Source of the DNA: Streptomyces europaeiscabiei
Lineage (GTDB): Bacteria; Actinomycetota; Actinomycetes; Streptomycetales; Streptomycetaceae
DNA length: 64,000 nt
Direction: 5' to 3'
Assembly (NCBI RefSeq): GCF_036346855.1
Contig: NZ_CP107841.1
Location: forward strand, 7,940,001-8,004,000
In this document: positions 1 through 64,000 of the stretch, piece by piece
How positions within the stretch are numbered: the first letter of the stretch is position 1
How the letters are laid out: the number at the start of each line of letters is the position of its first letter
Made by a program: the position numbers and the translations under genes
Notes under the pieces: model-generated
Databases searched by the model: none
What the model was told of the DNA's origin: nothing
The model's input: only the letters and a program-made list of their open reading frames with translations

Positions 1-556
1 CGACGAAGTTCGCCGCCGACGGGTCGCGCTCACTGGGCTTGAGGATGAAGGTGTTGCCGGTGGCGATGGCGATGGGGTGCATCCACAGGGGCACCATGGC
101 GGGGAAGTTGAAGGGGGTGATGCCGGCGACGACGCCGAGGGGCTGGCGGAAGTTGTGCACGTCTACGCCGCGTGAGACCTGGTCGGAGAAGGAGCCCTTC
201 AGCACGTCGCCGAGGCCGCAGGCGAACTCCACGACCTCGCGGCCGCGTGTGATCTCGCCGCGTGCGTCGTCGACGGTCTTGCCGTGCTCGGCGGAGATGA
301 TCCGGCCCAACTCCTCCTCGTGCTCGACGAGCAACTGGCGGAAGGCGAACATCACCTGGGTGCGCTGGCTGAGCGAGGACTCCGACCAGGTCTCGAACGC
401 GGCGGAAGCAGCTGCGACGGCGGTGTCCACGTCGGCGGTGCCGCCCAGGACCACCTGTGCCTGCTCGGCACCGGTGGCCGGGTTGAACACCGGCTGGGTG
501 TTGGCGGCGGAGCCCGGGGTGGGGCTGCCGTTGATCCAGTGCTGGATGGTAGTCAC
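1..556 (-). CDS. mmsA: Methylmalonate-semialdehyde dehydrogenase (CoA-acylating), N-terminal part
   Basis: Oxidises malonate semialdehyde or methylmalonate semialdehyde to acetyl-CoA or propionyl-CoA; as the IolA-type enzyme it is the last step of inositol breakdown. The visible 185 residues show the aldehyde dehydrogenase N-terminal NAD-binding half, starting near TTIQHWINGSP and running through GVVAGITPFNFPAM and FILKPSERDP, both typical of the MmsA/IolA branch. The GTG start follows an AAGGAAA ribosome site. The gene runs off the left edge, so the catalytic Cys is not seen. It begins 29 bp after iolD on the same strand and is probably the last gene seen of the iolC-iolB-iolD unit. Confidence 0.9.
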   Translation of the reverse strand, partial: MTTIQHWINGSPTPGSAANTQPVFNPATGAEQAQVVLGGTADVDTAVAAASAAFETWSESSLSQRTQVMFAFRQLLVEHEEELGRIISAEHGKTVDDARGEITRGREVVEFACGLGDVLKGSFSDQVSRGVDVHNFRQPLGVVAGITPFNFPAMVPLWMHPIAIATGNTFILKPSERDPSAANFV

Positions 557-585
557 GGTGCGGGTTTCCTTTGCGGGGACGGGAC

Positions 586-2469
586 TTACAGGTAGTGCCG
601 CTGGGTGCGCTTGTGGGCGGCGTATGTCTCGTACGCGGTGCGGGTGGTGTCGAGGGCGGAGGTCTGGCTGACGGGGACGTCCCACCAGCCGTGGCCGGGT
701 GGGTTGGGCCCGTAGAGGTCGGTCTCGACGTGCACGACCGTGGTGTGGGTGGCGGCTTTCGCCTTCTCCATCGCGGTGCGGAATTCGTCGACGGTGGTGG
801 AGTGCAGGACGTCCGCGCCGAGGGAGGCGGCGTTGGCGGCGAGGTCGACGGGGAGGATGCCGCCGTCGAGGCGGCCCGAGTCCTCGTCGCGGAAGCGGTA
901 CTTGGTGCCGAAGCGCTGCGAGCCGAGGGACTCGGACAGGGCGCCGATGGAGGCGAAGCCGTGGTTCTGGACGAGGACGATGATGACCTTCAGTCCTTCG
1001 GAGACCATGGTGACGATCTCCTGGGCCATCATCAGATAGGAGCCGTCACCGACCAGGACGACGACCTCGCGCGAGGGGTCGGCCATCTTGGCGCCGACGC
1101 CGGCGGCGACTTCGTAGCCCATGCAGGAGTAGGCGTACTCGACGTGGTAGGCCTTCGGATCCCGAGCCCGCCACAGTTGTTGCAGGTCGCCGGGCATGGA
1201 TCCGGCCGCGTTGATGACCACGTCGCGGTCGCCGAGGACGTCGTTGAGGGCGCCGAGGATCTGGGTCTGGGCGGGGAGTTCGCCGGTGTTGCGGTCCGGG
1301 GCGAAGCATTCCTCCTCGATCTCCCTTGTACGGGCGATCAGTTGGCGTGTCCGGTCGCGGTACCCCTGGTCCACCTCCCAGTCCGTCAGCGCGCCCGCGA
1401 GGGCCTGGATGCCGAGCCGGGCGTCCGCGACCAGGGGTTCGGCGGAGTGCTTCACCGCGTCCAGGCGGGCGACGTTGAGGTTGACGAAGGTGGCGTCGGG
1501 GTTGGCGAAGACGGTGTGGCTGGCGGTGGTGAAGTCGGAGTAGCGCGTGCCGATCCCGAGGATCACATCGGCCTCGCGTGCCAGCTCGTTCGCGGCATAC
1601 GAACCGGTCGAGCCGATCCCGCCGACCGCGTACGGGTGGTCCCAGGCGACGGCGCCCTTGCCGGCGTGGGTGTCGGCGACGGGGATGCCGGTGGCTTCGG
1701 CGAAGGCCCGCAGCTGAGTCTCGGCACCGGAGTAGACGGTGCCGCCACCTGCGACGATCAGCGGCTTGCGGGCGCCTCGCAGCAGGGCGGCGGCGCGCTC
1801 GACTGCGGCCGGCTCCGGAACCGGGCGGCCCACATGCCACACCCGGCGCCGGAAGAACGAGACGGGCCAGTCGTACGCTTCGGCCTGCACGTCCTGCGGG
1901 AGGGCGAGGGTGACGGCGCCGGTCTCGACGGGGTCGGTCAGTACCCGCATCGCGGCGAGTGCGGCCGGGATCAGCTGCTCGGGACGCGAGATGCGGTCGA
2001 AGTACTTGGATACGGCGCGGAAGGTGTCGTTGACGGTGACGTCGCCGCCCCGGGTGTCCTCCAGCTGCTGGAGGACGGGGTCGGCGGCGCGGGTGGCGAA
2101 CATGTCGGAGGGCAGCAGCAGCACCGGGATGCGGTTGGTGGTGGCGAGCGCCGCGCCAGTGATCATGTTGGTGGAGCCGGGGCCGGTGGAGGCGGTGCAG
2201 GCGAAGGTGGCGAGCCGGTCACGCATCTTGGCGTAGGCGACGGAGGCGTGGACCATGCCCTGTTCGTTGCGGGCGAGGTAGTAGGGCAGGTCGGCTTCGC
2301 CGGTCGTGGCTGCCTGCAACAGTGCCTGGCCGATGCCGGCGACGTTGCCGTGCCCGAAGATGCCCCACACACCGGGGATGAGGCGGTGTTCCTGGCCGTC
2401 GCGTTCGCTGTACTGGTGGGCCAGGAAGCGTACGAGCGCCTGGGCGGTGGTGAGTCGGATGGTGTTCAT
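586..2469 (-). CDS. iolD: 3D-(3,5/4)-trihydroxycyclohexane-1,2-dione acylhydrolase IolD
   Basis: Thiamine-diphosphate enzyme that hydrolyses the ring of trihydroxycyclohexanedione to 5-deoxyglucuronate in the cytosolic inositol pathway. 627 residues, the usual IolD length. The N-terminal TPP domain carries the conserved Glu in YYLARNEQGMVHASVAYA; the C-terminal domain has the GDGSYLMMAQE and VQNHGF pyrophosphate/Mg-binding region. The ATG overlaps the iolB stop as ATGA, indicating translational coupling, so I chose this start over a longer in-frame extension that would lie inside iolB. It sits between iolB and mmsA. Confidence 0.93.
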   Translation of the reverse strand: MNTIRLTTAQALVRFLAHQYSERDGQEHRLIPGVWGIFGHGNVAGIGQALLQAATTGEADLPYYLARNEQGMVHASVAYAKMRDRLATFACTASTGPGSTNMITGAALATTNRIPVLLLPSDMFATRAADPVLQQLEDTRGGDVTVNDTFRAVSKYFDRISRPEQLIPAALAAMRVLTDPVETGAVTLALPQDVQAEAYDWPVSFFRRRVWHVGRPVPEPAAVERAAALLRGARKPLIVAGGGTVYSGAETQLRAFAEATGIPVADTHAGKGAVAWDHPYAVGGIGSTGSYAANELAREADVILGIGTRYSDFTTASHTVFANPDATFVNLNVARLDAVKHSAEPLVADARLGIQALAGALTDWEVDQGYRDRTRQLIARTREIEEECFAPDRNTGELPAQTQILGALNDVLGDRDVVINAAGSMPGDLQQLWRARDPKAYHVEYAYSCMGYEVAAGVGAKMADPSREVVVLVGDGSYLMMAQEIVTMVSEGLKVIIVLVQNHGFASIGALSESLGSQRFGTKYRFRDEDSGRLDGGILPVDLAANAASLGADVLHSTTVDEFRTAMEKAKAATHTTVVHVETDLYGPNPPGHGWWDVPVSQTSALDTTRTAYETYAAHKRTQRHYL

Positions 2470-3362
2470 TGCTCGGTGGGCCCTTCGAAGGGAAGCCGGT
2501 CGTCGACGTCCTGGGACTCCCAGGTGGAACGCACCCAGCCGTGGGCGGGGTCGTCGCAGATCAGCCAGGCGCGGTCCTGCCCCGGACCGGCCATGACGTT
2601 GAGGTAGTACAGGTCGTATCCGGGGGCCGCGATCGACGGGCCGTGCCAGCCGTGCGGAATGAGGACGGCGTCGCCGGAGCGCACCTCGGCGAGCACCTCG
2701 ATGGGCCGGTCGGTGGTGCCGTAGACCCGCTGGTAGCCGAAGCCGTTCCCGTCGCCGGAGACCTCGAAGTAGTAGATCTCCTCCAGCTCTGACTCGACCG
2801 GGTTGCCGGCCTCGTCGGTGCGTACCTCGTCGTGCTTGTGCGGCGGGTACGAGGACCAGTTCCCGCCGGGGGTGAGCACCTCGCACACCAGCAGCTGCTC
2901 GGCGTCGAACGTGCCGGGCAGGCAGTAGTTGTTGACCTGTCGCGAGCACGCCCCGGCACCCCGCAGCTCGACAGGGACGTCCTCCTTGCGCCCGTACCGA
3001 GCCGGTTGACCTCCCCGCTCGGTACGGGCGGAGGGCAGCGCGAACCGTCCACCGGACGCGCTGCTGATGAGAGCCTCCGACTCGCGCGAGAGATACGCGA
3101 AGTCGGTGGTGGAGGCGAACACGCCTGTCCGGCCGGCGAGTTCGAAGGCCTTGGTGTCCGTGGTGAGGGTGCAGGAGCCTGTCAGCGGCAGGACCAGGAA
3201 CTCGGAATCTCCGGTGGACAGGGTGTGTGCCTCGCCCGGAGCCAGGGTCAGGATCCTGAGGCCGGAGTATTCCCAGCCCGCCGACTCCGGCGTGATCAGG
3301 AGGTCGTAGGGGCCGTCGGCCGATGTGCCCCTGGGCAGGTGGTACTTGCTCGTGTCGCTCAC
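2466..3362 (-). CDS. iolB: 5-deoxy-glucuronate isomerase IolB
   Basis: Isomerises 5-deoxy-glucuronate to 5-dehydro-2-deoxygluconate, the step after IolD. 298 residues with a bicupin fold; the second cupin shows the metal-site pattern YPPHKHDE, EEIYYFE and HGWHGPS expected for IolB. The GTG start overlaps the stop of the upstream aldolase gene as GTGA, and its own stop overlaps the iolD start, so the three genes are translated in tight coupling. Family identity is strong because the neighbours are iolC and iolD. Confidence 0.92.
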   Translation of the reverse strand: MSDTSKYHLPRGTSADGPYDLLITPESAGWEYSGLRILTLAPGEAHTLSTGDSEFLVLPLTGSCTLTTDTKAFELAGRTGVFASTTDFAYLSRESEALISSASGGRFALPSARTERGGQPARYGRKEDVPVELRGAGACSRQVNNYCLPGTFDAEQLLVCEVLTPGGNWSSYPPHKHDEVRTDEAGNPVESELEEIYYFEVSGDGNGFGYQRVYGTTDRPIEVLAEVRSGDAVLIPHGWHGPSIAAPGYDLYYLNVMAGPGQDRAWLICDDPAHGWVRSTWESQDVDDRLPFEGPTEQ

Positions 3363-4231
3363 AGCAGGCTCACCGCCCGGTCCACCGCCCCGGCGACATC
3401 GCCGTCCGAGGGGTAGAGCAGGGAGCGGCCCACGACCAGACCCTGAGCGGTGGGCTGCTTCAGTGCCTTGCCCCAGGAGGCGAAGGCCGCGTCGGCGTCC
3501 TTGACCTCGCCGCCCAGCAGCAGCGCGGGCAGCGTGGAGGAGGCGAGCACGCGCTCCATGTCGTCGACGACCGGCAGCTTCAGCCAGGTGTAGGCGGTGC
3601 GGCGCCCCAGCCCGGAGGCGATGGTGATCGACTTGACGACAGCGTCGGTGGAGAGGTCGTTGCGGATCTTCCCGTCCTGCCAGAGGGAGAGGAACGGCTC
3701 GACCATGGCTATGAGCTGCCGGTCGTTCAGCTCGTCGACCGCGCGGGCGGTGTTCTCCAGGATCGACGGGGTGGCCGGGTCGTCGAGGGCGATGCGGGTG
3801 AGCATCTTGCCGCCGTCGAAGCCCATCGCCGCGATCGTCTCGGCGTCGTACCCGGTGAACCGGTCGTCGATCTCGAACACCGAACCCGCCAGCCCACCGC
3901 GGTTCATGGAACCGAAGACGCTCTTGCCGTCGAGGACGCCGAGCAGCAGCAGGTCCTCCAGGATGTCGGCGGTGGCCAGGACGCCGGTCACTCCGGGCCG
4001 TTCCAACGCCACGCACAGGCGGTCGAGCAGCTTGAAGCGGTCGGCCATGGCGGTCGGGTCGCCGCCTACGCCGTTGGCACCTCGCGCCGGATGGTCGGCG
4101 GCGATGATCATGGCTTTCCCGTGCTTGCCGAGCAGCGAGGTCGCCTGCACACGGCGGGCGGCGGCCGCCGCGATGGCACCGGGGTCGTTGACGCGGGCCC
4201 CCACGATCCGGCTCATATTGTCGGGCAGCAT
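3359..4231 (-). CDS. Cgl0158-type (beta/alpha)8-barrel aldolase, probable IolJ substitute
   Basis: About 290 residues resembling the class I aldolase-fold family found inside actinobacterial inositol clusters (Cgl0158 type). Conserved pieces are KHGKAMIIAADHPARG near the N-terminus, GFDGGKMLTRIA with a candidate Schiff-base Lys in the middle, and VVGRSLLYP near the C-terminus. Its expected job is cleavage of 2-deoxy-5-keto-gluconate 6-phosphate, since no classical iolJ is present; that role is inferred. The ATG chosen has a GAGAGGTG ribosome site, made from the last iolC codons, 4 bp after the iolC stop. An in-frame ATG 21 bp upstream is possible but lacks a good site. Confidence 0.82.
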   Translation of the reverse strand: MLPDNMSRIVGARVNDPGAIAAAAARRVQATSLLGKHGKAMIIAADHPARGANGVGGDPTAMADRFKLLDRLCVALERPGVTGVLATADILEDLLLLGVLDGKSVFGSMNRGGLAGSVFEIDDRFTGYDAETIAAMGFDGGKMLTRIALDDPATPSILENTARAVDELNDRQLIAMVEPFLSLWQDGKIRNDLSTDAVVKSITIASGLGRRTAYTWLKLPVVDDMERVLASSTLPALLLGGEVKDADAAFASWGKALKQPTAQGLVVGRSLLYPSDGDVAGAVDRAVSLL

Positions 4232-4235
4232 GGGG

Positions 4236-5204
4236 TCACACCTCTCGCTCATCGGATGCGAGGGCTGCCTCGCGGAGCTTGGCCGCGACCTCGGCCTCGG
4301 TGGGCATGGCGTCGGAGCAGGACAGCCGGCCCGCCACGATCGCCCCGGCGGCATTGGCGAAGGACACCGTGCGGCGCGTGTCCCAGCCGGACAGCAGCCC
4401 GTGGCACAGCGCGCCGCCGAAGGCGTCACCCGCGCCGAGACCGTTGACGACGTCGACGGGCACCGGCGGGATCTCGGCGGCCCGGCCGTCCCGGGTCATG
4501 GCCAGCACGCCCTTGGGGCCCTGCTTGACCACGGCGAGCTCGACCCCGGCGGCGAGCAGTGCCTTCGCGGCGGCGTACGGCTCGCGCTCCCCGGTCGCCA
4601 CCTCGCACTCGTCGAGGTTGCCGACGGCGACGGTGGTGTGGCGCAGGGCCTCGGCGTAGTACGTACGGGCCTGGTCCGGGTCGTTCCAGAACATCGGCCG
4701 CCAGTCCAGGTCGAAGACCGTCGTGCCCGCCTTCGCCCGATGCGCCAGCGCCGCGAGGGTGGCCGAGCGGCTCGGCTCCTCGCTCAGCCCCGTCCCGGTC
4801 ATCCAGAAGACACTGGCGTCGCGCACGGCGTCCAGGTCGAGCTCGTCGGGACGGATGTCCAGGTCAGGGGCCTTGGGCAGGCGGTAGAAGTACAGCGGGA
4901 AGTCGTCCGGCGGGAAGATCTCACAGAACGTCACCGGCGTCGGCGCGATGTCCGACGTCCCCACGAAGCCGGCGTCGACGCCGTATCCCTCCAGCGCCTG
5001 CCGGACGAAGTCCCCGAACGGGTCGCGGCCCGTCTTGGTGACGACGCTCGCGGTGTGCCCGTAACGGGCGGCGGCCACCGCGACGTTGGTGGGGCTGCCG
5101 CCGAGGTACTTGCCGAACGACGTGACCTCGGCCAGTCCCACACCGGTCTGAAGCGGATACACATCCACCCCCACACGGCCCATGGTCAGCACTTCGAACG
5201 GCAT
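4236..5204 (-). CDS. iolC: 5-dehydro-2-deoxygluconokinase IolC
   Basis: Phosphorylates 5-dehydro-2-deoxygluconate with ATP. 322 residues of the PfkB ribokinase family: an N-terminal GRVGVDVYP segment, the glycine patch GGSPTNVAVAAARYG and the second signature NGLGAGDAFGG near residue 255 with the catalytic Asp. The ATG is preceded by GGGGAG. It is the first gene of the iolC-aldolase-iolB-iolD-mmsA unit and has its own upstream region carrying a LacI-type palindrome, so it is probably induced by inositol. Confidence 0.92.
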   Translation of the reverse strand: MPFEVLTMGRVGVDVYPLQTGVGLAEVTSFGKYLGGSPTNVAVAAARYGHTASVVTKTGRDPFGDFVRQALEGYGVDAGFVGTSDIAPTPVTFCEIFPPDDFPLYFYRLPKAPDLDIRPDELDLDAVRDASVFWMTGTGLSEEPSRSATLAALAHRAKAGTTVFDLDWRPMFWNDPDQARTYYAEALRHTTVAVGNLDECEVATGEREPYAAAKALLAAGVELAVVKQGPKGVLAMTRDGRAAEIPPVPVDVVNGLGAGDAFGGALCHGLLSGWDTRRTVSFANAAGAIVAGRLSCSDAMPTEAEVAAKLREAALASDEREV

Positions 5205-5224
5205 AACGGCAGCTCCCCTTCTTC

Positions 5225-5240
5225 CTTAAAGCGCTTTAAG
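5225..5240. promoter_or_regulatory. LacI-type operator upstream of iolC
   Basis: A perfect 16-bp palindrome, CTTAAAGCGCTTTAAG, 21 bp before the iolC start and so near the 5' end of its leader. The centre CGCTTTAA/TTAAAGCG is the style bound by LacI-family dimers. A near copy lies between the binding-protein gene and the lacI-like gene at 9411-9424. Inferred to be the site of that regulator. Confidence 0.7.
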
Positions 5241-5265
5241 CGACTGCAGCGAGAACGATGCCTTC

Positions 5266-5305
5266 CGACATATGTCATGTCAATAGGTTGTTAGGTCAAT
5301 AGATG
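5266..5305 (-). promoter_or_regulatory. Probable iolC promoter region
   Basis: AT-richer stretch between the iolH-like stop and iolC. Read on the minus strand it has two copies of CTATTGAC spaced 16 bp start to start, followed by the palindrome GACATATGTC (5266-5275). Either CTATTGAC could provide a -35 element with an ACATAT-like -10; the exact start is not determinable by eye. Confidence 0.4.
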
Positions 5306-6163
5306 TCAGGACCAAGTGGCCAGGTACTCGTCGATCTTCTTCCGCATGAAGACGGACGACTCCTTCGCGCGGTCCTCCCAGGCGAAGACGCAGGACGTGA
5401 GAGTGCCGTCGAAGCCGTTCGCGCGCAGTTCGCGGAAGAGCTCGTCGAAGTCGACCTCGCCCTGACCCATGTCGAGGTGCTGGTGGACGCGTGCCGTCGT
5501 GCCGGGCGGGTTGAGGATGTAGCGGTTGCCCGAGGAGGCCGTGTGGTCGAGGACGTCGGCCAGATGAACATGGGTGAGCAGATCGCCCGCGTGCTTGATG
5601 ATGCCGGGGGCGTCGTTGCCGATGTGGAAGGTGTGCGGGGCGCAGTAGAGGAAACTGACGCTGGGGTGGTTGATCCCGCGGATCAGGTTCACCGCGTCGT
5701 GGCCGTCCTCGATGAAGTCGTCCGGGTGCGGCTCCAGGGCGAGCTTGATGCCCTCCCGCTCGAAGAGCGGAAGGAGTTCGTCCATCGACTTCCAGAACTG
5801 GGCCTCGCTGCGGTCCGGGTCCTCGGGGCGCCCGTTGAACTCGGAGATCATGCTGTCCACACCGAGGTCCGAGCAGATCTGGATGGACCGCTTCCAGTAT
5901 CGGACGGCGGCCTGCCGCGCGTCCTCGTCGGGGCCGGACCAGCGGAAGAGGGGCAGGAGGGAGGAGATCCCGACGCCCGCCGCGTCCAGCGCCTTGCGGA
6001 ACTTCCCTACGGTGGCGTCGTCCACGCGCGGATGGCGGAAGAAGGGGATGAAGTCCTCTCGGGGGGAGAGCTCGATCCATTCGTAGCCCAACTCGGCGAC
6101 CACTGCGGGCAGTTCGAGGAGCGGGACATTGCGGATCATGTATGGGTCGAGGGCGATCTTCAC
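5306..6163 (-). CDS. iolH: IolH-like sugar phosphate isomerase/epimerase
   Basis: 285-residue xylose-isomerase-like TIM barrel (AP-endonuclease 2 family). The N-terminus MKIALDPYMIRN followed by LGYEWIELSPREDFIPFF is the pattern of Bacillus IolH rather than of IolE or IolI, hence the symbol. Metal-ligand regions are visible as LALEPHPDDF, FLYCAPHTFH and LLTHVHLADVLDH. The family acts on inositol intermediates, but the exact reaction of IolH is not settled. It lies downstream of the sugar ABC ATPase, separated by about 50 bp, and ends just before the iolC promoter. Confidence 0.75.
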   Translation of the reverse strand: MKIALDPYMIRNVPLLELPAVVAELGYEWIELSPREDFIPFFRHPRVDDATVGKFRKALDAAGVGISSLLPLFRWSGPDEDARQAAVRYWKRSIQICSDLGVDSMISEFNGRPEDPDRSEAQFWKSMDELLPLFEREGIKLALEPHPDDFIEDGHDAVNLIRGINHPSVSFLYCAPHTFHIGNDAPGIIKHAGDLLTHVHLADVLDHTASSGNRYILNPPGTTARVHQHLDMGQGEVDFDELFRELRANGFDGTLTSCVFAWEDRAKESSVFMRKKIDEYLATWS

Positions 6164-6216
6164 GACGGGGTGCCTTCCGGGGTGTCAGGGGAGGACGGTG
6201 GAGCGTCGGGGCCGGT

Positions 6217-7116
6217 TCACGCGGCCCCGTCCTTCGAGGTGGCCACGGGTGCGGTGAGGTCTCCTTCCTCGGGGAGTTCGTCGACGTCGACGCCGCGTAC
6301 TTGGGCGAGTTCGTGTTTGAGGGCGGCGAGTTCGGTGCCGCCTGCCATGTGGTTGGTGAGTTCTTCGAGGCTGACCTGGTCGCGGGCGGCGGAGAGTTCG
6401 AGGGTGCCGAGGCGCAGGACGCTGAAGTGGTCGCCCACCATGTAGGCGTGGTGGGGGTTGTGCGTGATGAAGATGACGCCGAGGCCGCGGTCGCGGGCGG
6501 CGGCGATGTACTTCAGCACCACGCCGGACTGTTTGACGCCGAGGGCGGCGGTGGGCTCGTCGAGGATGAGGACGCGGGCGCCGAAGTAGACGGCGCGGGC
6601 GATGGCCACGCACTGGCGCTGGCCGCCGGAGAGGGTGCCGATGGGCTGGTCGAGGTCGTCCAGGACGATGCCCATGTTGCGCAGTTCGGTGTCCGCGGTC
6701 TCCTTCATCCGGGCGATGTCCAGACGCCGGACGGGCCAGGGGCCCTTGGTGAACTCCGAGCCGAGGAAGAAGTTGCGCCAGACCGGCATCAGCGGGACGG
6801 TCGCCAGATCCTGGTAGACGGTGGCGATGCCGGCGTCCAGGGCCTCGCGCGGGGTGGTGAAGCGCACCGGCTCGCCGTCGACGAGGACCTCGCCCTCGGT
6901 GTGCTGGTGCAGACCCGAGATGATCTTGATCAGCGTGGACTTGCCGGCGCCGTTGTCGCCCAGGACGCAGGTGACGCGGCCGGGGTGGACGCTGAGGTTC
7001 ACGCTGTGCAGGGCGCGGACATTGCCGTAGGCCTTGCCGGTGCCGCGCAGTTCTACGACGGGGGTGTCGTTCTGGGATTCGGTGTCCGTGACGATAGCCG
7101 TGTTGGTGTTGGTCAT
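6217..7116 (-). CDS. Sugar ABC transporter, single-domain ATP-binding protein (FrcA-like)
   Basis: 299 residues with Walker [10 protein letters not shown], signature LSGGQRQ and Walker [12 protein letters not shown]. Unlike RbsA it has only one nucleotide-binding domain, as in the FrcA type, so it would act as a homodimer under the RbsC-like permease. The ATG has GGAGGTG 8 bp upstream; a longer in-frame start would overlap the permease. Together with the next two genes it should import inositol or a related sugar; that substrate is inferred from the iol neighbours. Confidence 0.88.
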
Positions 7117-7124
7117 GGGGTGGT

Positions 7125-8201
7125 TCACCTCCGGGTCGCTTGGCTGCGGACCCACAAGTTGACGAGGGCGGCGATCAGGAGCATCACGCCGAGGAAGGCC
7201 TTGAACCAGTCGGGGTTCCAGTTGGCGTAGACGATGCCCTGGGAGACCATGCCGAAGATGAAGGCACCGATCACCGGGCCCACGGCCGAGCCGTAACCGC
7301 CCGTCAGCAGGCAGCCGCCGATCACGGCGGCGATGATGTACAGGAACTCGTTGCCCACGCCCTCACCGGACTGGACCGTGTTGAACGAGAACAGCAGGTG
7401 CATCCCGACGAACCAGGCGCCCGCGCCGACGCCCATGAACAGGGCGATCTTCGTGAAGTTCACGGGCACGCCGACGGCCCGCGCACTGTCCTTGCTGCCG
7501 CCGACCGCGAAGATCCAGTTGCCGAACTTGGTGCGCAGCAGCAGCCAGGTGGCGATCGCCGCGAACGCCAGCCAGTAGAAGACCGTGACCTTGACATCGA
7601 CGCCGCCGATGCCGACCTCGGAGGCGAAGACGTTCTTGGCCTGGTCGAAGCCGTCCATGTCGCTGATGGAGTCGCTGGCCACGTTGCCGGTGAAGATCTT
7701 CGTGACGGCGAGGTTGGAGCCCTGCAGGATCAGGAACGAGCCGAGGGTGACCAGGAAGCTGGGCAGCCCGGTCCTGATCAGCAGCCAGCCGTTGAACGCG
7801 CCGACGGCGAGGGACACGATCAGCGCGACGAAGACACCGGTCCACACGTTCACGGACAATTGGAAGCTGATGACCGCGGCGGTCAGCGCGGAGGTGGTGA
7901 CCGCGACACCGGCGGACAGGTCGAACTCCCCGCCGATCATCAGCAGGGCCACCGGGATCGCCATGATGCCCATGACGGAGGCCTGGTAGAGCACCGTCGC
8001 CAGCGAACTGGCCTCACGGAACGAGGGGGCCACGGAGAAGAAGAACGCGTAGACGCCGATCGCGGCTATGAGCGCGCCGACCTCGGGGCGGGCCAGCAGC
8101 CTGCGCCCCAGCGAACGCTGTACGGTGCGGCCGTCCTTGTGGGCGGCCGGCGGAGCCGGCGACGAGGGGGAACTCGCCGCCGGTGCCGTTGCTTGGGTCA
8201 T
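7125..8201 (-). CDS. Sugar ABC transporter permease (RbsC/FrcC family)
   Basis: 358 residues, mostly hydrophobic, with about ten membrane segments and a Pro/Ala-rich cytoplasmic N-terminus. The motif [19 protein letters not shown] is the family hallmark, and the C-terminal part has [18 protein letters not shown]. It is 8 bp from the ATPase gene and 7 bp from the binding-protein gene, so all three are one transcript. Likely membrane channel of an inositol importer. Confidence 0.88.
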
Positions 8202-8208
8202 GATCAGA

Positions 8209-9228
8209 TCACCGGGTGCCCTTCGCGGCGAACTTGGCGATCGTGTCGACGTTGTCCTTGTCGACGAAGGCCGGGCCGGTCAGCACCGGCTCCTCGCCAC
8301 CGCCGCTGTAGTTTCCGTTGTTCTTGTAGAGCCAGAGCGAGTCCACGGCCAGGTAGCCCTGCAGGTAGGGCTGCTGGTCGACGGCGAACTCGATGTCGCC
8401 CGCCTTGATGGCGTCCGTGAGCTCCTTGTTCAGGTCGAACGTGGCGACCTTCGCCTTGCTGCCCGCGTCCGAGATCGACTCCACCGCCGTCAGCGCGAAC
8501 GGGGCGCCGAGGGTGACGACCTGGTCGATCGAGGAGTCCTGCTTGAGCTTGGCCGAGATGGTCGACTTGGTCGCGGGCATGTCGTTGCCGTTGACGTAGA
8601 GGTTCTCGGTCTTGCCCTTGAAGGTCTTCTTCACGCCGGCGCAGCGGGCCTCCAGGCCTACGTGCCCCTGGACCTGGACGACGCAGAGCGCGTGCTTGGC
8701 GCCGGTCTCGTTGAGCTTGTTGCCGAAGGCCTGGCCGGAGACGGCCTCGTCCTGGCCGAAGAAGGAGAGCAGCCCCTGCTCCTTCCAGACGTCCATGCCG
8801 GAGTTGAAGCCGACGACGGGGATGCCGGCCTTCTGTGCCTTGGCGATGGCGTCCTTGAGGGCGTCGGGCTTGGCGAGGGTGACGGCGATGCCGTCGACCT
8901 TCTGGTCGATCGCGTTCTGGATCAGCGTCGCCTGGCCGCTTGCGCTCTCGTCGTTGGAGTAGATCAGCTCGACGTTGTCCTTGGCGGCGGCGGCCTGGGC
9001 GCCCTTGCGGATGATGTCCCAGAAGGTGTCGCCGGACGGCGCGTGGGTGACCATCGCGACCTTCATACGGGGCGTGTCGGCCTTGCCGGCCGCGGCGTCC
9101 GCCCCGCCCTCCTCGGCCTCCTTGCCGCCGGAGCTGCTGGAGCAGCCCGCGAGGACCAGGGTGGCCGCGGCGGCCGCGGCCACGACGGAGGCTGTTCTGC
9201 GAGAGCGGGGAAGGGAGGTTCGGTTCAT
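8209..9228 (-). CDS. Sugar ABC transporter substrate-binding lipoprotein
   Basis: 339 residues of the periplasmic-binding-protein 4 (ribose/galactose) family. A lipoprotein signal peptide is evident: basic start, alanine-rich core, then LVLAGCSSSSGG with the lipobox Cys near residue 28. Mature motifs include SGDTFWDIIRKGAQAAA and VTLAKPDALKDAI. First gene of the transporter unit, divergent from the lacI-like gene. The substrate is probably myo-inositol because of the operator shared with iolC. Confidence 0.88.
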   Translation of the reverse strand: MNRTSLPRSRRTASVVAAAAAATLVLAGCSSSSGGKEAEEGGADAAAGKADTPRMKVAMVTHAPSGDTFWDIIRKGAQAAAAKDNVELIYSNDESASGQATLIQNAIDQKVDGIAVTLAKPDALKDAIAKAQKAGIPVVGFNSGMDVWKEQGLLSFFGQDEAVSGQAFGNKLNETGAKHALCVVQVQGHVGLEARCAGVKKTFKGKTENLYVNGNDMPATKSTISAKLKQDSSIDQVVTLGAPFALTAVESISDAGSKAKVATFDLNKELTDAIKAGDIEFAVDQQPYLQGYLAVDSLWLYKNNGNYSGGGEEPVLTGPAFVDKDNVDTIAKFAAKGTR

Positions 9229-9410
9229 GATTCGTGCACCTCACTGTGCAACTGGGAGGGTCGGTGGAACGGCGGCCGTGGGGATGGATGGTGGGTGTGG
9301 CGGCCTTGATGTCCTGAGCGAGCGCCTTGTGGGCGTCGTCGACCGAGCCGGAGAACACGATCCGCGCGGACCGCGCTTTCGAGCTGGCTTAGTCGGAACA
9401 TCAGCACAAT

Positions 9411-9424
9411 TTAAAACGCTTTAA
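9411..9424. promoter_or_regulatory. LacI-type operator between the transporter and its regulator
   Basis: TTAAAACGCTTTAA, one mismatch from the iolC operator core. It lies 183 bp before the binding-protein gene and 76 bp before the regulator. A TACTAT -10-like element for the regulator follows at 9432-9437, so binding here could repress both directions, including autoregulation. Confidence 0.65.
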
Positions 9425-9499
9425 GTTCTGGTACTATCGGATTGTTTCGCGAGCGTGTCAAGGGTGTTGTGCCAGCAGATTTCCGCAGGGGAGGCGCAA

Positions 9500-10531
9500 G
9501 TGGGCGACGGTGATCCCGTACGTCACCGGAATGGCGCGAACAAGCGTCCCCGGCTGGAGGACGTGGCCGCGCGGGTGGGCCTGTCCACCGCGTCGGTGTC
9601 TCTTGTGCTGCGTGGGGTGGCCGGTCCCAGTGAGCGGACGCGGCAACGTGTCCTCAGGGCGGCCGCAGACCTCGGCTATCAGGTGGACCGTACGGCCAGC
9701 GTGCTCGCGAGCCGGCGCAGCCGTCTGCTGGGCGTCATGATCGACATCTACAGCCCGTTCCACGCCGAGTTGGTCGACCATCTGCATGTGGCGGCCGAGG
9801 AGGTCGGCTATGACCTGGTGCTCAGCACCCTGACGCGCACCCGCGACGAGCACACGGCCGTCGAGACGCTGCTCGCCTACCGCAGCGAGGCCCTGATCCT
9901 CCTCGGCCCGACCGTCCCCACCGCGACCCTCGCCGCCCTCGACCGCAAGGCGCCGGTCATCGCCGTCGGCCGCCGGATCTCCGACGCGGCCCTGGACGTC
10001 GTGCGCACCGCTGACGACGACGGGGTCGGCCAGATCGTCGACCATCTCGTCGGGCTCGGCCATCGTGCGATCACCTATGTCGACGGTGGCAAGGGCGTGA
10101 TCGCCACCGATCGGCGCCGGGGTTACCGCACCGCCATGCGCCGCCACGGCCTGGACGAACACATCAGCGTCCTGCGCGGCGACCACACCGAAGCGGCCGG
10201 CGAGCGCGCCGCGGGCCAGCTACTCGAAGCCGGCGATCTTCCCACCGCCGTCGTCGCCTTCAACGACCAGTGCGCCATCGGCGTCCTGGCCGCCCTGGCC
10301 CGCGCCGGGGTCGAGATCCCTGGCCGGGTGTCCGTGGTCGGCTACGACGACGACACCCACTCCCGGCTGAGCTGCTTCAATCTGACCACGGTCAGCCAGG
10401 GGGCCGAGGCGCAGGCGCGGCATGCGGTGACCGCGGCCGTCGAGCGCCTCGACCAGGACCGGACCGAACCCCGCGAGGTCGTCCTCACCCCGCGTCTCGT
10501 CCTCCGGGGGACGACGGCGAAGCCCGTCTGA
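9500..10531 (+). CDS. LacI-family transcriptional regulator of the inositol locus
   Basis: 343 residues. An N-terminal lambda-type helix-turn-helix reads LEDVAARVGLSTASVSLVLRG, followed by hinge helix ASVLASRRSRLLG and a periplasmic-binding-like effector domain. The GTG chosen is preceded by GGGGAGG at 5 bp; an upstream in-frame GTG lacks a site. Divergent from the importer and flanking the matching operator, so the likely ligand is inositol or an early metabolite. By position it is the functional counterpart of an IolR repressor, although Bacillus IolR is a DeoR protein. Confidence 0.87.
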   Translation: MGDGDPVRHRNGANKRPRLEDVAARVGLSTASVSLVLRGVAGPSERTRQRVLRAAADLGYQVDRTASVLASRRSRLLGVMIDIYSPFHAELVDHLHVAAEEVGYDLVLSTLTRTRDEHTAVETLLAYRSEALILLGPTVPTATLAALDRKAPVIAVGRRISDAALDVVRTADDDGVGQIVDHLVGLGHRAITYVDGGKGVIATDRRRGYRTAMRRHGLDEHISVLRGDHTEAAGERAAGQLLEAGDLPTAVVAFNDQCAIGVLAALARAGVEIPGRVSVVGYDDDTHSRLSCFNLTTVSQGAEAQARHAVTAAVERLDQDRTEPREVVLTPRLVLRGTTAKPV

Positions 10532-10897
10532 CGTATACGTCGTGCCAGGGCGTGCCCGAGCGGTTTGATGCAGATCAGCGGTTGGATCTTGTCGGCCGCT
10601 GTGGACACGGTTCGTGCCTGCGCCGCTGTAGGGCTGACCCGCAGGTCGAGCAGGATCTGGAACTTCGTGTGCCAGACGATGTCGGCCACGCAATACCACC
10701 TTTTCATTGTGAAAAGCCGTGAGAACTACGGTAGCGACGACTACTGACAACGAGGGATGGAGCAGGCACGGCAATGGTCGTAAATCGGCCGCCGCACCGG
10801 GCCGGGCATCCGCCGCGACCGTGCTGTCGGCTTCCCCGTCAGCGTCCTCGCGGTTTGTCGGGACACGAATATCGCAGCCGTGAAGCCAACGTCGGTG
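10532..10897. other. Intergenic stretch without a recognisable gene
   Basis: About 370 bp. Short open frames exist on both strands (for example a 58-codon minus-strand stretch starting near 10707), but none has a known domain or a clear ribosome site. It may hold gene debris. Confidence 0.4.
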
Positions 10898-11404
10898 TCA
10901 GTGAACAGGCTTCGGGGGGAGCACTCGCTCAAGGAAGTCCAGTCGAACCTGGCGAGGCAGTTGGCTGTCCAAGCCGAGGGCTGTGCGGATGGAATCGGCG
11001 CTGACGTCACGTGGGATGTCCAGCCGACGCTCGGCATCTCCGATGATCTCGCCAATGATGTGGTGGGCGGCTTGTGGATGATGCCCGATAAGCCAGTCCA
11101 GCGTCTTCGCCACAGGTGTTGCGATGCCGTAGAAGGGCGAATCCGTACCGCCGGTGGCTCTGTGCACTTCCTGGCCGTAGGCGAACTCGTCGAGGATGGC
11201 GTGTCGGAGAGTGGCGGCCAGATCGTAGGGATCGATGATGCTGGCGGTGTCTGCGGCGACACTCCAAGCGAGTTCATCGGCGACCTCTTGAACGGAAGCC
11301 TGGGTGCGGTGGCGCAGGGCCCCGCGCTTGCGCCAGTCGGGCCGCTCCCACAGGACGCCGAAACCGCATTTAGGAGTGTCGTGCCCCTCATCTCCTAGGG
11401 GCAC
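10898..11404 (-). CDS. Hypothetical protein
   Basis: About 168 residues if it starts at the GTG inside a large hairpin, where TAGGAG gives a ribosome site 4 bp upstream; the frame stays open for a further 55 codons, so a longer form is possible. The product is soluble and mostly helical by composition, with segments DPYDLAATLRHAILDEFAYG and WLIGHHPQAAHHIIGEIIG. I do not recognise the family. The start lies within an 18-bp perfect inverted repeat, so folding of the mRNA could control translation. Confidence 0.45.
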   Translation of the reverse strand: MPLGDEGHDTPKCGFGVLWERPDWRKRGALRHRTQASVQEVADELAWSVAADTASIIDPYDLAATLRHAILDEFAYGQEVHRATGGTDSPFYGIATPVAKTLDWLIGHHPQAAHHIIGEIIGDAERRLDIPRDVSADSIRTALGLDSQLPRQVRLDFLERVLPPKPVH

Positions 11405-11414
11405 GACACTCCTA
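11371..11414. repeat. 18-bp perfect inverted repeat
   Basis: Arms 11371-11388 (taggagtgtcgtgcccct) and 11397-11414 are exact reverse complements around an 8-base loop. Either transcript would fold into a very stable hairpin. No T-run follows, so a simple intrinsic terminator is not obvious. The proximal arm contains the proposed ribosome site and GTG of the minus-strand gene. Confidence 0.75.
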
Positions 11415-11594
11415 CCGATCAGATGTCCCGGAAGAGACCAGCGAGTCCTGTGACCTGCCGCAATGGGTGGCTCCTGACTGCTGACCTGCGTTAATGTCCT
11501 TTCTGCTGTTTCACGCTCATGCCTGTTGATGCGGCCGGAAGTCCCAGAAAAGTCCCAGGAGACTCCCATCGCCCGCTGTCACTCTTTCGGCTCT

Positions 11595-13040
11595 ATGCAG
11601 AGTGTGCGGGTGCGGTGTGGGCTGGTGTTCGTGCATCGGTGGTCGGCCCTGAACGAACGGCAACGCGTGCTTCTCGAACGGCTTGCGGCGGGAGAGGAGC
11701 CCAGAGCCTGGGCGCCGGGTGAATGGCGCTCGGCTTATGCCCTGCGTGATCGCGGGCTCCTGACTGTCAGCCGCGGTGGCGGTGACGTGCGTATGGAGGT
11801 CACCGAGGCTGGCCGGTTCTACCTTCGGCAGGGTCATCATCCAGACGACCCGGCGTTCGCGGACGTCGATGTTCACGGAGTGTCCGCCGAACCTGTGGCG
11901 CCGGTGAAAGGGGGAGGACGGCGCGAGACCACGAGTCGAAAGCGCACCTTGACGCCCTACAGTGAGCGGCCCGTCGCGCGCGCTCGACAGGCGAAGGCGC
12001 AGGAGTTGATCGAGCGACTGGTTACCGGGGGGCGTGTCTGTCTCGTCGACCCCGATGACGACGAAATCGCGGAGTGGCGGCGCGTGGTCAACTACGCGAA
12101 GCGACACGGCTTGGAGCCGCCGGGCAAGCGCATCGAGAAGGTGGGCCTCGGTTCACGTGGGTTGGAGATACACCTTGTGGAAGGCCCGCATCCCAATTCA
12201 CGGAGCCAGCGGCTGAAAGACGACGCGTCGGTGGTCCCGGTACCCGCGCGACTGAGTTCCCTCCATCCTGCTGTGGTTGCGCTCAGGGACGACGAGGGGC
12301 AGTTGGTGATTCCGCCTGTGCTCCGTCGCCGGTCGCTCCTGATTCTGCAGGCACTGGCTGCCGAGGCGGTGCGGCGGGGCTACGAGATCAGGCGCGGCCG
12401 GTTGTCCTACTCGCGGCGTGAAGGCGGGGTGGACGTGGTCGTCGACGGCTTCGCGCACACGGTCACCGTCAGGCAGGAGTTCCCGCAGTCCACGAATCCC
12501 GAGCGCTCCGTGCGTCTCGTTGTCGAGCTTGACCACGGCCGTTTTGGCCAGTCAGGCCGGACGGGCCGATGGCGGGATCGGAAGGACCGGGTGCTTGAGG
12601 ACGCCCTGGGCTTTATTCTCGGGGAGATCGAGGCGCGAGTGCTGGAGGACGCACAGCGCAGAGAAATCGAGGAGCGGGCCAAAGCGGAGCGTGCAGTTCG
12701 CTGGCGAGCGGCCGTGGAGGAGGCGAAGGCGCGAGCAGTTCAGGATCAACTCGCCGAGGTGCTTCGTGAAGAGGCCGACCGCTGGCGGGAGGCCGCTGTG
12801 CTCGGTGAGTACTGCACAGCGCTGGAACGTCGTCTCGGCGAGCTGGGCGGTGCCATGGACGAGTCGGCTCTGGACTCGGCCCGGCGTTGGTTGGAGTGGT
12901 CGTACGGCTACGCGCGGGAGATCGACCCCTTGCTCCGGCTTCCGGGAATGCCGAACACACGTGAACCGACGCCGGAGGAGCTCGAACCACACCTGAAGGG
13001 ATGGAGCCCCTACAAGCCGGAACGACGGAACGGACGGTGA
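11595..13040 (+). CDS. Hypothetical protein with N-terminal winged-helix-like and coiled-coil regions
   Basis: About 481 residues; the start is uncertain because upstream and downstream in-frame starts all lack a clear ribosome site. Residues near 15-75 (LNERQRVLLERLAAGEEP, then LRDRGLLTV, then VTEAGRFYLRQG) look like a winged helix. A middle region has QELIERLVTGGRVCLVDPDD and the stretch near residues 350-400 is a charged coiled coil. Proteins of this layout are common and uncharacterised in Streptomyces, often near mobile DNA. A fragment of a paralogue lies at 35103-35189. No function is assigned. Confidence 0.6.
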   Translation: MQSVRVRCGLVFVHRWSALNERQRVLLERLAAGEEPRAWAPGEWRSAYALRDRGLLTVSRGGGDVRMEVTEAGRFYLRQGHHPDDPAFADVDVHGVSAEPVAPVKGGGRRETTSRKRTLTPYSERPVARARQAKAQELIERLVTGGRVCLVDPDDDEIAEWRRVVNYAKRHGLEPPGKRIEKVGLGSRGLEIHLVEGPHPNSRSQRLKDDASVVPVPARLSSLHPAVVALRDDEGQLVIPPVLRRRSLLILQALAAEAVRRGYEIRRGRLSYSRREGGVDVVVDGFAHTVTVRQEFPQSTNPERSVRLVVELDHGRFGQSGRTGRWRDRKDRVLEDALGFILGEIEARVLEDAQRREIEERAKAERAVRWRAAVEEAKARAVQDQLAEVLREEADRWREAAVLGEYCTALERRLGELGGAMDESALDSARRWLEWSYGYAREIDPLLRLPGMPNTREPTPEELEPHLKGWSPYKPERRNGR

Positions 13041-13293
13041 CTCGGTAGTGAACAGCCTGCTGGCTCCGTCGGGCAGGTGTCTACGGAGGGGCGGAGACGC
13101 TTCGGGACGGGCCGACAGTGGGCAGCGCAGCTGTGCTGTCGACTTTCGGCCAAGTTGCGGTGAACGTGTGCGGACGTAGCCGGACGTCCACGGACTGACG
13201 CGAACACAGTGAGAACTACTGAGACTGAATGGGACTGGCCAGGTTCGATCCACGATGGGTTACCTGCTTTGTTCCGCGGGCCACACTGCCTCT

Positions 13294-13788
13294 ATGACGA
13301 GCTTTCAGCAGCGGAAAGCAATAGGTGACGCGCATGAGCGGCACGTCGCCGAGCAACTCACCGAGCGAGGGTGGGAAGTCGACTTCTGGGGCCAAGGGCA
13401 GCTGAGCCGGGCGCTTCAATGGGCGCTCCGGAAGACCGACAGTTCCATTCGCTGGTTCCCGGATCTCATTGCGGCGAAGGCCAAAGACCTCGTACTGATC
13501 GACTGCAAGGGCGGCATGACCAGCAGGCGAACGGGCCGACATGCTGTCGAACGCGCCGCCGTGCTGGCGCACTTGCAGCTCGTTGCCTGGACGCAGCTCC
13601 CGATCTACTACGTGTTTGATGGCCTCGATGCGTGGTCGCCATACGACGTGCTTGTCGCGGGGCAGGAAGGGCCGCACAGCATTGCGGGATCGGGTGCCCC
13701 GTACTTTCTGATCTCTGCCCAGGGAGCCCGTCGCTTCGACGACCTGTTCGGCACGCCGGACGTCGCCCAGTTCGGTATCGCCTCGTAG
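13294..13788 (+). CDS. Putative PD-(D/E)xK nuclease-fold protein
   Basis: 164 residues. WFPDLIAAKAKDLVLIDCKGG fits the PD...D-x-K metal-binding core of the restriction-endonuclease-like superfamily, preceded by a helix with GDAHERHVAEQLTERGWEVD that matches the fold's first helix. This is pattern recognition only. The start is uncertain: ATG at 13294 lacks a strong ribosome site, and an ATG 39 bp upstream is in frame. It follows the coiled-coil gene on the same strand with a 253-bp gap. It could be a phage- or plasmid-derived nuclease. Confidence 0.55.
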   Translation: MTSFQQRKAIGDAHERHVAEQLTERGWEVDFWGQGQLSRALQWALRKTDSSIRWFPDLIAAKAKDLVLIDCKGGMTSRRTGRHAVERAAVLAHLQLVAWTQLPIYYVFDGLDAWSPYDVLVAGQEGPHSIAGSGAPYFLISAQGARRFDDLFGTPDVAQFGIAS

Positions 13789-13985
13789 TCCTGGTCGTTA
13801 CTTGCTCGGCCGCCTTCAAGCCGAACAGGGAGCCGACACGAGCAACCCTGACTTTCGGCCCCGTACGCGCTGTCGACACCTCGAGTCATCGCCGGGCTCT
13901 CTTCAAGCCTCGCATCATCGCGTTGCGCATCCGAGGTATTGGGAAACTCTCGGTTGGGCCGGTGGCGGTGAACCCGCCAGTTCCA

Positions 13986-14019
13986 GGGGCGCCGACCCAT
14001 TCCGCGGCGTCGGCGCCCC
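13986..14019. terminator. Hairpin between convergent genes
   Basis: GGGGCGCCGAC (13986-13996) pairs perfectly with GTCGGCGCCCC (14009-14019) around a 12-base loop. It lies between the plus-strand nuclease-like gene and the minus-strand oxidoreductase, so it can end transcription from both. The rest of the 420-bp gap from 13789 to 14209 shows no gene I can support. Confidence 0.55.
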
Positions 14020-14209
14020 GGTTGAGGCGGGACTGGCTTCGAATAGGTCTTCTGGCCCCGGGGGGCGATCTCTGGGCCGGTTGCGAACGCGACTCGATTG
14101 GCCCCACTTGGGTGCGAGCCGTGTGCGGCCTCGCGGTGATGGGCTGTCAGGCCAGAACAGCGACTGCTCGCGGCGATTCAGGCAGACACCGCCCACCACA
14201 TCGGGATCG

Positions 14210-15232
14210 TTAAAAGCGATCCGGGCGGCAACCTGACAGAGCCGACTCAACGGTCCCGTCGACCAACTCCCGCGCGACCAGGCGGCCCACGGCCGCGGCG
14301 AGCGTGACCGCCGAGTGCATCACTGCCAAGTAGAGGCCGGGGACCTCGGCGACCGGGCCGACGATCGGCTCACCGTCGGCCGGCATGGGGCGCACTCCGA
14401 TTCGGGTGCTGAGCAGTTCGACGCTCCCGGCGCCATGGAAGGTGGACCGGACGGCGGCAAGGGTTCGTTCGGGCGAGTCCGCGGCGGCGATCAGTCGGTC
14501 CGGGGCGACCTGCCGAAGATCGAAGTCCTCGGTGTTGACCACGGTGCGGACCAGACCGGCCGGGGCGCTGAGCCGGAACAGCTGCGACGGCGACGGTTCG
14601 ACCGGGACGCGCACACCGAGCGGTGCGCCCAGCGCGGCCGTGGCAACTCCGGCCGCCAGCACCACCGTCGCACCGGAGAGGGGTCCTGCTGTCGTATCGA
14701 CCCCGGCGATCCGGCCCGCCGTGTCCCGGCGGACCGCGGTAACCGGCGTGTCCAGATGTACCCGGGCTCCATGGGTGCGAGCGGCCTCGACCAGCCGCTC
14801 GGTCACGCCCACCGAGTCAACAGCGCCGTCACCTGGCGCCCAGACAGCCCACTCCGGAGGCTGCCGAAGGGCGGGCTCGAGCGTCGCCACGGTGGCCGCA
14901 TCCAGGATCGTCTGCCCGGGTCCGGCGTCCGGCGCACTGTCATGCCTGTTCCAGCTCAGCGAGCCGGACCAGGTCACTGGGAGTCCCGGCAACTCGGCCC
15001 CGAGCCGGTGGTACTCCGCCGTCGCGGTGGCCCGCAGCCCGGCGGCCGGAACTGTGAGCACGCCGGACGATCCGATCCAGGCGAACGAGTCCGCCGTCAC
15101 GCCGGCGCCTGGCCGCCCGGCGTCGACCAACGTCACGTTGGCGCCCGCCCGGGCGGCGTGATAGGCCACCGATGCGCCGACAATGCCGGCGCCCACGACG
15201 ACCAAGTCCCTGTTCACTGATGGGCTCAACAC
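14210..15232 (-). CDS. FAD-dependent oxidoreductase (DAO/DadA family)
   Basis: About 340 residues of the glycine/D-amino-acid oxidase superfamily. The Rossmann fingerprint DLVVVGAGIVGASVAYHAAR is at the N-terminus, a second FAD contact TVVLAAGVATAALG lies mid-protein, and the C-terminus has RPMPADGEPIVGPVAEVPGLY, all usual for the family. It probably oxidises an amine or amino acid; the substrate cannot be told. The GTG chosen has GAGG 8 bp upstream; another GTG is 6 bp earlier. Confidence 0.78.
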   Translation of the reverse strand: MLSPSVNRDLVVVGAGIVGASVAYHAARAGANVTLVDAGRPGAGVTADSFAWIGSSGVLTVPAAGLRATATAEYHRLGAELPGLPVTWSGSLSWNRHDSAPDAGPGQTILDAATVATLEPALRQPPEWAVWAPGDGAVDSVGVTERLVEAARTHGARVHLDTPVTAVRRDTAGRIAGVDTTAGPLSGATVVLAAGVATAALGAPLGVRVPVEPSPSQLFRLSAPAGLVRTVVNTEDFDLRQVAPDRLIAAADSPERTLAAVRSTFHGAGSVELLSTRIGVRPMPADGEPIVGPVAEVPGLYLAVMHSAVTLAAAVGRLVARELVDGTVESALSGCRPDRF

Positions 15233-15366
15233 GTGCACGACCTCAGCGTCCGCCCGCGCGGCCTGGTGGGCCGACGCCCGCTGACCGAAGGCTGCCCGTA
15301 AACGAGATTCAGACGCGGGACACCAGTCACGCGCGTGCTGCAGACGTGCCAGAACCCCGTTCTCAT

Positions 15367-16113
15367 CTACGCAGCCTCCAGTCGGTATCGGTAGGCGGAG
15401 ACGTGCGACCGCGACTCGGCGGTGAACTCGGCACCCGTCCAGTCCGCGTGCCTGGTCTCCAGCTCGAATCCGGCCAGTTGCGCCATGAGGTCGAGTTCGG
15501 CCGGCCAGATGTAGCGGTGCGGGCCGCGCCCCAGCCGGGCCTGCCCGGTCTCGTCGAAGTGGAAGTGGTGCGATACGACGTGCTGGTTCAGAACGTCGTA
15601 GGTGTCCAGACCGATGTATCCGGGCTCAGAGCCCCAGACGACCGCCGCCTGCCCGGGTGGAAGCTTGCGCAGCTCGGGCACCCAGAGCTCGATGACGAAC
15701 CGGCCGCCGGGTGTGAGGTGGCGGGCGGCGTTGCGGAAGCACTCGACCTGCTCAGCCTGGGTGAGGAGGTTGGAAATGGTGTTGTAGACGAGGTAGACCA
15801 GCGTGTACTTCCCGGGGGCCACTGAGGTCGCCATGTCACCGATGACCACGGGAATCGTCGCTTCGTCTGCCTTGGTGCGCAGTTGATCGACCATCGGCCG
15901 CGACAACTCGATGCCGGTGACCGGTACTCCTCGCTCAGCCAGCGGGACGGCCACCCGGCCGGTGCCGACAGCGAATTCGAGTGCTGCTCCGTCGCCTGCG
16001 AGTCCGGCGAGGCGATCCACGGTCGGCCCCAGGATCCCGGGCGCGAACATGCCCGTCCCGGGCGTGTCATAGTGCTGGGCGGCATCGACGTCCCAGAGAG
16101 ATTCCTGCTGCAT
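15367..16113 (-). CDS. Class I SAM-dependent methyltransferase
   Basis: 248 residues. Motif I is ALEFAVGTGRVAVPLAERG, with VTGIELSRPMVDQLR following, and a later motif LTPGGRFVIELW. It begins with the WDVDAAQHYDTPGTGMF region common in this Streptomyces subgroup. Substrate unknown. The start is about 53 bp downstream of the P-loop kinase gene on the same strand, so the two may share a transcript. Confidence 0.78.
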   Translation of the reverse strand: MQQESLWDVDAAQHYDTPGTGMFAPGILGPTVDRLAGLAGDGAALEFAVGTGRVAVPLAERGVPVTGIELSRPMVDQLRTKADEATIPVVIGDMATSVAPGKYTLVYLVYNTISNLLTQAEQVECFRNAARHLTPGGRFVIELWVPELRKLPPGQAAVVWGSEPGYIGLDTYDVLNQHVVSHHFHFDETGQARLGRGPHRYIWPAELDLMAQLAGFELETRHADWTGAEFTAESRSHVSAYRYRLEAA

Positions 16114-16166
16114 ACCGCCAGCCTTCGCCGTCGGCCCGAGCGATGTCCAATGATTATCGGCCCCCC

Positions 16167-16691
16167 CTACCAAGCAGCCGCCTTGATCACGTCCACGGCG
16201 ATGTCCTCGACCGACCGGCCGTCGGTCGGGATACGAACAGTGCCCGCCGGAGCCTTCTCGTCCAGTTCCCGTGCGTTCCGCAGGCTCCGCTCGATGTGGG
16301 CGGTGAGCTGCGAGCCGGTTTCGCGTTGGGCGAGGCGTTCCCGCACGGTCGTCTCCCCTGCCGTGAGTAGGACGCAGGTGGCTCGGACCTCGCCGCCGCC
16401 CATGGCCCGGCTGATCATCGGCGCTTCCAGGATGCTCACCGTGTTCGTGTAGACGAGGCGACGCTGGCCCAGAGCGGCGTAGTTCGACCAGACCGCCGCG
16501 GTGTTCCGTTCGGTGATGGCCGCGCGGTGAGGGTCGTCCTGTGGGGCCGGATGGATCTGGTCCATGTAGTCGCCCTCGATCAGACAGTGCGCCGTTCCCT
16601 TCCCCTGCAATGCCGCAGATACCTCCCATGCGACGGTCGTCTTGCCGACGCCCGCCCCACCACCGATGAGCAACAGTTCGTAAGCGGTCAC
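16167..16691 (-). CDS. P-loop NTPase / small-molecule kinase-like protein
   Basis: 174 residues with Walker A GGGAGVGKTT near the N-terminus, GDYMDQI as a probable substrate Asp region and an Arg-rich lid (RERLAQRETGSQ). The layout resembles AAA_33/shikimate-kinase-like proteins found beside small-molecule-modifying genes. It precedes the methyltransferase. Function unproven. Confidence 0.65.
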   Translation of the reverse strand: MTAYELLLIGGGAGVGKTTVAWEVSAALQGKGTAHCLIEGDYMDQIHPAPQDDPHRAAITERNTAAVWSNYAALGQRRLVYTNTVSILEAPMISRAMGGGEVRATCVLLTAGETTVRERLAQRETGSQLTAHIERSLRNARELDEKAPAGTVRIPTDGRSVEDIAVDVIKAAAW

Positions 16692-16851
16692 GGCTCGTCA
16701 GCCTGGCAGAGTCCGGACTGTCACGTCGACCGGAAATACCCAGGGCCGGAATTCGGGCTTCGTGGAGAGGCGGTGGGAAAAATGACCGGCGCGGGCTGGT
16801 CGCACGTGCTCTCGTAAGGGGAACGAGACGTTCTCGAACCGAGGGGGCAGG

Positions 16852-17340
16852 TTGCCGGACCACGGATGTGTCTTCTGCGCGATCGCGCGAGGCCAGGCTG
16901 AGGCCAGCATCGTCTTCGAGGACGAATGGGTCCTCGCGTTCATGGACCTCCAACCCGTGACCCCGGGGCACTTGCTCGTCATCCCGAAGGCACATGCGGA
17001 GGGGCTGGAAGATTTGCAGGAGGACATCGGCGGGCGGGTCTGGACGGTGGCGCACCGGCTCGGACGCGCGCTGCGGCTGTCCGGCCTGCGGTGCGAGGGG
17101 GTCAATCTCTTCCTGGCCGATGGCGAGGCTGCCTTCCAGGAGGTCTTTCACGTCCACCTGCATGTCTTCCCCCGCTTCCAAGGGGATCCGTTCCGCATCG
17201 AGGCGGGCTGGCGGGTGCGCGAACGTCATCTGCTGGACGAGACGGCAGCGGCGGTCCGCAGCGGAATCACCGCCCTGGAGGACCCCGTTGCTGAGGCGGC
17301 GGGTGGAGTCGGGCCACCGGGCGTCCTGGAGCAGCCGTAA
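16852..17340 (+). CDS. HIT family hydrolase
   Basis: 162 residues. The N-terminal CVFCAIARG contains the Cys-x2-Cys common in bacterial HIT proteins; EDEWVLAFMDLQPVTPGHLLV is the standard HIT strand region, and VFHVHLHVFPR carries the HxHxH catalytic triad with a further H in HVF. It would hydrolyse or transfer nucleotidyl groups from dinucleoside polyphosphates or nucleotide conjugates. The TTG start follows GAGGGGGC; no better start in frame was found. Followed by an APH-fold kinase gene. Confidence 0.82.
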   Translation: MPDHGCVFCAIARGQAEASIVFEDEWVLAFMDLQPVTPGHLLVIPKAHAEGLEDLQEDIGGRVWTVAHRLGRALRLSGLRCEGVNLFLADGEAAFQEVFHVHLHVFPRFQGDPFRIEAGWRVRERHLLDETAAAVRSGITALEDPVAEAAGGVGPPGVLEQP

Positions 17341-17390
17341 GGCGCCTCTCGCACAACCACCGCCATCCGCCGAAGACGGGAAGACCCACG

Positions 17391-18368
17391 ATGAAACAGG
17401 ACCCCGAAAACGGCCTCACAGCGGCGGGCCCGGACATGCCCGCAGCGACAGGCAGCCGGAGGATGGCCTGGTCGGCGATGCCGCGCGAGGTGACCGCAAG
17501 GATCGAGCGGTTGCTCGGCAGCCCGGTGGCTGAGGCGATCAGCCAGCCGGGCGGGTTTTCCGAGGGCTTGGCCGCACGCGTGCGCCTGGCGAACGGCAGA
17601 CGTGTGTTCATCAAGGCGACGAGCGCGCTGAGGGCACCGGCGGTGGCGGACTTCCATCGCCGAGAGATCGCGGTGTCCGACCGGCTTCCCCAAGAGGTAC
17701 CGGCCCCACGTTTGCTCGATGCGTACGACGACGGCACCTGGGTGGTGCTGGCCTTCGAGGAGATCCTTGGACGTCTGCCAGCTCAGCCGTGGCAGCGGGA
17801 GGAACTCGCCCGGGTACTCGCGGCGGTGACCGACATGGCGGAGATACTGACGCCGTCGCCCGTGAACGAGGCGCTCTTGGGCGAGCCGCGCCTTGGAGGA
17901 TGGCTGGCGGTGGCGGACGATGCCGCAGTCAGGGGCAAGGTGGGAAAGCTGTCGTCGTGGGCGGCCCGTCACTTCGACGAACTCGCGGCGTTGGAGGAGA
18001 ACGCTTCGCTGGATGGCTCCACCCTCCTGCACGGAGACCTGTACCCGTTCAACATCATGCTGACCGCGGACCGCGTCTTCGTCGTCGACTGGCCGCACGC
18101 CTGGATCGGTCCCCGCCACTGTGACGCGGTCACGTTGATGTCCAGTGCTTCCCTCAGCGGCGTGGATCCGCAGCCGATCGCCGAGCACCACCCGCTCACC
18201 CGCGATCTCGACCCCGTCCAGGTCAACGAAGTGCTGGCACTGCACGCCGGATTCCTCCTGCGAGCCGCCGCCATGGCCGGGCCGGCCGCCGATCCCCACC
18301 TGGTGACCATGATGGCCACGTTGGGGCTCGCTTCACTGCGCTGGCTACGACAGCGACGACGGCTGTGA
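17391..18368 (+). CDS. Aminoglycoside phosphotransferase (APH) family protein
   Basis: 325 residues of the APH/choline-kinase-like fold: a Lys-containing N-lobe strand (VFIKATSALR), the catalytic loop LLHGDLYPFNIML (HxDxxxxN) and the metal-binding VVDWPHAW. Such proteins phosphorylate small hydroxyl compounds; a true antibiotic substrate is not implied. First of three APH-fold genes here, about 50 bp after the HIT gene and 84 bp before the next APH gene. Confidence 0.78.
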   Translation: MKQDPENGLTAAGPDMPAATGSRRMAWSAMPREVTARIERLLGSPVAEAISQPGGFSEGLAARVRLANGRRVFIKATSALRAPAVADFHRREIAVSDRLPQEVPAPRLLDAYDDGTWVVLAFEEILGRLPAQPWQREELARVLAAVTDMAEILTPSPVNEALLGEPRLGGWLAVADDAAVRGKVGKLSSWAARHFDELAALEENASLDGSTLLHGDLYPFNIMLTADRVFVVDWPHAWIGPRHCDAVTLMSSASLSGVDPQPIAEHHPLTRDLDPVQVNEVLALHAGFLLRAAAMAGPAADPHLVTMMATLGLASLRWLRQRRRL

Positions 18369-18452
18369 AGTGGCTGGTGCCGGGCTGCCGACAGGCAAGG
18401 TCGCGACAAGAAACAGGTTGCAGTTGAAGATCGTGGCGCGGATGCTTCCGCC

Positions 18453-19367
18453 ATGAAGATGCACGCCAACCAGCGGACGGTGTCGCCTGAAACGGTGCGC
18501 ACGTTGGTCGATCAGCAGTTTCCTGAGTGGCGGAGCCTGCTGGTCAGGAGCATCGCTGCGCAGGGTACGGTTAACGCCCTCTTCCGCATCGGCGATCGGT
18601 TCGCAGCTCGATTCCCTCTTGAGGCCGCAGACGTCGAGCCGACCCGGCGCTGGCTGGAGTCCGAGGCGGAAGCGGCTCGCGAGCTGGCAGGTCGTACCCG
18701 TTTCCCCACGCCCGAGCCGGTCGCGCTCGGTGAACCCGGGGCAGGCTACCCACTTCCGTGGTCGGTGCAGACGTGGCTGCCCGGGGTCGTGGCCGACGAT
18801 GAGGACCCCGGCGAATCGGTGGCGTTTGCCCACGACTTGGCCGATCTCATCGGCGACCTCCGCGCGATCGACACGCGTGGCCGCACGTTCGCCGGCACAG
18901 GTCGAGGAGGCGACCTGCAATCCCATGACGCGTGGATGGAGACCTGTTTCAGACACAGTGAGCAACTCCTGGATGTCCCTCGGCTTCGCCGTATCTGGGC
19001 AACTTTGCGTGATCTGCCGCGAGGTGCAGCTGAGGACGTCATGGCCCATTGCGATCTGATTCCTGGCAACGTGCTCGTGTCCGCCGGCCGTCTTGTGGGG
19101 ATTCTCGACGTTGGCGGCTTCGGGCCGGCTGACCCTTCTCTGGATCTCGTGAGCGCGTGGCATTTGCTCGAGGCCGGGCCGCGGCAGGTGCTCCGCGATC
19201 ACCTGGGTAGCGACGACCTTGAATGGGAGCGAGGCAAGGCGTGGGCTTTCGTTCAAGCGATGGGGTTGGTCTGGTACTACGTCGAAAGCAACCCGGTCAT
19301 GAGTCGGATGGGTCACCGATCCTTGGAACGCATCCTGGCGGACAGTTCGCTTCGATCATCGACGTGA
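18453..19367 (+). CDS. Aminoglycoside phosphotransferase (APH) family protein
   Basis: 304 residues, similar fold to its upstream neighbour but a different subfamily: N-lobe TVNALFRIGDRFAARFP, hinge WSVQTWLPG, catalytic loop AHCDLIPGNVLV and a metal-binding segment ILDVGGFG in place of the usual Asp-Trp. This resembles macrolide-phosphotransferase-like and APH(2'')-like groups. Substrate unknown. Confidence 0.75.
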   Translation: MKMHANQRTVSPETVRTLVDQQFPEWRSLLVRSIAAQGTVNALFRIGDRFAARFPLEAADVEPTRRWLESEAEAARELAGRTRFPTPEPVALGEPGAGYPLPWSVQTWLPGVVADDEDPGESVAFAHDLADLIGDLRAIDTRGRTFAGTGRGGDLQSHDAWMETCFRHSEQLLDVPRLRRIWATLRDLPRGAAEDVMAHCDLIPGNVLVSAGRLVGILDVGGFGPADPSLDLVSAWHLLEAGPRQVLRDHLGSDDLEWERGKAWAFVQAMGLVWYYVESNPVMSRMGHRSLERILADSSLRSST

Positions 19368-19424
19368 CGACGATGCGCCGACAATGAGATGGATGTTGGT
19401 CAGGCAGCGGCCTCCATCACGGCC

Positions 19425-19539
19425 GGGGCGATCGGTGCCCGTGCTGATCGTCGTGTCGAGCTGCTACTTCGCCCAGTCGACGAGTGTGCCCGCGTAGGCA
19501 GAGTCTGCCCGGACGATGTCGATGCGATTTTCCGAGCTG
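19425..19539 (-). pseudogene. IS5-family transposase relic
   Basis: On the minus strand the frame DIVRADSAYAGTLVDWAK, ending in an in-frame TAG and then continuing QLDTTIST, matches the DDE-domain segment of Streptomyces IS5/IS112-type transposases around the second Asp (RADSAYAG). There is no start, no catalytic remainder and no recognisable ends. It abuts the stop of the next minus-strand gene. Confidence 0.55.
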
Positions 19540-20463
19540 TCACGCGTCGAGCCAACGCTCCGCGATTTCGAGCGTCCTTCGACGCACGCGGGCTATCCCC
19601 AGGACACTGTTGAACGCGGCGAAGGACGGCCACAGCAACAGGAAGACCGCGAGTTCCTCCGCCAGCAACGCGCTCCGCAGCGTGTGGCGTTCACACGGCC
19701 GACTGTCCACGTACGCGTCGATCAGCGCCTGAGGGGCCGTCATGCCGGCAGGTGTGGCGCGAACGCTGAGGAAGGCCAGATCGGAGGCGGGGCGGCCGAT
19801 ACCGGCTGCCTGCCAGTCGCAGAAGACGACTGAACCGGCTCCGCGGGAGTACACAAGGTTGTCCGTGTGGCAGTCGCCGTGGATGAAGACCGGCGGTACG
19901 GCATCCATCTGGTCCCCCAACTCGGCTCGATGAGCAAGGAGTTCGGGGAGCTGCGGGAGCGTGGGGGCCCAGAAGGCATTGATCTGCTCCAGGTCGGGGT
20001 CGGCGAGAGCCTCGCGCAGCGCGTCGGGGCGGGTCCACTCCGCCTTCGTAGGCAACGGCATGCTGTGCAGGCCGGCCAGTTCCCGGCCCAAGTCCGCCCA
20101 CATCCGTGGCGTCCACGCGCCGGGCTCCTGAGCCTCGCCGGCCGCCTCAAGCAGCACAGCCACGCCGTCCTCGGTGTCCAGGTGGCCGAAGAGCCTTGGC
20201 GTGCGTACCGGCGCGAGCGGCGCGAGGTCCTGATAGAAGCGCAGCTCTCGCAGAGCGGCCGCGATCGCCTCCGCGCCCAGCATGGCAGGAGTGACCTTGA
20301 GGTACGCACCTTGGCCGTCGACCGTACACACGGCATGAACTCCGGCACCGGACCGGGACTCGAGTGGTGAAGGGGACGCACGGCGCTCCAGCCGCAAGGA
20401 GTCCAAAGCGGCTTTCGTGAAATCACTCGGCATTCGGGCGCCCGGACCTTGGGATCTGGTCAC
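19540..20463 (-). CDS. Aminoglycoside phosphotransferase (APH) family protein
   Basis: 307 residues from a GTG that overlaps the stop of the HIT gene (GTGA); an ATG 30 bp later is an alternative. N-lobe Lys in GAYLKVTPAM, catalytic loop FIHGDCHTDNLVYS and metal site VVFCDWQAAG. The organisation resembles phosphotransferases coupled to HIT proteins. Substrate unknown; both genes are likely co-transcribed. Confidence 0.75.
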   Translation of the reverse strand: MTRSQGPGARMPSDFTKAALDSLRLERRASPSPLESRSGAGVHAVCTVDGQGAYLKVTPAMLGAEAIAAALRELRFYQDLAPLAPVRTPRLFGHLDTEDGVAVLLEAAGEAQEPGAWTPRMWADLGRELAGLHSMPLPTKAEWTRPDALREALADPDLEQINAFWAPTLPQLPELLAHRAELGDQMDAVPPVFIHGDCHTDNLVYSRGAGSVVFCDWQAAGIGRPASDLAFLSVRATPAGMTAPQALIDAYVDSRPCERHTLRSALLAEELAVFLLLWPSFAAFNSVLGIARVRRRTLEIAERWLDA

Positions 20464-20981
20464 AGCGTCTGGAGCCCGCCTCGGGCCACGATGCGCTCAC
20501 GGATACGCGCGGCCATGTCAACGAACTCCTCGGGCCGCATGGCCAACACACCGTTCTCTGTCATCAGCGCGTGGAACTGCTGCTGCTCATACGGCACGTC
20601 CGACGGCAGACCGGCGATGTGCCAGTGGAGATGCGCGTTGCCCTGCTGGCTCCCCAGCGAATAAAGATATGTCCGCTCGGCTCCCACGCAGTCTTCCACC
20701 GCCAAGGCGACCTCCCGAACGACCAGCATGAGCCGGACGTACGACTCTTGGTCGAGATCACGAACGACGTGCTCGACATGCCTCCTGGGCGCGACCAGGA
20801 TCTTGCCGGACAGGGTCGGCCACCGGTCGAGGAACGCGACGTGATCGTCGTCCTCGAAGACTGTGTGATGCGCATAGTCGGGGTGCCCCGACACAAAGGC
20901 GCATACGAAACACGGCCCTCGACGTGCTCTGGCCTCGTACGCATCCATGTCCGACCTGTGCCGTTCTGTCGGCATGCGCAA
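20460..20981 (-). CDS. HIT family protein
   Basis: 173 residues. GPCFVCAFVSGHPDY is the N-terminal Cys-containing segment and GNAHLHWHIAGLP carries the HxHxH histidine triad. It is the second HIT gene in the region, again directly next to an APH-fold kinase gene. The paired HIT/APH layout on both sides of the IS5 relic is notable. An in-frame ATG at codon 12 is an alternative start. Confidence 0.78.
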   Translation of the reverse strand: MRMPTERHRSDMDAYEARARRGPCFVCAFVSGHPDYAHHTVFEDDDHVAFLDRWPTLSGKILVAPRRHVEHVVRDLDQESYVRLMLVVREVALAVEDCVGAERTYLYSLGSQQGNAHLHWHIAGLPSDVPYEQQQFHALMTENGVLAMRPEEFVDMAARIRERIVARGGLQTL

Positions 20982-21002
20982 CCCCTATGCTTGACGTTTA
21001 AG

Positions 21003-21329
21003 GTCCGGCGTCGAACGCGGCTCGAACTTGACCAGCTTTTCGCAGTTCAGCGGACGTGAAGACGGCCTTCGTCTGATCCTGTGCTCCGTCACAGAGGCAG
21101 AGGAACCGATACGAAGGCCGTGGCCGTGAGTCTGGGGTATCAGGGCGTCCTGCGGGATGCGTTCACGGAAGTGTCATGCTTCCGGACGGAGTTGTACTCG
21201 TGCCTGACCGCTCGGGGCGATGCACTGTTCGAGTTGTGCGACGCGTTGTTGTGCACGGACGGGCCGGTGCGGACGCTGGCTTCGGGTGTCGTGCTACTGC
21301 ACGCGCAGACGCCCTACCCGCTCCGGTAA
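21003..21329 (+). pseudogene. IS701-like transposase N-terminal relic
   Basis: The frame from about 21102 to the stop at 21329 includes CFRTELYSCLTARGDALFEL and CDALLCTDGPVRTL, the conserved N-terminus of a large Streptomyces IS701-like transposase family. It then diverges and stops after about 75 residues instead of about 400. An 11-bp inverted repeat, acggccttcgt and acgaaggccgt, lies in its upstream flank and may belong to the old element end. Confidence 0.6.
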
Positions 21330-21469
21330 TTCGGTTGTGGAGGCCCGTCGAAGGTACGCCATGATGGGCGTGACCACACCGCCGAACCTCAGGAGACCCC
21401 GAATGCGCCGACTCCTCGGAACGATCCAGCGCCCCCACTGGCTCACGGTTCTTGAGGACTCGACCACGC

Positions 21470-23374
21470 ATGCACACCCTGAACATCGGCATTCTGGCGC
21501 ACGTCGACGCTGGTAAGACCAGCCTCACCGAGTGGCTCCTCTTCGGCGGCGGCACGATCGACCGGCTCGGCAGCGTCGACGCCGGCGACACCCGCACCGA
21601 CGACGGGGAGATCGAGCGTCGGCGCGGCATCACGATCCGCTCAGCCGTTGCCGCCTTCACCTCCGGCGACGTCCAGATCAACATCATCGACACCCCCGGT
21701 CACTCCGACTTCGTCGCCGAGGTCGAGCGTGCCCTGGAGGTCCTCGACGGTGCGGTGCTGCTGCTCTCCGCCGTGGAGGGCGTCCAGGCCAGGACGCGGG
21801 TCCTGCTGAAGACCCTGCGGCGGCTCGCCCTGCCCACGCTCGTCTTCGTCAACAAGATCGACCGGGCGGGCGCCCGCGAGGAGGGCCTGCTCGACGACGT
21901 CCGGCGCCTGCTCACCCCGCACGTCGTACCGCTCACCGGAGTCGAGGACATCGGCACGCCGCAGGCCCGCGTCGTACCGCGTCCGCTCACCGCACCGGGG
22001 GTGGGCACTACGCTCGCCGAGGTCGACACCGGGATCCTCGCCGCGCTCGTGGACGGCCCCGCCCCGACCGAGCACGACCTGCGGGCCGCGCTCGCCGCGT
22101 ACACCGCCGACGGGTCCATGCATCCGCTGTTCTTCGGCTGCGCGATGGACGGGCAGGGCGTCGCCGAACTCGTCGAGGGCATCGTCCGATTCGTGCCGGC
22201 GCCCACGCCCGAGCGGCGCGGCGCGGGCCGCGTGGGCCACGGCGCCACGGAGGCTCCCCGGGGCACCGTGTTCGCCGTACAGCCCGGCCCCGGCGGCGAA
22301 CGGAGGGCCTATGTCCGGTTGTACGAGGGTGAGGTGACGAATCGTCAGCGACTGACCTTCCTGCGGCGCGAGGCCGACGGGCGTACGACGGAGGTGGCGG
22401 GCCGGGCGCTGGAGCTCACCGTGGTCGGGCAGCCCGGGGCGGTATCCCTCACCGCGGGGAACATCGCCGAGCTGCGCGGTGTCCCCGGCATCCGCGTCGG
22501 CGACCGGCTCGGGGAGATCACCGACAGGGCGCCTCAGTTCGCCGCACCGACACTGGAGACCCTGGTGCGGGCACGGCACCCCGCGAAGGCGGCGCCCCTG
22601 CGGTCGGCACTGCTCTCCCTGGCCGACCAGGACCCGCTGCTGCACGCCCGGCCCGCGGGCGCCGGCGCCACCGCGCTGCTCCTGTACGGCGAGGTGCAGA
22701 AGGAGGTCATCGCGGCGACGCTCGCCGAGGACTTCGGTATCGAGGCGGACTTCGAGCCGAGCCGTATGCGGTTCCTGGCACGCCCGGCGGGCACCGGAGA
22801 GGCGTACGAGGAGATGCCGTGGCTCGACCGGACGCACTACATGGCCACGATCGGCCTGCGCGTCGAGCCGGGCGTCCGCGGTTCGGGCACAGTCTTCGTG
22901 TACGAGACCGAACTCGGCGCCCTGCCCCGCGCCTTCCACCAGGCCATCGAAGACACGGTCCACGCGACGCTGCGCTCCGGCCCGCACCCCTGGGCGGTGA
23001 CCGACTGCCGGGTCACACTCGTCCGGTCCGGCTTCTCCTCGCAGCACAGCACGGCGGCCGACTTCCGCGCGCTCACCCCGTACGTCCTGCTCCTGGCCCT
23101 GGAAAGGGCGGGCACGCGGGTGTACGAGCCGTACCACGCCTTCGAGGTCGAACTCCCCCTGGACGCGCTCGCGCCGGTGACGGCCCGGCTCGCCGCGTAC
23201 GGAACGGAGTTCGGGGAGACGACGGGCGGCCGAACTGCGTGGCTGGTCACCGGCGAACTCCCGGCGCGCCACGTGCGGGACATGGAGCTGTGCCTGCCGG
23301 GGCTGACGCGCGGCGAGGGCGTGTGGTGGTCACGGCCGTCGGGGGACCGGCCGCTGCGGGCGGAGCGTTACTGA
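21470..23374 (+). CDS. TetM/OtrA-type ribosomal protection GTPase
   Basis: 634 residues, the size of TetM (639). Elongation-factor-G-like protein with G1 AHVDAGKTS, G2 RRGITI, G3 DTPGHSDF and G4 NKIDRAG in the first 130 residues, followed by beta-barrel and EF-G domains III-V. Known members bind the ribosome and release tetracyclines. Streptomyces encode both the oxytetracycline self-resistance protein OtrA and several homologues, so resistance is likely but unproven. No tetracycline biosynthesis gene is near. The ATG matches the family N-terminus; its ribosome site (GAGGA) is 10 bp or more upstream. Confidence 0.85.
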   Translation: MHTLNIGILAHVDAGKTSLTEWLLFGGGTIDRLGSVDAGDTRTDDGEIERRRGITIRSAVAAFTSGDVQINIIDTPGHSDFVAEVERALEVLDGAVLLLSAVEGVQARTRVLLKTLRRLALPTLVFVNKIDRAGAREEGLLDDVRRLLTPHVVPLTGVEDIGTPQARVVPRPLTAPGVGTTLAEVDTGILAALVDGPAPTEHDLRAALAAYTADGSMHPLFFGCAMDGQGVAELVEGIVRFVPAPTPERRGAGRVGHGATEAPRGTVFAVQPGPGGERRAYVRLYEGEVTNRQRLTFLRREADGRTTEVAGRALELTVVGQPGAVSLTAGNIAELRGVPGIRVGDRLGEITDRAPQFAAPTLETLVRARHPAKAAPLRSALLSLADQDPLLHARPAGAGATALLLYGEVQKEVIAATLAEDFGIEADFEPSRMRFLARPAGTGEAYEEMPWLDRTHYMATIGLRVEPGVRGSGTVFVYETELGALPRAFHQAIEDTVHATLRSGPHPWAVTDCRVTLVRSGFSSQHSTAADFRALTPYVLLLALERAGTRVYEPYHAFEVELPLDALAPVTARLAAYGTEFGETTGGRTAWLVTGELPARHVRDMELCLPGLTRGEGVWWSRPSGDRPLRAERY

Positions 23375-23667
23375 CCTCGGCTCGTCAGGGTGAGTTGAAG
23401 GGGCAGGGGTATAGGTCCAAGATGCGCGACTTCGGGAGTCACCCGCGCTGGGTGGCGTGTGACGCTCGTGTCCCTTCCTCGATAGCTGCCGGACCAGACG
23501 TTCGCCGCCACGATGATCTGGTGTTCGCGCTCACATCGCTCGGCTTCCTTGTGCGAGCCGCATGCTCTCGTTGCACAGGCTGAAGACCGAACTTAGGTCT
23601 GCAGGCGTACCAGGCGTACGTCTCAAGCCCGTTACGTCCGGTCGTCGCGGTCCGTAGCGTCGAGGTC

Positions 23668-24756
23668 ATGGACACCACCGGGACCCTCGACGAAGCCCTC
23701 CAGCGACTGCACGACTACGGCCCCGAACGGGGCGGTTGGCTGTCCAACCACGGTCCGATGGCGGTGGAGGCGCTGGTCCGCAACGGTCACGCGGCCACTG
23801 TGCACCGCTGGCTGGACTACTACCGCGACAAGCTGGAGGACCTGTCCCGCGGCACCGATCCGATCACCGAGGACGGATGGCAGGAGGCGTTGGGCGATCC
23901 CCGCCGGATCGGCGACTGGACGGAGCACTTCGTTCGCGAGACGGCCGACCGGCCGTGGCGCGACGTGCTGGTGCAGTGGTGGCCACGCCTGCTGCCGGGC
24001 ATCGCCGCCGGTGCCACCCACCCGGTGATCCGGGTCGGCCATGCCGTCCGCACCCTCCTGGACGACGACCACGGCAAGGACGCGGGTGCCGGGTCGAGCG
24101 CCGACCCGCGTACCGCGGAACTGGCCCATGGTCTCGCCTACTGGGCGGCCCGCAGCCTGCCGACGCCCGGCGTCGCTGCGCCGGGCGGCACCGTCGGCCC
24201 GGGTAAGGCGCTGGACGGCATCCCGTTGATCGCGGACCAGGACGGGGGCTTCCGTGACGGCCTCGCGCAGCTGGCTGGAACGCCCGGCTGGACGGCGGCG
24301 ACCGCCGCGCTCCGCCCGGCAGTGACGCCTGAGGAGTCCCGCGACGTGCTGGCCGAGCTCGTCCGGGCAGCCACCCACCGCTACGCCACCCACGGCCACC
24401 TCAGCCCGATCATGCTGGTGCACGCCGCCACCGCGCCCAACGCCGTGCTGCGCACCCTGCCCGCGCTGCCGCCCGCGCTGTGGGCCCCGAGTCTGAACGC
24501 CGCCTGGACGGCGAGCGCCGTGGTGACCGCCCTGTACTCACCGGCCACTCCCGCGCCGGCGTCCGAACTACCGAAGGCCCCCACCGGATCCGTAGCGGAT
24601 GCCGCACAGGAAGTCTTCGCACGCGCGGCTGAGCACGGCGACGAGCATGTGGTGAAGTTCGCCGATACCGCGCTGGACGTCGCCGCCACCACTGGTAGCA
24701 CCGGCGCGCTGGTGGCCGCAGCACGGGCCTGCGAACTGATTGGCCCGATTCCGTAG
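23668..24756 (+). CDS. Questin-oxidase-like protein (DUF4243)
   Basis: 362 residues. The start TLDEALQRLHDYGPERGGWL and NHGPMAVEALVRNGHA is the hallmark of the questin oxidase family, followed by an all-helical body with conserved HPVIRVGHAVR. Fungal members carry out a Baeyer-Villiger-type ring cleavage; bacterial members have no settled role. It stands alone between the ribosomal protection gene and a terminator. Confidence 0.75.
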   Translation: MDTTGTLDEALQRLHDYGPERGGWLSNHGPMAVEALVRNGHAATVHRWLDYYRDKLEDLSRGTDPITEDGWQEALGDPRRIGDWTEHFVRETADRPWRDVLVQWWPRLLPGIAAGATHPVIRVGHAVRTLLDDDHGKDAGAGSSADPRTAELAHGLAYWAARSLPTPGVAAPGGTVGPGKALDGIPLIADQDGGFRDGLAQLAGTPGWTAATAALRPAVTPEESRDVLAELVRAATHRYATHGHLSPIMLVHAATAPNAVLRTLPALPPALWAPSLNAAWTASAVVTALYSPATPAPASELPKAPTGSVADAAQEVFARAAEHGDEHVVKFADTALDVAATTGSTGALVAAARACELIGPIP

Positions 24757-24793
24757 CGGAAGCCGGCAACTCCGCCGTGCTCGTGGAGATGGA

Positions 24794-24840
24794 CCAGGGC
24801 CTGTCCGATCGGCGGGGAGTGAACACCGGACAGGCCCTGG
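24794..24840. terminator. Strong hairpin terminator
   Basis: CCAGGGCCTGTCCG (24794-24807) pairs perfectly over 14 bp with CGGACAGGCCCTGG (24827-24840). It lies between the convergent questin-oxidase-like gene and the GH13 gene and can serve both. Confidence 0.75.
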
Positions 24841-24901
24841 CGTATTGGGGCGCGGCTGGGCGCGCGTGAGATGTCGGCTGGGGTGATCCTCTCGCCGTCC
24901 C

Positions 24902-26554
24902 TCAGTCTCGATGCAGCAGGACGGTGATGTCGGGGGGCAGCATGCCGGCTCTGTCCAGTGGTCCTGAGGCGAGCAGGGGGCTGGTGGCGTCGGGGAGCGG
25001 GATCGGCTGGTCGGAGAGGTTGACTGCGCACAGCAGGCCGTGGCCGCGTTCGAAGATGAGGGTGCCGGCCGGGCTGTCCAGCCAGCGGAATTCCTCGCTG
25101 CGCAGGCCGGAGTGGGTGCGGCGCAGGGACAGGGCGGAGCGGTACAGCTGGAGCATGGAGGTGCGGTCGGCCTGGTTGGCTTCGGCGGTGTAGGACTTCC
25201 AGTCGTCGGGCTGGGGAAGCCAGGGGGAGGCGGACACAAACGTGCCGAAGCCGAAGGGAGGGGTGTCGCCGGTCCAGGGGAGGGGGACGCGGCAGCCGTC
25301 GCGGCCACGGACGGTGTGGCCGGAGCGTTCCCAGGTGGGGTCCTGAAGCGCCGATTCGGGGAGGTCTTCGACCTCGTAGAGACCGAGTTCTTCGCCCTGG
25401 TAGATGTAGGCGCCTCCGGGCAGGGCCATCATCAGCAGTGCCGCCGCCCGGGCTCGGCGGGTGCCCAGGGCGAGGTCGGTGGGATGGTGGCCCTGGTCGC
25501 GCAGCGGGGTCGTGACGCCGGTGTGGGCGCGGCCGTAGCGGGTGACATGGCGGGTCTCGTCGTGGTTGGAGAGGACCCAGGTCGCGGGGGCGCCGACCTT
25601 CGCGAGGTCGGTGATCGTGCGGTCAATCACCTCCCTCAGCTCGTCCGCCTGGAGGGGGCATTTGAGGAAGTCGAAGTTGAAGGCGGTGTGGAGTTCGCCG
25701 GGGCGGAGGTAGTCGGGCAGGCGGCCGGGGCGGACGTGGGCCTCGGCGACGAAGACGCGAGGGTCGGGGTAGCTGTCGGCGACGGCACGCCAGCTGCGGA
25801 AGATGTCGTGGACGCCGTCGCGGTCCCAGTGCGGGTGGTTGTCTTCGTGGGCGATGACGGAGAACTCCGTCAGGCCGAGGTCGGGGAGGGCCGGGTCCTT
25901 GGCCATGCCGTGGGCAACGTCGATGCGGAAGCCGTCGACGCCCAAGTCGAACCAGAAGCGCAGGATCGACTCGAACTCCGCCCGGACCTCGCCGTTGTCC
26001 CAGTTGAGGTCGGGCTGTTCGGGGGCGAAGAGGTGGAGGTACCACTGGCCGTCCGGGGTGCGGGTCCAGGTGGGGCCGCCGAAGGCCGCGTGCCAGTCGT
26101 TCGGGGCCAGGGAGCCGTTCTCGCCCTTGCCGTCACGGAAGATGAACCGCTCCCTTTCCGGGGAGCCGGGTGCCGCCGCCAGTGCTTCCTTGAACCAGGC
26201 GTGTTGGTCGGAGGTGTGGTTGGGGACGATGTCCAGGATCACCCGCAGGCCCACTTCGTGGGCCTCGGCGATTAGTTTCCGGGCTTCGTCGAGGGTGCCG
26301 TAGGCGGGGTGGATGTCGCGGAAGTCGGAGACGTCGTAGCCGCCGTCGGCCAGCGGGGACGGGTACCAGGGGTTGATCCAGATCGCGTCGACACCGAGGT
26401 AGGCCAGGTACTGCAGGCGGGAGCGGAGACCGGCGATGTCGCCGGTTCCGTCGCCGTCGCCGTCCGCGAAACTGCGTATGTACACCTGGTAGATCACCGC
26501 AGTGCGCCACCAGGAGTCAGTCGCGGCGTTGTGCGTGGGGGTCGGGATACTCAT
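24902..26554 (-). CDS. GH13 alpha-glucosidase
   Basis: 550 residues. Alpha-amylase-family barrel with WWRTAVIYQVYIRSFADG at the N-terminus and the four conserved regions: DIVPNHTS, GFRIDVAHG (nucleophile Asp near residue 212), VAEAHV (acid/base Glu near 271) and LSNHDETR (near 330). The layout fits oligo-1,6- or alpha-1,4-glucosidases acting on short maltooligosaccharides in the cytosol. No signal peptide. Last gene of the uptake unit, so it should hydrolyse the imported glucoside. Confidence 0.88.
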   Translation of the reverse strand: MSIPTPTHNAATDSWWRTAVIYQVYIRSFADGDGDGTGDIAGLRSRLQYLAYLGVDAIWINPWYPSPLADGGYDVSDFRDIHPAYGTLDEARKLIAEAHEVGLRVILDIVPNHTSDQHAWFKEALAAAPGSPERERFIFRDGKGENGSLAPNDWHAAFGGPTWTRTPDGQWYLHLFAPEQPDLNWDNGEVRAEFESILRFWFDLGVDGFRIDVAHGMAKDPALPDLGLTEFSVIAHEDNHPHWDRDGVHDIFRSWRAVADSYPDPRVFVAEAHVRPGRLPDYLRPGELHTAFNFDFLKCPLQADELREVIDRTITDLAKVGAPATWVLSNHDETRHVTRYGRAHTGVTTPLRDQGHHPTDLALGTRRARAAALLMMALPGGAYIYQGEELGLYEVEDLPESALQDPTWERSGHTVRGRDGCRVPLPWTGDTPPFGFGTFVSASPWLPQPDDWKSYTAEANQADRTSMLQLYRSALSLRRTHSGLRSEEFRWLDSPAGTLIFERGHGLLCAVNLSDQPIPLPDATSPLLASGPLDRAGMLPPDITVLLHRD

Positions 26555-26651
26555 GGTGGGTCGGTCCAGTCAGAGGGGTTCAGGGAGACGTTGCTCCCAG
26601 GGGGGCGGGTACGCGCTTCGGCTGCGCGACCGGCGTCGGTTTCACGCCTGG

Positions 26652-27569
26652 CTATCCCTTGGTCGCGCCTGCCGTGCCGCCTCGTACGAAGTGCCGTTGG
26701 AAGGCGAAGAAGACCAGGGCCACGGGGATGGTCATGAGCAGGGCCGCCGCGAGCTTGATCGGGTACAGGTTGCCTTCGCCGAGCTGGCCGGAGACGAGTG
26801 AGGCGACTCCGCTGGTGAGGGTGTTCAGTTCCGGACTCTGCCGGGACACGATGAAGTGCGGCAGTTCGTTCCAGGACCCCTGGAACGACAGGATGGTCAG
26901 GGTGATGAGGGCCGGCTTGGCCATTGGCAGCACGATGGACCAGAAGGTCCGGAAGGTGCTCGCGCCGTCGATGCGGGCCGCTTCCTCGACGCTGACGGGG
27001 ATCGACTCGAAGAACTGCTTCATGATGAAGATCCCCGCGGCGTCCGCGAGAAGCGGGACGATCATGCCCGCGTAGGAGTCGTACAGCCCGAGCTGGTTGA
27101 GGACGAGGAATTTCGGGATGAGCAGGACGACGCTGGGCACGGCCATGACCGCGATGACGGCGGCGAACAGTGCGCCCCGGCCGCGGAAGCGCAGCCGGGC
27201 CAGCGCGTAGCCGGCGAGGGAGTCGAAGAACACCCGGCCCGCGGTGACGAAGAGCGCGACCACCACTGAGTTCGCGAACCAGCGCGGATAGTCCGCATCG
27301 GCGAGCCGGCTGAAAGCCTCCGTCGTGAAGTGCTGGGGCCACAGCGACAGCGGGTGGCTGGTGGCGTCCGCATCGGTCTTGAAGCTCGTCGCGAGCTGGA
27401 TGAGGAACGGATAGATGTAGATCAGCGCGATGACGGCGAGGGCGGTGTAACCCAGAGCGCGTATGAGGGCACTGCCGCGGCGCGAGCGGTTGCCTGAGCG
27501 GCCGGTTGTGTGCTGCTCGACGGTGTGCGTCGTGGTGTCTGCGTCGGCGAGCTGGTGCTGTGGGCTCAT
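26652..27569 (-). CDS. Carbohydrate ABC transporter permease (MalG type)
   Basis: 305 residues with six membrane segments and the EAA loop EEAARIDGASTFRTFWSIVL contacting the ATPase. No ATPase gene lies in this cluster, as is usual in Streptomyces where one MsiK-type ATPase serves several sugar importers. It is 88 bp downstream of the partner permease. Confidence 0.88.
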   Translation of the reverse strand: MSPQHQLADADTTTHTVEQHTTGRSGNRSRRGSALIRALGYTALAVIALIYIYPFLIQLATSFKTDADATSHPLSLWPQHFTTEAFSRLADADYPRWFANSVVVALFVTAGRVFFDSLAGYALARLRFRGRGALFAAVIAVMAVPSVVLLIPKFLVLNQLGLYDSYAGMIVPLLADAAGIFIMKQFFESIPVSVEEAARIDGASTFRTFWSIVLPMAKPALITLTILSFQGSWNELPHFIVSRQSPELNTLTSGVASLVSGQLGEGNLYPIKLAAALLMTIPVALVFFAFQRHFVRGGTAGATKG

Positions 27570-27657
27570 CGCGTGCCTCTGTTGTGGACGTCGGCTGTGG
27601 TGGGCGCGGTCGCGTCGGTTCCCGGGGGTGCGGGGTGGGCCGTCGCGGCGGTGCGGG

Positions 27658-28926
27658 TCATCCGGCCGCCCCCGTGGTCGGGCCCGACCCGGAGCGGGCC
27701 GCCTTCGCCGCGCGCCGTGTGGCGGCCTTGGCGCGGGCCTCGTCCTTGTCGCGCAGGACGAACCGCTGCAACAGGGTCATCGCGACGATGATCGCGAAGA
27801 GGATGAAGGCGATGGCACTGCCCTGGCCCCACTCGTTGTCGGTGAACGAGGACTGGTACGACAGGAACGCGGGGGTCATCGTCGTCTTCGCCGGCTCGCC
27901 TCTGCTCATGACGTAGATCTGGTCGAAGACCTGCCAGGTGCCGATGAGTCCGAGGGTCAGGACGAGGAAGAGCGTCGGCTTGAGCATGGGCAGCGTCACG
28001 TGACGGAAGCGCTGCCAGCGCCCGGTGCCGTCGATCTCGGCGGCCTCCTCGACCTCGAGGGGGATGTCCTGGAGTGCGGCGAGGAACATGAGCATGAACG
28101 TGCCCGCCGTCGTCCACACCACCAAGGCGATGATCGCGGTCATGGCCACACTGGGGCCGGAGAACCACTCCCACAGGGACAGACCGCCGACGGTGGTGTC
28201 GGTGAGTGCGGAGGGTGGTGCGTCGGTGTTCACGCCGAGGCCACCGAGGGCGAGGTGGATGATGCCGCGCGGATCGGCGAACCAGGCCGGTCCGTCGACT
28301 CCGATCTTCTCCAGCAGGGAGTTGACGACGCCGCTGGAGGAGAAGATGAACAGGAAGACGACCGAGATCGCCACCGAACTCGTCACTGACGGGAAGTAGT
28401 ACGCGGTGCGGAAGAACCCCTTGCCCTTCAGCCGCTTGCCGTTGACCAGGAGCGCCAGGCCCAGCGCGAGCACGGTCTGCAGCGGGACGACGAAGAGCAC
28501 GTAGTAGCCGTTGTTGCGCAGGCTCATCATGAAGTCGCTCTGCGCCAGGCCCGATTCCGTGAGCAGGGGCGCGTAGTTGTCTCCGCCGACGAAGTCCACC
28601 CCTGACGAGAGGGGGCTGCCCTGGCCGTTCCAGTCGGACAGGCTCACCCACAGCGCCATGGCGATCGGCACGACCAGGAAGAGTCCGAGCACGATGAGGA
28701 CGGGTGAGACGAACAGCCAGCCGGCGAGACCTTCCCGTCCTCGGATACCGCCGCGGGGGGCTCGGGTGTGGCGGCTTCCGCCGGCCTTGGTGCCGTCCGC
28801 GCCGGTGTCCTTGCCGCGCCCGCGCGGCGCGGACGACGGGGGGTGGGTCTTCGTAGTGCCTTCCGGGCGGGCCGGTGCCGGCCCGCTACCCGGGCCCTGT
28901 GCGGGCCCGGGGTTCGGTTCACTCAT
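27658..28926 (-). CDS. Carbohydrate ABC transporter permease (MalF type)
   Basis: 422 residues: a long Pro/Gly-rich hydrophilic N-terminus of about 65 residues, then membrane segments (GLAGWLFVSPVLIVLGLF first) and the EAA loop EVEEAAEIDGTGRWQRF. An insertion between the third and fourth segments (about 40 residues around FADPRGIIHLALGGLG) is larger than in MalF-like relatives but occurs in Streptomyces homologues. Partner of the MalG-type protein. Confidence 0.86.
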   Translation of the reverse strand: MSEPNPGPAQGPGSGPAPARPEGTTKTHPPSSAPRGRGKDTGADGTKAGGSRHTRAPRGGIRGREGLAGWLFVSPVLIVLGLFLVVPIAMALWVSLSDWNGQGSPLSSGVDFVGGDNYAPLLTESGLAQSDFMMSLRNNGYYVLFVVPLQTVLALGLALLVNGKRLKGKGFFRTAYYFPSVTSSVAISVVFLFIFSSSGVVNSLLEKIGVDGPAWFADPRGIIHLALGGLGVNTDAPPSALTDTTVGGLSLWEWFSGPSVAMTAIIALVVWTTAGTFMLMFLAALQDIPLEVEEAAEIDGTGRWQRFRHVTLPMLKPTLFLVLTLGLIGTWQVFDQIYVMSRGEPAKTTMTPAFLSYQSSFTDNEWGQGSAIAFILFAIIVAMTLLQRFVLRDKDEARAKAATRRAAKAARSGSGPTTGAAG

Positions 28927-28968
28927 CGCAGATTCACTCTCGCTCTGTCCGTATCCTGCGTGCCCGGC

Positions 28969-30216
28969 TCACTGGCCTACGACGGCCTGCGCGTTCTTCT
29001 GCAGCCGCGCGAGGATGTCCTTCGGGTCGGTCTTGGGCAGGCCCTGCAGGCCGGTGTCGAAGTCGGTGAGCACCTGGTCGATCTTCGCGACGTTCACCGG
29101 GGCCTGGGCGTACGCGGCGCCGTCGATGTATGCCTTGTCCTGCGGGAACTTCGCGACGTAGTCGGCCTGGACGGACTGCCGCGACGGCATCACCCCGACC
29201 GCCTCGGCGAAGGTCATCTGGTTGTCCTTCGCGGTCATCGCCTTGACGAAGTCGAGGGCCGCCGCCTTGTTCTTGCTCTTCGCCGCGATGCCCCAGCACT
29301 GGGTGAAGGCGAGTGTGCCCTCGCCGGCGGGTCCGGCCGGCAGCGGGACGGCCTTGTACTTGACGTCCGGGTAGTCGTTCTTCATGGCGCCGGCGATCCA
29401 GTTGCCCTCGATCGTCATGGCGGCCTTCTGCTTGCCGAAGGCTTCGCCCGACCAGCCGGAGTCGAGCTGCTTGGGGTACTTGGCCGAGCCGTCGGCGAGC
29501 AGCGACTGCACGAACTCCAGGGCCTCAAGGTTCTCCGGGGAGTCCGCGGTGACCTTGGTGGCGTCCTTGTTCGTCACCCAGCCGCCGGCCTGGACCATGA
29601 AGGCACCGATGCGGTCGCGTGTGTCGCCGAGCGCGAGGCCGACCTGCTTGCCCGTGGTCAGCTTCTTCGCCACGGCCGCCAGTTCTTCCCAGGTGGTGGG
29701 AATGTCGGCGTCCGTCAGGCCGGCCTTCTTCCACGCCTTGGTGTTGATCTGCAGGGCGAGCGTGGAGAAGTCCTTGGGGGCGCAGTAGAGCTTGCCGTCG
29801 TAGGTGAAGGCTTGGCGCAGCGCGGGGTAGAAGTCGTCCTTCCCCTCGAAGCTGTCGCCGTACGGTTCGAGATTGCCGGCGCTCGCGTACGTCGCGAAGC
29901 GGCCGGCGTCGACGTAGAAGACGTCCGGCGGGGTGTTCGCGGCGAAGCCCTGGCCGAGCTGCTGGATGATGTCGGTGGCCTGGGTGACGGTCGCCTTGTT
30001 GCCGGACTTCGTCGCCCATGCGGTGGAGGCGTCCTTGACGGCCTTCGTCTCGGCGTCACCGCTGGAGGCGATGAGGACCTTGATCGAAGCGGGGCCGGAC
30101 GACTCCTGACCGTCCCCTTCACCCGAGTCGTCGAACCCGCTGCCACCACAGGCCGACAGGCTGAGCGACAGCAGCGCGACGGCACCAACGGCCCAGCGGG
30201 TACGCGGATTTCTCAT
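28969..30216 (-). CDS. Extracellular solute-binding lipoprotein (family 1)
   Basis: 415 residues. Signal peptide with lipobox LSLSLSACGGSG (Cys near residue 23). Mature family-1 binding-protein features include PDVFYVDAGRFATYA and GAFMVQAGGWVTNKD. An AAGGAG ribosome site lies before the ATG. First gene of the binding protein-MalF-MalG-GH13 order; it should capture an alpha-glucoside or maltooligosaccharide. Confidence 0.88.
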   Translation of the reverse strand: MRNPRTRWAVGAVALLSLSLSACGGSGFDDSGEGDGQESSGPASIKVLIASSGDAETKAVKDASTAWATKSGNKATVTQATDIIQQLGQGFAANTPPDVFYVDAGRFATYASAGNLEPYGDSFEGKDDFYPALRQAFTYDGKLYCAPKDFSTLALQINTKAWKKAGLTDADIPTTWEELAAVAKKLTTGKQVGLALGDTRDRIGAFMVQAGGWVTNKDATKVTADSPENLEALEFVQSLLADGSAKYPKQLDSGWSGEAFGKQKAAMTIEGNWIAGAMKNDYPDVKYKAVPLPAGPAGEGTLAFTQCWGIAAKSKNKAAALDFVKAMTAKDNQMTFAEAVGVMPSRQSVQADYVAKFPQDKAYIDGAAYAQAPVNVAKIDQVLTDFDTGLQGLPKTDPKDILARLQKNAQAVVGQ

Positions 30217-30375
30217 GATAAATCTCCTTGTGCGGGACCGGCCTGACGAGCCGGTGGTAGAGGGGTGCCGCGTCCCGTCGCCGCACTGTGGCCATGAGCG
30301 GGATCGCGGGTGTTCGCCGAACGGACTACGGAGCGGCTCGGCGGGGTGAGGGGGGTGTGGGTGCCGCTGAGCGGC

Positions 30376-31401
30376 TCAGCCGCTCGCCCGGACGACGAGC
30401 CGGGGCGGCAGCAGGATCGGGGAGGGCGGGACGGCCGGCGGCTTCGGAGTCGCCAGCAGTTCCTGAAGCATCCGCAGACAGGCGGCAGCGGCCTCGTCGT
30501 ACGGCTGCGCCACGCTGCTCAGTCCGACGACCCCTGCGGTCGGGGAGTCGTCGAAGCCGACCACCGCGACATCGACACCGGGTCTCAGGCCCCGCGCGGT
30601 GATCTCCGTCCAGGCCCCGAGCGCCAGCGAGTCGCTCGCGCAGACGATCGCGGTCGGCGGGGTGAGCAGGTCGAGCATCGCCGCGGCAGCCTTGCGGCCG
30701 GTGTCGAGCCCGTCGGGGACGCCCACGTCGTAACCGGCTGGGGTGTCGAGCCCGGACACGGCCATAAGGGCGGACCAGCCGCTGCGCCGGTCGTCACCGA
30801 CCTCTAAACCGTCCGGCCAGCCGAGGAAGGCGATCCGCTGATGGCCGGCCTCGATGAGGTGCCGGGTCGCGGCAACGGTCCCTTGCGCGCCGTCGACATC
30901 GACCCAGCCATGCCGCTCGGGGGCCTCGGGTTCAGCCCCCCAGGGCCGGCCGAAGGTCACGAACGGCACCCGGCGCTCGGTGAGCCATTGCGTCCGGCGG
31001 TCGCCGGCGTGGGTGGCGTGCAGAACGAAGGCGTCGAGGTCGTGATCGTCGAGGAGCTGTTCGTACAGCGTGCATTCGTGGTCGTCGTCGGTGGCCGTGA
31101 ACACCACGATCCGGTAGCCGGCTTCCTGGGTTCGGGCGGTCAGCGACTGCAGGAAATGAGCGAGGACGGCACCGTTGACACCGTCACGCGGCGGCTCTAT
31201 ACGGGCGCCGATCAGACGTGAACGCCGGGTCCGCAGCGTCCGGGAAGCCTGGTTCGGGCGGTAGTTGAGTTCCTTGATGGCGGCCTGCACGCGGGCCAGC
31301 GTCTCCGGGCGCACCCGGTGCGGCGCGTTGATGACATTGGACACCGTCTGCATCGACACAGAGGCATGCCGCGCCACGCTCTCGAGTGTTACTCGCGCCA
31401 T
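30376..31401 (-). CDS. LacI-family regulator of the glucoside locus
   Basis: 341 residues; DNA-binding helix-turn-helix VTLESVARHASVSMQTVSNV, hinge ASRTLRTRRSRLIGA and a sugar-binding-fold effector domain (IVCASDSLALGAW, VAVVGFDDSPTAG). It lies between the binding-protein gene, same strand, and a divergent glycosidase gene, with an operator-like palindrome upstream. Likely a repressor sensing the imported sugar. Confidence 0.87.
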   Translation of the reverse strand: MARVTLESVARHASVSMQTVSNVINAPHRVRPETLARVQAAIKELNYRPNQASRTLRTRRSRLIGARIEPPRDGVNGAVLAHFLQSLTARTQEAGYRIVVFTATDDDHECTLYEQLLDDHDLDAFVLHATHAGDRRTQWLTERRVPFVTFGRPWGAEPEAPERHGWVDVDGAQGTVAATRHLIEAGHQRIAFLGWPDGLEVGDDRRSGWSALMAVSGLDTPAGYDVGVPDGLDTGRKAAAAMLDLLTPPTAIVCASDSLALGAWTEITARGLRPGVDVAVVGFDDSPTAGVVGLSSVAQPYDEAAAACLRMLQELLATPKPPAVPPSPILLPPRLVVRASG

Positions 31402-31485
31402 CGCGAAGCCACCTCCACAAGTTCACCGCGCCGCAGCGTATCGCCGTCGCGGTGCAGCATCGTCACCGTCATCGCACTTGGATTT

Positions 31486-31505
31486 GAACGTTAAATTTAG
31501 CGTTC
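31486..31505. promoter_or_regulatory. Operator-like palindrome between lacI and glycosidase genes
   Basis: A 20-bp inverted repeat, GAACGTTAAA facing TTTAGCGTTC with one mismatch, in the AT-richest part of the gap. It is 85 bp before the regulator and 119 bp before the divergent glycosidase gene, so it could control both. Confidence 0.6.
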
Positions 31506-31623
31506 TGATCGGTTACTGTGGCGATCCGCGCCCGGACTGTCAAGAGTCGGCGCGGTTACGAATCGCCTCACGACTCGCCCCACAATCCGCCCACGAGACA
31601 CGAGGGCACCGGACGGAGCTTTC

Positions 31624-33774
31624 ATGACTTCACCCCAGCGGCAGCCGCTCCTGCACGACCTCGCGGTCACCCTCGCCGCCCCGACCGTCGTGCTGTCCGA
31701 GCCGGACGGCAACCTCGACGCCGCCGCTCCCGGGGGCGGCGTGCAGGGGCTCTTCCACGCTGATGTGCGCGCGGTGAGTCTGCTGCGCGTGACGCTGCGC
31801 CCCCTAGGCGCCCCGTCCGGCGAGCACGCCGGGAAGGCGCCTGCGGCAGTCGGCGGCGAGGGCTGGCTGCCGGTCGTTGCGGTCATGAACGCTGCGGACG
31901 GACCCGGCCGCAGCCGTTTCGTCGGCCTGGCCCAGGCGCTCGGCGACGCCATTCCTGACCCGACCGTCCGGGTCGACCGGAAGCGCATCCTCAACCCCGG
32001 CCTGCTCACCGAACAGCTGACCGTCCGCTCCACCGCGACGGCGCCGGTGCATCTCGCCCTCCGGGTCGAAGTCGCTGGAGACCTCGTGACCCTGGAGCAC
32101 GCGAAAGCCGGCCTCGCGCCCCGGTCTCCGCTTAAGCCGGCGGGCGAACTCTCGTCCAGCACCGGCGAGTTGAGGTGGGGCGACGGCGCGGTCGCCGTCG
32201 CCGTCAGCGCGCCCGGCGCGACCCCCGACGCCGAGCACTCCGCGCTGACCTGGGCCCTCACGGTCGCGCCCGGCGAGAGCGTCGACCTGCACCTGGCCGT
32301 CGAGATCACGGAGCCCGACGCGGTCGTGACGGCCGCCGATCCCCGGCCCACCTGGCAGCGTCCGGAGGTCACCGCCGACGACCGCCGGCTGCCCGCCCTC
32401 GTCGCGCAGAGCCTGGACGACCTCCACTCGCTCCGTATGGCCATGGCCGCGTCGCCCGGTGACGTCTTCCTCGCCGCGGGCGTCCCGTGGTTCTTCACGC
32501 TGTTCGGCCGGGACAGCCTGTGGGCCGCACGGATGCTCCTTCCGCTGGGCACCGATCTCGCACTGGGCACCCTGCGCACCCTGGCCGCCCAGCAGGGCAC
32601 CCGCACCGATCCCGCATCGGAGGAGGAGCCGGGCAAGATCCTCCACGAGGTGCGGCGCGGAGTCTTCGACGACGGCATGGGCCTTGTCCTGCCGCCGGTC
32701 TACTACGGCACGGTCGACGCGACCCCCCTGTGGATCTGCCTGCTCCACGACGCCTGGCGCTGGGGCCTGCCCGCCGCCGACATCGAACCGCTGCTGCCCG
32801 CGCTCAAGGCCGCGCTCGGCTGGATCGACGCCGCGGCCCGGGCCGGTGACGGGTTCCTCTCCTACATCGATCACAGCGGCACCGGCCTGGCGAACCAGGG
32901 CTGGAAGGACTCCGGTGACGCCGCCCGGTTCGCCGACGGCCGCCTCGCCGAAGCTCCCCTGGCTCTCGCCGAAGTACAGGGCTACGCCTACGAGGCCGCC
33001 CTCGCCGGGGCGGCACTCCTCGACGCCTTCGGGCTGCCGGACGGCGAACGCTGGCGGACCTTCGCGGCCCACCTCGCCGCCCGGTTCCGCGCCCGGTTCT
33101 GGGTCTCCGACCAGCACGGTCCGTACCCGGCCATGGCACTCGACGGCTCGGGCCGCCCGGTCGACGCCGTCGCGAGCAACATGGGCCACCTCCTGGCCAC
33201 CGGCATACTCAACGCCGACGAGAGTGCCGCCGTCGCCGCACGGCTCGCCGCCCCGGACATGTCCGACGCCTACGGGCTGCGCACCATGTCGTCCCAGTCA
33301 GGCGGATACGGCCCGCTGCGCTACCACTGCGGCACCGTCTGGCCGCACGACACCGCCATCGCCGTCACCGGCCTCGCCCGCAGCGGCCACCCCGAGGCCG
33401 CCGCCCGCCTCATCGAGGGCATCCTCGACGCAGCGCCGGCCTTCGACTACCGGCTGCCGGAACTGTGGGGCGGCGACGCCTGCCCGGACACCCCCGCACC
33501 CGTCCCCTACCCGGCCGCCTGCCGGCCACAAGCCTGGTCGGCGGCAGCGGCCATCGCCCTCATGACCGCACTGACCGGCCTGGAGCCCGACGTACCCGCA
33601 GGCCGTCTCCACATCCGGCCGACAGGCCCACTCCCCGTCGGCGCGCTCACCATCGCCGGGCTCACCGTCGCGGGGGAACGGCTCGACGTCACCATCAACT
33701 CCGGCGGCAGGGTCGAGTCGGTAACAGCACCTGCGGGACTGACCGTTGAGGAATCCGCGGCGTCGCGGGCCTGA
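31624..33774 (+). CDS. Glycogen-debranching-like six-hairpin glycosidase
   Basis: 716 residues. An N-terminal beta-rich glycogen-debranching N-terminal domain (about 1-240) is followed by an (alpha/alpha)6 barrel with FFTLFGRDSLWAARML, DDGMGLVLPPVYYGTVDATP, NQGWKDSGDA and YHCGTVWPHDTA, the pattern of GH63/GH15-like amylo-alpha-1,6-glucosidases and mannosylglycerate hydrolases. No signal peptide. GGAG sits 7 bp before the ATG. Divergent from the LacI gene and probably in the same regulon, so it should help degrade the imported glucoside. Confidence 0.83.
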   Translation: MTSPQRQPLLHDLAVTLAAPTVVLSEPDGNLDAAAPGGGVQGLFHADVRAVSLLRVTLRPLGAPSGEHAGKAPAAVGGEGWLPVVAVMNAADGPGRSRFVGLAQALGDAIPDPTVRVDRKRILNPGLLTEQLTVRSTATAPVHLALRVEVAGDLVTLEHAKAGLAPRSPLKPAGELSSSTGELRWGDGAVAVAVSAPGATPDAEHSALTWALTVAPGESVDLHLAVEITEPDAVVTAADPRPTWQRPEVTADDRRLPALVAQSLDDLHSLRMAMAASPGDVFLAAGVPWFFTLFGRDSLWAARMLLPLGTDLALGTLRTLAAQQGTRTDPASEEEPGKILHEVRRGVFDDGMGLVLPPVYYGTVDATPLWICLLHDAWRWGLPAADIEPLLPALKAALGWIDAAARAGDGFLSYIDHSGTGLANQGWKDSGDAARFADGRLAEAPLALAEVQGYAYEAALAGAALLDAFGLPDGERWRTFAAHLAARFRARFWVSDQHGPYPAMALDGSGRPVDAVASNMGHLLATGILNADESAAVAARLAAPDMSDAYGLRTMSSQSGGYGPLRYHCGTVWPHDTAIAVTGLARSGHPEAAARLIEGILDAAPAFDYRLPELWGGDACPDTPAPVPYPAACRPQAWSAAAAIALMTALTGLEPDVPAGRLHIRPTGPLPVGALTIAGLTVAGERLDVTINSGGRVESVTAPAGLTVEESAASRA

Positions 33775-34019
33775 GGATCGCCCCAGCCGGTGCCACGACC
33801 GGTCCAGCAAGGCCGGCGGCGACCCGGCAGCGGTCCTACCGCCGCATGAACGGCCGAGTTTGCTCAGCCTGAGCAGCGATCAGTTCAAGCAACTCGGGCT
33901 GAGCAACCGAAGGTTCCTCCCTGAGGGGTACCTTTGCCGCGCTCGCCGATGGCAGCACCACATTCAGAGCTCGCGCTCGCGAAACGTGAGAATGGCCGCC
34001 CAGTTGTTCGCCTGGTTGT
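33775..34019. other. Intergenic DNA without a supported gene
   Basis: Lower coding quality than the flanks; no frame gives a recognisable domain. It leads into the NACHT/WD40-type relic. Confidence 0.4.
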
Positions 34020-34800
34020 CGGCATGAGGCCCTGGACGTAATTCCTCCGGCTGAGGGAAGCCGCTGAGCTGCAGGGCGGTCTCATCAACCTGGACCTGGC
34101 AGACCCGACGGAAGTACGGAGCGACGCGGCCGCCCATTTGGCCAGCAGGCTCTCGGATATCGCTGCTTACGACCTTCCGGAGATGAGGGAGGTATGCGAC
34201 CAACTTGCGTGGTCGACAGCAACGCGTCTCTGCGCAGCCCATGTAAGCAAGGCTTGGGGCGCCTTTCTCGTCGCGGATATTTTCACCCGCTACCTGCGCT
34301 GCCGCCTCTTCCGCCAAGGAGTCGCCGATCATCTCGTGGGCCAGCCGTTACCCGCGTCGTTCACCGACGTGCTCCCTCTTCAGACGAGATTTGCGAACAC
34401 TTTCTGGCCACCCACGTCGGTCCTCGGGGGCACCGCCGGACCTGGGATGCCGTACCCACTTACTTGGTCCGCCACCTACTTACTCACGCGCAACAGGCCG
34501 GGTGAGTCGGTGATTTGCTGTCCGAACCTGAGTTCTTGGTCCATGCAAGCCGGGAGCCGCCGAAGCTGCCCTGTCCCGCACCGCAGTGAGCCCGGATGTC
34601 CGGGAACTCGTGTCGTTCTATCGGAGCACTCCCGGGCTGCATGTTGCCGATGCTCAGACGCGCAGACAGTTGCTGGCGTTGAATGCGACGCGACAAGGAC
34701 TCGTCGCATTCCGGGACGCTTTCTCGCGCCAACAGCCCTGGCGTCCCCGCTGGATTGTCTCTGTCGACGCCGCTCAAAGCGTAGACCGCCCCCCCCAAGG
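34020..34800 (+). pseudogene. Frameshifted NACHT/WD40-type (STAND) protein relic
   Basis: Three plus-strand frames must be joined. The first (about 34042-34420) reads ELQGGLINLDLADPTEVRSD and then LADIFTRYL-like helical segments. A second has WDAVPTYLVRHLLTHAQQAG followed, out of frame, by LLSEPEFLVHA. A third has RRQLLALNATRQGLVAFRDA and QQPWRPRW. In intact Streptomyces NACHT-WD40 proteins these blocks occur in this order in the linker between the ATPase and the propeller. No P-loop and no WD40 repeats remain. Identification is from memory of the block order. Confidence 0.5.
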
Positions 34801-35102
34801 CACTGGAACCCGCCGTCGCCGTCCGTTCCATGGCTCCAGCAGTGGTCGACGGGCATCCCCTAGTCATGACCGAACGGGCCCACCCGACCTGGCTTCCTCT
34901 GTACTTGGCCTTGTGCCGGTCTAGGAGATCTGGCTGCTGCTGTGACGTGGTTGGTGTCCAACGCGGAGCCTTCATCACATCTGAGAACAGAGCAGGCGCT
35001 TAGAAGGCGCCTGGCGAGGATACGGTCGCTGTGCCTGTGACCTGCCCTTACGTGATGACCTGACCAGCCGTCAGCGAGTCTTCCGGCGTTTTTGGGAAGG
35101 AC

Positions 35103-35192
35103 CCCGTCGGCCCCGGCCGAGGAGTTGATCGAGCGGCTGGTTGCCGAGGGGCGTGTCTGGGTGTGGGCTGCGCCGGCGTGCTCCCGAGGATG
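35103..35192 (+). pseudogene. Fragment of a paralogue of the 11.6-kb coiled-coil gene
   Basis: In one plus-strand frame the sequence encodes AEELIERLVAEGRVWV before a stop at 35190-35192. The intact gene has QELIERLVTGGRVCLV at the matching place (about 12001-12050), with DNA identity high over roughly 40 bases. Only this piece survives. Confidence 0.5.
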
Positions 35193-35367
35193 AGAGGTGA
35201 GCCCGCTGCGGTCCTCCGCGTCAGGAGGGCGACAGGAGGTCGACAAGACATCCGGCGAGACGATCAAGAAGGCGTCAGGGAACGGTTTGGGGCGTTCGCG
35301 CCGCCGTAGCGTCGTGAACGGTCCGGCTGCTCCGTGCTCCGGGCCGTATGTCTGTCCGAAGGAAACA

Positions 35368-36711
35368 GTGAGCACCATGACGACAACCACGCCCGGCGCC
35401 CCCACAACCGCTGCGGTCGACAGGCACATAGATGCCCGCGAGAAGGACATCATGCGCTTCCGCACCGTGTCCGGGCCCGATCTGACCACCCGCAACGACG
35501 CGTACCTCGCCTGGCAGCAGGATCGTGAACAGGCGGAGCTGTGGCCCTACTTCCGCCGCTACGACACCTCCCTCACCCCGCGCGCCACCGCCGTCTCGGA
35601 TCGTGGCGTGGTCACACACGGCCCCAACTTCGGTGGCCAGGACTACCTTTCGCTCACCACGCACCCCGCGGTCCACGAGGCCGCCCACCAGGCGCTGCGC
35701 GACTACGGTCCGATCACCGCCGGGTCACCCGCCCTGGGCGGCGCGAACCCGCTGAGCAAGGCGCTGGAGGCGGGCCTCGCAGAGGCGCTGCGTACCGAGC
35801 ACGTCATGCTCTTCCCCACCGGCTGGGCCGCCGGCTTCGGGACGATCCGCTCACTGATGCACCGCCGTGACCACATCCTGCTGGACAAGCTCTCGCACGA
35901 CTCGCTGCGCCAGGGCGCCGCAGCCAGCGGGGCCACTGTCGAGTTCTTCCGGCACCTCGACAACGAAGCCGTCCGCCGACACCTCAGTGGCATCCGTGCA
36001 ACCGACACGAAGAACGCCGTCCTGGTGGTGACGGAGGGCGTGTTCTCGATGGACTCCGACACCCCGCACCTGGCGGAACTGGTCGCGCTCTGCCGTGAGT
36101 TCGACGCCAAACTGCTGGTGGACGTTGCGCACGACTTCGGGGCGATGGGCGAAGGCGGTGGCGGCCAGCCCGAGGTGTACGGGGTGCTGGGTCAGGTGGA
36201 CTTCGTCGTCGGCGCGTTCTCCAAGTCCTTCGCCACCACGGGCGGCTTCATGGCCACCAACTCGGCATCGGCGCGCGAGTTCGTCCGGATGTTCGGCGGA
36301 CCACAGACCTTCTCCAGTGCGATCACCCCGGTGCAGACCGCGGTCGCGCTGGCCGCCCTCGATATCATCCGGTCGCCGGAGGGTGCCCGGCGACGGGAAG
36401 CCGTCATCCGCAACGCCGCCCGGCTGCGCGACGGCCTGACGGCCCGGGGGCTGGAGGTCATGGGTGACGTGGTCTGTCCCGTCGTCCCCGTACTCATCGG
36501 TCACACCGCCGCCGGACGGATCGCCTCCGGGCTCATCGCGAGGGCCGGGCTGATAGCCCACCTCGTCGAACAGCCCGCGGTCGCCTCCGACGCGGCCCGC
36601 TTCCGTATGCAGGTCATGGCGGAGCACGCCGACGCCGACATCGACGCCGCCGTCGACATCCTGGACACCTGCATCCGGCAGGCGCGCGAGGTTCTGGACA
36701 CGACGCGCTGA
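35368..36711 (+). CDS. Alpha-oxoamine synthase-family PLP enzyme (5-aminolevulinate synthase-like)
   Basis: 447 residues; fold type I PLP enzyme. FGGQDYLSLTTHPAV, GSPALGGANPLSKALEAGLA and the PLP-Lys segment GAFSKSFATTGGF follow the order seen in 5-aminolevulinate, 2-amino-3-ketobutyrate and 8-amino-7-oxononanoate synthases. The cofactor Asp lies in VDVAHDFGAMG, where most family members have DEAH or DDAH. An N-terminal extension of about 60 residues precedes the core. GTG with AAGGA upstream is preferred; an ATG three codons later is possible. Actinobacteria make ALA by the C5 route, so this is probably a specialised condensing enzyme; substrate unknown. Confidence 0.75.
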   Translation: MSTMTTTTPGAPTTAAVDRHIDAREKDIMRFRTVSGPDLTTRNDAYLAWQQDREQAELWPYFRRYDTSLTPRATAVSDRGVVTHGPNFGGQDYLSLTTHPAVHEAAHQALRDYGPITAGSPALGGANPLSKALEAGLAEALRTEHVMLFPTGWAAGFGTIRSLMHRRDHILLDKLSHDSLRQGAAASGATVEFFRHLDNEAVRRHLSGIRATDTKNAVLVVTEGVFSMDSDTPHLAELVALCREFDAKLLVDVAHDFGAMGEGGGGQPEVYGVLGQVDFVVGAFSKSFATTGGFMATNSASAREFVRMFGGPQTFSSAITPVQTAVALAALDIIRSPEGARRREAVIRNAARLRDGLTARGLEVMGDVVCPVVPVLIGHTAAGRIASGLIARAGLIAHLVEQPAVASDAARFRMQVMAEHADADIDAAVDILDTCIRQAREVLDTTR

Positions 36712-36722
36712 CGGTGCCGTTC

Positions 36723-36773
36723 CGGCGCTCGGCGACCTCCACCGAACAGGTGGGCCAGCCGCCGAGCGCCGGG
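36723..36773. terminator. Bidirectional hairpin terminator
   Basis: CCGGCGCTCGGCG (36723-36735) and CGCCGAGCGCCGG (36761-36773) pair perfectly over 13 bp between two convergent genes. Confidence 0.7.
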
Positions 36774-36788
36774 GGCCGGACCCGGCGG

Positions 36789-38744
36789 TCAGCCCACGTG
36801 CACCCGCGGTCGCCGGGCCCGGTCCGGTTCGGCCTCGCGCAGGACCTCTCGGGTGACCGGGGCGACCTCGCCCTGGCCGAAGAGGAAGAAGCGCAGGAAG
36901 TTGGCGAAGGGGCTGCCCTCGGTCCACTCGAAGTAGATGTGCGGGAGGCAGCCGGTGGTGTCCCGGACGTGCAGGACGAGGGCGGCCAGCGCGTTGGGAA
37001 CGGAGGACGACTGCAGGGTGAGGACGCGGTAGCGGCCGTGCAGGACCTCGCCCCGTACGGTCAGGTCCGCCTCGAACTCGGAGGGGTCCAGGACGGTGAC
37101 CTCGACGAAGACGAAGTCCTCCTGGGCGGGGACGTCGTTGTCGTGGCGGATCTGCTCGATCTTCTCGCGGTACTCGGCGATGTCGCGGTTGTCGGGCTCG
37201 TTGGCGATGAACCGGATCCGGCGGCTGGCGATGTCCCGTACGAACCGCTGCGCCATGTCGTCCAAGGTCACGCTGGTGACGCGGAGTTCGAAGGCACGGG
37301 CGAGGCGCGAGAGGAGGGAGACGAGGATGATGCCGGCGATGAAGCAGGCGCCGATCTTCACGCCGTCCGGGCGTTCGATGACATTCGCGACGGTGACGTA
37401 GAGGAAGACCACCGAGATCACGGCGAAACCGATCGTCCAGTTGCGCTGGCCGGCCTTGCGGGCGGCGATGGTCACGGCGATCGCGGCGGAGCTGATGAGG
37501 ACCAGGACGCCGGTGGCGTAGGCGCCGCCCTGTGCGTCGACGTCCGCGTCGAATATCCAGGTGACCAGGAACCCGATCAGGGTGAAGACGATGACCATCG
37601 GGCGGACGGCGCGGGCCCAGTGCGGGGCCATGCCGTACCGGGGCAGGTAGCGGGGCATCAGGTTGAGCAGCCCGGCCATGGCGGAGGCGCCGGCGAACCA
37701 CAGGATGGCGATGGTGGACACGTCGTAGACCGTGCCGAAGGCGTTGCCCAGGTACTCGTGTGCCAGATACGCGAGCGCGCGTCCGTTGGCCTCGCCGCCC
37801 GACTCGAACTCCTTCTCCGGGATGAGCAGCGTGGTGATGAAGCTGGTTGCGATCAGGAACACGCTCATGATGAGCGCGGCCGTGGTCAGCAGCTTCTTCG
37901 TGCCGCGGATACGGCCCTTCGGGTTCTCCTCGGTGTCCTCGGGATCGCCCTCGACGTGCGGCATGACGGCGACACCGGTCTCGAAGCCGGACAGTCCGAG
38001 CGCCAGCTTCGGGAAGACCAGCAGCGCCACACCCACCATGGCGAAGACGTTTCCGTGCTCGGCGGTCAGGGCGGTGGACCAGTCGCTGATCACATGCCCC
38101 TCGGTGGCCACGTGCCAGAGCCCGGTCATCACGACCACGACGTTGAGCGCCAGATAGAGGCCCACCAGCGCCACGGCGACACCGATCGCCTCCAGGAAGC
38201 CCTTGAGGAACACCGCGCCGAGCAGGGCGACAAGGATCATGGTGATCAGCACCTGCTTGTCGTGCAGCGCATCGGCCAGATGAGGGTTCTCCACCAGGTG
38301 GGTGGAGGCGTCGGCGGCAGACAGGGTGATGGTGATCAGGAAGTCGGTGGCGGCGAAACCGAGCAGGGTCAGGACGAACAGCTTGCCCTTCCAGAAGGTC
38401 AGCAGCCGCTCCAGCATGGCGATCGAGCCCTCGCCGTGCGGGCTCTCCTCGGCGACCCGCCGGTACACCGGCAGAGCGCCCGCCAGGGTGACGACGACCA
38501 GCACGATCGTGGCCACGGGCGACAGCAGCCCCGCGGCGAGAGCCGCGATGCCCGGCTGGTATCCGAGTGTGGAGAAGTAGTCGACGCCGGTCAGGCACAT
38601 CACCCGCCACCAGCGCTGGCCCTTGTGCACGGGCTCCGGCTTGGCGGGCCGCGGCGCCGCCTGCCGACCTTTGCCCATGTCTGACAGGCCCTCCAGCATC
38701 CAGGCGCGCAGACGACTGGGAGGAGGGTGTTCGGTGGTGGCCAT
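36789..38744 (-). CDS. APC superfamily permease with C-terminal cytosolic domain
   Basis: 651 residues. After a basic N-terminus, [21 protein letters not shown] opens about 12 membrane segments, including [15 protein letters not shown] soluble tail of roughly 190 residues follows with [15 protein letters not shown]. Annotated relatives are called amino-acid transporters, but the layout resembles potassium/proton importers of the KUP/KimA kind, and the other potassium genes in this window make ion transport plausible. A direct repeat related to the kdp sites lies about 110-130 bp upstream. Confidence 0.72.
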
Positions 38745-38855
38745 CGGCGTACTCCTGATGTCCGGCTCGGCGTGCGGTTCCGGCCATCACACGGACGGCG
38801 GCACCAGCGTATGCAGAGAGTGACGCACAGGCCCACGGATGAGTCCGCCGAGGGC

Positions 38856-38872
38856 GTCAAGCTTCCGTTAAG
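38856..38872. promoter_or_regulatory. 11-bp-spaced GTCAAG direct repeat upstream of the APC permease
   Basis: GTCAAG (38856-38861) and GTTAAG (38867-38872) are 11 bp apart, as in the kdp-type sites of this window, but they read toward the plus strand while the gene is on the minus strand. Apart from the possible small ORF at 38967, the rest of the gap from 38745 to 39145 has no clear gene. Confidence 0.4.
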
Positions 38873-38966
38873 AGGGGCGGTGTGACCATGGGAGGCACGC
38901 CAAGGTGACGACGTCCTGGCTTCGGGGAGCGGCCTGGGCCATTTGGGGGACGTTACGGGCCGCCGG

Positions 38967-39047
38967 TCAGGCGCGGACACCCAGCGTCATCGCGTACGCC
39001 CGTTTCACGGGCCCGGTCACCTTGCGCATGCCTTTCTGTTCGATCAC
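38967..39047 (-). CDS. Possible small basic peptide
   Basis: A 26-residue frame starting GTG (IEQKGMRKVTGPVKRAY is its core) with GAGG 5 bp upstream, downstream of the bL37 gene on the same strand. It has coding-like third positions but no recognised family. It may equally be the end of a lost gene. Confidence 0.25.
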   Translation of the reverse strand: MIEQKGMRKVTGPVKRAYAMTLGVRA

Positions 39048-39145
39048 CGACGCCTCTGTGCGTCGCTGAGGGGACAGGGAAGGGCGGGCGGGGACGGCGC
39101 GGCCGTATGGCCGGTCCTGTCTCTCCGCCCGCCCCTCCGGTCGGG

Positions 39146-39229
39146 TCAGCGCCGGCCGGGCCTGTGGCCGTGGTTCGACTTCTTCTTGCGACGGGCCCTC
39201 TTTTTCCGGGCGCGCTTCGACATGTGCAT
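39146..39229 (-). CDS. bL37-type small ribosomal protein
   Basis: 27 residues, MHMSKRARKKRARRKKKSNH then GHRPGRR. The SKRxRKKxxRRKKxxNHGxRP pattern matches the tiny 24-residue actinobacterial protein bL37 of the large ribosomal subunit. An AGGA ribosome site lies 5 bp before the first ATG; starting two codons later would give 25 residues, closer to the family length. The ending RPGRR instead of RPNA suggests a divergent paralogue. It lies in a small gap before the SDR gene. Confidence 0.7.
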   Translation of the reverse strand: MHMSKRARKKRARRKKKSNHGHRPGRR

Positions 39230-39254
39230 CAATTCCTTTTCCTATAGGGCGAGT

Positions 39255-40073
39255 TCAAGCAGCGCGGCCGACGAGCAGGTCGGCCAATCTGCTGAGACGC
39301 TTCACCGTGCGGTCCTCCACCGCGGCCGGTGCCGGGGCGACCCGCTCGCCACGGTCGTAGTAGGCGCCGTTGACGATCTCGACCGCCGGGTCGCACAGCC
39401 GGACCACGGATGCCGCTCCCTCGGCCGGCGTGACGCCCTCGTGGGAGTAGAGCCGGAGCAGCGCCGTGTCGCAGACGCCCGGGTGCACCGAGACCGCCGT
39501 GACGCGCGGGTCGGCCGCGAACACCGTGAGCGCGAGCTGGGACTGGGCGTACGCGGCGAGCCGGGAGTAGCGGCGGACGCGGTTCGGGTCGCTCCACTGG
39601 ATGGACCCGGTGCGGTGCAGCGACGAGGAGACGTTGACGACTCGGCCGCCGGGGGAGCTGGTGAGTGCCGGTTCCAGCAGGCACGTCAGCAGGTAGTGGG
39701 CGAGGAAGTTGACCTGGAAGGCGATCTCGTTGCCGTCCGCGGTGACGGTGTGCCGCTCGGGCGCCGCCATGCCCGCGTTGTTGACGAGGACGTCGAGGTG
39801 CGGGTGGTCGAGGATGATGTGGTCGGCCAGGGTCTCGACCTCGTCGAGGTGGGTGAAGTCGGCTGCGTACGTGTGCAGTTGGGCGGCGTCGATACCCGCT
39901 GTGGCGACGAGCCGGTCGGCGGCGGCGCGCGCCTCCTCGGCGGTGCGGCCGTGCAGCAGCACGGTGGCGCCGCGCTCGGCGAGCTGCCGGGCCGTCTCCA
40001 GGCCGATGCCGGAGGTGGCACCGGTGACGAGGACGGTACGGCCGGAGCGAGGGGAGAGGGTGGCGTCAGACAT
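39255..40073 (-). CDS. Short-chain dehydrogenase/reductase family protein lacking the catalytic Lys
   Basis: 272 residues with the Rossmann motif VLVTGATSGIGLETARQL, the structural NNAG (VLVNNAGMA) and Ser-containing VVNVSSSLHR. The active-site YxxxK is Tyr175-AQS-Gln179: a CAG codon replaces Lys. Without Lys normal hydride transfer should be impaired, so it may be a non-catalytic or altered member. It resembles the retinol-dehydrogenase-like group of actinobacterial SDRs. Confidence 0.8.
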   Translation of the reverse strand: MSDATLSPRSGRTVLVTGATSGIGLETARQLAERGATVLLHGRTAEEARAAADRLVATAGIDAAQLHTYAADFTHLDEVETLADHIILDHPHLDVLVNNAGMAAPERHTVTADGNEIAFQVNFLAHYLLTCLLEPALTSSPGGRVVNVSSSLHRTGSIQWSDPNRVRRYSRLAAYAQSQLALTVFAADPRVTAVSVHPGVCDTALLRLYSHEGVTPAEGAASVVRLCDPAVEIVNGAYYDRGERVAPAPAAVEDRTVKRLSRLADLLVGRAA

Positions 40074-40394
40074 GGTCCATCCAGGAGTGCGCGTACGGAG
40101 TCACGTACGGGTTCGGGTCCCCGTACGACTGGCGTACGGGCATGAGAAAGGGCGCCGGACAGGTGTCGCGGCGCCCCAGGGGCTACGGAAGTCGCGTCAG
40201 CGGACGGCGGACGCGGGCGTTTCCGGACAGCGGGGCACATGACGGGACGCCCGATGGGGCGGCCGGTCGATGAGGAGCCACTCGCTGTTCATGCTGTCGA
40301 TGGAACCCGTGCGAGCCGTCCCGGACAAGCCCAGCTGGCCATCCCTTACGCGCCCCTGACGTGCGTGGACGGTTCCTTGACGGGGTCTTGCTCC
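40074..40394. other. Intergenic DNA without a supported gene
   Basis: About 320 bp upstream of the SDR gene. No open frame with a recognisable product; GTACG-rich repeats occur near 40085-40140. It ends at a kdpB relic. Confidence 0.4.
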
Positions 40395-40512
40395 TTACCC
40401 CGGTCCGGGCACCCGCGATATCAGCAGGTCGATGAGCTTGATGCCCAGGAAGGGGAGTATCGGCCCGCCGAGCCCGTACAGCATGAGGTTGCGGCGGAGC
40501 AGGTCGCCCGTG
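40395..40512 (-). pseudogene. KdpB C-terminal relic
   Basis: The last 33 codons read RRNLMLYGLGGPILPFLGIK and LIDLLISRVPGPG. They match the end of the intact KdpB in this window ([33 protein letters not shown]) and end in TAA. Nothing else of kdpB is visible upstream, where the antiporter gene begins its 3' end. A leftover of a second kdp operon is the simplest reading. Confidence 0.75.
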
Positions 40513-40543
40513 GCCGAGGGCAACGCTCGTGAGCCATGCGTCT

Positions 40544-42118
40544 CTAGGTGTCCGTCAGCCGTGTCTCCTCCAGGTCCAGGGAGCGTTGCAGCCGACGGCG
40601 GGTCGTGTCGCTGATGCGGTGGTCGTCGTACAGGCGCTGGAGTTCGGCCTCCTCGACCGTGATCAGGTCGCGGCGGAGCTGGCGGTAGGTGAGGTCGGCG
40701 GATTCCGTCGGCGCGCCGTCGCCGTCGACCTGGGTGAGGCGGTCGCGGGCTGCGTCGAGACGGGCCGTGAGCCCGCGGCGGAGGCGGTCGAGGACGACGT
40801 CCGGGACCGCCTCCAGCTCGGAGATCTCGTCCAGGCGGCCGAGACCCGCGTTCGCCAGGCTGCACCGGGCCTCGGCCTCCTCGCGTTCCGTGTGGTCGGG
40901 TTCGAGGGCGATGCCGGAGCGGCGTACGACCGGGGCGAGGGTGAAGCCCTGCACGACGAGGGTCACTACGACGACCGAGGTGGTCAGTACCAGGACGAGA
41001 GGGCGTTCCGTGAGCGCGGAGCCGTCGTCCGCCGCGACGGGGATGGACAGCGCGGCCGCCAGCGGGACCACGCCTCGGGTGCCCGCCCAGGTGAGCACCA
41101 TCGGCACCCGCCAGTTCATGCGCTGGATGCCGCCCTTGCGCTGGACCACCGCGGACAGGGGGGCCAGCCACAGCATGCGCATGGCGATCAGCGTGGCGGC
41201 GACGGCGAGCGCGTACAGGGGCCAGGCTCTGTCGCCGTCTGACAGGGCCCGCACCTGGGCAGGCAGCGCGAGTCCGATGAGGCTGAACACCACGCTCTCC
41301 AGCAGGAAGACCACGGTTGCGTAGACCGCGTGCAACTGGAGGCGGATGCGGGCGTTGGTGAGACGGTCGCCGTGACCCCCCAGCACCACCCCGGCCACCA
41401 CGACGGAGGTGACCCCCGACGCGTGTGCGGCCTCGGCCAGGACGTAGGCCGCGTACGGCGTGACCAGGGCGATCACCGTCTCCAGTACCGGGTCCTCGGT
41501 GCGCCGCCGGATCAGTGTCACCACGCCCGCGACCGCCGCGCCGATGACCATACCGCCGCCCGCCAGCAGCGCGAACTCACCCGCCGCCGCACCCCAGCCG
41601 CCCGCCGCCGATGCCACGGCGACACCGACCGCGACGCGGAACAGGACGAGGGAGGTCGCGTCGTTGAAGAGGCTCTCGGCCTGGACCAGCACCTGCACCT
41701 TCGGCGGCAGCGCGAGCCGTCTGCCCAGCGCGGTGACCGCCACCGGGTCGGTGCTGGCGAGCACCGCGCCCAGCACGAAGGCCATCTGCCACGACAGCGG
41801 ACTCACCAGAGACGCCACCGCGCCGACCGCCGCGGCCGAGGCCAGCACCAGGCCGACGGACAGAATCCCGACCGGTTTCCAGACCGCGCGCAGCTCGCGC
41901 CACGACAGTTCCTCGGCGCTCGCGTACAGCAGCGGGGGCAGGACGACCAGGCCGATGATCTCGGGGTCGATCCCGATCTCGGGCGTGCCGGGCAGCAGGG
42001 CGACGGTGAGGCCGGCGACCACGAGGAGGGAGGGGGCCGGGATTCGCCACCGGCGGGCGAAGGTCGCCACCAGGGTGGCGAGTACGACGAGAGCCAGGAC
42101 CGTTCCTACGCTGCGCAT
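40544..42118 (-). CDS. Sodium/proton antiporter, CPA1 family
   Basis: 524 residues with about 12 membrane segments. The ion-binding core shows GAVLASTDPVAVTALG and VQAESLFNDATSLVLFR, the ND pair typical of CPA1/NhaP exchangers, plus MVLTWAGTRGVVPLAAAL. A cytosolic tail of about 120 charged residues follows. It expels Na+ or K+ in exchange for protons. Divergent from the KdpD-like kinase gene, with a shared regulatory gap. Confidence 0.85.
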   Translation of the reverse strand: MRSVGTVLALVVLATLVATFARRWRIPAPSLLVVAGLTVALLPGTPEIGIDPEIIGLVVLPPLLYASAEELSWRELRAVWKPVGILSVGLVLASAAAVGAVASLVSPLSWQMAFVLGAVLASTDPVAVTALGRRLALPPKVQVLVQAESLFNDATSLVLFRVAVGVAVASAAGGWGAAAGEFALLAGGGMVIGAAVAGVVTLIRRRTEDPVLETVIALVTPYAAYVLAEAAHASGVTSVVVAGVVLGGHGDRLTNARIRLQLHAVYATVVFLLESVVFSLIGLALPAQVRALSDGDRAWPLYALAVAATLIAMRMLWLAPLSAVVQRKGGIQRMNWRVPMVLTWAGTRGVVPLAAALSIPVAADDGSALTERPLVLVLTTSVVVVTLVVQGFTLAPVVRRSGIALEPDHTEREEAEARCSLANAGLGRLDEISELEAVPDVVLDRLRRGLTARLDAARDRLTQVDGDGAPTESADLTYRQLRRDLITVEEAELQRLYDDHRISDTTRRRLQRSLDLEETRLTDT

Positions 42119-42209
42119 GCCGTCCCCTTGGCCAAGATGAGGAGACCTTGTGGCTCCCCGCCGACCAGACTTCCCGGCACACCTCCTTCACCCTATCGGG
42201 CCATCACCC

Positions 42210-42258
42210 GTCAAGGCGGTGTCAACGTCCTCGTGACCGGCGCCAAGGATGCGTCAAG
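42210..42258 (+). promoter_or_regulatory. Direct-repeat regulator site, 11-21-11 arrangement
   Basis: Four hexamers related to GTCAAG start at 42210, 42221, 42242 and 42253 (GTCAAG, GTCAAC, GCCAAG, GTCAAG). The spacing is exactly that seen upstream of kdpF. It lies in the divergent gap, about 100-145 bp before the kinase start. OmpR/KdpE-type regulators bind such 11-bp direct repeats; KdpE is the inferred ligand. Confidence 0.6.
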
Positions 42259-42354
42259 GAACGCGCCGAGGACCTCGGACAAGCGCTTCGGTAGGGGCAG
42301 TAACCCCTTCCCCCCGGGGAGTTGATCGCCAGTGAGCGGAGCACGTCGGCTGCG

Positions 42355-44928
42355 ATGAGTGACGTACGGACCAATACTAGTGAGGTACGGACCGGCAGAG
42401 GTGAGGTACCGGCGGGTGCGGGTGACGTACGCCCCGGACGCCTCAAGGTCTACCTCGGTGCCGCCCCGGGGGTGGGGAAGACCTATCGCATGCTCGACGA
42501 GGCGCGGCGCAGAGCGGCACGCGGCGCGGATGTCGTGGTGGGGTTCGTCGAGTGCCACGGGCGTCCCGGCACGGAGGGGATGCTCGACGGACTGGAAGTC
42601 GTCGAGCGGGCCTCGTGCGTCTACCGCGGCGGGGAGTTCGAGGAGATGGACCTCGCCGCGGTCCTCGCGCGCCGCCCGCAGGTCGCGATCGTCGACGAGT
42701 TCGCCCACAGCAACGTCCCCGGCGGCGGCCGCAACCCCAAGCGCTGGCAGGACATCGAGGAACTGCTCGCGGCGGGGATCGATGTCATCAGCGCCCTCAA
42801 CATCCAGCATCTCGCATCCCTCAACGACGTCGTCGAGAAGATCACCAGAGTGCCGCAGCACGAGACGGTGCCCGACGAGGCCGTACGACGGGCCCATCAG
42901 GTGGAGCTGGTGGACATCCCGCCCGAAGGACTGCGTCGCAGGATGGCGCACGGCAACATCTACGCCCCCGAGAAGATCGACGCGGCCCTCGCCAACTACT
43001 TCCGCCCCGGGAACCTGACGGCGTTGCGACAGCTCGCCCTGCTCTGGGTCGCCGACCGCGTGGACGAGGCCCTTCAGTCGTACCGCTCCGAGCACGGCAT
43101 CGGCGGGGTGTGGGAGACCCGGGAGCGAGTGGTCGTGGCCCTGACGGGCGGACCGGAGGGCGACACACTGATCCGCCGGGCCGCCCGGATCGCCGACAGG
43201 TCGGCCGGCGGTGATCTCCTCGCCGTCCACGTCACGCGCAGCGACGGCCTCGCCGCCGGCACCTCGCACGCCTCCCTGGCCCGGCAGCGGCGGCTGATCG
43301 AGGACCTCGGCGGCAGCTACCACTCCGTGGTCGGAGACGACGTCGCCGGCGCCTTGGTGGAGTTCGCGCGCGCCGAGAACGCCACCCAGCTCGTCCTCGG
43401 CACCAGCCGCCGTGGCCGTCTCGAACGCTTCGTCACCGGACGCGGCACCGGCGAGACGGTGGTCGAGCTCTCCGGCGACATCGACGTCCACAAGGTCACG
43501 CACGAGCGGGCGGGGCGCGGCACGCTGCTGCCCTCCCGGCGCCGGACCCTGTCGACCGTACGGCGCACAGCGGGCCCGGTCGCCGGACTGCTGCTGCCCG
43601 TTGCACTCACCTTCCTACTGGACCTGAACGTGGCCAGGGACAAGCTCAACCTCACCAGCGAGGCCCTGCTCTACCTGCTCACCGTGGTGGGGGTGGCCTG
43701 CATAGGCGGGGTCATGTCGGCGGTGATCGCGTCGCTGACGGCGTCGGTGCTGCTCAACTACTGGTTCATTCCGCCCGTCGGAGAGTTCACGCTCGACGAT
43801 CCGAACGCGTTCGTCGCCCTGTCCGTCTTCGCGGTGGTGGCCGCCGTGGTCGCCGCCGTCGTGGACCGCTCGCTACGCCTGTCCCGGCGCTCCGCCCGCG
43901 CCACCGCCGAGGCGGAGACGATGTCCTCGCTCGCGGGCACCATCGTGCGGGGCGGCGCGACCATACCCGCACTGGTGGAACGTACCCGCGAGACCTTCGG
44001 CATGGCCTCGGCGGAACTGGCGGAGCTGATGGACGAGCCGCCCGGAGAGGACGGCATGACGGCCGTACCCGCCGGCCCCGGTGCCTTCCTGGTCCTGAGA
44101 GGCCGCACCCTCCCCTCCTCCGAGCGGCGGGTCCTGGCCGCCTTCGCCGCGCACGTGGGGTCGGCGGTCGAGCGGGCCCGGCTGGCCGAGGCCGCCGCCG
44201 AGGTCGAGCCGGTCAAGGCCGCCGACCGGATGCGTACGGCACTGCTGCGGGCCGTCGGCCACGACCTGCGCACCCCGCTGGCCGCCGGCTGGGCAGCCGT
44301 CACCTCGCTGCGCAGTCGCGACGTGGAGTTCTCGCCCGAGGACCGGAACGAACTCCTCGCCACCGCCGACGAGTCCATGGCCCGGCTGAACCGGCTGATC
44401 GAGAACCTCCTCGACCTCAGCCGCCTCCAGGCCGGCGCCCTCACCCTCGACCTGCGCGCCACCACCCTGGAAGAGGTACTCCCGGCCGCGCTCGCCGACA
44501 CCCCCGAGGTCGAGGTGGCGGGCCTGGAGGAGGTTCCGGTGGTGCTGGCCGACCCGCCGCTGCTGGAGCGGGTGATCGCCAACCTGGTCGGCAACGCCGC
44601 CCGCCACAGTCCGGCGGGGCGCAAGGTACTGCTGACCGCGAGCGCCCACGCCGGCCGGGTGGAGGTCCGGGTCGTCGACCGGGGCCCCGGCCTTCCGCCG
44701 ACCGACCGCGACCGACTCTTCGAGCCGTTCCAGCGCCTGGGCGACACCGACAACACGACGGGGCTCGGCCTGGGCCTGGCACTCTCGCGGGGCCTGGCGG
44801 AGGCCATGGACGGCACCCTCACCCCGGAGGACACTCCCGGCGGCGGTTTGACCATGGTGCTGTCCCTGCCCTTCGCCGAGCGGGCGGAGCATCCCAGTGG
44901 TACGCAGACCATAGGAGGCGGCGTATGA
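42355..44928 (+). CDS. KdpD-like sensor histidine kinase (orphan paralogue)
   Basis: 857 residues. KdpD domain with Walker A GAAPGVGKT at 35-43, a universal-stress-like domain near 265-390, DUF4118 four-helix membrane domain near 430-530, a GAF-like stretch, then HisKA with His636 in AVGHDLRTPLA and HATPase (NLVGNAARHSP, VVDRGPGLPP). Residues 2-29 are degenerate 7-residue repeats (SDVRTNT, SEVRTGR, GEVPAGA, GDVRPGR). An earlier TTG is possible. Its stop overlaps the next gene as ATGA. No response regulator is adjacent; it may signal to the KdpE at 53.5 kb. Expected role: sensing potassium or osmotic stress. Confidence 0.85.
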   Translation: MSDVRTNTSEVRTGRGEVPAGAGDVRPGRLKVYLGAAPGVGKTYRMLDEARRRAARGADVVVGFVECHGRPGTEGMLDGLEVVERASCVYRGGEFEEMDLAAVLARRPQVAIVDEFAHSNVPGGGRNPKRWQDIEELLAAGIDVISALNIQHLASLNDVVEKITRVPQHETVPDEAVRRAHQVELVDIPPEGLRRRMAHGNIYAPEKIDAALANYFRPGNLTALRQLALLWVADRVDEALQSYRSEHGIGGVWETRERVVVALTGGPEGDTLIRRAARIADRSAGGDLLAVHVTRSDGLAAGTSHASLARQRRLIEDLGGSYHSVVGDDVAGALVEFARAENATQLVLGTSRRGRLERFVTGRGTGETVVELSGDIDVHKVTHERAGRGTLLPSRRRTLSTVRRTAGPVAGLLLPVALTFLLDLNVARDKLNLTSEALLYLLTVVGVACIGGVMSAVIASLTASVLLNYWFIPPVGEFTLDDPNAFVALSVFAVVAAVVAAVVDRSLRLSRRSARATAEAETMSSLAGTIVRGGATIPALVERTRETFGMASAELAELMDEPPGEDGMTAVPAGPGAFLVLRGRTLPSSERRVLAAFAAHVGSAVERARLAEAAAEVEPVKAADRMRTALLRAVGHDLRTPLAAGWAAVTSLRSRDVEFSPEDRNELLATADESMARLNRLIENLLDLSRLQAGALTLDLRATTLEEVLPAALADTPEVEVAGLEEVPVVLADPPLLERVIANLVGNAARHSPAGRKVLLTASAHAGRVEVRVVDRGPGLPPTDRDRLFEPFQRLGDTDNTTGLGLGLALSRGLAEAMDGTLTPEDTPGGGLTMVLSLPFAERAEHPSGTQTIGGGV

Positions 44929-45746
44929 GCTCCGGAAGCGGCGTACGAGGGCATGGGCCCTCAGGCGCTGTGGCGAACGCAGGAGGAGACGGTGTGATGA
45001 CCGGTTATCCGCTCCGGGACAGGCTCGCCCTGGCGGCGGGGCTCGTGGGACCGTTCCTGGTGGCACTCGCACTCGTGCCCTTCCGTACCGACCTGTCCCG
45101 CACCAACGCCGCGCTGATTCTCGTCGTGGCCGTCGTCGCAGTCGCCGCTCTCGGGAGCCGCGTGGCCGGCGTGCTCGCCGCGCTGTCGGCGACGGCCTGG
45201 TACGACTTCTTCCTCACCCGCCCGTACCAGACCTTCGACATCAACGCCTCCGGTGACATCGAGACGGCGGTGCTTCTGCTGATCGTCGGCCTGATCGTGT
45301 CCCAGCTCGCGGCCCGTGCCCGCCGCCTGGAAGTGATCACGGTGACGGACGCCGACCACCTCCGGCGCATCCACGAGACCGCCGCACTCGCCCAGTCGGC
45401 CAACTCCGCGGACACAGTGGTCGACCACGTCCGGGGCCAGCTGACCGAACTGCTCGGCCTGCGTGCCTGCCGCTTCGAGTACGGCACCCTCATGGGTCGG
45501 CCACCCCGCCTGGAGCAGGACGGGAACATCGCGGTCGGCCGCCGGCGCTGGGACGTCGACGCCGGCGGCTGGCCGGACGGCGAGATCGAACTGCGCACGT
45601 ACGGCAACGGCCACTACCTCGGCCGTTTCATGCTCACGCCCGGTCAGGGTGCCGTCCCGCCGCTCCGGGCTCGCCTTGTCGCGGTCACCCTCGCCGACCA
45701 GACGGGCGCGGCCCTCGACACGGCGGGGCCGGTACAGGACGGCTGA
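44925..45746 (+). CDS. DUF4118 membrane protein (KdpD-fragment-like partner)
   Basis: 273 residues. Four membrane segments in the DUF4118 pattern (WYDFFLTRPYQTFDI between the second and third) are followed by a short GAF-like sensor part; there is no kinase core. It overlaps the upstream kinase gene by ATGA and so is translationally coupled. Such stand-alone DUF4118 proteins follow kdpD paralogues in Streptomyces. It may modulate the kinase; that is inference. Confidence 0.75.
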   Translation: MSSGSGVRGHGPSGAVANAGGDGVMTGYPLRDRLALAAGLVGPFLVALALVPFRTDLSRTNAALILVVAVVAVAALGSRVAGVLAALSATAWYDFFLTRPYQTFDINASGDIETAVLLLIVGLIVSQLAARARRLEVITVTDADHLRRIHETAALAQSANSADTVVDHVRGQLTELLGLRACRFEYGTLMGRPPRLEQDGNIAVGRRRWDVDAGGWPDGEIELRTYGNGHYLGRFMLTPGQGAVPPLRARLVAVTLADQTGAALDTAGPVQDG

Positions 45747-45802
45747 CACCGGAGGAGGCACACCGGCGGTACCAGCGAAACCGGCGGCACCGGAGCCGCA
45801 TC

Positions 45803-45841
45803 CGGCGGACCGGCCGGGGACGAGCCCCGACCGGTCCGCCG
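45803..45841. terminator. Strong nested hairpin terminator
   Basis: CGGCGGACCGG (45803-45813) pairs with CCGGTCCGCCG (45831-45841), and an inner CGGGG/CCCCG extends the stem. It lies between convergent genes and can end both transcripts. Confidence 0.7.
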
Positions 45842-45863
45842 AGCAGCACTTCGTGCGACGGGC

Positions 45864-46439
45864 TCAGTCCAGCCCGGAGACCTTGAACACCGTCAGAGCC
45901 GTCGCACGGTCGATCTGCTCGGACAACTGGTGCAGCGCTGTCGCCCCGCAGAGCAGCAGCCCGGCGTCGGCCGACTTGTGGGCGTCCTCGTGCAGGTGGC
46001 GCCACAGCTCAGGATTGCTCATCAGAACCTGGGGATCGATCTCGACCCGGCCGCCGAACTCGTCCCGCAGGAGGAGCCGTTGGGAGACGCCGTCCAGGCA
46101 GCGCACCGACACCAACCGGTCGGTGCGGACCCGCCGCTCGCGCAGCAGCGCGCGCGAGGACAGCCAGCCCTGGCCCGCAGTGACCCTGGGCGGGAAGAGG
46201 ATCACGAACAGGAGCGCGGCGAGACCGGCCCACAGCCCGCACCGTACGGTCGTGAGGCTGCCGTCGCCCCAGTCGATCAGCAGGAGAAGAGCGAGAAGTA
46301 CGGTCGAGCACTGGACCGCGCCGCGTAGTTCCCCGGCCCAGCGGCGGTCGTACGTCACTTCCGCGGCGGGCTGTGCGTGTGAGTGGACCGAGTCGTCCCG
46401 CGCGTCATGGCTGCGTCCCATAGGACCGACGGTAGGCAT
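45864..46439 (-). CDS. Membrane-anchored hypothetical protein
   Basis: 191 residues. Two hydrophobic segments near residues 45-60 and 65-85 (GLWAGLAALLFVILF) are followed by a cytosolic PH-like stretch with VSVRCLDGVSQRLLLRDEFG and a helical tail. I do not recognise a functional family. The ATG at 46439 or one 18 bp later is possible. Its upstream flank holds a reverse-oriented GTCAAA/GTCAGA direct repeat (46461-46478), hinting at co-regulation with the potassium genes. Confidence 0.6.
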   Translation of the reverse strand: MPTVGPMGRSHDARDDSVHSHAQPAAEVTYDRRWAGELRGAVQCSTVLLALLLLIDWGDGSLTTVRCGLWAGLAALLFVILFPPRVTAGQGWLSSRALLRERRVRTDRLVSVRCLDGVSQRLLLRDEFGGRVEIDPQVLMSNPELWRHLHEDAHKSADAGLLLCGATALHQLSEQIDRATALTVFKVSGLD

Positions 46440-46460
46440 CCGGGAGGCCGGGATCCCGCC

Positions 46461-46478
46461 CTTTGACGCGACTCTGAC
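46461..46478 (-). promoter_or_regulatory. 11-bp-spaced direct repeat, minus orientation
   Basis: Read on the minus strand, GTCAGA and GTCAAA are 11 bp apart. The site is only about 22 bp before the minus-strand gene, so a role depends on the true start. Confidence 0.35.
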
Positions 46479-46555
46479 GGGTGCCCTGCTCCTCCTTGAC
46501 GCCCGCAGCGATGCGGGCCGAGGGTCGGGACATCACCGCGACGGAAGTCGTGCGG

Positions 46556-46583
46556 GTCACAGGGCCGTCAAGGCAGCGTCAAG
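46556..46583 (+). promoter_or_regulatory. Three tandem 11-bp GTCAAG-type repeats upstream of the KimA-like permease
   Basis: GTCACA (46556), GTCAAG (46567) and GTCAAG (46578) start at exact 11-bp steps, about 130-155 bp before the permease ATG. Same unit as the kdp and orphan-kinase sites. Confidence 0.6.
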
Positions 46584-46710
46584 GTTGGGGGCTTCGGCGC
46601 GAAGAAGGCGCAAGGAGCGGTCGCACACGGCGGGAATCGGACAGAGCCTGGGCACACCCGCGCATCGCCTCCCCGCGTGCGCGGGCCCTTCGTCCAAGGA
46701 GCACGCGTCC

Positions 46711-48549
46711 ATGTCTGTCCTGACCATCGAGCCGGGCGAGGCCCCCGCCGCCGAGGAACCGCCCGATACCGGTGAACGGCACCGGCTGACCGCTGTCACC
46801 GGCCTGGCCGCTCTCTCGCTGGACGCGATGGCGTCGGTGGCGTACGGCCCCGAGGCGATCGTCCTGGTGCTGGCCGCCGCCGGCGCGCACGGGCTCGGGT
46901 TCACGCTGCCGGTGACGCTGGCGATCGCCGGGCTGCTCGCGGTGCTGGTCGCCTCGTACCGGCAGGTCATCGCGGCCTTCCCGGACGGCGGGGGTTCGTA
47001 CGCCGTGGCGAAGACGCACCTCGGGGCGCGCACCAGCCTGGTGGCCGCCGCCTCCCTGGTCCTCGACTACGTACTCAATGTCGCCGTCGCCGTGACTGCG
47101 GGTGTCGCCGCCCTGACCTCGGCGTTTCCCTCCCTGTACGGCGACCGGCTGTTGCTGTGCCTCGTGGTCCTGGTGCTGATCACCGCGGTGAACCTGCGTG
47201 GGATCGTGGAGTCGGCGAAGGCGTTCATCGTGCCGACCGCCGTGTTCGTCGTCTCGATTCTGATCCTGATCGCGGTCGGGCTGTTCCGGTCGGCGCCCGT
47301 CAGTACGGCCACCGCGGCCGGGCATGCCTCCGTCCTCGCGGACAACGCCACCACCGTCGGGGCCCTGCTCCTGCTGAAAGCTTTCGCCTCGGGCTGTTCG
47401 GCGCTCACCGGTGTGGAGGCCCTCGCCAACGCCGTGCCGTCCTTCCGGGTGCCACGGGTCAAGCGGGCGCAGCGTGCGGAGGTGGCGCTGGGGGCCGTGC
47501 TCGGGGTGATGCTGATCGGGCTGTCGGTGCTGATCTCGCGCTTCCACCTCCAGCCGGTCGAGGGCGTCACCGTCCTGGCCCAGCTCGCGGACGCCTCGCT
47601 CGGGCACAACTGGGCTTTCTACGTCATCCAGTTCGCGACGATGATCCTGCTCGCCCTGTCCGCGAACACGTCCTTCGGCGGTCTCCCGGTGCTGCTGAAG
47701 CTCCTCGCCCGGGACAACTACCTGCCGCACGTCTTCGCACTGAAGGCCGACCGCCAGGTCCACCGCCACGGCGTACTGGCGCTGTCCCTGATCTCCGCCG
47801 CGCTGCTGGTCTTCTCCGGCGGTGACACCAACACTCTCGTGCCGCTGTTCGCCATCGGTGTCTTCGTCGGCTTCACGATCGCCCAGGTCGGCATGGTCCG
47901 GCACTGGCGCGAGGAGCGTGGGACGGGCTGGCGGGGCAAGGCGCTGCTGAACGGCTTCGGCGCCGTCCTGACGGGTGTGTCGGCCGTGGTCGTGACGGCG
48001 ACGAAGTTCGAGGAGGGCGCCTGGCTGATCGTGATCGCCCTGCCGCTGCTGGTCGCCGCCTTCACGGCCGTGCACCGCGCCTACGGCCGGATCGGCGAGC
48101 GGCTGGGCCTGGGCCGGATCCCCGAGCCGCCGCACCGCGACCGTTCCGTGGTGATCGTGCCCGTGTCGAACCTGTCCCGGCTGACCTGCGAGGCCATCAA
48201 CGCCGCCGCCTCCCTCGGCGACGAGGTGCGCGCGGTCACCGTCTGCCACTCCGACCCCGAGGACCGTGCCCACGCGGCCGCCCTGGCCCGCGACTGGGCC
48301 CGCTGGGACCCCGGCGTGCCGCTGATCCCGCTCACCTCCGAGCGCCGCTCCCTGGGCCGCCCGATCGCCGCCTACGTGGGCGAGACGGCCGCTGCCGAGC
48401 CCGGTGCCCGAGTGACCGTGCTGATCGCCGAGGTCGAGCCGGACCGGCTGTGGCAGCGGCTGCTGCAGAACCAGCGGGGCGCCGTGGTCGCCCACGCCGT
48501 GCGGAAGGACACGGACGCGGTGATCTGCCGACTGCGATTCCGTATCTGA
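46711..48549 (+). CDS. APC family permease, KimA/YdaO-like potassium importer
   Basis: 612 residues. SLDAMASVAYGPEAIVLVLA and FPDGGGSYAVAKTHLG are hallmarks of the KimA/YdaO branch of the APC superfamily, potassium/proton symporters in Bacillus. About 12 membrane segments are followed by a cytosolic tail of about 170 residues with VVIVPVSNLSRLTCEAI, as in KimA. AAGGAG precedes the ATG. It lies between the KdpD paralogue and the kdp operon, which supports potassium as substrate. No cyclic-di-AMP riboswitch was recognised upstream. Confidence 0.8.
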   Translation: MSVLTIEPGEAPAAEEPPDTGERHRLTAVTGLAALSLDAMASVAYGPEAIVLVLAAAGAHGLGFTLPVTLAIAGLLAVLVASYRQVIAAFPDGGGSYAVAKTHLGARTSLVAAASLVLDYVLNVAVAVTAGVAALTSAFPSLYGDRLLLCLVVLVLITAVNLRGIVESAKAFIVPTAVFVVSILILIAVGLFRSAPVSTATAAGHASVLADNATTVGALLLLKAFASGCSALTGVEALANAVPSFRVPRVKRAQRAEVALGAVLGVMLIGLSVLISRFHLQPVEGVTVLAQLADASLGHNWAFYVIQFATMILLALSANTSFGGLPVLLKLLARDNYLPHVFALKADRQVHRHGVLALSLISAALLVFSGGDTNTLVPLFAIGVFVGFTIAQVGMVRHWREERGTGWRGKALLNGFGAVLTGVSAVVVTATKFEEGAWLIVIALPLLVAAFTAVHRAYGRIGERLGLGRIPEPPHRDRSVVIVPVSNLSRLTCEAINAAASLGDEVRAVTVCHSDPEDRAHAAALARDWARWDPGVPLIPLTSERRSLGRPIAAYVGETAAAEPGARVTVLIAEVEPDRLWQRLLQNQRGAVVAHAVRKDTDAVICRLRFRI

Positions 48550-48651
48550 CCCCATCTGATCCCCGCCCCGATGGCCCGTACATCACGGTCCTGGCCGGCG
48601 GCGCGATCAGGCGCCCGGGGGGATTGGTTCCGGCAGATGGATCAGCCCGCC

Positions 48652-48700
48652 GTAAGAGTTCCGTCAAAGGCGCACGAACCTGCGTATGGGAGGCGTCAAC
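48652..48700 (+). promoter_or_regulatory. Direct-repeat regulator site of the kdp operon, 11-21-11 arrangement
   Basis: Hexamers start at 48652 (GTAAGA), 48663 (GTCAAA), 48684 (GTATGG) and 48695 (GTCAAC); the steps of 11, 21 and 11 bp are identical to those before the orphan kinase. The last repeat ends 74 bp before the first small gene of the operon. Best read as the KdpE binding site. Confidence 0.65.
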
Positions 48701-48774
48701 GACAGCCGAATCCGGCCAGACAGGCGCTTTCCTCTAACAGTCCGCTCGATCCGAACCTCATCTAGGAGTTAGCG

Positions 48775-48858
48775 ATGGCCGACCTGGCCTTCGTCGTCAT
48801 CACGATCGCGGTGTTCGCGCTGGTGGCTCTCGCCGCCAAGGGGGTGACGAAGCTGTGA
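48775..48858 (+). CDS. Small membrane peptide preceding kdpF
   Basis: 27 residues, MADLAFVVITIAVFALVALA then AKGVTKL: a single transmembrane helix with a basic C-terminal tail. GGAG lies upstream of the ATG. Its stop overlaps the GTG of kdpF as GTGA, so it is coupled to the kdp operon. It may act as an extra KdpF-like subunit or only drive translation of kdpF. Confidence 0.65.
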   Translation: MADLAFVVITIAVFALVALAAKGVTKL

Positions 48859-48944
48859 CCGCCGAGAACGTTGTCGGCCTGATCGTGGCCGTCGCCCTCC
48901 TGGGTTATCTCGTCCTCGCCCTGATCTTCCCGGAGAGGTTCTGA
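48855..48944 (+). CDS. kdpF: Potassium-transporting ATPase subunit KdpF
   Basis: 29 residues: one membrane helix, [17 protein letters not shown], ending in FPERF, typical of KdpF, the small stabilising subunit of the KdpFABC pump. The GTG start overlaps the preceding peptide and kdpA follows 7 bp later. Confidence 0.85.
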
Positions 48945-48951
48945 GAACGCG

Positions 48952-50616
48952 ATGGGTCCCGTACTTGCCGGCATGCTCCAGCTGCTCGCTCTGATAGCGG
49001 CACTGGCGCTCGCCTACGTCCCCCTCGGCGACTACATGGCCAAGGTCTACTCCTCCGACAAGCACTGGCGCGTCGAGAAGTGGATCTACAAGGGCATCGG
49101 CGCCAATCCGAACACCGAGATGCGCTGGCCCGCCTACCTGCGCGGTGTCCTCGCCTTCTCGGCCGTTTCGGTCCTCTTCCTCTACCTGCTCCAGCGGCTC
49201 CAGGGTGTCCTGCCGGGCTCGCTGGGCTTCTCCTCGATCGACCCGGACCAGGCGTTCAACACGGCCGTGTCCTTCGTGACGAACACCAACTGGCAGTCCT
49301 ACTACGGCGAGCAGGCCATGGGCCACCTCGTCCAGACCGGTGGACTGGCGGTCCAGAACTTCGTCTCGGCGGCCGTCGGCATCGCCGTCGCGGTGGCCCT
49401 GGTACGAGGGTTCGCCCGTTCGCGTACCGGTGAGCTGGGCAACTTCTGGTCCGACCTGGTGCGCGGTGTCGTACGCATCCTGCTGCCGTTCTCCGTCGTC
49501 GTCGCGGTCGTGCTGGTCGCGTGCGGCGTGATCCAGAACTTCTCCGGCATTCACGAGGTCGGGCAGTTCATGGGCGGGTCCCAGCAGTGGAACGGGGGCG
49601 CGGTCGCCTCGCAGGAGGCCATCAAGGAGATCGGCACCAACGGCGGCGGCTACTTCAACGCCAACTCCGCGCACCCCTTCGAGAACCCGACGCCGTTCAC
49701 CAACCTGTTCGAGATCTTCCTGCTGCTGGTGATCCCGTTCTCGCTGACCCGGACGTTCGGCCGGATGGTCGGCAGCCTGAAGCAGGGCTACGCGATCCTC
49801 GCCACCATGGCGACCATCTGGGTCGGCTTCGTCGCCCTGATGATGTGGACGGAGTTCGCCCACCACGGCCCGGCGTTCGACATCGCCGGCGGTGCGATGG
49901 AGGGCAAGGAGACCCGTATCGGGGTCGGCGCCTCGTCGATCTTCGCGGTGTCGACGACGCTGACCTCGACGGGGGCGGTGGACTCCTTCCACTCCTCGTT
50001 CACTGGGCTCGGCGGCGGGATCACGATCCTGGGCATGCAGTTGGGCGAGATCGCGCCCGGTGGTACCGGCTCCGGCCTCTACGGCATGCTGATCATGGCG
50101 GTCATCGCGGTGTTCATCGCCGGTCTTATGGTCGGCCGTACGCCCGAGTACCTGGGCAAGAAGATCGGCACCCGTGAGATCAAGTTCGCGGCCTGCTACA
50201 TCCTGATCACCCCGGCGCTGGTGCTCGTCTTCACGGCAGCGGCGATGGCGTTGCCGACCCCGGGCAACTCGATGACCAACAGTGGTGCGCACGGCTTCTC
50301 CGAGATCCTGTACGCCTACACCTCCGCGTCGAACAACAACGGTTCGGCCTTCGCCGGGCTGAACGCGGACACCCAGTGGTTCAACACGACCCTGGGTCTC
50401 GCCATGGCCCTGGGCCGGTTCCTGCCGATGGTGTTCGTCCTCGCGCTGGCAGGTTCGCTGGCCGAGCAGCAGCCGGTGCCGGCGACCGCGGGCACCCTGC
50501 GGACCGAGAAGCCCCTGTTCACGGGTCTGCTGGTGGGCGCGATCCTCATCATCACCGGTCTGACCTACTTCCCGGCGCTCGCGCTGGGTCCGCTGGCCGA
50601 GGGGCTGGCGTCATGA
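48952..50616 (+). CDS. kdpA: Potassium-transporting ATPase subunit KdpA
   Basis: 554 residues. The channel-like subunit that binds and conducts K+. The four filter-type loops are visible: [50 protein letters not shown] and [13 protein letters not shown]. Its stop overlaps the kdpB ATG (ATGA). Confidence 0.95.
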
Positions 50617-52748
50617 CCACCCGCACAGAGAAGCAAGAGGACTCGATGTCCACATCCACCCCTACCCGGGCGCCGCACAGCGATGTGCCGACCGGCCACA
50701 AGGACGAAGGACGCGTCGGTGCGGGTCTGTTCGACCCGAAGCTGCTGCTGAAGGCGCTGCCGGACGCGTGCCGCAAGCTGGATCCGCGGGTGATGGTCAA
50801 GTCCCCCGTGATGTTCGTGGTGCTGGTCGGGTCCGTGCTGACGACGGTGTTCTCCTTCAAGGATCCGGGCGACTGGTTCGGCTGGGCCATCAGCGTCTGG
50901 CTCTGGCTGACCGTGATCTTCGCCAACCTGGCGGAGGCGGTCGCAGAGGGGCGCGGCAAGGCCCAGGCGGACACACTCCGCAAGGCCAAGACCGACACGA
51001 TCGCGCGGCGGCTGGCCTCGGACGGCAAATCCGAGGAGCAGGTGCCCGGGACCGAGCTCAGGATCGGCGACCTGGTCGTCTGTGAGGCCGGTGACATCAT
51101 CCCCGGCGACGGTGATGTCGTCGAGGGCGTCGCGTCGGTGGACGAGTCGGCGATCACTGGTGAGTCGGCTCCCGTGATCCGCGAGTCGGGCGGCGACCGG
51201 TCGGCCGTGACCGGCGGTACGAAGGTGCTGTCCGACCGGATCGTCGTCAAGATCACGACGAAGCCCGGCGAGACCTTCATCGACCGCATGATCGCCCTGG
51301 TCGAGGGCGCGGCCCGGCAGAAGACGCCGAACGAGATCGCGCTGAACATCCTGCTGGCCTCGCTGACCATCGTGTTCCTGCTGGCGGTGGCGACCCTGCC
51401 GCCGTTCGCGGACTACGCGGGCACGCATCTGACGATGGTCGTGCTGGTGGCGCTGCTGGTCTGTCTCATCCCGACCACGATCGGCGCGCTCCTGTCGGCG
51501 ATCGGCATCGCGGGCATGGACCGGCTGGTGCAGCGCAATGTGCTCGCCATGTCGGGGCGTGCCGTCGAGGCCGCCGGTGACGTCTCGACCCTGCTGCTGG
51601 ACAAGACGGGCACCATCACGCTGGGCAACCGGCAGGCGTCGGAGTTCGTGCCGGTGAGCGGGACGACGGAGGCCCAGGTCGCGGACGCCGCCCAGCTGTC
51701 CTCGCTGGCCGACGAGACGCCCGAGGGCCGCTCCATCGTCGTCCTGGCGAAGGAGAAGTACGGGCTGCGCGAGCGCCAGCAGGGCGAGTTGGCCGGTGCC
51801 GAGTGGATCGCCTTCACCGCCCAGACCCGCATGTCGGGCGTGGACGTCGACGGGCGTAAGGTCCGCAAGGGCGCGGCCGGATCGGTCGTCGCCTGGGTGC
51901 GGGAGCAGGGCGGCGAGGTGTCCGAGGACGCCGGCGCGCTCACCGACCGGATCTCCGAGGCCGGAGGCACCCCGCTGCTCGTGGCCGTCGAGGACACCGA
52001 CGGGGCACGGGTGTTGGGCGTCATCCACCTCAAGGACGTCGTCAAGGAGGGCATGCGGGAGCGGTTCGACGAACTGCGCCGCATGGGCATCAAGACGGTC
52101 ATGATCACGGGCGACAACCCGCTGACCGCCAAGGCGATCGCCGAGGAGGCGGGCGTCGACGACTTCCTCGCGGAGGCGACTCCCGAGGACAAGATGGCCC
52201 TCATCAAGCGGGAGCAGGCGGGCGGCAAGCTGGTCGCGATGACGGGTGACGGTACGAACGACGCGCCGGCCCTCGCCCAGGCCGACGTGGGTGTGGCCAT
52301 GAACACCGGAACCTCGGCAGCCAAGGAGGCCGGGAACATGGTGGACCTGGACTCCAACCCGACGAAGCTGATCGAGATCGTCGAGATCGGCAAGCAACTC
52401 CTCATCACCCGGGGCGCGTTGACGACGTTCTCCATCGCCAACGACGTCGCGAAGTACTTTGCGATCATCCCGGCGCTGTTCGCTGCCGTCTATCCGGGCC
52501 TGGACAAGCTCAACATCATGGGACTGTCCTCGCCCGACTCCGCGATCCTCTCCGCCGTCATCTTCAACGCGCTGATCATCATCGCGCTGGTGCCGCTCGC
52601 GCTGCGAGGCGTGCAGTACAAGCCGATGAGCGCCGACAAGATGCTCCGCCGCAACCTCACGATCTACGGCATCGGCGGCCTGATCGCCCCCTTCATCGGC
52701 ATCAAGATCATCGACCTGCTCATCTCCCTCATCCCCGGAATCGGCTGA
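50613..52748 (+). CDS. kdpB: Potassium-transporting ATPase ATP-binding subunit KdpB
   Basis: 711 residues; P-type ATPase that powers KdpA. A-domain [11 protein letters not shown], phosphorylation site [11 protein letters not shown] with Asp330, [14 protein letters not shown] and [20 protein letters not shown] are all intact. The hydrophilic N-terminus of about 45 residues is longer than in enteric KdpB. The first ATG is coupled to kdpA; an ATG 33 bp later also fits. Contains the C-terminus that matches the 40.4-kb relic. Confidence 0.95.
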
Positions 52749-52752
52749 TCCC

Positions 52753-53421
52753 ATGAACAACTCGGTTACCAACACCGCCCGGTTGCTCTGGGCCGGCCTG
52801 CGCGCGCTCCTCGTGCTCACCGTGGTGACGGGCGTCATCTACCCCCTGGCCGTCACCGGTGTCGCCCAGGCCCTGTTCAACGACAAGGCGAACGGCTCGG
52901 AGATCAAGTCGGAGGGCAAGGTCGTCGGCTCGTCGCTCATCGGGCAGTCGTACAACCTGCCGTTGAAGAAGGGTGAGGAGACACCGGCTCCCGACCTGAA
53001 GTGGTTCCAGGGACGGCCGCAGAACGGCCTCGGCAGCAACAGCGTCAACACCCAGTACAAGCTGATCCTCTCCGGCGCGACCAACCGCTCCGGCGACAAC
53101 AAGGACCTCATTGACTGGGTGACTGCCGCCAAGGCCGCCGTCATCAAGGACAACTCGGTGGGCGGCTACACGGTCAAGCCCGCCGACGTACCCGCCGACG
53201 CGGTCACGTCCTCCGGCTCCGGCCTCGACCCGGACATCTCCCCGGAGTACGCCGACCTCCAGGTCCACCGGATCGCCGAGCAGAACGGACTGACCGTCGC
53301 CCAGGTGCAGAAACTGGTCGACGACCACACCGACGGCCGCACCCTCGGCTTCATCGGCGAGCCGCGGGTCAACGTCCTCGAACTCAACATCGCGCTCAAG
53401 GAACTCGTGGCGAAGAGCTGA
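52753..53421 (+). CDS. kdpC: Potassium-transporting ATPase subunit KdpC
   Basis: 222 residues; one N-terminal membrane helix (LLVLTVVTGVIYPLAVTGVA) and an extracytoplasmic domain with GSSLIGQSYN, WFQGRPQNGLG, SGSGLDPDISPEYADLQ and a C-terminal LNVLELN-type end. It assists K+ binding by KdpFABC. Starts 4 bp after kdpB. Confidence 0.94.
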   Translation: MNNSVTNTARLLWAGLRALLVLTVVTGVIYPLAVTGVAQALFNDKANGSEIKSEGKVVGSSLIGQSYNLPLKKGEETPAPDLKWFQGRPQNGLGSNSVNTQYKLILSGATNRSGDNKDLIDWVTAAKAAVIKDNSVGGYTVKPADVPADAVTSSGSGLDPDISPEYADLQVHRIAEQNGLTVAQVQKLVDDHTDGRTLGFIGEPRVNVLELNIALKELVAKS

Positions 53422-53439
53422 TGGCCTTACGCGCACCAC

Positions 53440-53485
53440 GCGGGAGTTGGCAGACCGGGCGACACTCCGATCCGTCAACTCCCGC
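53440..53485 (+). terminator. Hairpin between kdpC and kdpE
   Basis: GCGGGAGTTG (53440-53449) pairs perfectly with CAACTCCCGC (53476-53485) across a 26-base loop. It could be a weak terminator or processing site that lowers kdpE-kdpD expression relative to the pump genes. Confidence 0.5.
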
Positions 53486-53545
53486 AGCCATGAAGCTTGT
53501 TCCGCACGGCTCCGGCCCTCCGCACGACAGGAAAGGCGTACACCG

Positions 53546-54229
53546 ATGACCCGGGTTCTGGTGGTGGAGGACGACCCTCAGCTCGTCCGGGCTCTGGTGA
53601 TCAACCTGCAGGCCCGCCAGTACGGAGTGGACCCGGCGCCCGACGGCGCCACCGCGCTCCGCCTCGCCGCCGCTCGCCAGCCCGACGTGGTCCTCCTCGA
53701 TCTGGGCCTGCCCGACATGGACGGCGTGGACGTCATCAAGGCTCTGCGCGGCTGGACCCGCGTACCGATCCTGGTCCTGTCCGCCCGCCGGGCCTCCGAC
53801 GAGAAGGTGGCCGCTCTGGACGCGGGCGCCGACGACTACGTCACCAAGCCGTTCAGCATGGACGAACTGCTGGCCCGGCTCCGCGCGGCCGTCCGCCGCA
53901 CCGAGTCGACACCGCTCGCCCCCGAAACCGTCCTGGTGACGACGGACGACTTCACCATCGACCTGCTTGCCAAGAAGGCCACCCGGGACGGACACGACAT
54001 ACGACTCACCCCGACCGAGTGGCACCTGCTGGAGATCCTGGTCACCAACCCCGGTCGGCTGGTCACGCAGAAGCACCTGCTCCAGGAGGTCTGGGGGGTC
54101 ACACAGAGCAACAAGACCAACTATCTACGGGTCTACATGGCCCAACTGCGCCGCAAGCTTGAGTCGGACCCCTCTCACCCCCGCTATCTCATCACCGAGC
54201 CCGGCATGGGATACCGCTTCGAAGGCTGA
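53546..54229 (+). CDS. kdpE: Response regulator KdpE
   Basis: 227 residues, OmpR family. Receiver domain with acidic pocket VVEDDP, phospho-acceptor Asp52 in LLDLGLPDMDG, and YVTKPF with the conserved Lys; C-terminal winged helix with LTPTEWHLLEILVTNPGRLV and GMGYRF. It follows kdpC and precedes kdpD. Winged-helix regulators bind 11-bp direct repeats, matching the sites upstream of kdp and the other potassium genes. Confidence 0.93.
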   Translation: MTRVLVVEDDPQLVRALVINLQARQYGVDPAPDGATALRLAAARQPDVVLLDLGLPDMDGVDVIKALRGWTRVPILVLSARRASDEKVAALDAGADDYVTKPFSMDELLARLRAAVRRTESTPLAPETVLVTTDDFTIDLLAKKATRDGHDIRLTPTEWHLLEILVTNPGRLVTQKHLLQEVWGVTQSNKTNYLRVYMAQLRRKLESDPSHPRYLITEPGMGYRFEG

Positions 54230-54332
54230 AGCGGGCGCGGTCACCACGGACCGGCCCCGCACTTCACCGCCCCCCCGTACCCGTACTGGCACCCGCACCG
54301 GCCCCCGCCCGCAGAGACGAAGAGACGAGAAG

Positions 54333-56879
54333 ATGGCACGCGGCAAGCTTCGGATTTACCTCGGTGCGGCACCGGGCGTCGGCAAGACCTACGCGATGCT
54401 GTCCGAGGCGCACCGTCGCGTCGAGCGGGGCACGGACTGCGTGGTCGCCTTCGTGGAGCACCACCACCGGCCGCGCACCGAGGTGATGCTGCACGGCCTG
54501 GAACAGATCCCGCGCAGGGAACTGGAGTACCGGGGAACCGTCTTCACCGAGATGGACGTGGACGCGGTGCTCGCCCGGAACCCCCGGGTGGCCCTCGTCG
54601 ACGAGCTGCCCCACACCAACATCCCCGGCTCGCGCAACACCAAGCGCTGGCAGGACGTCGAGGAACTCCTCGCGGCCGGCATCGACGTGATCTCGACCGT
54701 CAACATCCAGCACCTGGAGTCGCTGGGCGACGTCGTCGAGTCCATCACCGGCATCCGGCAGCAGGAGACCGTACCGGACGAGGTCGTCCGACGGGCCGAC
54801 CAGATCGAGCTGGTCGACATGTCCCCGGCGGCACTGCGCCGGCGTATGGCACACGGCAACATCTACAAGCCGGACAAGGTCGACGCGGCCCTGTCCAACT
54901 ACTTCCGCCCGGGCAACCTGACCGCACTGCGCGAGCTGGCGCTGCTGTGGGTCGCCGACCGGGTGGACGAGTACCTGAACGAGTACCGCAGCGAGCACCA
55001 GGTGTCGAAGATCTGGGGCTCCCGCGAGCGGATCGTCGTCGGGCTGACCGGTGGGCCCGAGGGCCGCACGCTGATCCGGCGGGCCGCGCGGCTCGCGGAG
55101 AAGGGGGCCGGCGGCGAGGTCATGGCCGTCTACATCGCCCGCAGCGACGGCCTGACCTCCGCGTCACCGAAGGAACTGGCCGTCCAGCGCACCCTCGTGG
55201 AGGACCTGGGCGGCACCTTCCACCACGTCATCGGGGAGAACATATCGACGGCGCTCCTGGACTTCGCGCGCGGTGTGAACGCCACACAGATCGTCCTCGG
55301 GGTGTCGCGCCGCAGGGGCTGGCAGTACGTCTTCGGTCCGGGCGTCGGCGCGACGGTGGCCCGTGAGTCGGGGCCCGACCTCGACGTCCACCTGATCACA
55401 CACGACGAGGCGGGCAAGGGGCGCGGACTGCCCGTGGCCCGCAGTGCGCGGCTCGGCCGGTCCCGGGTCATCTGGGGCTGGCTGGTAGGCGTGGCCGGAC
55501 CGGCCCTCCTGACGCTGCTGCTCACCGGCGTCACGCCTTCGGTCGGCCTGGCCAACGACATGCTGCTGTTCCTGACCCTGACGGTGGCCGCGGCCCTGCT
55601 CGGCGGGCTCTACCCGGCCCTGGCCTCGGCGGTGGTGGGCTCCCTGCTGCTGAACTGGTTCTTCACCCCGCCCATCCACACCCTGACGATCGCCGACCCC
55701 AAGAACATCGTTGCCATCGCCATCTTCGTCGGCGTCGCCGTGTCGGTGGCCTCCGTGGTGGACCTCGCGGCCCGGCGCACGCATCAGGCGGCGCGGCTGC
55801 GCGCCGAGTCGGAGATCCTCTCCGTGCTGGCGGGCAGTGTGCTGCGCGGGGAGAACAGCCTGGAGTCGCTGCTGGAGCGGGTCCGGGAGACCTTCGGGAT
55901 GGAGTCGGTCGCCCTGCTGGAGCGGGCCAGTGACGTCGATCCGTGGACCTGCGCGGGCAGCGTGGGCACGCGAACGGCGGTCGCACGGCCGGAGGACGCG
56001 GACGTCGACATGCCGGTCAGCGACCGGATGGCGCTGGCTCTTTCGGGGCGGGTGCTGCCGGCCGAGGACCAGCGGGTGCTCGCCGCGTTCGCCGCACAGG
56101 CCGCGGTGGTCCTGGATCGCCGGCGGCTCCAGTCCGAGGCCGACCAGTCGCGTGCGCTGGCCGAGGGCAACCGCATCCGTACGGCGCTGCTCGCCGCCGT
56201 CAGCCATGACCTCCGTACACCCCTGGCGGGCATAAAAGCCGCTGTCTCCTCGCTCAGATCCGATGACGTGGACTGGTCCGAGGAGGACCGGGCGGAGCTG
56301 CTCGAAGGCATAGAGGAGGGTGCGGACCGTCTCGACAATCTCGTGGGCAATCTGCTGGACATGTCCCGGCTGCAGACCGGCACGGTCACCACGCTGATCC
56401 GCGAGATCGACCTCGACGAGGTGGTGCCGATGGCACTGGGCGGCGTACCCGAGGACAGCGTCGAACTCGACATCCCCGAGACCCTGCCGATGGTCGCCGT
56501 CGACCCCGGGCTCCTTGAACGCTCGGTCGCCAACCTGGTCGAGAACGCGGTGAAGTACAGCCCTGCCGAGGAGCGGGTCCTGGTGTCGGCGTCTGCGATG
56601 GCCGATCGGGTGGAGATCCGGGTGGTGGACCGTGGCCCGGGTGTCCCGGACGATGCCAAGGACCGCATCTTCGAGCCGTTCCAGCGGTACGGGGATGCGC
56701 CGCGCGGAGCCGGGGTGGGCCTGGGTCTGGCGGTGGCGCGCGGCTTCGCGGAGGCGATGGGCGGCACCCTCGCCGCTGAGGACACCCCCGGCGGCGGCCT
56801 CACCATGGTCCTTTCCCTCCCGGCAGCGTCCGACGTTCACCCGGTCCGCCCCGAGCTTCCGGCTACCGCCACTTCCTGA
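54333..56879 (+). CDS. kdpD: Sensor histidine kinase KdpD
   Basis: 848 residues. KdpD domain with Walker A GAAPGVGKT at 11-19, DELPHTNIPGSRNTKRWQD, universal-stress-like domain near 235-365, DUF4118 membrane domain near 395-495, GAF-like region, HisKA with His625 in AVSHDLRTPLAG and HATPase (NLVENAVKYSP, VVDRGPGVPD). It phosphorylates KdpE at low K+ or high osmolarity. The ATG aligns with the family N-terminus and has GAGACGAGAAG upstream. Highly similar to the orphan kinase at 42.4 kb. Confidence 0.93.
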   Translation: MARGKLRIYLGAAPGVGKTYAMLSEAHRRVERGTDCVVAFVEHHHRPRTEVMLHGLEQIPRRELEYRGTVFTEMDVDAVLARNPRVALVDELPHTNIPGSRNTKRWQDVEELLAAGIDVISTVNIQHLESLGDVVESITGIRQQETVPDEVVRRADQIELVDMSPAALRRRMAHGNIYKPDKVDAALSNYFRPGNLTALRELALLWVADRVDEYLNEYRSEHQVSKIWGSRERIVVGLTGGPEGRTLIRRAARLAEKGAGGEVMAVYIARSDGLTSASPKELAVQRTLVEDLGGTFHHVIGENISTALLDFARGVNATQIVLGVSRRRGWQYVFGPGVGATVARESGPDLDVHLITHDEAGKGRGLPVARSARLGRSRVIWGWLVGVAGPALLTLLLTGVTPSVGLANDMLLFLTLTVAAALLGGLYPALASAVVGSLLLNWFFTPPIHTLTIADPKNIVAIAIFVGVAVSVASVVDLAARRTHQAARLRAESEILSVLAGSVLRGENSLESLLERVRETFGMESVALLERASDVDPWTCAGSVGTRTAVARPEDADVDMPVSDRMALALSGRVLPAEDQRVLAAFAAQAAVVLDRRRLQSEADQSRALAEGNRIRTALLAAVSHDLRTPLAGIKAAVSSLRSDDVDWSEEDRAELLEGIEEGADRLDNLVGNLLDMSRLQTGTVTTLIREIDLDEVVPMALGGVPEDSVELDIPETLPMVAVDPGLLERSVANLVENAVKYSPAEERVLVSASAMADRVEIRVVDRGPGVPDDAKDRIFEPFQRYGDAPRGAGVGLGLAVARGFAEAMGGTLAAEDTPGGGLTMVLSLPAASDVHPVRPELPATATS

Positions 56880-56885
56880 CACCCC

Positions 56886-56911
56886 CTGCTCCCGGGGTAT
56901 TCCGGGAGCAG
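56886..56911 (+). terminator. kdp operon terminator
   Basis: CTGCTCCCGG and CCGGGAGCAG form a perfect 10-bp stem with a 6-base loop, 7 bp after the kdpD stop. The following 150 bp to 57069 show no gene I can support. Confidence 0.8.
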
Positions 56912-57069
56912 CCCTCGCTGAGCCAGGTCTCGCCGGCCTGCTCGACCACCTCGGTGGACAGGATCTGCGGCAGCTTCTGGTGGCCGGGTCGGCTGGCGCC
57001 TGTTCGCGCTGCGCCGAGGTGAACGAACCACGCGTGCGGGCTACGCCCGTCGGCATGGGGCGGCGAGGG

Positions 57070-57396
57070 TCACTTCCCGGCTGTGCCGGATTCCCCGCTG
57101 ATGGATTCCTGGTAGACGTCCGCATAGGTGGGAGAGTCCTTGACCAGGTCGTCGCAGAACGCGGCGACGTCGTTGCCGACGAGTTCCAGGACCCCCTTGC
57201 CCGCGGCGACGCCCTCCTCGAAGAAGTCGACGATCCCGGGGAGCAGGGGCCCGTCAGGCAGGTCGATCGGTCCGATCTTGAACAGGTACTTCTGCATCTC
57301 CTTGTAGACGATCCGGTAGTCCTGCGGAAGTGCCTTGACCCGAGCCGTGTGTGCCCGCCACTGCTTCTTGCCCTCGATGATGTCCTGGATGCCCAC
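57070..57396 (-). CDS. DUF1048 family protein
   Basis: 108 residues, helical, beginning MGIQDIIEGKKQWRAHTARV with ALPQDYRIVYKEMQKYLFKI, the conserved core of DUF1048. Members occur in Gram-positive operons with PadR regulators; the function is unknown. It follows a second DUF1048 gene by 1 bp. Confidence 0.78.
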   Translation of the reverse strand: MGIQDIIEGKKQWRAHTARVKALPQDYRIVYKEMQKYLFKIGPIDLPDGPLLPGIVDFFEEGVAAGKGVLELVGNDVAAFCDDLVKDSPTYADVYQESISGESGTAGK

Positions 57397-57397
57397 G

Positions 57398-57754
57398 TCA
57401 GCCTCCCAGCCGGCTCAGTTTCCTTGCGACGTTCCTGTTCAACTGCTCGCGCCACCGGTCGCGATAGGTTCGCGCCCCTTCTCCACCGGCCAGCGCTGTG
57501 CAAAAGCCTCGGATGTCGTCGCCGAGCACCTCGTGGACGTTCTGCCCGTCCGCCGCTGTTTCTTCGAGCAGCCCCAGGGCGGCGTCGAGGATCGGCATCA
57601 GGCTGCGGCCGGTGAAGCTCCCATGGGGAAAGAGGTGGCCCTTGATCTGTTCCCACGCCGCCTGGTGGTCGTCCGGCAGGGCCTCGGCCCGGGCTTCGAA
57701 CGCCTTCCATTCCCTGGTGAGATCGCTGCCTGTGATGGTCTCCCAGAAGTTCAT
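57398..57754 (-). CDS. DUF1048 family protein
   Basis: 118 residues with WKAFEARAEALPDDHQAAWE and IKGHLFPHGSFTG, homologous in layout to the next gene. The ATG overlaps the stop of the PadR gene as ATGA. The pair of DUF1048 proteins may form a complex. No enzymatic motif is visible. Confidence 0.78.
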   Translation of the reverse strand: MNFWETITGSDLTREWKAFEARAEALPDDHQAAWEQIKGHLFPHGSFTGRSLMPILDAALGLLEETAADGQNVHEVLGDDIRGFCTALAGGEGARTYRDRWREQLNRNVARKLSRLGG

Positions 57755-58077
57755 CTCGCGCCCTCCTTGAGCTTGTCGATGCGTGCTGAGACGTACTGCC
57801 ATTTCGCCCAGAACTTCGCGAGTTCCTCGCGTCCGGCTTCGTTGAGCGCGTAGAACTTGCGCGGCGGACCAACCCCGGACGGTCGTTTCGTCACCTGGAC
57901 GAGTCCGTTCCTCTCCAGCCGCAGCAGGATCGTGTACACCGTCCCCTCGATGACGTCGGCGAAGCCGAGCTCGTTCAGCTGACGGGTGATGGCGTACCCG
58001 TAGGTCTCCTCGCTGCCGATGATTTCGAGCACGCACCCTTCGAGCGTGCCCTTCAGCATCTCCGTCAGGTCGTCCAT
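57751..58077 (-). CDS. PadR-family transcriptional regulator
   Basis: 108 residues: winged helix with LEGCVLEIIGSEETYGYAI and VIEGTVYTILLRLERNGLV, then the basic wing RPSGVGPPRKFYAL and a short C-terminal dimer helix. First gene of the PadR-DUF1048-DUF1048 operon, probably autoregulated through the inverted repeats just upstream. Confidence 0.87.
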   Translation of the reverse strand: MDDLTEMLKGTLEGCVLEIIGSEETYGYAITRQLNELGFADVIEGTVYTILLRLERNGLVQVTKRPSGVGPPRKFYALNEAGREELAKFWAKWQYVSARIDKLKEGAR

Positions 58078-58096
58078 CGCGGTTACTCCTCAGCGC

Positions 58097-58135
58097 TATC
58101 GGTACTGCGTGGTACCGAGTACCGCTATACCGTAT
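58097..58135. promoter_or_regulatory. Probable PadR operator/promoter
   Basis: Upstream of the PadR gene is a cluster of GGTAC and GTACC half sites (GGTACTGCGTGGTACC and GGTACCGAGTACC overlap), giving nested inverted repeats in an AT-richer stretch. The remainder of the gap to 58430 holds no supported gene. Confidence 0.45.
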
Positions 58136-58430
58136 CACCTAGTAGTGGAGGGTGGCAGTGTCTCCTTCGTGCAGGTGAGCGGCGGCGAAGCGGCTCAGGT
58201 CGTCGAGACCGGCATTCAGACACCCGTAGGGCAGGGCTGGGTGACGGTTCATGACGTATCACCTGCGCCGGGACCGGCAGCGTGCGACCGGACTCCAGTA
58301 AAACCCGCTCGCCCTCACCGTCATTGCGACCGCCTGCTTCGTCATCCGCTGCGGCTTCAAGCGCAACGGCTGGCTGTAGTCCACGGCCACGGGACCACCG
58401 GATCGCCGAAGCCTGTCACAATCCACGATG

Positions 58431-58444
58431 TCCTGAATTCAGGA
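58431..58444. promoter_or_regulatory. ArsR-type operator palindrome
   Basis: TCCTGAATTCAGGA is a perfect 14-bp palindrome 15 bp before the CmtR-like start. The TGAA...TTCA core is common for ArsR-family sensors. Confidence 0.6.
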
Positions 58445-58458
58445 ATCCGTGTACTGTC

Positions 58459-58800
58459 GTGAGTGTGCTGACTGTTGCCTCCGACATCGAAGTCCTCGCC
58501 CGGTTCGGCCGCGCGCTCGCCGACCCGATCCGCTGCCGCATCCTGCTCGCCTTGCGCGAGGCTCCGGCCTACCCCGCCGACCTCGCCGACACGCTCGGCG
58601 TCTCCCGCACCCGGCTGTCCAACCACCTCGCCTGTCTGCGCGACTGCGGACTGGTCGCCACCGTGCCCGACGGCCGTCGTACCCGTTACGAGTTGGCCGA
58701 CGAACGCCTCGGCCACGCGCTCGACAACCTGCGTACCGCCGTGGTGGCCGTCGAGACCGACCGCACCTGCGTGGACGCCGACGAGAAGGGGTGCTGCTGA
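58459..58800 (+). CDS. CmtR-type ArsR-family metal sensor
   Basis: 113 residues. ARFGRALADPIRCRILLALR and RTRLSNHLACLRDCGLV align with mycobacterial CmtR: the Cys-x3-Cys in the recognition helix and a distal Cys in DRTCVDADEKGCC correspond to its Cd/Pb ligands. It would release DNA when Cd(II) or Pb(II) binds. Start is GTG here or the GTG two codons later; the promoter is very close, so the transcript may be leaderless. Its stop overlaps the efflux gene ATG. Confidence 0.85.
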   Translation: MSVLTVASDIEVLARFGRALADPIRCRILLALREAPAYPADLADTLGVSRTRLSNHLACLRDCGLVATVPDGRRTRYELADERLGHALDNLRTAVVAVETDRTCVDADEKGCC

Positions 58801-59504
58801 TGACGGCGATATCCCTCGGCCCCTCCCCGGCCCGGCGTGACGCGCTCGCCCGACGGATACGTCTGCTGGTGGCCGCGACCATCACGTACAACGTCATCGA
58901 GGCGGTCGCCGCCCTCACCGCCGGCACTCTGGCCTCCTCCACCGCCCTGATCGGCTTCGGCCTGGACTCCGTCATCGAGGTCTCCTCGGCCGCCGCGGTC
59001 GCTTGGCAGTTCTCCGCCCGCGAGCACGCCGTACGCGAAGCGCGCGAGAAGACGACCCTGCGCATCATCGCGGTGTCGTTCTTCGTGCTCGCCGCCTATG
59101 TGGCGATTGATGCCGTACGTTCACTGGCCAGCACCAGCGAGGCGGAACGCTCCCTCCCCGGCATCGCGCTCGCCGCGCTCTCCCTCGCGGTCATGCCGCT
59201 CCTGTCCGCAGCCCAACGCCGGGCCGGGCGCGAACTCGGCTCCGCCAGCGCGGTCGCCGACTCCAAACAGACCCTGCTGTGCACGTACCTCTCGGCCGTA
59301 CTCCTGGTCGGCCTGATTCTCAACGCCACCCTCGGCTGGTCCTGGGCCGACCCCGCCGCCGCTCTCGTCATCGCGGCCATCGCAGTCAAAGAGGGCCGCG
59401 ACGCCTGGCGCGGGGACGGGTGCTGTGCCATCCCGGTCACCGGTGCGGCCCAGGCCCAGGCCGAGGACGGGTGCGGGTGCCGGTCCGGCTGCACTTGCTG
59501 CTGA
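58800..59504 (+). CDS. Cation-efflux (CDF-type) transporter with Cys-rich tail
   Basis: 234 residues with about six membrane segments; ALIGFGLDSVIEVSSAAAVA and VADSKQTLLC carry the paired acidic metal-site pattern of compact CDF-like transporters. The C-terminus after residue 205 has seven Cys clustered as CGCRSGCTCC plus an upstream CC. It is coupled to the CmtR-like gene and therefore probably exports Cd, Pb or Zn. Confidence 0.8.
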   Translation: MTAISLGPSPARRDALARRIRLLVAATITYNVIEAVAALTAGTLASSTALIGFGLDSVIEVSSAAAVAWQFSAREHAVREAREKTTLRIIAVSFFVLAAYVAIDAVRSLASTSEAERSLPGIALAALSLAVMPLLSAAQRRAGRELGSASAVADSKQTLLCTYLSAVLLVGLILNATLGWSWADPAAALVIAAIAVKEGRDAWRGDGCCAIPVTGAAQAQAEDGCGCRSGCTCC

Positions 59505-59516
59505 CACGCAGCCCGT

Positions 59517-59922
59517 TCAGGGTGTCGCCACCGCCGTGAGCGTCCCCTGAAGCCGAATGCCGCGGTTGAAGCGACGCAACAGCAGCAGCGCGGTCGTGGC
59601 GAGGCCGGTGAGCAGGCCCAGCCAGATGCCGACGATCTCCCAGCCCGTGGCGAGGCCGGAGAGCGCGGCGGCGGCGTCGAGCATCGCTGTCATTTCGTCG
59701 CAGATGAGCCAGCGGGGGCGCAGAACGAGGGCGCGGGCCAGGCAGGCGCGTTGGAGCTGTCCGTTGCTGACCTCGTGCGGGTGTCTGGGCAGCAGGTCGG
59801 GGGTGAGGCCGAGGGTGATGGCGAGTTCGGGGACTACCGTCTCGGACCTCCCCGGTGGAGCGCCCGTGGCATCAGCCGCGTCCGCCGGAGAATCCATCAC
59901 CCGGCAGTGCGGAAAGGGTTGA
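59517..59922 (-). pseudogene. Chimera of peptide-ABC ATPase and MATE efflux fragments
   Basis: On the minus strand one open frame joins two unrelated pieces. The first has LGLTPDLLPRHPHEVSNGQL and a Walker B region LICDEMTAMLDA, as in DppF/OppF-type ATPases but without a P-loop. The second has WEIVGIWLGLLTGLATTALL and a short tail like a MATE transporter C-terminus. Neither can function; this is a deletion scar. Confidence 0.6.
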
Positions 59923-60000
59923 CGGAGCTCTGGATCGGCGCAAAACACCTCGAGACCGCTGCGGGAGCGAGACGGCACTTTGCGCGAGATCCGGAACGGT

Positions 60001-61146
60001 TCAACCAGTCATTTGGTCCGAGCCGAGCGAGGGATCGGGCCCGAAGTCGTCCACCTCCATCGTGGCGTGTCCGCCTGGTGGGCTGGTGAGTCTGCCCTGG
60101 ACACGGACGGGGATGCCGTCATCGTGGCAGCGGACGGCGGTGTGGTACGCGCTGTCGGGCAGGTCCATCCAGACGGTTCTGCTGCGTCGTTTGATCAGAG
60201 TCTGGACCCCTACCCGGCCGGTTTCATCGTCCGGATGGCGACTGAGATCGGTGACGATGCCGTAGATGAGGTGTTGGCTGGTGTAGATGCGGGTCTTCAA
60301 CTGCGCGGACACCCGGTCGACGATGTCGATCGCCGCTTGGTTGAACTCCACCTGCGGAGGAGTCCCTGGTGGCGGCGAGGCCACCCGGGACCAGTTGAAA
60401 GAGACGTTGAGGGAGCCGACGGAGTCCGTGCTCACCACTTTGCTGAGAGCTTGGCACAGCTCATAAGAGACGCCCTCGCCGATCGAATCCGTGATCTCGC
60501 TGGGGGTGGGCTCCCGTTCAGTGCTCGCCATGTCTTCCAGTACTCCCAGGGCGCGGGACATCGTGGCAGTGACGCGTCGGTCGAAGAGCGTTTCCTCCAC
60601 CCCGACCTCGATGTACTCCTGACCGGGGAAGTACACGTCCTCGGGGGAGCGCGCCTGGCTGATGATGGGGACGATGTACGACCCCCTACGGGTCTGCCCC
60701 AGCCGGACCTCCCGTGCCTGTTCCCGTGCCCGGGTGGGGAAGTTACGGAAGTGCCCCTGGCGTCGGATGGTGGCTGCGGCGGACGCTACACGCAGGCGCT
60801 TGGCGGAGATGAACAGTTCGTAGCCGGCCTCCAAGGGGATCGATCCGTCGCTGAGCGAGGGGTGGGATGCCTTGAGATCGGTCACGTCGTTGAAGACGGT
60901 GGCAACGGCGTCGTAAACGGTTCGCGTGTCCTGGGACTCGATGCGTGCCAGATCTGCCAGGAGGATCTGGGTTCGCTTGGCGAAGTCCGGGGCGCCTGGC
61001 TTCATGGGCACCAGGACAACCTCTTCGGATGGTCCGGGCAGACTCCACAGCTCCGCAACGGTGCCACCGGAAACCGGAGTCCAGCCAGTGACCTTGAGGT
61101 AGCTGCGGATCTCCTCAGGACCGAAGTCGGGCTCACTGTGCACCAC
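60001..61146 (-). CDS. Unknown protein coupled to a DUF4365 gene
   Basis: About 381 residues from a GTG 1 bp after the DUF4365 stop, with GGGAGGTG inside the upstream coding end as ribosome site; a longer ATG form would overlap by 26 bp. Soluble, mixed composition. Visible pieces are WSLPGPSEEVVLVPMKPGAP, a helical ISAKRLRVASAAATIRRQG and a basic C-terminal part with VQTLIKRRSRTVWMDL, which resembles an OB-like strand set. I do not recognise the family. Because it is coupled to a nuclease-fold protein in a relic-rich stretch, a defence role is possible but not shown. Confidence 0.65.
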   Translation of the reverse strand: MVHSEPDFGPEEIRSYLKVTGWTPVSGGTVAELWSLPGPSEEVVLVPMKPGAPDFAKRTQILLADLARIESQDTRTVYDAVATVFNDVTDLKASHPSLSDGSIPLEAGYELFISAKRLRVASAAATIRRQGHFRNFPTRAREQAREVRLGQTRRGSYIVPIISQARSPEDVYFPGQEYIEVGVEETLFDRRVTATMSRALGVLEDMASTEREPTPSEITDSIGEGVSYELCQALSKVVSTDSVGSLNVSFNWSRVASPPPGTPPQVEFNQAAIDIVDRVSAQLKTRIYTSQHLIYGIVTDLSRHPDDETGRVGVQTLIKRRSRTVWMDLPDSAYHTAVRCHDDGIPVRVQGRLTSPPGGHATMEVDDFGPDPSLGSDQMTG

Positions 61147-61147
61147 C

Positions 61148-61651
61148 TCAGTCCACCTCCCGACCGCTGGCATTGGTCAGCCGACGCGCCGCGTCGAACA
61201 TCGCGTTCATGGCCTTCACTGTGAGCGGCTGGTGTTCAGGGAGGCTGACTGCAGTGGTGACGCTGCCGTTGGCCTTCCCCTTGCCCTGTAACGAGGCCCA
61301 ATAGCCATGACAGGCCAGGACGATCGACTCCGGCTGATGAGTCACCCAGCGGCCGATGTCCGGGGGAACTATCAATAAGGCGAGGTGGCCCGGGGCTGAG
61401 CGTTCCGGGTCGCGCAGCTTGTCGTACGTCTCGACGTCGAGGTCGAAGCTGTAGCCACCACGAACGATGCGCGGGCTCTGCGTGCACTTGAGCTGGATGT
61501 CGACCATCAGGCCGTGCGAGCGAAGGGTGACATCGACGCCGTCCTTGTCGACATTCCAGTCGCAGATCGTGTAACCGCCCTGAGTTGCAAGGACATGCAC
61601 ATAGGCGCGACTGACTTGTTCCTTCTGCCAACTCGACGCCTCTGCGGCCAC
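61148..61651 (-). CDS. DUF4365 domain protein (nuclease-fold)
   Basis: 167 residues from a GTG with GGGGAGGGGG upstream; a longer frame extends 25 codons further. After a helix (WQKEQVSRAYVHVLATQGG) comes CDWNVDKDGVDVTLRS and then MVDIQLKCTQSP, matching the D...QxK core of DUF4365, a PD-(D/E)xK-related family frequent in defence and conflict contexts. It is first of a two-gene unit with the unknown downstream protein. Confidence 0.7.
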   Translation of the reverse strand: MAAEASSWQKEQVSRAYVHVLATQGGYTICDWNVDKDGVDVTLRSHGLMVDIQLKCTQSPRIVRGGYSFDLDVETYDKLRDPERSAPGHLALLIVPPDIGRWVTHQPESIVLACHGYWASLQGKGKANGSVTTAVSLPEHQPLTVKAMNAMFDAARRLTNASGREVD

Positions 61652-61843
61652 TGGTCCCCCTCCCCTTGGCGTGATCGCGAGGATAAGCGGAGAGAGACTC
61701 CGGGGGAATAGGGCCTCATCTCTCACGTACGTCGGAGAGTCCCGTCCTCCGTGCCCGAGCCTGTCGACAACTCCGGTGCGCCCGCCCGTGAAGTGGGATC
61801 GAGTGGAACCCTGTCCTGGCGAGCTGACGGGGGTGGGCGCGGC

Positions 61844-62206
61844 CTACAGGCCGGTGACGGGTTGCCCGGTGAGTGCTTGGGCGATCTGCCAGAGCTGTCC
61901 ACCGCGGGACGCCTTCACGAGGACGACATCGTCGGGGCGGAGGATGGAGGCCAGGTAGGCGGCGGCGGTGCCGTTGTCACCGACCATCGCGATGTCCGGG
62001 ACGCCCGCTGCGCCCGCCGCGAGGGCGAGTTGCTTGGCGAGGGTATCGCCGACCGTCACGACGAGATCGACGCCGTTCTCGGCCGCCATGCGCCCGACCT
62101 CGCGGTGGGCCTCCACTGCTTCGTCGCCCAACTCCAGCATCTCTCCGAGTACGGCGACCCTCCGGCCGCCTGTGGCCTCGGTCGTGTCGCCGTCTGTCTC
62201 GGGCAT
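61844..62206 (-). pseudogene. MurF C-terminal fragment
   Basis: 120 codons that read RVAVLGEMLELGDEAVEAHR, VVTVGDTLAKQLA and VLVKASRGGQLWQIAQAL, the C-terminal domain of UDP-MurNAc-tripeptide--D-Ala-D-Ala ligase. The ATP-binding and substrate domains are absent, so this is a duplicated or transferred remnant rather than the working murF. Confidence 0.75.
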
Positions 62207-62435
62207 CAGGACTCTCCGTTGTTCAAGGGCGCGAAGGCGATCGCGCGGCCGGTGTAGGAAGGGGACAGGCGGCTGAGGGGCAGGACTTCGTTGCGCGGCA
62301 GATCACACCATTTTCTTCGCGATCTCCAACAGTGCGGTGAACCAAGTCACTGTTCGCTGAGGTCCACCCCAGTCCAATCACGGCAACTGAGACCACGCAC
62401 GGAGAAAGGCCCCCACCGCGAACGGGCCCAGGCAC
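62207..62435. other. Intergenic DNA between the murF relic and the tRNA fragment
   Basis: About 230 bp without a supported gene; lies on the chromosomal side of the proposed attachment site. Confidence 0.4.
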
Positions 62436-62492
62436 TGGCGGAGGATGCGAGATTCGAACTCGTGAGGGGTTGCCCACAACACGCTTTCCAAG
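62436..62492 (-). mobile_element. 3' part of tRNA-Ser(GGA): probable attachment site
   Basis: On the minus strand the sequence runs from the anticodon loop CTTGGAAA (anticodon GGA at 62489-62487) through a long variable arm and the T arm GAGTTCGAATCTC to the acceptor strand and CCA (62438-62436). The other half of the anticodon stem and the D arm are missing, so it is not a tRNA gene. A 3' duplicate of this kind is the usual scar of integration into a tRNA gene. By orientation the inserted element must lie to the right. Confidence 0.7.
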
Positions 62493-62799
62493 TCTTCGCC
62501 TGGGGGTTCGGTAGGGAACGGGGGTGTTCTGACCTCGGGTGGAGGGAGTGGTGGGGAGGGCTTCGGACGGCGCTGGACGGGGGCGAATGAGACCAGAACT
62601 GAGACCAGGGTGCCCAGTGTTGTGCCTGGTCGGACGCTGTGTCTGGGCCCGTGCGACGTGCTGTTCAGGGGCCGGTGTCGCCCGGCTGACCGCGTGCCGG
62701 TGCCGGAGTCCGTGTATGTGGATTGTCCCCTCAGAGTGTCAGTGGTGCCCGGTAGGTTCTGCTGGGGCACGTAACCGCGAACGGGGAGACATTTCGATC
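62493..62799. other. Left edge of the proposed integrated element
   Basis: No gene is supported. Two copies of GAGACCA at 62589-62595 and 62601-62607, 12 bp apart, resemble the short repeats often seen near integrase/attachment regions of Streptomyces elements. Confidence 0.4.
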
Positions 62800-63213
62800 A
62801 TGTACGACGCCGAATTGATGGCCGTGGCCACTGGTGCGGCCGGCACGCTCGTCGCGGCCATAGCCACGTCGGGCGCCGAGGTGATGCGCCTGAAGGTCGC
62901 GCACTTCTTTCGTCTGGCCACCCCGGATCAACAGAGAGTTGCTGCTCAGGCAGTGGACGACACCGCTGCGCAGCTCACCTCGCCTTCTCTAGAAGCCCAG
63001 GCGCTCGCAGCGACCGCTTGGGCGCAGCTCATCGCCCGGTATCTTGCCGAGCACCGCGGCGCCATGAACGAGGTGGACGAACTCGCGGTGTCTTCCTCGC
63101 GGGTCTCGAAAGTCTGGAACCAGCACAACACCGGCACTGGAACGTTTATCGGTGGTGACGTCCAGGGTGGCGTGACCTTCAACTATGGCGGGGCGTCAGA
63201 TGGTGGACGCTGA
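62800..63213 (+). CDS. Small membrane-associated protein with C-terminal glycine-rich motif
   Basis: 137 residues. The N-terminus has a hydrophobic segment (MAVATGAAGTLVAAIATSGA), the middle is an amphipathic helical domain, and the end reads NQHNTGTGTFIGGDVQGGVT. The last motif recurs at the N-terminus of the next protein. A GGGGAG site precedes the ATG by about 11 bp. No family is recognised. The motif layout recalls bacterial amyloid-signalling sequences shared by partner proteins. Confidence 0.6.
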   Translation: MYDAELMAVATGAAGTLVAAIATSGAEVMRLKVAHFFRLATPDQQRVAAQAVDDTAAQLTSPSLEAQALAATAWAQLIARYLAEHRGAMNEVDELAVSSSRVSKVWNQHNTGTGTFIGGDVQGGVTFNYGGASDGGR

Positions 63214-63835
63214 GCACCGTGAGCAGCACAACCACGGCTCCGGCACGTTTGTGGGCGGCGACGTGCACGGTGGCCTGTGGCAGGTCTTTCTCCCGCCCTA
63301 CGGGAAGAAGACGTCCGGCAATCCGGCGCCGACGCAGCGACAGCACGAGCAGGACGACGAGGGTGAGAATGACTACGAGGGCGTTCTGGGGTCTCTGATC
63401 GGGACTGCATTGATTTCCGCTTGGGCTGGTCTGGTCGTCGTCTATGCGGTCATGGGCTGGCCTTGGACCGACCACGAACCGACTCCGGGCATCGCTGCCC
63501 GCATCGGCGGAGGGCTCGTTGCTTTCTACGCCTGCTTGGCCGCGGCAGCTGCCTCCTTCGCCCGTCTCGCTCAGATTTTCGAGCTCTGGTCGGAGCAATG
63601 TGCCATCACGGCTGTACAAAGCCGAGGTCGGTTGTTTGCCAGGCCCCCTGCGTCCATGTCCAGGGCAATGGCTGGCTTGACGGCAGCGGCAGCTGTTGCA
63701 GCCGAACTGCTTGCGTCTTTGTACGGCTGGTCCTCTTACGGGGGTGAAGTATCGCAACGCGCGCATCTGGCCCGCCTCAACGCGGCTGCCAACGCGGAGT
63801 CGGCTCGCGCCGCGACGAATAGGCCCAAGGCATAG
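63200..63835 (+). CDS. Membrane protein with N-terminal glycine-rich motif
   Basis: 211 residues. The start EQHNHGSGTFVGGDVHGG matches the C-terminal motif of the preceding protein. After an acidic linker come hydrophobic segments at about 65-85 (LISAWAGLVVVYAVMGW) and 95-120 (GGGLVAFYACLAAAAASFA) and a further one near 160-180. The ATG at 63200 has GGCGGGG upstream and overlaps the preceding gene by 14 bp, so the pair is coupled. Function unknown. Confidence 0.6.
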   Translation: MVDAEHREQHNHGSGTFVGGDVHGGLWQVFLPPYGKKTSGNPAPTQRQHEQDDEGENDYEGVLGSLIGTALISAWAGLVVVYAVMGWPWTDHEPTPGIAARIGGGLVAFYACLAAAAASFARLAQIFELWSEQCAITAVQSRGRLFARPPASMSRAMAGLTAAAAVAAELLASLYGWSSYGGEVSQRAHLARLNAAANAESARAATNRPKA

Positions 63836-64000
63836 TCGCTGTAAGCCACTGCCAGAACTCCTCCGCGCCGAGCCCGGCCGCTTCCCGACCACCTTGCGTC
63901 AACTGTCTTGCCCCCTGCGCGAATCACGCCCTGTTGCGTTTGGCACGAGGAGGAGTATTTAGTCGAGGCCGCCAAGCTCCGCAACGGCGGCTGGCGGGTC
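63836..64000. other. Right edge, no supported gene
   Basis: The final 165 bp contain no complete gene I can support; a short open plus-strand frame reaches the right edge. Confidence 0.35.

Follow-up and report, generated by a model that had tools for sequence, protein, structure and literature searches.

Two arrays of short direct repeats in the window (the entire 64-kb stretch of Streptomyces europaeiscabiei DNA analysed here) are very probably operators of the response regulator KdpE. As judged from sequence comparison, each pair of half-sites 11 bp apart would accommodate one dimer, two such dimers would lie 32 bp apart, and the arrangement would be activating and autoregulated. We infer that KdpE is the binder in Streptomyces, that it activates transcription and that it receives phosphate from an orphan kinase. 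One array precedes the gene of this kinase, kdpD2, and the other the kdp operon:

42210–42258, forward strand: site A, candidate tandem KdpE-type operator before the orphan kdpD2, with half-sites at 42210, 42221, 42242 and 42253
48652–48700, forward strand: site B, candidate operator of kdp with two dimer sites at a distance of 32 bp (pairs 48652/48663 and 48684/48695)

All eight half-site starts given in the initial annotation proved exact, as did the 11-21-11 spacing at both the 42210 and the 48652 array. The operators had also been called identical, which holds for their spacing but not for their letters. Site A reads GTCAAG (42210), GTCAAC (42221), GCCAAG (42242) and GTCAAG (42253), i.e. 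22/24 matches to four copies of GTCAAG, while site B reads GTAAGA (48652), GTCAAA (48663), GTATGG (48684) and GTCAAC (48695), i.e. 16/24. Likewise, the proposed position 75–145 bp before the start codons is correct from ATG 42355 (97–145 bp; 64–112 bp from TTG 42322) and from ATG 48775 (75–123 bp), but the latter codon opens a 27-aa peptide. The chance level was estimated by simulating the 64-kb window 200 times with a first-order Markov model and recording the best 11-21-11 score against the fourfold GTCAAG each time. Since this score never exceeded 18, site A is outside chance. A simulated window contained, on average, 2.3 arrays with a score of at least 16; hence, site B does not stand out significantly from the simulations when taken by itself, and its significance comes from conservation at kdpA upstream regions. 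A further array at 35231 (19/24) was dropped, as its two pairs score only 0.2 and −2.7 bits with the matrix described below.

An enrichment of the spaced motif before orthologous kdp operons, proposed initially as a check, was indeed found. At the 11-21-11 spacing, 107 of 108 kdpA upstream regions match kdp-type hexamers in at least 19/24 positions, compared with none of the 108 after single-base shuffling (maximum 16) and with 0–3 of 108 for eight other spacings. Two further kdpA regions also fit, which brings the array to 109/110 Streptomyces loci, a number that includes the window itself and some genomes twice (e.g. L026/L117 and L025/L118, with the same coordinates). In one set 57 kdpA matches were listed, and only the 30 with loci were scanned; two of these 30 were missed by the first orientation rule and recovered afterwards. 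The larger set contains 2/80 records titled 'Actinobacteria bacterium'. The shuffles used for kdpA and at class level preserved base composition only. Among 107 sites, 103 sequences are distinct, and information reaches up to 2.8 bits per column in the half-sites compared with 0.0–0.1 bits in linker columns 25–28, so that kinship alone is insufficient to account for the conservation.

Downstream of site B, a promoter element and the genes of the operon can be assigned as follows:

48728–48738, forward strand: conserved −10-like element TTTCCTCTAAC, 33 bp past the start of the last half-site
48775–48858, forward strand: ORF of a conserved 27-aa membrane peptide before kdpF, with a similar ORF in 92/108 loci
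48855–48944, forward strand: kdpF (29 aa) with GTG start; KdpF-like ORF in 95/108 loci
48952–53421, forward strand: kdpA, kdpB and kdpC (PF03814, E1-E2 ATPase, PF02669)
53546–54229, forward strand: kdpE (window copy), OmpR/PhoB response regulator between kdpC and kdpD; E. coli KdpE (4kny) with E 9.4e-63
54150–56879, forward strand: kdpD (window copy), from domain content, start approximate

A hexamer T[TC][TA]NCT is found at 33 or 34 bp in 101/107 loci, and TTTCCTCTAAC presumably acts as the −10 element. The GTG ORF at 48855–48944, rather than that at 48775, is probably kdpF proper. The operon thus has the order kdpFABC-kdpE-kdpD and includes its own KdpE. Because a second kdpDE pair, with its kdpE copy at 7784598, is encoded elsewhere in the genome in addition to the window pair and the orphan kdpD2, the operators would be common to two KdpEs and three KdpDs. 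The receiver and winged-helix domains align to E. coli KdpE, and R193, R200 and T215 are conserved in both KdpEs. With the KdpE equivalog family NF007820 (NCBIfam), a frame of the window copy that had been cut 23 residues short scores 202.8 bits over 204 residues; this is below the cut-off of 325, with NF007820 still the best-scoring family. The three KdpDs score 468.8, 528.4 and 510.9 bits with the KdpD equivalog NF007793, below its cut-off of 1123; with the Pfam KdpD domain, all three clearly exceed the cut-off of that family.

The region between sites A and B encodes the orphan kinase, further membrane proteins and two additional candidate boxes:

42322–44928, forward strand: orphan kdpD2, a full KdpD (KdpD-Usp-DUF4118-HisKA-HATPase)
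44925–45746, forward strand: DUF4118-only protein, by domain content a KdpD-like membrane module without kinase domains
45864–46439, reverse strand: small membrane protein with no family assigned, predicted regulon member
46462–46478, reverse strand: lone dimer box GTCAGA-N5-GTCAAA, directed towards the gene of the small membrane protein, 25.7 bits
46567–46615, forward strand: site C, candidate kimA operator with 11-21-11 spacing and degenerate second pair, 19/24 matches
46711–48549, forward strand: KimA-type K+ transporter of the APC superfamily (PF13520; KimA 6s3k)

KdpD2, whose start may be ATG 42355, shares about 55% identity with the two other KdpDs, and its Walker A (GAAPGVGKT) and Walker B (VDE) motifs are intact, as is the HDLRTP box. 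The DUF4118-only protein may start at 44997, which would give 249 aa; in a search restricted to query-like lengths, its 120 relatives among the matches listed are 234–280 aa long and contain DUF4118 only. For the small membrane protein, the start is probably 46421, which yields 185 aa as in many relatives. Transport by the KimA-type protein is predicted from a PDB sequence search in which 6s3k was the only match (residues 21–594, E 4.8e-120).

Instead of the eight hexamers suggested initially, 103 non-redundant tandem kdp sites were used to build the weight matrix. Their half-site consensus is CGTMAGR or CGTAWGG upstream and CGTCAAR downstream. The dimer sites score 31.1 and 29.2 bits at site B, which belongs to the training set, and 16.4 and 12.2 bits at site A. 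Site C (GTCAAG at 46567, GTCAAG at 46578, GCGAAG at 46599 and GCAAGG at 46610) reaches 17.2 bits with its first and −21.2 bits with its second pair; sites A and C thus score below the kdp site. A strict pattern yields 8 matches in the 10.95-Mb genome of the organism versus 0 in the reversed control. Seven of the eight are promoters of this K+ gene set, the two at site B by construction, as the pattern derives from the kdp consensus. Across 61 genomes of the genus, the same pattern gives 232 matches versus 46 in the control. Among 150 listed matches, 84 lie no more than 600 bp upstream of kdpFA, kdpD, kimA or an antiporter gene (82 on the strand of the gene), and the remaining 66 were assigned to none of those four gene sets. 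By coordinates, at least 7 of these 66 precede a kdpE-like gene or the small-protein gene; 20 of the 66 were fetched for inspection, and the other inspected ones had no recognised K+ gene downstream. The simple pattern GTCAAN6GTCAA was rejected as a poor detector (324 matches versus 211 in the reversed control, 61 genomes). Exact repeats at 3011763 and 5023978 and a triple repeat near 8105040 (coordinates of G000:C1) were also dropped, with no site of at least 7 bits and no recognised adjoining K+ genes.

These comparisons support a regulon wider than the two sites first reported. In the organism's own genome, the promoter of the stand-alone kdpDE pair carries a box of 24.6 bits, the only site of at least 7 bits in 12 kb. 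A box is present at 7/7 kdpD2 orthologues, the window included, and at 22/23 other kdpD loci; in another set, 11/16 kdpD2 orthologues have an 11-21-11 array with at least 19/24 matches. Before the small-protein gene, a same-strand box of at least 10 bits occurs in 24/32 loci of one set and in 17/29 of another, the others (8/32 and 12/29) being below 10 bits; in the second set 29/30 loci were scanned, with L419 omitted. For kimA genes near kdp, 20/21 have a box of at least 10 bits, compared with only 7/18 with a same-strand box close upstream in a second set (18 loci with at least 74% identity, from 26 listed). At the antiporter gene, 2/30 and 7/20 loci have a weak box or none, with 50 scanned of 64 matches listed. 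Two genomes lack a detected KdpE: the 1,140-contig draft G017 retains the antiporter box, and G043 is without it.

Outside Streptomyces, the box (at least 10 bits) is found in forward orientation in 49/82 kdp upstream regions from other families of the class and on the reverse strand in 6, versus 0 after shuffling; no site reached 10 bits in 33 of the 82. Of the 99 genomes outside the genus in which kdpA was matched, 81 contributed these regions; fragments, second copies and some rows were omitted. Between 17 and 59 bp, a partner dimer is spaced at exactly 32 bp in 26/52 cases, at 21 bp in 5, at 22 bp in 1 and nowhere else.

No Streptomyces KdpE consensus was found in our literature searches, in line with the initial annotation. 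In Mycobacterium smegmatis, a footprinted and minimal 22-bp KdpE binding site was mapped upstream of kdpFABC, and the authors saw no marked resemblance to KdpE sites reported elsewhere; the term 'direct repeat' is absent from the main text of that paper (PMC5401905). This site, CCGTAAAGAAACCATCAAGGCC, can be read as one 11-bp pair (GTAAAG-N5-ATCAAG) upstream of kdpF, and it scores 22.7 bits with the Streptomyces matrix, which was never trained on it. Unlike the one site mapped in M. smegmatis, where KdpE is described as failing to bind the kdpD promoter (PMC5401905), Streptomyces has two predicted dimers 32 bp apart and boxes at kdpD, kimA, the antiporter and the small membrane protein gene. 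E. coli KdpE, a winged-helix regulator of the same OmpR/PhoB type (PDB 4kny) with the same key binding residues, recognises the half-sites TTTATA-N5-TTTACA, i.e. again two 6-bp half-sites with a 5-bp spacer and thus an 11-bp direct repeat, and R193, R200 and T215 are important for binding (PMC3264566). In contrast to the boxes described here, these half-sites are AT-rich, and one recognition site of two half-sites is described (PMC3264566). Three features of a KdpE operator are found here: two 6-bp half-sites that form a direct repeat with a period of 11 bp, a conserved position upstream of kdpFABC, and a match to an experimentally mapped site, which applies to M. smegmatis, the E. coli site being alike in geometry only. 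Taken together, the original reading as a KdpE box is well supported by conservation at kdp, the M. smegmatis match, the boxes at kdpD and kdpDE, and the specificity for the K+ gene set.

Mechanistically, KdpD would phosphorylate a KdpE dimer at low K+, which would then bind head-to-tail on a half-site pair 11 bp, i.e. one helical turn, apart. At kdp, two dimers would lie 32 bp (three turns) apart on one face of the DNA, with the same arrangement in weaker form at kdpD2 and kimA. As some 28 bp separate the end of the last half-site from the conserved TTTSCT-like −10 downstream of it, KdpE most likely replaces a good −35 element and would recruit RNA polymerase. The two similar KdpEs and three KdpDs may converge on the same operators, and autoregulation is predicted because kdpE and kdpD of both loci as well as the orphan kdpD2 stand behind boxes. 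Salt responses have been reported under conditions other than low K+: for S. venezuelae, unpublished data are mentioned according to which KdpDE is dispensable for development and for growth in the presence of 0.5 M NaCl or KCl (PMC10117811), and in S. coelicolor kdpFABC transcription was mainly lowered by added salt (PMC13011467).

That the arrays are chance repeats in a GC-rich genome is next to inconceivable, even though a score as high as that of site B by itself should arise some two times in 64 kb and GTCAAN6GTCAA is only mildly enriched in the genus: site A lies beyond all 200 simulations, site B is kept in 109/110 loci, and the spacing-specific controls are at or near zero, so that conservation and genome-wide specificity refute this explanation. 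It is improbable, too, that another OmpR-class regulator (PhoP, AfsQ1, MtrA or an unnamed one) binds the repeats and has a regulon that extends beyond the K+ genes. As the initial annotation stated, regulators of this class use 11-bp direct repeats, which is confirmed for PhoP with its 11-nt repeat units, and the AfsQ1 box GTnAC-n6-GTnAC has the same geometry (PMC6988585); moreover, the antiporter box persists in one genome without detected KdpE. However, the PHO and AfsQ1 boxes are described with GTTCACC or GTnAC cores and other regulons (PMC6988585), while the half-sites here are GTCAA or GTAWGG: the GTTCACC core in 11-bp units of a PHO box is absent, and 205/206 downstream half-sites of the training set have A at position 5, where the AfsQ1 box has C. 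The match to the mapped M. smegmatis site, the K+ genes behind 7/8 strict genome matches and the box before kdpD and kdpDE itself also argue for KdpE.

A different question is whether kdpD2 acts mainly as a post-translational brake that phosphorylates KdpB via its N-terminal Walker domain, with the operator providing mere co-expression with the pump. This is possible, if rather unlikely. In E. coli, KdpD uses Walker A/B to phosphorylate Ser162 of KdpB (PMC11018627); KdpD2 retains both motifs, and the translated frame of the window KdpB contains a TGES motif at residue 183. Yet, the histidine-kinase half of KdpD2 (HDLRTP, HATPase) is intact as well, and kinase and brake activities are mutually compatible; the proposal concerns the kinase and leaves the KdpE operator unaffected. 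As to control at the RNA level, Bacillus kimA is reportedly linked to the c-di-AMP riboswitch ydaO. Between 42000 and 57000, no Rfam family, the c-di-AMP riboswitch (ydaO-yuaA) included, reached its gathering score. In Bacillus, this riboswitch controls kdpFABC and K+ uptake (PMC6488665) and thus similarly coordinates the expression of K+ uptake systems, whereas the shared element here is a candidate DNA operator.

The KdpE reading provides a defined consensus, a rule for the spacing and a small set of targets. KdpE sites from E. coli, mycobacteria and Streptomyces would all be of one type, the 11-bp direct repeat, and the reading predicts autoregulation, of which none was seen in M. smegmatis. 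Conceivably, although we put this forward tentatively and with slightly more doubt than belief, the double-dimer operator, in which two 11-bp pairs at a distance of 32 bp are combined with a fixed −10, is a promoter architecture of ancient origin in actinomycetes that spread in Streptomyces over a K+-homeostasis regulon. Two KdpEs and several KdpD sensors, among them an orphan kinase encoded together with a KdpD membrane module that has no kinase domains, would then share one operator set that balances the pump, the KimA symporter, a K+/H+ antiporter and a membrane protein that had so far escaped notice. The KdpE reading also points to unnamed membrane proteins as new candidates for K+ homeostasis.

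The eight GTCAAG-type hexamers reported in the initial annotation were recovered at their positions, with the same 11-21-11 spacing at site A, before the orphan kdpD2, and at site B, the kdp operator. Here, a box denotes a pair of half-sites 11 bp apart (one putative KdpE dimer site) and a tandem two such pairs 32 bp apart. The region is arranged as follows:

42118-40544, minus strand: CPA1-type Na+/H+ antiporter
42210-42258: site A
42322-44928: orphan kdpD2, outside the kdp operon
44925-45746: DUF4118-only protein, a stand-alone KdpD membrane module lacking the kinase, immediately 3' of kdpD2, with many relatives of comparable length
45864-46439, minus strand: small membrane protein
then: intergenic region between divergent genes, both strands of which bear a box (kimA site, 46567-46615)
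then: KimA-type K+ transporter (sole PDB match KimA, E 4.8e-120)
48652-48700: site B
48775-48858: conserved hydrophobic 27-aa peptide ORF between operator and kdpF, with a similar ORF in 92 of 108 loci
then: kdpF, kdpA, kdpB, kdpC, kdpE, kdpD

When the window was simulated 200 times with a Markov model and 11-21-11 arrays were scored against four copies of GTCAAG, the best score was at most 18/24. Site A is thus not a chance occurrence, as its 22/24 exceeds the simulated maximum; the kimA site reaches 19/24 and site B 16/24, and the significance of the latter rests on evidence other than this score. Seven of ten window pairs scoring at least 10/12 at an 11-bp offset fall within 38.5-48.8 kb. 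A further 11-21-11 array (AGCAAG, GTCAAG, GTCAGG, GTAAGG; 19/24) lies on the minus strand at 40344-40392, about 270 bp upstream of a short-chain dehydrogenase gene; its scores with a weight matrix trained on Streptomyces kdp promoter sites are mixed (12.1 bits for the pair starting at 40381). At 38856, a pair GTCAAG-N5-GTTAAG (7.7 bits) occurs in a stretch with no recognised gene.

The spaced motif, whose enrichment at orthologous kdp operons was a check set in the initial annotation, is conserved there. Among 108 kdpA upstream regions (28 from genus genomes, including that of the window, and 80 from named records), 107 carry an array at 0-11-32-43 scoring at least 19/24, and two regions first left out by an orientation rule also match, which gives 109 of 110 loci that are not independent, many being close relatives and a few genomes being present in both sets. 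The sole exception is L047. Base-shuffled kdpA upstream regions never scored above 16/24, eight alternative spacings matched 0 to 3 of the 108, and 103 of the 107 site sequences are distinct. The consensus reads CGTAWGRG-N3-CGTCAARG, followed 32 bp on by CGTAWGGGA-N2-CGTCAACG, with up to 2.8 bits of information at the T and AA positions within half-sites and almost none in the linkers. In 101 of 107 loci, an element T[TC][TA]NCT begins 33 or 34 bp downstream of the first base of the final half-site.

The design extends beyond the genus. Other families of the same class supplied 82 kdpA upstream regions, of which 49 contain a box of at least 10 bits in the gene's orientation and no more than 600 bp away, compared with 6 on the opposite strand and none after shuffling. 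With 700 bp searched, 52 regions qualify, in which a partner dimer (at least 3 bits) is found at exactly 32 bp in 26, at 21 bp in five and at 22 bp in one; the rest of the 17-59 bp range gave none. Since the 32-bp partner recurs in other families, the tandem is not peculiar to Streptomyces. Each 11-bp pair very probably accommodates one KdpE dimer, and two dimers would then stack on the same helix face, three turns apart, next to a promoter with a poor -35 element.

KdpE is the most plausible ligand. The M. smegmatis KdpE site CCGTAAAGAAACCATCAAGGCC, defined by footprint and minimal-fragment gel shifts (PMC5401905, in excerpt), is likewise an 11-bp repeat, GTAAAG-N5-ATCAAG, and scores 22.7 bits with the 20-bp matrix from Streptomyces kdp promoters, which places it between the 5th and 25th percentiles of the scores in the training set. 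The E. coli target TTTATA-N5-TTTACA has the same geometry, and the residues R193, R200 and T215 named for E. coli KdpE (both PMC3264566, in excerpt) are also present, as read from the alignment, in both KdpEs of the window's genome. Streptomyces PhoP and AfsQ1 also bind 11-bp repeats, but their cores differ from these boxes (PMC6988585, in excerpt).

The genome encodes three full KdpDs and two KdpEs, with the second kdpDE as a stand-alone pair near 7.782 Mb. A second kdpA at 9978106 is likewise preceded by a tandem box (21.8 and 22.5 bits). The closest named relatives of the window's kdpA come from Streptomyces, at 86-96% identity, and the window is taken to belong to that genus. A strict pattern derived from the kdp consensus, CGTMWRRRNNNCRTCAA, yields eight matches in this genome versus none in the reversed control: two at kdp, one at the second kdp copy, one at the stand-alone kdpDE, one on each strand of the kimA/small-protein intergenic region, one at a K+/H+ antiporter (NF003716, 716 bits, cut-off 355) and one at 5842663, where no K+ gene lies. 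Over 61 genus genomes, 232 matches compare with 46 in the control. Among the 150 listed, 84 lie no more than 600 bp before kdpFA (47), kdpD (19), K+/H+ antiporter (15) or kimA (3) genes; the 66 outside these sets count against the predicted regulon, at least seven of them preceding, by coordinates, a kdpE-like or small-protein gene. At L356 (G039:C6:536680), a strict match lies immediately upstream of a further kdpE-like ORF.

Orthologues of kdpD2 (at least 71% identity) occur in only 7 of 61 genus genomes, all seven with an upstream box in the gene's orientation (best scores between 10.9 and 16.4), and 11 of 16 named kdpD2 loci carry the full array at 19/24 or more. Other kdpD loci have a box in 22 of 23 cases, the exception being located within a kdp operon, and the 22 promoters lack a partner dimer. 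Among named kimA loci situated near kdp, a box of at least 10 bits precedes 20 of 21; in the genus-genome set, only 7 of 18 kimA loci have one on the gene's strand. For the K+/H+ antiporter, the counts are 28 of 30 loci (two of them scoring below 8 bits and counted solely for an exact repeat) and 13 of 20 in a further set. KdpE alone does not account for the long stretch (GTTAGGTAAGGTAACGAAGTA) conserved after the box in many of the former loci (L252-L281). The small membrane protein gene has a box in 24 of 32 named loci and 17 of 29 others. Its product belongs to no Pfam family and has 407 relatives, one named PH domain-containing; the box often lies about 39 bp upstream of the first ATG, and among the relatives listed, many have their start at the position corresponding to 46421, with which the transcript would be nearly leaderless.

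Several points were counted against a KdpE regulon. M. smegmatis KdpE did not bind the kdpD promoter (PMC5401905, in excerpt), and PMC10117811 (in excerpt) refers to unpublished results in which KdpDE was dispensable both for the development of S. venezuelae and for its growth at 0.5 M salt. Genome G017 has kept the K+/H+ antiporter box, with KdpA, KdpD and KdpE not detected in a fragmented assembly; in G043, which lacks all three proteins, this box is also absent.

One of four candidate specificity positions in the DHp near the histidine, H+8 (G to A), sets KdpD2 apart from the two remaining KdpDs. KdpD2 has kept its histidine-kinase motifs as well as Walker A and B, so that its target may be transcription, the pump or the two together; in E. 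coli KdpD, the Walker motifs phosphorylate KdpB (PMC11018627, in excerpt).

The 11-bp geometry and one mycobacterial KdpE site are already known. Among the matches listed from open-licence PMC, no Streptomyces KdpE box was in print, nor was there a description of the putative class-wide double-dimer design or of the predicted extended, autoregulated target set. The KdpE box suggested in the initial annotation was right and understated: judged by sequence comparison, the arrays are real and represent a conserved KdpE-type operator and regulon.
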